A DNA stretch of 21,362 nt. It comes from a virus. Below, piece by piece: positions 1-21,362 of this stretch (position 1 is the stretch's first letter; each line of letters begins with the position of its first letter). The stretch covers positions 1 through 21,362 of IMG/VR virus record IMGVR_UViG_3300020204_000445. The stretch is one strand, 5' to 3'. Both the position numbers and the translations under genes were made by a program. The notes under the pieces are model-generated. The model searched no databases. It was not told the DNA's origin and worked only from the letters and a program-made list of their open reading frames with translations.

Positions 1-19
1 ATTTTTAAAATTGAAAATA

Positions 20-2479
20 ATGGAAGTTGTAAAAAGAGACGGTACTAGAGAATATGTGAAGTTTGAAAAAATTTCATCGAGAATTAAAAAGCAAACCTAT
101 GGTTTGAACGAAGATTATGTTGACTATTTTGAAGTATCCAAAAAAGTAATTGCTGGTTTGTATGATGGGGTCACAACCGAAGAACTAGATAGATTAGCAG
201 CTGAAACCTCAGCCTCGCTGGTGACCAGTCACCCAGACTACTCAACACTTGCGGCACGTATTGTGATCACCTCGTTGTACAAAAGGGTTGATAAAAGATT
301 CACCAACACAGTTGACAAATTATACCACTACATCAATCCTAAAACAGGGGATAAAGCTGGTATGATTTCAGATCAAGTATACAAAGTAATTACTGAACAC
401 GCAAAAGAACTAGACGCTATGGTTGTTCACGATCGTGATTTTAATTTTGATTACTTCGGTTTCAAAACATTGGAGAAGAGTTACTTGTTAAAAATGTTTG
501 GTGAGGTCGCAGAAACTCCTCAACATTTATACATGCGAGTTGCTGTTGGTATTTGGCTTGACGATTTGGAAATGGTTCAAAAGACCTACGATATGTTATC
601 ACAAGGATTGTTTACTCACGCAACACCAACACTTTTTAATGCTGGGACAAAAAGACCACAACTAAGTTCGTGTTTTTTGTTAGATATTGACGATGACTCA
701 ATTCCTGGAATTTATAAAACACTGTCAGACTGTGCGGTAATCTCTCAAAATGCTGGGGGTATTGGAGTTAACATCCACAAAATTAGAGCTAAAGGTTCTT
801 ATATCAAAGGTACAAACGGAAGTTCAAATGGTATTGTACCGATGTTAAAGGTCTTTAATGAAACCGCCCGTTATGTTGACCAAGGGGGCGGTAGGAGAAA
901 AGGATCAATTGCTATCTATCTTGAACCTTGGCACGCTGATGTATTTGACTTTTTGGATTTGAGAAAAAACCATGGAAAAGAAGAAATGAGGGCACGTGAT
1001 TTGTTTTTAGCAATGTGGACACCAAATCTGTTTATGGAAAGGGTTGAGTCCGATGGTTTATGGTCGTTGTTCTCTCCAGATGAAGTGCCAGGTTTGATTG
1101 ATGCTTATGACTCACCTGAAGATAAAAAATTCACCGAACTCTATACCAAATATGAAAGAGATGGTAAGGCTATCAAAACAATCAAAGCTCGAGAACTTTG
1201 GGAGAAGATTTTGGATTCACAAATTGAAACAGGCACTCCGTATATGTTATACAAAGACGCTGTAAACTACAAATCCAATCAAAAAAATCTAGGAACTATA
1301 AAGAGCGGAAATTTATGCTGCGAAATAGTACAATTTACCAGTAAAGATGAGATTGCGGTTTGTAATTTAGCATCTGTAGCACTACCAAAATTTATTGACA
1401 TTCCTTCAGGGAAAGTTCGAGAAAAAAATAAAAAACTTAGAACTTACAATTTTAAAAAATTGTACGAGGTTGTATATCAAATGACAAATAATTTGAACAA
1501 AGTTATTGATATTAATTATTATCCAACACCTGAAACTAAAAATTCAAATTTGAGACACCGTCCGATTGGTCTTGGGGTTCAAGGTTTAGCAGATACTTTT
1601 GCTATGTTATCTATACCATTTGAAAGTCCAGAAGCACAAAAATTGAATAAAGAGATTTTTGAGACAATTTACTTTGCAGCTCTTACAGCATCCAATGATC
1701 TAGCAAAAAGAGATAGTACCTACGCTTCTTATCATGGTTCACCAGCGTCACAGGGTAAATTACAGTTTGAATTTTGGGGTGTGGATGTTGATCAACTATC
1801 AGGTCTATGGGATTGGTATGGACTTAAAGAGTCAATCAAAGACTACGGATTACGTAACTCTTTGTTAGTAGCTCCAATGCCTACCGCAAGTACCGCACAA
1901 ATTCTAGGGAACAATGAATGTTTTGAACCGTTCACAACAAATCTTTATAAAAGAAATGTATTAAGTGGTGAGTTTGTAATTATCAACAAACATTTAGTTG
2001 ATGATTTAGTTAACCTTGGAATGTGGAACGACAGAATTAGATTAAAGTTATTTGATGGAAATGGCTCAGTCCAAAAGATTGAAGAAATACCTGCAGACAT
2101 CAGAGAAGTTTACAAAACCGTTTGGGAAATGAAAGGTAAAACAATTTTGGATATGGCACGTGATCGAGCTGTTTTTATTGATCAGTCACAATCCCTCAAC
2201 TTGTTTATGCAAGATGTTACACCATCAAAACTATCTTCAGCACATATGTATGGTTGGAAATTAGGTCTCAAAACAGGTATGTATTACTTGAGAACCAAAG
2301 CTAAAGCCGCAGCAATTAAAGGTTTAGGTGTTGATATGTCTCAATTAAATTCATTGGAAACGGAACAGACAACCACACCAAAAATTAAAATTGAAAACAA
2401 TAACCTAAATATTTCAGAAGAAATGTTGAATAAAGTTTGTTCGTTAGATGATCCAGATTGTTTGACCTGTAGTGCATAA
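20..2479 (+). CDS. nrdA: Class I ribonucleoside-diphosphate reductase, large (alpha) subunit
   Basis: Reduces ribonucleoside diphosphates to deoxy forms together with a radical-carrying NrdB subunit, feeding phage DNA replication in the host cytoplasm. The 819 residues align almost without gaps to eukaryotic R1 as I remember it. An ATP-cone occupies about residues 1-95 (VVKRDG near the start, ELD with Asp57). The active site shows C218 (SSCFLL), N431/C433/E435 (NLCCEI) and C448 (VCNLAS). The radical-transfer tyrosine pair is Y755-Y756 (GMYYLRT). The C-terminal thiol pair is C814/C817 (CLTC). APMPTASTAQILGNNE is the typical conserved block. ATG at 20 is preferred because homologues begin with M-x-V-I/V-KRDG; a TTG at 11 in the same frame would add only MKI. 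No nrdB lies in the window, so it must be upstream or elsewhere. All catalytic residues are present, so the enzyme should be functional. The family call is very secure. Confidence 0.97.
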   Translation: MEVVKRDGTREYVKFEKISSRIKKQTYGLNEDYVDYFEVSKKVIAGLYDGVTTEELDRLAAETSASLVTSHPDYSTLAARIVITSLYKRVDKRFTNTVDKLYHYINPKTGDKAGMISDQVYKVITEHAKELDAMVVHDRDFNFDYFGFKTLEKSYLLKMFGEVAETPQHLYMRVAVGIWLDDLEMVQKTYDMLSQGLFTHATPTLFNAGTKRPQLSSCFLLDIDDDSIPGIYKTLSDCAVISQNAGGIGVNIHKIRAKGSYIKGTNGSSNGIVPMLKVFNETARYVDQGGGRRKGSIAIYLEPWHADVFDFLDLRKNHGKEEMRARDLFLAMWTPNLFMERVESDGLWSLFSPDEVPGLIDAYDSPEDKKFTELYTKYERDGKAIKTIKARELWEKILDSQIETGTPYMLYKDAVNYKSNQKNLGTIKSGNLCCEIVQFTSKDEIAVCNLASVALPKFIDIPSGKVREKNKKLRTYNFKKLYEVVYQMTNNLNKVIDINYYPTPETKNSNLRHRPIGLGVQGLADTFAMLSIPFESPEAQKLNKEIFETIYFAALTASNDLAKRDSTYASYHGSPASQGKLQFEFWGVDVDQLSGLWDWYGLKESIKDYGLRNSLLVAPMPTASTAQILGNNECFEPFTTNLYKRNVLSGEFVIINKHLVDDLVNLGMWNDRIRLKLFDGNGSVQKIEEIPADIREVYKTVWEMKGKTILDMARDRAVFIDQSQSLNLFMQDVTPSKLSSAHMYGWKLGLKTGMYYLRTKAKAAAIKGLGVDMSQLNSLETEQTTTPKIKIENNNLNISEEMLNKVCSLDDPDCLTCSA

Positions 2480-2511
2480 AAATATATCACAAAATTCAAG
2501 GTGATATATTT
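2480..2511. terminator. 11-bp perfect inverted repeat, possible terminator or mRNA-end hairpin after nrdA
   Basis: Bases 2480-2490 (AAATATATCAC) are exactly complementary to 2501-2511 (GTGATATATTT), with a 10-nt loop between. It begins one base after the nrdA stop codon and ends 6 bases before the gp25 ATG. The stem has only three G/C pairs, all next to the loop, and the following bases (atttac) are not a clean T-run. It could be a weak intrinsic terminator, an mRNA-stabilising 3' hairpin separating the nucleotide-metabolism gene from the structural genes, or an operator. The inverted repeat is certain; its function is inferred. Confidence 0.5.
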
Positions 2512-2517
2512 ATTTAC

Positions 2518-2979
2518 ATGGCTCAAGGAAAGACATATGGAATAAGTTTTCCATTCGTGGATAGTATTGAAGGTAAGTATTTGGAGTTAACCGAATACGT
2601 AACCGAAGAAATTCGAACAAATCTTATTCATCTTCTTTTGACAAGAAAAGGTAGTCGTTATTTTCTTCCAAATTTTGGGACAAGATTATACGAATACATT
2701 TTCCAACCTATGGATGGACCAACATTTGCCGAGATTGAATCTGAAATTCGTGACTCAGTCCAACAATTTCTACCTAATTTACAGATTACAAATATAATTA
2801 TACGAGCAGCTTCTGATGAGGCTGCTGGTATGACTGTAACCACCGCTGGTAATGTTGTAAATCCAGAACTCACAATTCCTAATCAAAATGTGTCCGAATA
2901 TACAGCAAAAGTTAGAATTGATTATGCTATTTCTAATGATGTATTTAATTCTAAGGACTTTGTAATTATTAATATCTAA
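2518..2979 (+). CDS. gp25: Baseplate wedge protein, GPW/gp25 family
   Basis: Small baseplate wedge protein of contractile tails (T4 gp25, P2 gpW, type VI secretion TssE). In that family it forms part of the wedge core bundle and helps start sheath polymerisation. At 153 residues it is slightly longer than T4 gp25 (about 130). Family features seen: RKGSRYFLPNFGT at residues 43-55 followed by LYEYIF, then a helix with I-x-x-x-I spacing (73-84) leading into a beta strand (QITNIII, 89-95). The usual E-P-R motif at that junction reads L85-P86-N87 here. A loop of about 20 residues (100-125, Thr/Ala/Asn-rich) seems inserted before the last strand. No Shine-Dalgarno is visible. The stop is one base before the gp6-like ATG, so the two are surely co-translated neighbours. 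The W-J order is the classic one. Confidence 0.9.
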   Translation: MAQGKTYGISFPFVDSIEGKYLELTEYVTEEIRTNLIHLLLTRKGSRYFLPNFGTRLYEYIFQPMDGPTFAEIESEIRDSVQQFLPNLQITNIIIRAASDEAAGMTVTTAGNVVNPELTIPNQNVSEYTAKVRIDYAISNDVFNSKDFVIINI

Positions 2980-2980
2980 T

Positions 2981-4822
2981 ATGGCTGAAAGAAAAATATC
3001 ATACACGGCAAGGGATTTTGTGACAATTCGACAAGAACTCATCGATTACACTAGGACATACTATCCTGAGTTAATTGATAATTTTAATGACGCTGCAATA
3101 TTTTCAGTGTTTTTGGATTTAAATGCCGCGGTTGCGGACAATCTTCATTATAATATTGATAGGAGTATTCAAGAGACCGTACTTCAATTTGCACAACAAA
3201 GATCTTCTATCTACAATATTGCAAGGACTTATGGACTTAAAATACCGGGACAAAGACCTTCAGTGGCTTTGGTTGACTTTTCAATAACAGTACCAGTATT
3301 CGGAGATAAAGAAGATGAGAGATATTTGGGATCACTTAGGAGAGGAAGTCAAGTAATAGGTGCGGGACAAATATTCGAAACTGTTTATGATGTAAACTTT
3401 GCATCACCATTCAATGTTGATGGTGTTCCTAATAGATTAAAAATTCCAAATTTTGATGTTAACAATAACCTAATCAATTATACAATAACCAAAAGAGAAA
3501 CGGTCGTCAATGGAATTACCAAAGTTTTCAAAAGAACCATATTACCAAATGATGTAACGCCATTTTTCAGTTTCTTTTTACCTGAAAAGAATGTATTAGG
3601 TATAACGTCTATGATACAAAAACCTGGTACCGCATATTCAAATGTACCATCAGATCAAGAGTTTTTGGGATTACAAGGTAGATGGTATGAAGTTCCAGCA
3701 CTTGCTGAAAGTAGAATTTTTGTAGAAGACCCATCTAAACCATCAGATGATCCTGCGATTAAAGTTGGCGTTTACATAGAAACACAACAAAGGTTTATTA
3801 CTGAGTACACACCAGAGGGTTTCTATAAAATAACATTTGGTGGTGGTACTAATACTGCTGACGATCAATTAAGAGAATTTACAGCTCTTGATGTCCCACT
3901 TAAAATTCAAAGGTATCAAAACAATTCATTAGCTCTAGGCTCTATCCCTCAAGCTAACACAACATTATTTATTCAATATAGAATTGGTGGTGGTCTTGGA
4001 ACAAATTTGGGCGTTAATGTAATTAATCAGATTGGTTCTGTAAATTTCTTTGTCAATGGGCCGTCTGAAATTATCAATACTCAAGTTGTAAATTCCTTGG
4101 TTTGTAATAACCCTGTAGCTGCAATTGGTGGTGCTGGGTATCCTTCAACAGAGGAAGTTCGTAATTATGTTACCTATAATTTTAGCGCTCAAAACAGAGC
4201 GGTAACTATTCAGGACTATGTGGCTGTCTTGAGAAATATGCCACCACAATTTGGCGCTCCAGCAAAAGTTTCGGTCACAGAAAACAATAACAAGATCAAC
4301 GTTAATATATTATCATACAATCAGGACGGGCAATTAGTTCCTGAAGTTTCCCAAACCTTAAAAAATAATATTGCGGAATATCTTTCAAATTACAGAATGA
4401 TCAATGATTATGTAACGGTTGGTAGTGCTCAAGTCATTGATATTGCAATAGATGTCTCGGTTGTTTTGGATGCGTCACAGAACCAAGGAGTTGTGATAAC
4501 GAATATTATCGATAAAATTACAACATTCTTTAGTCCTGCGGTCAGAAACATGGGACAGAATGTTGTTTTATCTGAACTTTACAGAATTATACAAAATGAA
4601 AACGGTGTATTGAGTGTTAATGATATTTCTGTTATTGGTAAAGTTGGTGGACAATATTCATCCGCACAAACATCCATGCCGTACTCCAATTTGGAAACGA
4701 AAAAAATATCACTAGTTGATAACACAATATTTGCGGAACCAAGTCAAATATATCAAGTAAGATATCCAAACAGGGATATTACTGTCAGAACCAAAAACTA
4801 TCAATCAATTATTTTGACCTAA
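2981..4822 (+). CDS. gp6: Baseplate wedge protein, gp6 / baseplate J family
   Basis: Likely the gp6/gpJ homologue, which dimerises to form the inner ring of the baseplate wedge and contacts gp25 and gp7/gpI. Its 613 residues compare with about 660 for T4 gp6. The N-terminus (SYTARDFVTIRQELIDYTRT) followed by a helical segment with FLDLNAAVADNLHYNIDRS is typical: these proteins open with a helical bundle. Next comes a beta-rich core with the baseplate-J style ITFGGGTN near residue 285. The region after residue 380 (GGAGYPSTEEVRNYVTYNF, then AVTIQDYVAVLRNMPP) matches the usual pattern of an acidic helix followed by T-x-x-D-Y in the C-terminal half. It sits immediately after gp25. A 74-base gap follows, the longest in the window. 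Identification rests on remembered family pattern plus gene order. Confidence 0.87.
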   Translation: MAERKISYTARDFVTIRQELIDYTRTYYPELIDNFNDAAIFSVFLDLNAAVADNLHYNIDRSIQETVLQFAQQRSSIYNIARTYGLKIPGQRPSVALVDFSITVPVFGDKEDERYLGSLRRGSQVIGAGQIFETVYDVNFASPFNVDGVPNRLKIPNFDVNNNLINYTITKRETVVNGITKVFKRTILPNDVTPFFSFFLPEKNVLGITSMIQKPGTAYSNVPSDQEFLGLQGRWYEVPALAESRIFVEDPSKPSDDPAIKVGVYIETQQRFITEYTPEGFYKITFGGGTNTADDQLREFTALDVPLKIQRYQNNSLALGSIPQANTTLFIQYRIGGGLGTNLGVNVINQIGSVNFFVNGPSEIINTQVVNSLVCNNPVAAIGGAGYPSTEEVRNYVTYNFSAQNRAVTIQDYVAVLRNMPPQFGAPAKVSVTENNNKINVNILSYNQDGQLVPEVSQTLKNNIAEYLSNYRMINDYVTVGSAQVIDIAIDVSVVLDASQNQGVVITNIIDKITTFFSPAVRNMGQNVVLSELYRIIQNENGVLSVNDISVIGKVGGQYSSAQTSMPYSNLETKKISLVDNTIFAEPSQIYQVRYPNRDITVRTKNYQSIILT

Positions 4823-4827
4823 CAATT

Positions 4828-4849
4828 TAGTTTCTGTTTGGGTAAACTA
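4828..4849. repeat. Short imperfect stem (6 bp) after the gp6-like gene
   Basis: TAGTTT at 4828-4833 can pair with AAACTA at 4844-4849 across a 10-nt loop, just after the gp6-like stop codon. It is short and AT-rich and could be chance in this base composition. A second element, the perfect 10-bp palindrome ATAGTACTAT, lies at 4861-4870 in the same gap. Confidence 0.25.
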
Positions 4850-4885
4850 CATTTTGAAAAATAGTACTATTACTATTTATTCAAA

Positions 4886-4891
4886 AAAGGA
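4886..4891 (+). promoter_or_regulatory. Shine-Dalgarno sequence of the 1752-codon gene
   Basis: AAAGGA ends 5 bases before the ATG at 4897, a canonical distance. It is the only convincing Shine-Dalgarno sequence among the ten gene starts in the window; the others have A-rich or featureless leaders. This supports ATG 4897 as the start and suggests a different initiation strength for the largest gene. Confidence 0.6.
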
Positions 4892-4896
4892 TTTCT

Positions 4897-7800
4897 ATGT
4901 CCAATAGTTACAGAATCAGAACTCAAGTAGGGGTAGATCAACAGGTCAATGTTCAATTAGATCAAGATTTTGATCAATTAGAAATTTTATCATTAAAAAT
5001 TAGACAAGAAGATGTTTATCCACGTTTTTGTGCTGATTATGGGGTTGTTGCTGGTAGGGTAATTGTAAATGACGGGTTTGGTGTTCCGAATGTTAAAGTC
5101 AGTGTTTTTGTACCATTAGATCAAGTCGATGTACAAAATGAAATAATATCGAATTTATATCCATATCGTACGGTAACTGATACTAACGAGGATGGTTACA
5201 GATATAATTTGTTACCTTATGATAAACAACATGGGGGTCATACACCAACTGGAACATTTCCATCCAAACAAGATATTATTACAAATCCAGTATTGATTGA
5301 AATTTACGAAAAATACTATAAATTCACCGTAAAAACAAATTCGAGTGGTGATTTTATGATTATGGGAGTACCACTTGGTGAACACCAGTTAGTGATGGAT
5401 TGTGATCTATCTGACATTGGTCCTTTTTCATTATCAACTCAGGATTTAGTTGATATAGGACTTGCATTACCTGAAGAAGTTGATGGTAACAAATTCCCAG
5501 CATCTAACAACTTAGCGTTTTTACCTCAAATAGTCAACCAAATTAAAACAATACAGGTACAACCATTTTGGGGGGATCCTGAGACTTGTCAAATAAGAAT
5601 TACACGACAAGATTTCAATTTGGTCGATTCTGGTGTTAAGATCATTCCATCCGCTTTGTTTATGGGGTCTTTATTTACCAATGTTGATGAACAGAGTTTA
5701 AGTAAAAGATGTAGACCGAAAAATGGAATTGGTAAACTATGTAACTTAACAAGTGGACCAGGTGAAATAATCGCAGTTCGTCAAACAATTTTTAATGATA
5801 AAAATGGATATCCTATTTTAGAACAAGCAAATCTCCCATCAGGTGGAAAAGTTATAGATACTGATGGTGTATTTGTATTCAATGTTCCTATGAATATGGA
5901 TTATGTTACGACTAACGAATTTGGTGAACAAATTATTAGTTTAGACCCTAATGTAGGTATCCCAACATCTGGAAAGTACCGTTTCAAGATTAAGTATGAT
6001 CAACCACCAACTTTTGAAAAACGAGAAATCAGAAGGGGATATTATTTGGTTCCAAACATTAAAGAATATGGTTGGAATCAATCTCAAACGGATCCTGCGT
6101 ATAATATTAACACTAACTCGACAGAATATAAAAAATTTCAAAGTTCATATTATTTCGGTTTAGATTGGAGCGGTTACACTAACGGTTTTCCACCCACAAA
6201 TAACGAATTTATCAATCGTATGAGTGAGATGATAAATTGTGAAGACACTTTTTATCAATTGAAATACAAAAAAGTTTACACAACCGCCGCTTTGATTGAC
6301 AATTTTAAAAGTGGAATTTTTGTTAATAGGTTTGTGGCAATCAAGGATATTACTGATGAAACTTGTGAAGGAACTATCAACAAGTTTCCAGCTACTGATG
6401 CGAATTATAAATTTGATTTCATTTATTTTGTTGTAAACATACTTCTGACTATTTTAACACCCATACTATTTGTTTTAATTATTATTTTACATGTACTATC
6501 CTTGTTACTCACCTTTTTAAGAGAATTTTTTATACTTGTTATTTTACCAGTACTCAAGTTAGTTTATAGACTTTGTAATTGGGCAAGAAAAATTGGATTC
6601 AGGGTAAAATGTAAAAAACCACCAACACCATCAGAAATAAGGAAAAGATTTCCTGATTTGAAAAAACTTAAAATTCCTATGTTAACTTATCCTGATTGTC
6701 AAGCTTGTGATTGTTCAGGGGAAGATATCTCTGGAGGTGGTGGGTTTGAAGATATTAGTTGTAACGCAGATTTAAATATACCAGAAAATTGGACACAACC
6801 TTATAATGTCAATAATTGGGACCTCATAGAGTTTGAAAAAATTCAATATATGTGGGCTGGTTGGGGTTGGGATGAAGTTGAACCTAGAGGTTGGCCTTAT
6901 GAACAAAGGATACCAAAAGCCGAAAATGGTAATAATACAATCCGAAATTGGTACTATTACGTTAATTGTCTCCCAACTTGGGAAACTATTAATATGTTTT
7001 CACTTAAAGGAAATTATTTTGATCATCCATCAGGTTGGTCAGGTAATGGCGGAATAAGTAGAATAGGTGTTTCGTTTAATCCTTATTTCAACCAAGGAAT
7101 ACAACATTATGATAACGTAATAGCTTTGTTGGTTGATGAACAATGTTTTACATCACTTTCGGGTCAAACCTTACTTACATTCCAAAATCCAAATTTATCA
7201 AAGGATTTGAATGCAGCTAATGTGATTTCGGGTCGTACATATACAAACACAGGTATAACAGTAAACTATGCTGATCCAATTAATACAGATCAACCAAATC
7301 TTTCTGTAACCTATCAAATAGGCGGTAATGCTCCACTACAGGGTAATGATTCTAAATATTTTTTTCCATCTGATTTAGAATATTTCCAAGTTATTACTGG
7401 AATGTCTTACAATCAGTTTGTTGATATGCAAGTTTCATATTTCACATCGGGTGGCATAAATTATTATTGTTCAAACGTGGTATTCAATGTAAATCGTGAT
7501 CCTACTATGCCCATCCCACAACAAAACCTTGCAACTTATATTCAAAGAAATACCCAAATAATTGGGTATACCGATTGTTTTGGAAATCCAAGAAGTGAAA
7601 ATTTAGGGCCAAATAATTTAGGGCCCAATAATACATTTCCACCATATGAAAGATGTATGAGAGTAGTAGCAGGTCAAACTCCTCAAATCACTAACTCGTG
7701 GCTTGATCCAACTCTACACACCACCCCGCTTGGCAGCGCTGCAACAATAAATATTGTAAGTTATAACACAAGTTGTAATGATAATTTGTATAAAAGATTA

Positions 7801-10155
7801 ACTAAAAATTTTACATTATTTTTCGACCCACAAGGAATCCAACTTCAGGCACAATACAATATACATACTAGTAATTATTTGAGTTATTATAAAGGTGAAC
7901 CATTATACATAGTTTTTATGGTCAGAGGGGTTGATCCTTACAGTGGTAAACATAAGGTATGGTATGACTTGTCTAGACTATTCGGATATGATCCTGTTTT
8001 CAATCCAAATACAATATCTGTTGTAGGTGATTACTACTTGAATATTCCAATTCAAGCTGGTGGTCGTTGTGTTAGACATGATCAACTAGTTAACAATACT
8101 AGTACACAACCTGACGGAAACAACCAAAATGCGACACTTAAACTGTATCATAATTCTTATTTATTTGAACCTGGAGTAAATTGGAATTCTTATGATTCAG
8201 ATTTACACTTATATTATTCTTCACTAGATGGAACACAAATAGATAAGTTTCAACCACCCGGATTTTATAATGGTCAAATTAGTTTGGCTGGTTTTAATTT
8301 GACTGGAAGTGACGTGAAACAAACTACAACTTCATTAAAATTAGAAGTAAATGTACAAGGTACAAATGCATACGCTCAAGACGAATATATTGAAGGTGGA
8401 TCATACATAAGATATAGTACTGGGTCTGGGTTTAATGGTAATATCAGACCATATGCTTATTTTGGCCCCTCATACATCAATGGGTCGTATTCCACACCAA
8501 CACCACCATCATCAAGACCGATTCTTCAGATGACAGATAAATTTAAATTGGTAATGAGAACTGATAGATTACCAACTGGTACTGATCTAGATACGTTGGG
8601 AACCAACACATTCTCATTTCAGTGTAGCACAAGTTTGGGTTATTATTTTATTTCTGAGTCAGGAGTTACAAATACTATTTTGGGTGACTTAACACCAGAT
8701 CCTGCATTGGATGATTTTAATGATGATATTGTTACTGGAACTACGACACAACAAATTTTGGAGTCACTGACTTGTCAAGGGTTAAGGGATTTAGGTTGTT
8801 ATCAAGGTTATGGTACTAATTTAATCATTAAATCCCCTACAGATCCATGCAATACTAACACAAATAAAAACTTACCAGTTATAAAAGACGGATGTTATGT
8901 GCTTTTAAATGAACCATTTGGTAGTTTATTTGGACGTAACAATGACTTTACAATTTTGAACGAATGGAAATTAAGATTTCGTACAACGCTAGCTCTTTGT
9001 CGTGGAGTTGTTTCACAAAGTTTCAATAATTCTTGGGTTAATGGTGGATTGTTTGCTTTTCCATTTAGTAGTAATGTTTTCTTTGATTCTAATAATAAAC
9101 CATATGTAAGAAGGGTTGGGCCAAATGTACAAGGACAATCAGTTGAGTATAGTTTTTGTGGACTACAACTAGCTTTCGAAGAACAATCAAATAATTTTTA
9201 TTATAGGTCTAGCCCATATAATACAGCAAATGGTTTTATTGGTGCTTCATATAGTTCTGATTTTTATAGAAGACAGTCAAATACCAAGTACTTAAAGTAT
9301 CCGACAACAATGGTTGATTTAGGCCCACAATATTTTTGGACAAAAGATGTCTACTATTCGGATGCGTACTACGGGTATATTATGGATAATCTTGATCCAA
9401 CAACTTATGGCCCGACCGAAAATTTAACATCCATATTCGCACTATCACGTATTATAAATGCCAATGAGTTTTTTTCTGCTGGTGTAGTAAGAGGATTATT
9501 TTCTAGAACAAATTTAAGAGTAGATGGTGATTATGCACAAATGTTACAAATAAATTCACAGTATGGTATCAACCCATTTAATGTTGAAAATTATCCAGAC
9601 ACGGGTGTAAATGATTCACCAATATATTTCGGATTAGTTCCAACCACAATACAAAACATAACAAAACCTGTTTTTGGTATCTTTTATTCGGGGGAAACTA
9701 CGGATAGAGATTTGATTTCGCCAAAACGAATTGATTATACATCAACTGGATCAATTGCCAATTTTGTTGCGGATAACTTACCTGTTATAAATCAAAAAGT
9801 TCCATTCTATCCTTGGAAAAATAATGGGTTTTCAAGTGTTGGGACAACAACTCCACCATCCATTTTTGGTAATGAATCGAATAGTTGGATTACGGATAAA
9901 AATTCTTTTTCAGCGTTTACATATCAAAGACTTGATAGATTTTACTTTCCATTTTTTGTTGGTGGTAACCAACAAGTTGAAAATTTATTGGGGTATATCT
10001 ATCAAACAAATCCATCAGGCTTGAATTTACCAAATGTTGTTCCTGGTACAACAAACCTAGAAACACTTACGTCAGGGCCATTTTATTTTTATTTCGGAAT
10101 AAAAAATGGCGCAACAGCGATAGATAAATTCAGAGAAAAATATATTCCGAATTAA
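4897..10155 (+). CDS. Giant virion structural protein with carboxypeptidase-regulatory-like N-terminus and internal hydrophobic segment
   Basis: A 1752-residue protein, almost certainly virion structural, between the gp6-like gene and other tail genes. Residues about 48-165 look like one or two carboxypeptidase-regulatory-like beta sandwiches (GRVIVNDGFGVPNVKVSVF; T-D-T-N-E-D-G-Y; NSSGDFMIMGVPLGEHQL). The long remainder is beta-rich, Asn/Tyr/Thr-rich and looks like fibre or baseplate periphery. Residues 508-557 are strongly hydrophobic with helix-like composition (about 50 residues, broken by R542-E543). A basic stretch follows (about 564-592) with C560, C572, the cluster C601-x-x-C604-x-C606, and C622. 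No signal peptide is visible. By position it could be a functional counterpart of T4 gp7, but I see no sequence proof, and the downstream 1217-residue protein carries the better gp7/gpI-like signal. A 15-bp tandem duplication lies at 7600-7629. As a gene it is certain; its function is not. Confidence 0.93.
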   Translation: MSNSYRIRTQVGVDQQVNVQLDQDFDQLEILSLKIRQEDVYPRFCADYGVVAGRVIVNDGFGVPNVKVSVFVPLDQVDVQNEIISNLYPYRTVTDTNEDGYRYNLLPYDKQHGGHTPTGTFPSKQDIITNPVLIEIYEKYYKFTVKTNSSGDFMIMGVPLGEHQLVMDCDLSDIGPFSLSTQDLVDIGLALPEEVDGNKFPASNNLAFLPQIVNQIKTIQVQPFWGDPETCQIRITRQDFNLVDSGVKIIPSALFMGSLFTNVDEQSLSKRCRPKNGIGKLCNLTSGPGEIIAVRQTIFNDKNGYPILEQANLPSGGKVIDTDGVFVFNVPMNMDYVTTNEFGEQIISLDPNVGIPTSGKYRFKIKYDQPPTFEKREIRRGYYLVPNIKEYGWNQSQTDPAYNINTNSTEYKKFQSSYYFGLDWSGYTNGFPPTNNEFINRMSEMINCEDTFYQLKYKKVYTTAALIDNFKSGIFVNRFVAIKDITDETCEGTINKFPATDANYKFDFIYFVVNILLTILTPILFVLIIILHVLSLLLTFLREFFILVILPVLKLVYRLCNWARKIGFRVKCKKPPTPSEIRKRFPDLKKLKIPMLTYPDCQACDCSGEDISGGGGFEDISCNADLNIPENWTQPYNVNNWDLIEFEKIQYMWAGWGWDEVEPRGWPYEQRIPKAENGNNTIRNWYYYVNCLPTWETINMFSLKGNYFDHPSGWSGNGGISRIGVSFNPYFNQGIQHYDNVIALLVDEQCFTSLSGQTLLTFQNPNLSKDLNAANVISGRTYTNTGITVNYADPINTDQPNLSVTYQIGGNAPLQGNDSKYFFPSDLEYFQVITGMSYNQFVDMQVSYFTSGGINYYCSNVVFNVNRDPTMPIPQQNLATYIQRNTQIIGYTDCFGNPRSENLGPNNLGPNNTFPPYERCMRVVAGQTPQITNSWLDPTLHTTPLGSAATINIVSYNTSCNDNLYKRLTKNFTLFFDPQGIQLQAQYNIHTSNYLSYYKGEPLYIVFMVRGVDPYSGKHKVWYDLSRLFGYDPVFNPNTISVVGDYYLNIPIQAGGRCVRHDQLVNNTSTQPDGNNQNATLKLYHNSYLFEPGVNWNSYDSDLHLYYSSLDGTQIDKFQPPGFYNGQISLAGFNLTGSDVKQTTTSLKLEVNVQGTNAYAQDEYIEGGSYIRYSTGSGFNGNIRPYAYFGPSYINGSYSTPTPPSSRPILQMTDKFKLVMRTDRLPTGTDLDTLGTNTFSFQCSTSLGYYFISESGVTNTILGDLTPDPALDDFNDDIVTGTTTQQILESLTCQGLRDLGCYQGYGTNLIIKSPTDPCNTNTNKNLPVIKDGCYVLLNEPFGSLFGRNNDFTILNEWKLRFRTTLALCRGVVSQSFNNSWVNGGLFAFPFSSNVFFDSNNKPYVRRVGPNVQGQSVEYSFCGLQLAFEEQSNNFYYRSSPYNTANGFIGASYSSDFYRRQSNTKYLKYPTTMVDLGPQYFWTKDVYYSDAYYGYIMDNLDPTTYGPTENLTSIFALSRIINANEFFSAGVVRGLFSRTNLRVDGDYAQMLQINSQYGINPFNVENYPDTGVNDSPIYFGLVPTTIQNITKPVFGIFYSGETTDRDLISPKRIDYTSTGSIANFVADNLPVINQKVPFYPWKNNGFSSVGTTTPPSIFGNESNSWITDKNSFSAFTYQRLDRFYFPFFVGGNQQVENLLGYIYQTNPSGLNLPNVVPGTTNLETLTSGPFYFYFGIKNGATAIDKFREKYIPN
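7600..7629 (+). repeat. 15-bp in-frame tandem duplication
   Basis: Bases 7600-7614 and 7615-7629 are identical at 14 of 15 positions. They encode Asn-Leu-Gly-Pro-Asn twice in a row inside the 1752-residue protein. The only difference is at the third position of the Pro codon (cca/ccc). This looks like a recent slippage duplication in a loop. Confidence 0.7.
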
Positions 10156-10159
10156 AATT

Positions 10160-11902
10160 ATGGATGTACAAAACTATCTTGTTGTAAAACCTGATTTATT
10201 GAATGCCGCGGCACCACAAACGGATATCAATATTAATACACAACTTAATGAAACTCAGTCACAACTTATCGAGTATGATCAAACATCTAATGTTAGTTTG
10301 ATCACAATATTCGACAATGAAAGACAAGCTTCAAATACTTTCAGACCAACATTCAAGATTAATTACATTTATGAAAATAATATAGTTGGGTATTGTCCAA
10401 ATCCCAGTTGGTCAAATTACTTGAATAATCTCTACTATACACAACCTTTGGGTTCTTTGGTGTCTCAACAATGGAGTGGACTTCCATCGTACCAAGAGTT
10501 TGAATTTATTCGTACAGATGTCACAAACAACCAACTAAACACTCAACCATTTAATGGTTTTATTATAAAAAGTTCTTCAACTTACAACTGGGCGGTTAGA
10601 TTGTCATATCCATTTGAGAACCTCACAGGTGTCACAATGTCTTACGATTTTGCAAATGCTAATCAATTCACATGGAGTTCGAGTGATGGTATACCTTTTA
10701 TTATCTCAACAGGCACTGATAATGGTTTGCAAATATTACAATTCAATTGTCCAGTAAAACACGGATTATCTATCGGAGAGTATGTTGAATTATCTAATGC
10801 ATTTAACTATAATGGTGTTAATACCTATCAAGTTTATGCCCTAGGAAATAATACCTATGGATCCGATGAATACATTTTTAATCTATACAATGTCGGGTAT
10901 ACAGGTAATACTTTTTTTTCAGGTAAAATAGGAACGTTCAAAAGAATAGTTGACATCTACAACTCGGGGGAAACTAAATCTAGATATTATGTTAGAAATC
11001 ACAAAATAATATCTAATACTGAAGATAGTATGATCACTAGAAGTGGTTTTGAAGAAAACGCGTATGCAAACAAATCATCTTACCAACTATCAGCTCTTAC
11101 ACCAAATAAAATAGCTAACATTTTTCAATACCAAAGTTCATATACGTACAATGTGACTTTTGAACGTGACTTGGATTTGACAAATTTATTGGATAATAAT
11201 AAAAAACCTATTTCTGAAATTTTTGCAACATTTCAGTGGGTTGGTTATTTTGGACGGCACAATAGACTACAACGAGGATGGCAATTGAATTTGACTAGTG
11301 GATCCACAAACACATGGTTTAATTTAAATAACACCAATGCTATAGAAACAAATCGCAATTTAGTTTATACTAGGGTTGAAAGATCACTCAACACTACCAC
11401 ATTATACTACTTTAACTTTACGGTTAATTTACCGAAACAAAGTGGTGATACGGTTTATGGTGATTTTTGTGAATACAACGACTCGGAACAACTTGAAAGA
11501 GTTATTTCACCGTATATGAATAAATTTTCTTATAATCAAGCTTTGTTCACATCAGATTTGACAACAAATCAAACAAACCCTAACGGTTATTATTATCAAG
11601 TTCATTTTCCCGTGAGAATAAAAACATTTTCAAATTATATTGAAACCGCAGCACCGAATACTGTGACGGACATTCCGAGCTACGCTTATTTTTCAGAAAA
11701 TCAAAATCTTTGGTTGTGGAGAGATCTTTATACATATGGGTTTATTGATGAAGACAATAGAGGAGTTGATTTTCCATTCCTTAATGAAGCACATTACCCA
11801 TTTGGAAATATAACATTCAGATTATTTTCCGATGAGTCATCATTCAACCCGACTGATTTTTATCAGATAACAATAGAACCTTTAACTGATCCTTGTGAAT
11901 AA
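10160..11902 (+). CDS. Putative baseplate or tail structural protein (580 aa)
   Basis: A 580-residue protein of unassigned family, four bases after the 1752-codon gene and overlapping the next gene by 8 bases. It is beta-rich and Asn/Tyr/Thr-rich like its neighbours, without signal peptide or membrane segment. Recognisable local patterns are KHGLSIGEYVELSNAF near residues 199-214, which resembles a short beta-roll or strand pair, and SRYYVRNHKI near 275. A C-terminal half with repeated aromatic strands follows (FATFQWVGYFGRHNRLQRG). By position it might be the counterpart of T4 gp8 (334 residues), which follows gp7, but I cannot see sequence similarity. The start ATG follows the junction aattaaaatt, an A-rich leader without Shine-Dalgarno. 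Structural role is inferred from context and composition. Confidence 0.85.
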   Translation: MDVQNYLVVKPDLLNAAAPQTDININTQLNETQSQLIEYDQTSNVSLITIFDNERQASNTFRPTFKINYIYENNIVGYCPNPSWSNYLNNLYYTQPLGSLVSQQWSGLPSYQEFEFIRTDVTNNQLNTQPFNGFIIKSSSTYNWAVRLSYPFENLTGVTMSYDFANANQFTWSSSDGIPFIISTGTDNGLQILQFNCPVKHGLSIGEYVELSNAFNYNGVNTYQVYALGNNTYGSDEYIFNLYNVGYTGNTFFSGKIGTFKRIVDIYNSGETKSRYYVRNHKIISNTEDSMITRSGFEENAYANKSSYQLSALTPNKIANIFQYQSSYTYNVTFERDLDLTNLLDNNKKPISEIFATFQWVGYFGRHNRLQRGWQLNLTSGSTNTWFNLNNTNAIETNRNLVYTRVERSLNTTTLYYFNFTVNLPKQSGDTVYGDFCEYNDSEQLERVISPYMNKFSYNQALFTSDLTTNQTNPNGYYYQVHFPVRIKTFSNYIETAAPNTVTDIPSYAYFSENQNLWLWRDLYTYGFIDEDNRGVDFPFLNEAHYPFGNITFRLFSDESSFNPTDFYQITIEPLTDPCE

Positions 11903-12716
11903 AATAGAAGTTATATTTAACAATCAACCAAAAGACTTAATAATTCCGTTGGAGTCTTCTTGGGATTTTTATGGCCAACAAGATGGTGTTGAAAAATTCG
12001 AACAGAGTGTATTAGAACAAATAATCAATAAAGATCAAGATTTTGAGGTAACAAGGTTCGAACATAATTTGTATTATACAAATGTCAAAGAAGAAACTTC
12101 AATAAACTATGAATTTTGGTTATACAATCCAAATCTAATTAACACTTCACCAATCATACCTGCACTATCTGGTACTTGGGAAAATTCTTATACATCCAAG
12201 TTTTCGAATTTGGACATCTATTATCAAAAATCAAATTTTAAAAAATCTTTCTGGAAACTTGATTTGTATGATACACCAAACAATATCAATCAGAAAGCAT
12301 ACGTAACTATAATTTTACCAACACATCAAGGATTGTTACAAACAACTCAATTAGGTTTTTTTCAAAATGTATTCATAAAAAAACCAAAATATGTTTTAGA
12401 TTATTTGGGTGACAAAGAAGGATTTTTTATTTACTGGTTGAAAAAAAGGAATTATTTGGACATCGATACTTTTTATATGTCGGCAAAATTTTTTAATGGT
12501 AACACTGGTCAATTTATAAGAATGTTAAATAGACCACAATACCAATTGACTAATACATCAAACCCATTTTCTTTTAGTCAAGAAGATTATTTTTATTATC
12601 GAGTTAACTTAGACTATACCACACAGAAGTATCAAGTATCTAAGTTTCCAAATATAGTAAGAGTTGGAACTGAAATAGAGCCCATAAAATGGTATGAATA
12701 TGTAAATCCGACGTAA
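11895..12716 (+). CDS. Hypothetical virion-associated protein (273 aa)
   Basis: Not recognised. It starts with GTG at 11895, overlapping the end of the preceding gene by 8 bases, and its stop is directly followed by the ATG of the next gene. Such overlap suggests translational coupling. The protein is rich in aromatic residues (Tyr, Phe, Trp) and Asn, with short charged segments. It has no signal peptide, membrane helix or cysteine motif that I can see. A lysine-rich segment lies in the middle (YLGDKEGFFIYWLKKRNYLD, about residues 169-188). The beginning (MNKIEVIFNNQPKDLIIPL) looks like a natural start. Its place in an uninterrupted tail-gene series suggests a structural or assembly role; nothing more can be said. 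Confidence 0.8.
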   Translation: MNKIEVIFNNQPKDLIIPLESSWDFYGQQDGVEKFEQSVLEQIINKDQDFEVTRFEHNLYYTNVKEETSINYEFWLYNPNLINTSPIIPALSGTWENSYTSKFSNLDIYYQKSNFKKSFWKLDLYDTPNNINQKAYVTIILPTHQGLLQTTQLGFFQNVFIKKPKYVLDYLGDKEGFFIYWLKKRNYLDIDTFYMSAKFFNGNTGQFIRMLNRPQYQLTNTSNPFSFSQEDYFYYRVNLDYTTQKYQVSKFPNIVRVGTEIEPIKWYEYVNPT

Positions 12717-13799
12717 ATGGAATCCCAAATAATAAAAATTAAAATATCACCTGAATTTTTGTTGACTAATAAAACAGAAATTCAAGTTTCTGGAGAAACA
12801 TACGGTGTCTATTCAGGTATTACACAGATGTTGAGGGGTGGCCCCAATGAAACATCTTTATTTACTGGCTTTACGATCCCAATTTTATTGACACAGACAA
12901 CGATTGATGTTGGATATTTTTCCGTTTTTGATGGTGCGATTTCTCAATTGAATGTTGTTACAAATTTTGTTTTTTCTTCAACAACAGGCAATCCATACAC
13001 TTGGTACATTTATAACACCTCTGATGTTGAATTTAAGTCGTTTCTTAATTTATCGGCTTACAAAGTTGATTGGGGTGATGGATCACCACTTGAAACAATT
13101 ACAGAGTATACACCAAATTCAATTGTACATAATTATCCCAATTCACCAAGTGGTTATACAATTACACTTCAACAAATCAATCCTTGGGGGAATACGACGA
13201 TCTTCAAACAAATTGAAACACCATACCAAATTGTACCAATCTTAGATCCAACTGGTGAGGCTTTTTTTACACCGATGGTCGGTAGTTGGATAGGAACACC
13301 TATATCATATAATTTTATTTTCAGTGGGGATGCCATCAACACCGTACCAGCACAAGTAAGTTCCGCATACATAACAGTCCCATTCACTGTTAGTGGTATA
13401 ACAACGTCACGAATAAGAGAATTATACATCTATGGCCCACCACCCAATTATATTATCAATGTACCAGTAATACAAAATGGAGATATATTCGGAATTATTA
13501 CAGATCTTAATCCTGTTTTTACCGCCTATACTATACAAGATATTAACTTTTATGATTATAGTGATGGAACAACTCTATACTTTCTAAATTCTAGTGGTTT
13601 GACATCCGATCATTTGGTTGCAGAACCTTTAGTGAAAGAAGAATTTTTATTAGGTGTTGTATCTGAACCTGAAGTACAATCGGACATTTTTATTGATCGA
13701 GGAAAAAACTCAGCATATGAACGTATACAAAGATTGGGCGAAGTGGATAGTATGAGGGATTTATTAACTTATGGATATGGTTTTTTTGAAGTGAGCTAA
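12717..13799 (+). CDS. Virion structural protein with PKD-like domain (360 aa)
   Basis: A 360-residue protein whose ATG abuts the previous stop codon. Residues about 100-165 contain a PKD-like beta-sandwich signature: KVDWGDGSP at 116-124, then HNYPNSPSGYTITL at 138-151, matching the usual W-G-D-G ... H-x-Y ... Y-x-V/I-x-L pattern. PKD domains are common in extracellular and surface proteins, especially in Bacteroidota, and occur in phage tail proteins. The C-terminus has a charged helical region (DIFIDRGKNSAYERIQRLGE, about 322-341) followed by a short aromatic end (YGYGFFEVS). This contrasts with the beta-rich remainder and may be the attachment segment to the baseplate or tail. There is no signal peptide. 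Role as a tail decoration or fibre-like protein is inferred. Confidence 0.82.
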   Translation: MESQIIKIKISPEFLLTNKTEIQVSGETYGVYSGITQMLRGGPNETSLFTGFTIPILLTQTTIDVGYFSVFDGAISQLNVVTNFVFSSTTGNPYTWYIYNTSDVEFKSFLNLSAYKVDWGDGSPLETITEYTPNSIVHNYPNSPSGYTITLQQINPWGNTTIFKQIETPYQIVPILDPTGEAFFTPMVGSWIGTPISYNFIFSGDAINTVPAQVSSAYITVPFTVSGITTSRIRELYIYGPPPNYIINVPVIQNGDIFGIITDLNPVFTAYTIQDINFYDYSDGTTLYFLNSSGLTSDHLVAEPLVKEEFLLGVVSEPEVQSDIFIDRGKNSAYERIQRLGEVDSMRDLLTYGYGFFEVS

Positions 13800-13812
13800 A
13801 ATGAAATTTTGA

Positions 13813-13824
13813 TATTTATAAATA
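13813..13824. promoter_or_regulatory. 12-bp palindrome containing a T4-type late-promoter octamer on both strands
   Basis: TATTTATAAATA is a perfect palindrome. It contains TATAAATA (13817-13824), identical to the T4 late-promoter core, seven bases before the ATG at 13832 in one of the few real gaps between genes. If used, transcription would start at or very near the ATG, giving an almost leaderless mRNA. In AT-rich sequence this octamer is expected by chance a few times per 20 kb, so position is the main argument. A late sigma-like factor is not in the window. Confidence 0.35.
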
Positions 13825-13831
13825 AAAAAAA

Positions 13832-14740
13832 ATGGCAATAGGAACATACGGAACAATCAGACCTGCGGACTGCTCACCTGAAGATGTAGAAATTCTAATG
13901 AACTACACCCCTTCAAGGGACGTGACAAACGATTTTGTTCTCACCAAATTGGACGCGACTCAGATATTGAGACCGTATTTTAATAACGCACAAACTGGTG
14001 GAAATTCAAATGAAATTTTGGGTGGGTTGTATAACTTAAGATTACCAGCTGAAACATTTACTCAATTGGGGATTTACACTTTGTACATCAGACCTGCACA
14101 AATTAGAACATCAATCACAGATTGTAATGTTCTCTCAGCATTACCCAATGTTAAAGGGATTATAATTGACTTATCAAACGTACCAAGTCAATATGTTAAC
14201 AAGTTTCAAGCACAAGGTTTAGTAGGATTTAGAGTTGAATATCTTGACAGTAATGGAAGTAAAATACCAAACTTTTTTAGAATAATTACATCAAACTTTT
14301 TTTGTGAAGCAATTGTTCAAAATCTTACAAACACATCACAAAAATCTATAAGATATAGATATAGTGAAGGACAAACCAATTTAGTTTTTTGTACTGTATC
14401 ACCGAGTAGTTCACCAAGTAATAATCCAGCGGCAACACCTTATATTGGACAACCCGGACAAAATATTGTAATATCAAATACATTTTTTAATCCAGTAACC
14501 GTTGAGGTTCAAGTTACTCAATATGATTTGGAAACATTGAATATTGCATTCTATGGTAATCAAACCAAATCTATGGAAGATGGTATCTACACAATATATG
14601 ATCCACAAAATAATATCTATTCACAATTCAATCTTTATGAAATTAAAGATGAGTTTGACAACTTATTATATGAAGTTAAACAGAACAGAGGAGAAAACAT
14701 TGATTTCAGTAAATCATTTCAATTAATTACACAACAATAA
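13832..14740 (+). CDS. Putative virion structural protein (302 aa)
   Basis: Not recognised as a named family. It follows a 32-base gap with an A-rich leader (aataaaaaaaa) and a possible late-promoter octamer, so it may begin its own transcript that continues into the 1217-codon gene 4 bases downstream. Features seen: an N-terminal soluble segment (GTYGTIRPADCSPEDVEILM), four cysteines (in TIRPADC, ITDC, FFCEA and FCTV), a Ser/Pro/Asn-rich linker at about 190-205 (SPSSSPSNNPAATP), and beta-rich surroundings. The C-terminal part (IYTIYDPQNNIYSQFNLYEI) is Asn/Tyr-rich. There is no membrane segment or signal peptide. Its position directly before the gpI-like gene suggests a baseplate or fibre-connector role, which is inference only. 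Confidence 0.82.
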   Translation: MAIGTYGTIRPADCSPEDVEILMNYTPSRDVTNDFVLTKLDATQILRPYFNNAQTGGNSNEILGGLYNLRLPAETFTQLGIYTLYIRPAQIRTSITDCNVLSALPNVKGIIIDLSNVPSQYVNKFQAQGLVGFRVEYLDSNGSKIPNFFRIITSNFFCEAIVQNLTNTSQKSIRYRYSEGQTNLVFCTVSPSSSPSNNPAATPYIGQPGQNIVISNTFFNPVTVEVQVTQYDLETLNIAFYGNQTKSMEDGIYTIYDPQNNIYSQFNLYEIKDEFDNLLYEVKQNRGENIDFSKSFQLITQQ

Positions 14741-14744
14741 GTGA

Positions 14745-17700
14745 ATGGTAAGAAGGTTTTTTCGAACTAACGGAGCATCAGGAGCCGATACACCATTTGA
14801 TAATCTTGTTGGTTTACAAACGGTTACAGGTGGCGGACTTACTCAAGGTAATTTTGAGTTTGATATCTCTTTGTCTGAAAAAAACAATAGAACTTTTAAT
14901 ATTGGAGTTTTTGGTGATCCTATATCACTAGATTTTTTGGGATTAACATCAGTTAATGAGTCAAGAGAACTTCAAGCAAAAGAATATAGGGTATTCCCAA
15001 ACATTGATCTTTCTTTAGTAACAAATTTTACTTTATATGGTTCATTAAGAAAACGTCTTGAAGTATCAGTACAAAGAATACTTGGTTTTTTTCCAGCTGG
15101 ACTACAAATTGATTTTTTGAATCTTGATTACTCTACAGGTAACACGGCATATAATATCTCTTATAATCAAATACCCAATTTAACAACCTTAACAATTGAT
15201 GTTAATAAAATTCAAAACCCTTTTTCAATCGATTATAGTTCTAAATCTAAAATCAATTTACAAACTAGAGAGGCGGAATTTTCACCTATAAGGGATTTAA
15301 CTAATAGGTTTAGGGATTATGTATTGGTTGTTAATGATATCAGTTATACACTTATTGATTTTAGACCATCCAACAGTTTAACTTCTGGTACAATCATTTT
15401 GAAAGTTTCAGGTCAACCTTTTAGCTCAAGTACCACAAACTTGAATCTTTTAATAAGACCGAGTGATTTTTATGTTGAAAAAATATTTTCAGAAGATTTT
15501 GATGAAGTTGTTCAGTTTCTTTTGAACCGATTAGTTGTACCCAAATATACAGCAACGTTTACTGTTCCTGTTGAAGGGGACAATGGTATAGTCGGATTTC
15601 AAGTTCAGTCGGTGACGTTTCCTTTAGATGGTAGTTGGAATTTAGATATAAGAACAAATAATTTTGAAAATTATTTAGAAAAATTAAATACTATTGGTCA
15701 ACAATATGATGAATTTAAAACTAATCTTGTAACAAGATTCTTGACAACCAATTCTTTTCTAGAATTTGATACGCCCGACCAAAAAGTATTTAAAATACTT
15801 CAGATATACGGAAGAAGTTTTGATCAAATTAAATTGTACATTTCAGCACTTGCAAATATGACAAGTGTACAATATCAATTAGGGGATACGATACCTGACG
15901 AATTGGTAAAATATTTGGCAGAAACTTTGGGTTGGAGTATCAATATATCACCTATTGTTCAACAAAATTATCTACAATCTACACTATCCACTTCGGGAAT
16001 AAGTCAGTATGACGGATATTCTAGAGAATTAACCGATAACGAAATTAACTATAATTTTTATCAAAACTTGATACTAAATTCTGCTTATTTGTATAAATCT
16101 AAAGGTACAAGAAAAGCTATTGAGTTTTTGTTAAGGTTTTTAGGAATACCAGAAGCGGTCACTGAGTTTAATGAATTTGTTTACGTCGCCGATCGAAGAA
16201 TAGATATGCGACAATTCTACGACCAACTGTTTCAAATTACTGGTGGAACCTACGTCGATGTAATTACAGAGTATGATAGTCAAATAACTTACAAAATTTA
16301 TGGTATTACATACACAGGTTTCAGTTCTACAACAATCGTTCAATCGGTGAGCGTGAATTTTGACAATTATCCAGTTGATGAGTTTGGGTATCCTTATGCA
16401 CCCGTTGAGACTGATGATTACTATTTTGAAAAAGGTGCGGGGTGGTTTGAATCAACACCACAACATAGAAGTCCTGAAATAGTAGATCCTACTTTTTCTG
16501 TCTTTACAGGATCGAGTCCATATGTACAAACACAATTACAACCTTTTACATATGGACAAGAATATTTCCAAAGATTTAGATCTTTCCCTTACATGAATTT
16601 GGGATTCAACTTAAAATTGGTAAGAGATAATAAAAAATCTTGGCAACCACCAATATTGAGAAAAAGTACTAACGCTAATTTAAATGCTTACTACATTGTA
16701 CAAGATGATAAATTAACGTTGAATGCTAAAAATACTGAGATTTTTCTAAACCCTGGACAAGGTTTGTTATATGATGTATGGTATATGTCAAGAAACTTTA
16801 ATTATCCAATACCAAATTCAGGTATGACACCCGCTTATCCAAGTTTTGGTAGTTACGATTGGAGTTTCATTGACCCAGAAGCTAATAAAAAAACATTTTT
16901 TGAATTCCAAATTGACTTTGTAAGATCTACAATCGATGTTAGAGATAGATGGTTTAGTACGGATGGAAAAACGAGTGGTTATTCATCGTTATTAGATATA
17001 TTTTATAATTTTTTACAATCAAATCAAAATGCTGGTGTATCGAATTATGACTTCAACTATAAAAAATTAATTGAGTATGTTAACGGAATTGGAACGAATT
17101 GGATCTGTTTGATAGAACAATTTGTACCAGCTACAACTATCTGGCAGACAGGTGTAAGATATGAAAATTCTGCGATGCAAAGACAAAAATTTGTTTGGAA
17201 AAAACAAGAACCTTGTTATTTAGTCTCACTTCAAGTTCCATTACCATCACCAACACCAACAATTACATCTACTCAAACATCAACCAACACATCTACTCCA
17301 ACAAATACTCAAACACCAACAAATACTCTAACACCTACTCAAACACCAACAAATACTCTAACACCAACTGAAACACCTACTCAAACACCAACAGAAACTC
17401 CTACACCAACAAATACTCTAACACCAACTGAAACCCCAACAGAAACTCCTACACCTACAAATACTGTGACACCAACCGAAACACCTATAAATAGCCCAAC
17501 ACCAACAGAAACACCAACAGAAACACCGACAGAAACACCAACAGAAACCCCAACAGAAACACCAACAGAAACACCGACAGAAACACCTACACCTACAAAT
17601 ACACCAACACCTACAAATACACCAACACCTACAGAAACTCCTACACCTACAAATACTGAAACACCTACCGAAACTCCTACACCTACAAATACCGAAACTC

Positions 17701-18398
17701 CTACACCTACAAATACTGAAACACCTACACCTACAAATACTCTAACACCTACAAATACTCTAACACCTACAAATACACTTACAACTACACCAACTCAAAC
17801 TCCAACAAAAACACCAACACCAACACCATCTAGTACGTGTCCAGGAACAACTGTCACTTGTTATAGATGGTTACTTAATAATATAGGATTAGGCGCAAGT
17901 ACATACGGATATACCGATTGTAATAATACACCACAAACCATTGTTGTCGGACCTAATAATTATACTACTGTTTGTTCTATATCAATGCCAACCATTATTT
18001 CGGGTCCAATTCCCCCGGCTCCTCAACAAGGAAAAGTTTGCGGTTCGGTTTGTATTCCACTAACACCAACTCCAACAATGACAAAAACACCAACTAAAAC
18101 TCCAACAAACACACCAACATCAACCCAAACAGTCTTCTCTTTCCTAGGTGGGACTACTTTTTTTGATACAACAGGACCCGATGCTTGTAATAATTTTTCA
18201 ATAAGCAGAACTTTTTATAGCAATAAATCATTACTGAGCTTGGGTGTTTCAGATATTATGTACGACAATTTTGCACTTACTATTCCTACAAATGGGAATG
18301 GATTATGGATTGCACTGTCTAATAATAGTGGCGTCACTAAGGTGGCTTTTGAGATCGCCTCAAACGGATTAATATTGGACACTTATATTTGCCCCTAG
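14745..18398 (+). CDS. gpI-like baseplate protein fused to a Thr/Pro stalk and distal knob-like domains
   Basis: A 1217-residue modular protein. Residues about 1-330 are beta-rich and unassigned. Residues 386-397 ([12 protein letters not shown]) and 445-469, including [18 protein letters not shown], match the phage tail protein I (P2 gpI) pattern: a helix ending in L-G-W, then K-G-T-x-x-A-I plus a helix ending in L-G-I-P. In P2-type tails gpI is a wedge component comparable to part of T4 gp7. Residues up to about 830 end in [16 protein letters not shown] and [10 protein letters not shown] Thr/Pro tract (833-1028) follows, then a small Cys-containing domain (1029-1104), a short second Thr/Pro tract (1107-1129) and a last domain (1130-1217). 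The order anchor, stalk, knob suggests a baseplate-attached receptor-binding fibre. ATG 14745 lies 4 bases after the previous stop; no Shine-Dalgarno. gpI similarity is by remembered pattern. Confidence 0.87.
17241..17828 (+). repeat. Thr/Pro-encoding minisatellite (stalk 1)
   Basis: About 590 bases built from related in-frame units that encode residues 833-1028 of the gpI-like protein. Three unit lengths are visible. The first is a 12-base unit for Glu-Thr-Pro-Thr (about 17500-17590). The second is a 24-base unit for Glu-Thr-Pro-Thr-Pro-Thr-Asn-Thr (about 17635-17735). The third is an 18-base unit for Leu-Thr-Pro-Thr-Asn-Thr (about 17735-17785). Copies differ largely at third codon positions (cca/cct/ccg/ccc, act/aca), so the amino-acid pattern is better conserved than the DNA. 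Such tracts are expected to be extended, protease-tolerant spacers and to change length by slippage or recombination. Confidence 0.9.
18063..18131 (+). repeat. Short second Thr/Pro tract
   Basis: Encodes residues 1107-1129 of the gpI-like protein, alternating Thr-Pro with Met, Lys, Asn and Ser substitutions ([18 protein letters not shown]). Unlike the first tract it is basic rather than acidic. It separates the two small C-terminal domains, as a hinge or spacer would. Confidence 0.8.
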
Positions 18399-18413
18399 TT
18401 AAAATACAAGATT

Positions 18414-18914
18414 ATGAGAATTGTAAATCCAAACAACCGTGTTTTTATACTTAACTACAATAGTGTAGCTAATGGACAACTATTTTCATATGATTGTAAC
18501 TATCAATACGTTACAACAAATATATTCCCGTGGTCATCCTCATCATCTGGTGTTTCTTCGTTTTCAGATGTTCTTTATAATGTGTTGAATAGCTATTTGA
18601 ACAGTCAAGGAATATTATTAAGTGACTGTGTTTCTAGTAGTTTGAATTCATTTTGGTCTGTTGATATCAGAATTAACAACGTTAATTTAGTCACAATACC
18701 CTTTTTCAACGGATTTGGAACCACACAAATACCAAATGACAATCAATGGAGAACTGCGGTAAATTCGGCATTATCAGAGCTATTGGATTATAGTTACTAT
18801 TACTTTTTCGTTGGTGATGTAGTTACAATTTATAATTTATTATGTCCACCAACACAAAATCTTATAAGTGTTGACATAAATGTTGGAATAAATTTTACCA
18901 TTGAATGTAATTAA
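18414..18914 (+). CDS. Putative tail-fibre-associated protein (166 aa), homologous to a domain of the next gene product
   Basis: A 166-residue protein with no recognised family. Its residues about 52-166 resemble residues 590-695 of the protein encoded by the next gene. The clearest block is QIPNDNQWRTAVNSAL (105-120) against QIPSDDQWYDAVYSLL (639-654), 10 identical of 16. Both versions have a preceding helix with a cysteine (C72; C609) and a C-terminal I-E-C or I-N-C ending, so the likeness is domain-wide. A serine run (41-45) separates an N-terminal part (with C28) from this domain. There is no signal peptide or membrane segment. It lies 15 bases after the gpI-like fibre gene and 3 bases before the SprB-repeat gene. 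It could be a stand-alone cap, chaperone or tip subunit of the same fibre system. Confidence 0.83.
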   Translation: MRIVNPNNRVFILNYNSVANGQLFSYDCNYQYVTTNIFPWSSSSSGVSSFSDVLYNVLNSYLNSQGILLSDCVSSSLNSFWSVDIRINNVNLVTIPFFNGFGTTQIPNDNQWRTAVNSALSELLDYSYYYFFVGDVVTIYNLLCPPTQNLISVDINVGINFTIECN

Positions 18915-18917
18915 AAT

Positions 18918-21362
18918 ATGGGAACTTTTAATGCAACCTATTCGGTAACTGGTACGTGTCAAAACATCAATCCAGGATCTATTCAAGTTTCTGCTTTTGG
19001 TGGAATAGAACCTTATTTTTACACTTGGATTGATCCTCTACAATTTACAGGGTCAACAATAACTGGTCTAGGCACTGGAACTTATAATGTTTTAATTAAT
19101 GATAGTGCGGCACCTGTTAACAATTATCTATACTTGAATGTTTCAGTATCTAGCGGTTTATGTTTAAATCATGTAACATCAGCAAACACAACTTGTGGTG
19201 ATTCCAATGGTAGTATTCTTGTTTCAGCTTTTACAGATTATAATGAAATCACTTATACTTTGCTCGATGGTGATAATAATTTACTCAGTCAAATAGGTAA
19301 CAATCAACTAACTTGTCAATTTATAAATTTAAGTGCTGGAACATATTCTGTTTTAGCAAATAGTTTAGCTGGTTGTTCAGCTTTAACAGAAACTATTATA
19401 ATTAATTCTGGTCAATCATTGGACTTTGGGTTTTATATCGTTGATGATACTCAATGTGACGTAAATCCCACTGGAAAAGTTTTTGTGACTGGTGTTACAG
19501 GTAACGGGCCTTTTGTTTACGAATGGACAAACGGTTTCACTGGAACGTCAATTACAGGTTTGACAGAAGGGGTGTATGGATGTACTGTAAGAAGTTCTGA
19601 TAATTGTGTTATCACTAAAACCGCATCAGTTGGTTTTGCACCAGCACTTGGTCTTGGATCTTGGAGTGCACAAACCATACCTACTTGTTTCAATAATGAC
19701 GGATCATTAATTTTAAATATTACTGGTGGTACTGGTCCATATTATTACTCAGCATCCAATAGTACCATTCTAATTTCATATGCTCAGACACAAACTTTTA
19801 CAAACTTACCAGAAGGTATATTCTCGGTCAATGTAACTGACGCTACCTTTTGTAAACAAACATTTTCGACCAATTTGGACATTGTAAATACAATAAATAA
19901 TGTCACATTTACTGTAAATGATTCCTTTTGTAGTATATCAGGTGGGTCTATTGACATACAAGTATTCGGTGGTGTACCTCCTTATAGTTATAGTTTATCA
20001 GGTTCAACAAATTCAGAAAATGCAACAACCAACAGTTACGAATATAGTTTTGCTAATTTAAGTTCTGGTGAATACAATATTACAGTATCAAATATAGGAC
20101 AATGTACCTACACACAAAATTTTACAGTAGTTACACAAAATAAATTCACACACTCTATTTCAACAACAGGGACAACTTGTGGAAATAGTAATGGTGTTTT
20201 AACTATAGAAATAAGTTCAGGTGGTACGGCACCATACATATATGCATTATCCAACGGATTCAGTTTTCAGACCAATGAACTATTGTATTCATTCTTAAAT
20301 CTACCATCAGGAGCTTATACATATCAAGTAACTGACGTTGATGGTTGTCGTCAGGATGGTACAACTTTTATTCTAGGATCACAAGTTGTAAATTTTGAAC
20401 TTTATTCTATACCTTGTATTTCGGGTGGGAATGGTTCAATTACTACACTTATTAGTAGTGGTACACCACCATTTACGTTTACTTGGTCAAGTAATGTTTC
20501 TGGTAATCCACAACAAATATATGTTACAGGGTTAACCGCTGACACCTACACATTACTGATTGTTGATGCTAATAGTTGTAGTTATTCAGCATCAACATCC
20601 GTAAATTGTTTAGATATAATTTCAACATACCAAGTGTACGGTATGAGTCAAAATAACTTTTCATACATTTCAGGATCAAAAAGAGGAATGTTAGAAATGT
20701 TAAACCAAGGTTATGCAAATTTGACTTCAGGATTGGGGGGTTGTTTATTAAGTGCAACAACATTTACTGTTGAATCACAAATACAAGGTGTTACTATTTC
20801 AAATTTATTTTTTACAGGAGCAACTTTACTTCAGATACCGTCTGACGATCAATGGTATGACGCGGTTTATTCCTTGTTATTACCATATGCTCTAGTGTTG
20901 ACAATTGATGAAGTAAGTAGTGATTTGATAATTGAAGTACCAAATAATCCACCAAATCCAGTATTCGCTGTTAATTTATTAATTGATTATGTTATTAATT
21001 GTTTGTCAACACCAACTCCTACAATGACACTATCAGTTACACCTACCATAACACCTACAACTTCAATAACACCGACTTCAACAATAGGACTTACACCAAC
21101 ACCAACAAAAAGTATAACACCAACTGTAACTCCAAGTAACTCGGTAACACCAACTAATACACCTAGTGAAACGGTAACAAACACACCAACAGAAACACCA
21201 ACTAATACACCTAGTGAAACGGTAACAAACACACCAACACCAACAGAAACACCAACAAATACACCTAGTGAAACGGTAACAAACACACCAACACCAACAG
21301 AAACACCAACTAATACACCTAGTGAAACGGTAACAAACACACCAACACCAACAGAAACACCA
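18918..21362 (+). CDS. Partial: SprB-repeat tail/adhesin-like protein with Thr/Pro stalk (at least 815 aa, 3' end outside the window)
   Basis: Reading from ATG 18918 the frame stays open for 815 codons to the last base, so the C-terminus is missing. Residues 10-562 hold seven repeats of 65-80 residues of the SprB type. The core G-G-x-x-P-Y-x-Y is seen as GGIEPYFYTW (28-37), GGTGPYYYSA (270-279), GGVPPYSYSL (351-360), GGTAPYIYAL (435-444), and more loosely in units 3 and 7. Each then has an L-x-x-G-x-Y strand and, in units 2-7, a closing cysteine paired with one near the unit start (C93/C153, C180/C230, C257/C312, C338/C396, C421/C477, C500/C554). Residues 570-695 repeat the domain of the 166-residue neighbour. 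From 698 onward it is Thr/Pro-rich. There is no signal peptide, which fits a virion protein rather than a secreted adhesin. Likely role is surface binding. Confidence 0.9.
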   Translation, partial: MGTFNATYSVTGTCQNINPGSIQVSAFGGIEPYFYTWIDPLQFTGSTITGLGTGTYNVLINDSAAPVNNYLYLNVSVSSGLCLNHVTSANTTCGDSNGSILVSAFTDYNEITYTLLDGDNNLLSQIGNNQLTCQFINLSAGTYSVLANSLAGCSALTETIIINSGQSLDFGFYIVDDTQCDVNPTGKVFVTGVTGNGPFVYEWTNGFTGTSITGLTEGVYGCTVRSSDNCVITKTASVGFAPALGLGSWSAQTIPTCFNNDGSLILNITGGTGPYYYSASNSTILISYAQTQTFTNLPEGIFSVNVTDATFCKQTFSTNLDIVNTINNVTFTVNDSFCSISGGSIDIQVFGGVPPYSYSLSGSTNSENATTNSYEYSFANLSSGEYNITVSNIGQCTYTQNFTVVTQNKFTHSISTTGTTCGNSNGVLTIEISSGGTAPYIYALSNGFSFQTNELLYSFLNLPSGAYTYQVTDVDGCRQDGTTFILGSQVVNFELYSIPCISGGNGSITTLISSGTPPFTFTWSSNVSGNPQQIYVTGLTADTYTLLIVDANSCSYSASTSVNCLDIISTYQVYGMSQNNFSYISGSKRGMLEMLNQGYANLTSGLGGCLLSATTFTVESQIQGVTISNLFFTGATLLQIPSDDQWYDAVYSLLLPYALVLTIDEVSSDLIIEVPNNPPNPVFAVNLLIDYVINCLSTPTPTMTLSVTPTITPTTSITPTSTIGLTPTPTKSITPTVTPSNSVTPTNTPSETVTNTPTETPTNTPSETVTNTPTPTETPTNTPSETVTNTPTPTETPTNTPSETVTNTPTPTETP
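18945..20603 (+). repeat. Seven SprB-like protein repeats
   Basis: Approximate unit limits in residues of the encoded protein are 10-77, 84-163, 171-240, 250-320, 327-405, 410-486 and 492-562. Units are divergent at the DNA level, so this is an old domain array and not a recent tandem duplication. Unit 1 lacks the closing cysteine. Unit 2 has lost the Gly-Gly-x-x-Pro-Tyr core (it reads YNEITYTL). Confidence 0.75.
21009..21362 (+). repeat. Thr/Pro tract with 48/54-bp tandem repeats running off the window (stalk 2)
   Basis: Encodes residues 698 onward of the SprB-repeat protein. It is irregular at first, then strictly tandem. Unit 1 is 21153-21200 (48 bases), unit 2 21201-21254, unit 3 21255-21308 and unit 4 21309-21362 (54 bases each). 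Units read Thr-Asn-Thr-Pro-Ser-Glu-Thr-Val-Thr-Asn-Thr-Pro-Thr-(Pro-Thr)-Glu-Thr-Pro. They are nearly identical in DNA apart from the missing six bases in unit 1 and an act/aca change at the first codon. The last unit ends exactly at the last base. Confidence 0.92.

Follow-up and report, generated by a model that had tools for sequence, protein, structure and literature searches.

The locus raises the question why a protein of 1752 residues, encoded directly behind baseplate genes of a virus, carries one stretch as hydrophobic as a transmembrane helix, and what this stretch may do. The window, i.e. the whole stretch of DNA analysed, comprises 21,362 nucleotides (IMG/VR virus record IMGVR_UViG_3300020204_000445). 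Its features are compiled in Table 1, and the 1752-residue protein is referred to as the giant.

Table 1. Features of the window around the giant gene, with residue numbers referring to the giant.
Feature	Position	Strand	Basis or remark
gp25-like baseplate wedge protein	2518..2979	+	Pfam GPW_gp25 5.9e-12; PHROG baseplate wedge
gp6 / baseplate J-like wedge protein	2981..4822	+	Pfam Baseplate_J 7.8e-7; phrog_219 2.6e-20
Giant protein	4897..10155	+	1752-aa ORF, third gene of the gp25 - gp6 - giant cluster
N-terminal domains, residues 45-390	5029..6066	+	two beta-rich CnaB / carboxypeptidase-regulatory / transthyretin-like modules
Further invariant cysteines C45 (5029), C231 (5587), C282 (5740), C448 (6238)	5029..6240	+	28/28 box-bearing representatives each
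C490, invariant, just before the helix	6364..6366	+	28/28 box-bearing representatives; 77/77 box members
Hydrophobic helix, residues 508-565	6418..6591	+	AlphaFold2 helix, hydropathy, periodicity
Basic stretch, residues 558-592	6568..6672	+	13 K/R vs 2 D/E, counted by eye
YPDC-x-x-C-x-C cysteine box, C601, C604, C606	6697..6714	+	28/28 box-bearing representatives
Downstream genes of the same cluster	10160..18398	+	580, 273, 360, 302 and 1217 aa

Relatives of the giant and their contractile-phage setting

Relatives were collected from IMG/VR, where one scan returned at least 583 places and others yielded 237, 278 and 225 overlapping matches. A set of 308 loci was reduced to 307 with an N-terminal match, 271 with an open frame of at least 700 aa, and finally 105 representatives of less than 80% identity. 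The giant is immediately preceded by a gp6-like gene in 102 of the 104 representatives with at least 1 kb of upstream sequence, and a gp25-like gene is present in 75 of the 81 with 2.9 kb; the giant is single-copy in all 12 records searched. All ten large records searched for a tail-sheath gene, one from a single cell and the others viral contigs of relatives with lengths of 73-322 kb, contain it, six of them above the Pfam cut-off, from which it follows that these phages, several of them giant, are contractile; the window is not long enough to reveal a sheath gene.

The one-genome-per-species bacterial and archaeal collection contained two relatives only, one in a single-cell genome and one in a metagenome-assembled genome. 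Both are probably phage contigs, and the former is also an IMG/VR contig. This single-cell genome (G009) is from Prochlorococcus sp. AG-409-L21, with the giant at locus L082 (QCKH01000004.1) and the sheath gene on a second contig; it possibly represents an infected cell or a co-sorted virus, and hints at a host. Searching 50,697 deposited phage records with three giants by tblastn gave no match at the E limits used. By gp6, the nearest deposited relatives were Flavobacterium phage immuto and Microcystis phage Mel-JY01 (about 26% identity) and one uncultured 484 kb phage (28%); among the 213 ORFs of the tail-region stretches of these phages, neither the N-terminal profile of the giant nor the five downstream proteins found a match. 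Among open-access papers, no title or abstract opening describing the giant was found. The one strong match in a structure library is itself uncharacterized: A0A8S5LA66 of Myoviridae sp. ctPuP5, matched in BFVD over 465 columns with 37% identity (E 1.4e-46).

The window giant had no Pfam or PHROG family above cut-off, no PADLOC match and no PDB sequence match. None of the searches matched it to a known baseplate family; specifically, a gp7-like or Afp12 wedge gave no PHROG, Pfam or PDB sequence match, and the gp7-like wedge fold was not among the Foldseek and VIA matches listed for the modelled residues 1-625. The first-pass annotation had called the giant a tail protein. The conserved gp6-like neighbour and the sheath genes bear out the tail setting, while the lack of a match to any known baseplate family leaves gene position as the basis on which we infer a baseplate protein. 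The C-terminal domains vary among giants: DUF5122 repeats were found in L055 (2.4e-39), and the C-terminal region of L226 has a weak SprB match below cut-off. A C-terminal YFG-type motif, considered as a family mark, was dropped, as a crude pattern found it in just 37 of 81 complete ORFs.

The hydrophobic helix and its predicted structure

Residues 508-557 are the sole strongly hydrophobic stretch of the giant, with a length of about 50 residues, or one to two transmembrane lengths. The KD19 maximum is 3.04 at residue 523; all windows above 1.6 start within residues 504-544, and R542, E543 and K554 are the only charged residues in 508-557. In shuffled giants the mean maximum was 1.78, and none of 2000 shuffles reached 3.04, which upholds the description of this stretch in the first-pass annotation as being as hydrophobic as transmembrane helices. 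The hydrophobic block is present in 103 of the 105 representatives: in all 77 members with the cysteine box, within the interval from residue 471 to the box (KD19 2.01-3.36), and in 26 of the 28 non-box members (KD19 2.19-3.45). The loss of hydrophobicity in homologues that the annotation had named as grounds for abandoning its proposal was thus not seen. The two exceptions, L083 (KD19 0.59) and L244 (KD19 1.26), are also the only two of the 104 lacking a gp6-like gene upstream, and all 102 with gp6 keep the block.

As a control, 80 ORFs of at least 300 aa were compared across 12 stretches, of which one was the window and 11 came from other loci. Eight of them reached KD19 2.0, namely all seven giants present and one of the 73 other proteins (391 aa); as these stretches represent parts of the genomes, further proteins with a membrane segment may be encoded outside them. 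The genome is A+T-rich (29-37% G+C), which favours hydrophobic codons, and the hydrophobicity could on this account be a functionless by-product of base composition or drift. Given the shuffles, the recurrence of the block at the same place in nearly all representatives, and its rarity in other large ORFs, we consider such an origin extremely improbable; chance and base composition are ruled out by the shuffles together with the conservation.

Some giants depart from the common pattern in other respects. L083 and L244 are divergent, have neither block nor cysteine box, and show no gp6 in 3.2 kb upstream; the L083 protein is complete at 747 aa, and L244 reaches the contig end, but only past the expected position of the block. 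The giant of L111 carries a second, equally hydrophobic segment in mid-protein (residues about 1032-1085), as do L110 and L123. In L015, the frame breaks within the block near residue 543 and resumes near 576 in another frame, owing to either an assembly error or a real frameshift.

For residues 1-625, a monomer model was built with AlphaFold2 using the 105 relatives (pLDDT 83.6, pTM 0.70), which replaced a poor earlier model from 28 sequences (pLDDT 60). Residues 45-390 were modelled with pLDDT values of mostly 80-96. In a Foldseek search against the PDB, pilins were the best matches of the N-terminal domain (E 1.2e-5), and residues 28-251, where the likeness was probed best, were aligned by VIA-align to a prealbumin-like beta sandwich with Z of 5-7.3, under the guard value of 8 of this tool. 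The N-terminus thus resembles CnaB, carboxypeptidase-regulatory and transthyretin-like domains, a resemblance that, with Z at most 7.3, may reflect a common fold only. CnaB and CarboxypepD_reg profiles stayed below their cut-off of 32.3 bits, both for the relatives (at best 17.9 bits, E 0.0039, for L281) and for the window giant (13.7 bits).

After a low-confidence linker, the model shows one continuous 58-residue helix, residues 508-565, with block pLDDT values of about 84-95 from residue 511 on; residues 591-625 have block values of 34-55. The helix is not modelled as part of a globular core, the ordinary explanation for a hydrophobic segment that the annotation had weighed against its proposal, and the monomer model thus lends that explanation no support. 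With about 87 Å, the helix is longer than one bilayer crossing, and it contains R542, E543, K554 and prolines. We favour, with roughly even confidence, a reading in which a baseplate-region protein of large contractile-tailed phages uses this conserved helix to insert into a membrane or to anchor itself there.

The monomer model would, however, also be compatible with a trimer or hexamer in which the helices pack into a buried hydrophobic bundle. The helix might accordingly serve as the hydrophobic core of such an oligomer, a stalk or bundle in the tail, and never touch a membrane: tail proteins are usually oligomers, the single uninterrupted predicted helix is stalk-like, and the conserved H532 and N/S514 could be polar residues of a packing face. 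Averaged hydropathy over the helix is periodic with a best angle of 101 degrees (3, 0, 1 and 0 of 2000 permutations reached the observed value for four choices of range), and resolves a narrow polar face of N/S514, T/Q518, Q/T521, H532 (His in 69/77 box members), P/N539 and R/K542. This stripe could serve for packing, but hydrophobic residues cover about three quarters of the helix surface. In most soluble coiled coils the pattern is inverted, with a narrow hydrophobic stripe.

The helix also drifts faster than the folded domains while its hydrophobicity is kept, which does not favour a stalk. In 1500 sampled pairs, mean pairwise identity was 0.32 for residues 508-540 and 0.15 for 541-565, compared to 0.65 and 0.60 for the N-terminal domains, and mean KD of the two helix parts stayed at 2.14 and 1.52, respectively. 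Such drift at constant hydropathy would be expected of a lipid-facing segment, and a loosely packed hydrophobic bundle could also give it. In the box clade, finally, the length of the block ranges from 32 to 140 residues, which would be odd for the core of a precise bundle; the number of membrane crossings may accordingly vary. Taken together, we regard a stalk or bundle as somewhat unlikely.

Cysteines inside and beside the giant

Translation of positions 6418-6762 gives residues 508-622 and places C560, C572, C601, C604, C606 and C622 where the first-pass annotation had put them. The cysteine cluster it described holds for C601, C604 and C606 (Table 1); C560, C572 and C622 occur in just 17, 5 and 6 of the same 28 representatives and were dropped as members of a cysteine site. 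C490 and the invariant C45, C231, C282 and C448 had been missed. The basic region said to follow the block is present in the window giant, but net charge after the block is positive in only 47 of 77 box members, and a conserved basic flank was therefore dropped as a positive-inside argument.

The strict box pattern was found in 146 of 160 loci. The other 14 comprise four CxxCxC variants (L091, L139, L147, L160), the divergent L082 and L083, and fragments or broken ORFs that end before the box (L014, L015, L016, L067, L069, L077, L078, L097). In a tree of the N-terminal region, a single branch with support 97 separates the 77 rows having the box, in the form YPxCxxCxC or FPxCxxCxC, from all others, which corresponds to one change. 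Within this clade, C45, C231, C282 and C490 are each present in 77/77 members and C448 in 76/77. In the 28 non-box rows these cysteines are mostly lost: of the six positions scored, 20 rows retain C45 and C272 alone, and the outlying L223, L225, L226 and L281 retain C231, C282 and C490. Over the 150 residues after the helix, cysteine density exceeds that of the rest of the protein in 77/77 box members, where this is partly by construction of the motif, and in 23 of 26 non-box rows, so that both groups share, in different forms, an enrichment of cysteines behind the helix. Going by their co-conservation, the cysteines are candidates for a metal or disulfide site, with disulfides being less likely than a metal site given assembly in the cytoplasm.

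Beside the non-box giants, a small gene of 79-172 aa is found between gp6 and the giant in 24 of the 28 representatives. The N-terminus of its product reads MGCxTCK, MxCNCK or closely similar, and the product contains a strongly hydrophobic segment of KD19 2.5-3.6; an example is L082:7579-7992, directly upstream of the giant gene. No such gene was found in the 800 bases upstream of the giant in any of the 77 box representatives, and it matched no known family. A profile of 13 rows detected it in all four large non-box records of that group, two of which had contributed rows to the profile, and it was absent from all five box records, from G004 (the record of L281) and from the window. As the box clade arose once according to the tree, this distribution stands for one or a few evolutionary events and not for 101 independent ones. 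It suggests that a function combining cysteines and a membrane segment sits either inside the giant or beside it.

Proposed membrane step, its timing and precedents

Of the two parts of the favoured reading, a membrane-inserting or membrane-anchoring helix, the membrane step is the better supported; the timing, i.e. during entry or during assembly on the membrane of the producer, is the weaker part. For entry, the giant would be part of the baseplate or fibre network of the virion, where several copies would bring their helices together with the polar stripe facing inward. Upon firing of the tail, the helices would enter the host envelope and anchor there or line a passage, as proposed for the T5 tape-measure segment, and the cysteines would form a metal site securing the helix at its base.

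Release on contraction with permeabilisation of the host, as proposed in the first-pass annotation, is one of three possible roles. A more far-reaching reading would be a previously undescribed envelope-penetrating device of uncultured giant contractile phages: the 58-residue helices would join at the baseplate, polar stripe inward, and open the bacterial membrane. In one clade the cysteine cluster would clamp the helix at its base, and the sister clade would use the separate small CxxC membrane protein instead. We consider this combination improbable as a whole. If it were true, one device would exist in fused and split forms and do a job that is given to the tape measure in known phages. For the largely open question of how giant contractile phages get through the inner membrane, the widespread giant family offers a well-defined candidate element, of which the helix, the polar stripe and the cysteines are each testable. 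The naturally helix-less L083 and L244 provide ready comparisons, as does the split versus fused arrangement of the cysteines.

The annotation considered such a segment unusual for a baseplate or fibre protein; in tail proteins, hydrophobic membrane segments do have precedents. The T5 tape measure protein pb2 has a hydrophobic stretch of 46 residues that is known or proposed to insert into the membrane (PMC10038345), similar to the single stretch of about 50 residues here. As a siphophage tape measure, pb2 resides inside the tail tube, whereas the giant follows gp6 in contractile phages and is further set apart by its CnaB-like N-terminal domains. A tape measure would be expected to form a long coiled-coil rod setting the length of the tail and to be encoded between tube and baseplate genes; residues 1-625 of the giant are modelled as beta-rich domains and one long helix, and its gene follows gp6. 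Closer in tail type are T4 gp29 and phiCD508 gp59 of contractile phages, in which segments that are hydrophobic or predicted to be transmembrane are proposed to assist DNA passage through the membrane (PMC11948020). They are tape measures, the passages on them mention neither a cysteine box nor a CnaB-like domain, and no sequence link between them and the giant was found. In the present case, the protein bearing the segment is a different one, very large, encoded near gp6, and with a CnaB- or transthyretin-like N-terminus and variable C-terminal domains.

Precedents for anchoring in the producing cell come from contractile injection systems (CIS). In the thylakoid-anchored CIS of Anabaena, a predicted transmembrane helix of Cis13 (and an extension of Cis12) anchors the machine (PMC8894136), and in Streptomyces, CisA is involved in membrane anchoring of a CIS (PMC12237407). 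Cis13 belongs, like the giant, to the baseplate region of a contractile machine; it differs in that it acts in the producing cell, has a smaller segment (residues 122-154) and is not from a phage. By analogy, the giant could hold the growing baseplate at the inner membrane of the producer, or aid release, and have no use in entry. The small membrane-like gene beside 24/28 non-box giants would be compatible with an anchor complex of this kind, but in a free virion the helix would need to be concealed or lost, and we consider a role restricted to assembly or release unlikely.

The genes downstream of the giant had only weak PHROG matches of unknown function and otherwise no family; the order of their sizes is resembled in the neighbourhoods of L055, L106 and L082. 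Two of the downstream proteins contain long threonine-proline repeats of the type TPTETPT (window positions 17001-18000 and the last 400 bases), and GC skew is strong, -0.52, at positions 17001-18000.
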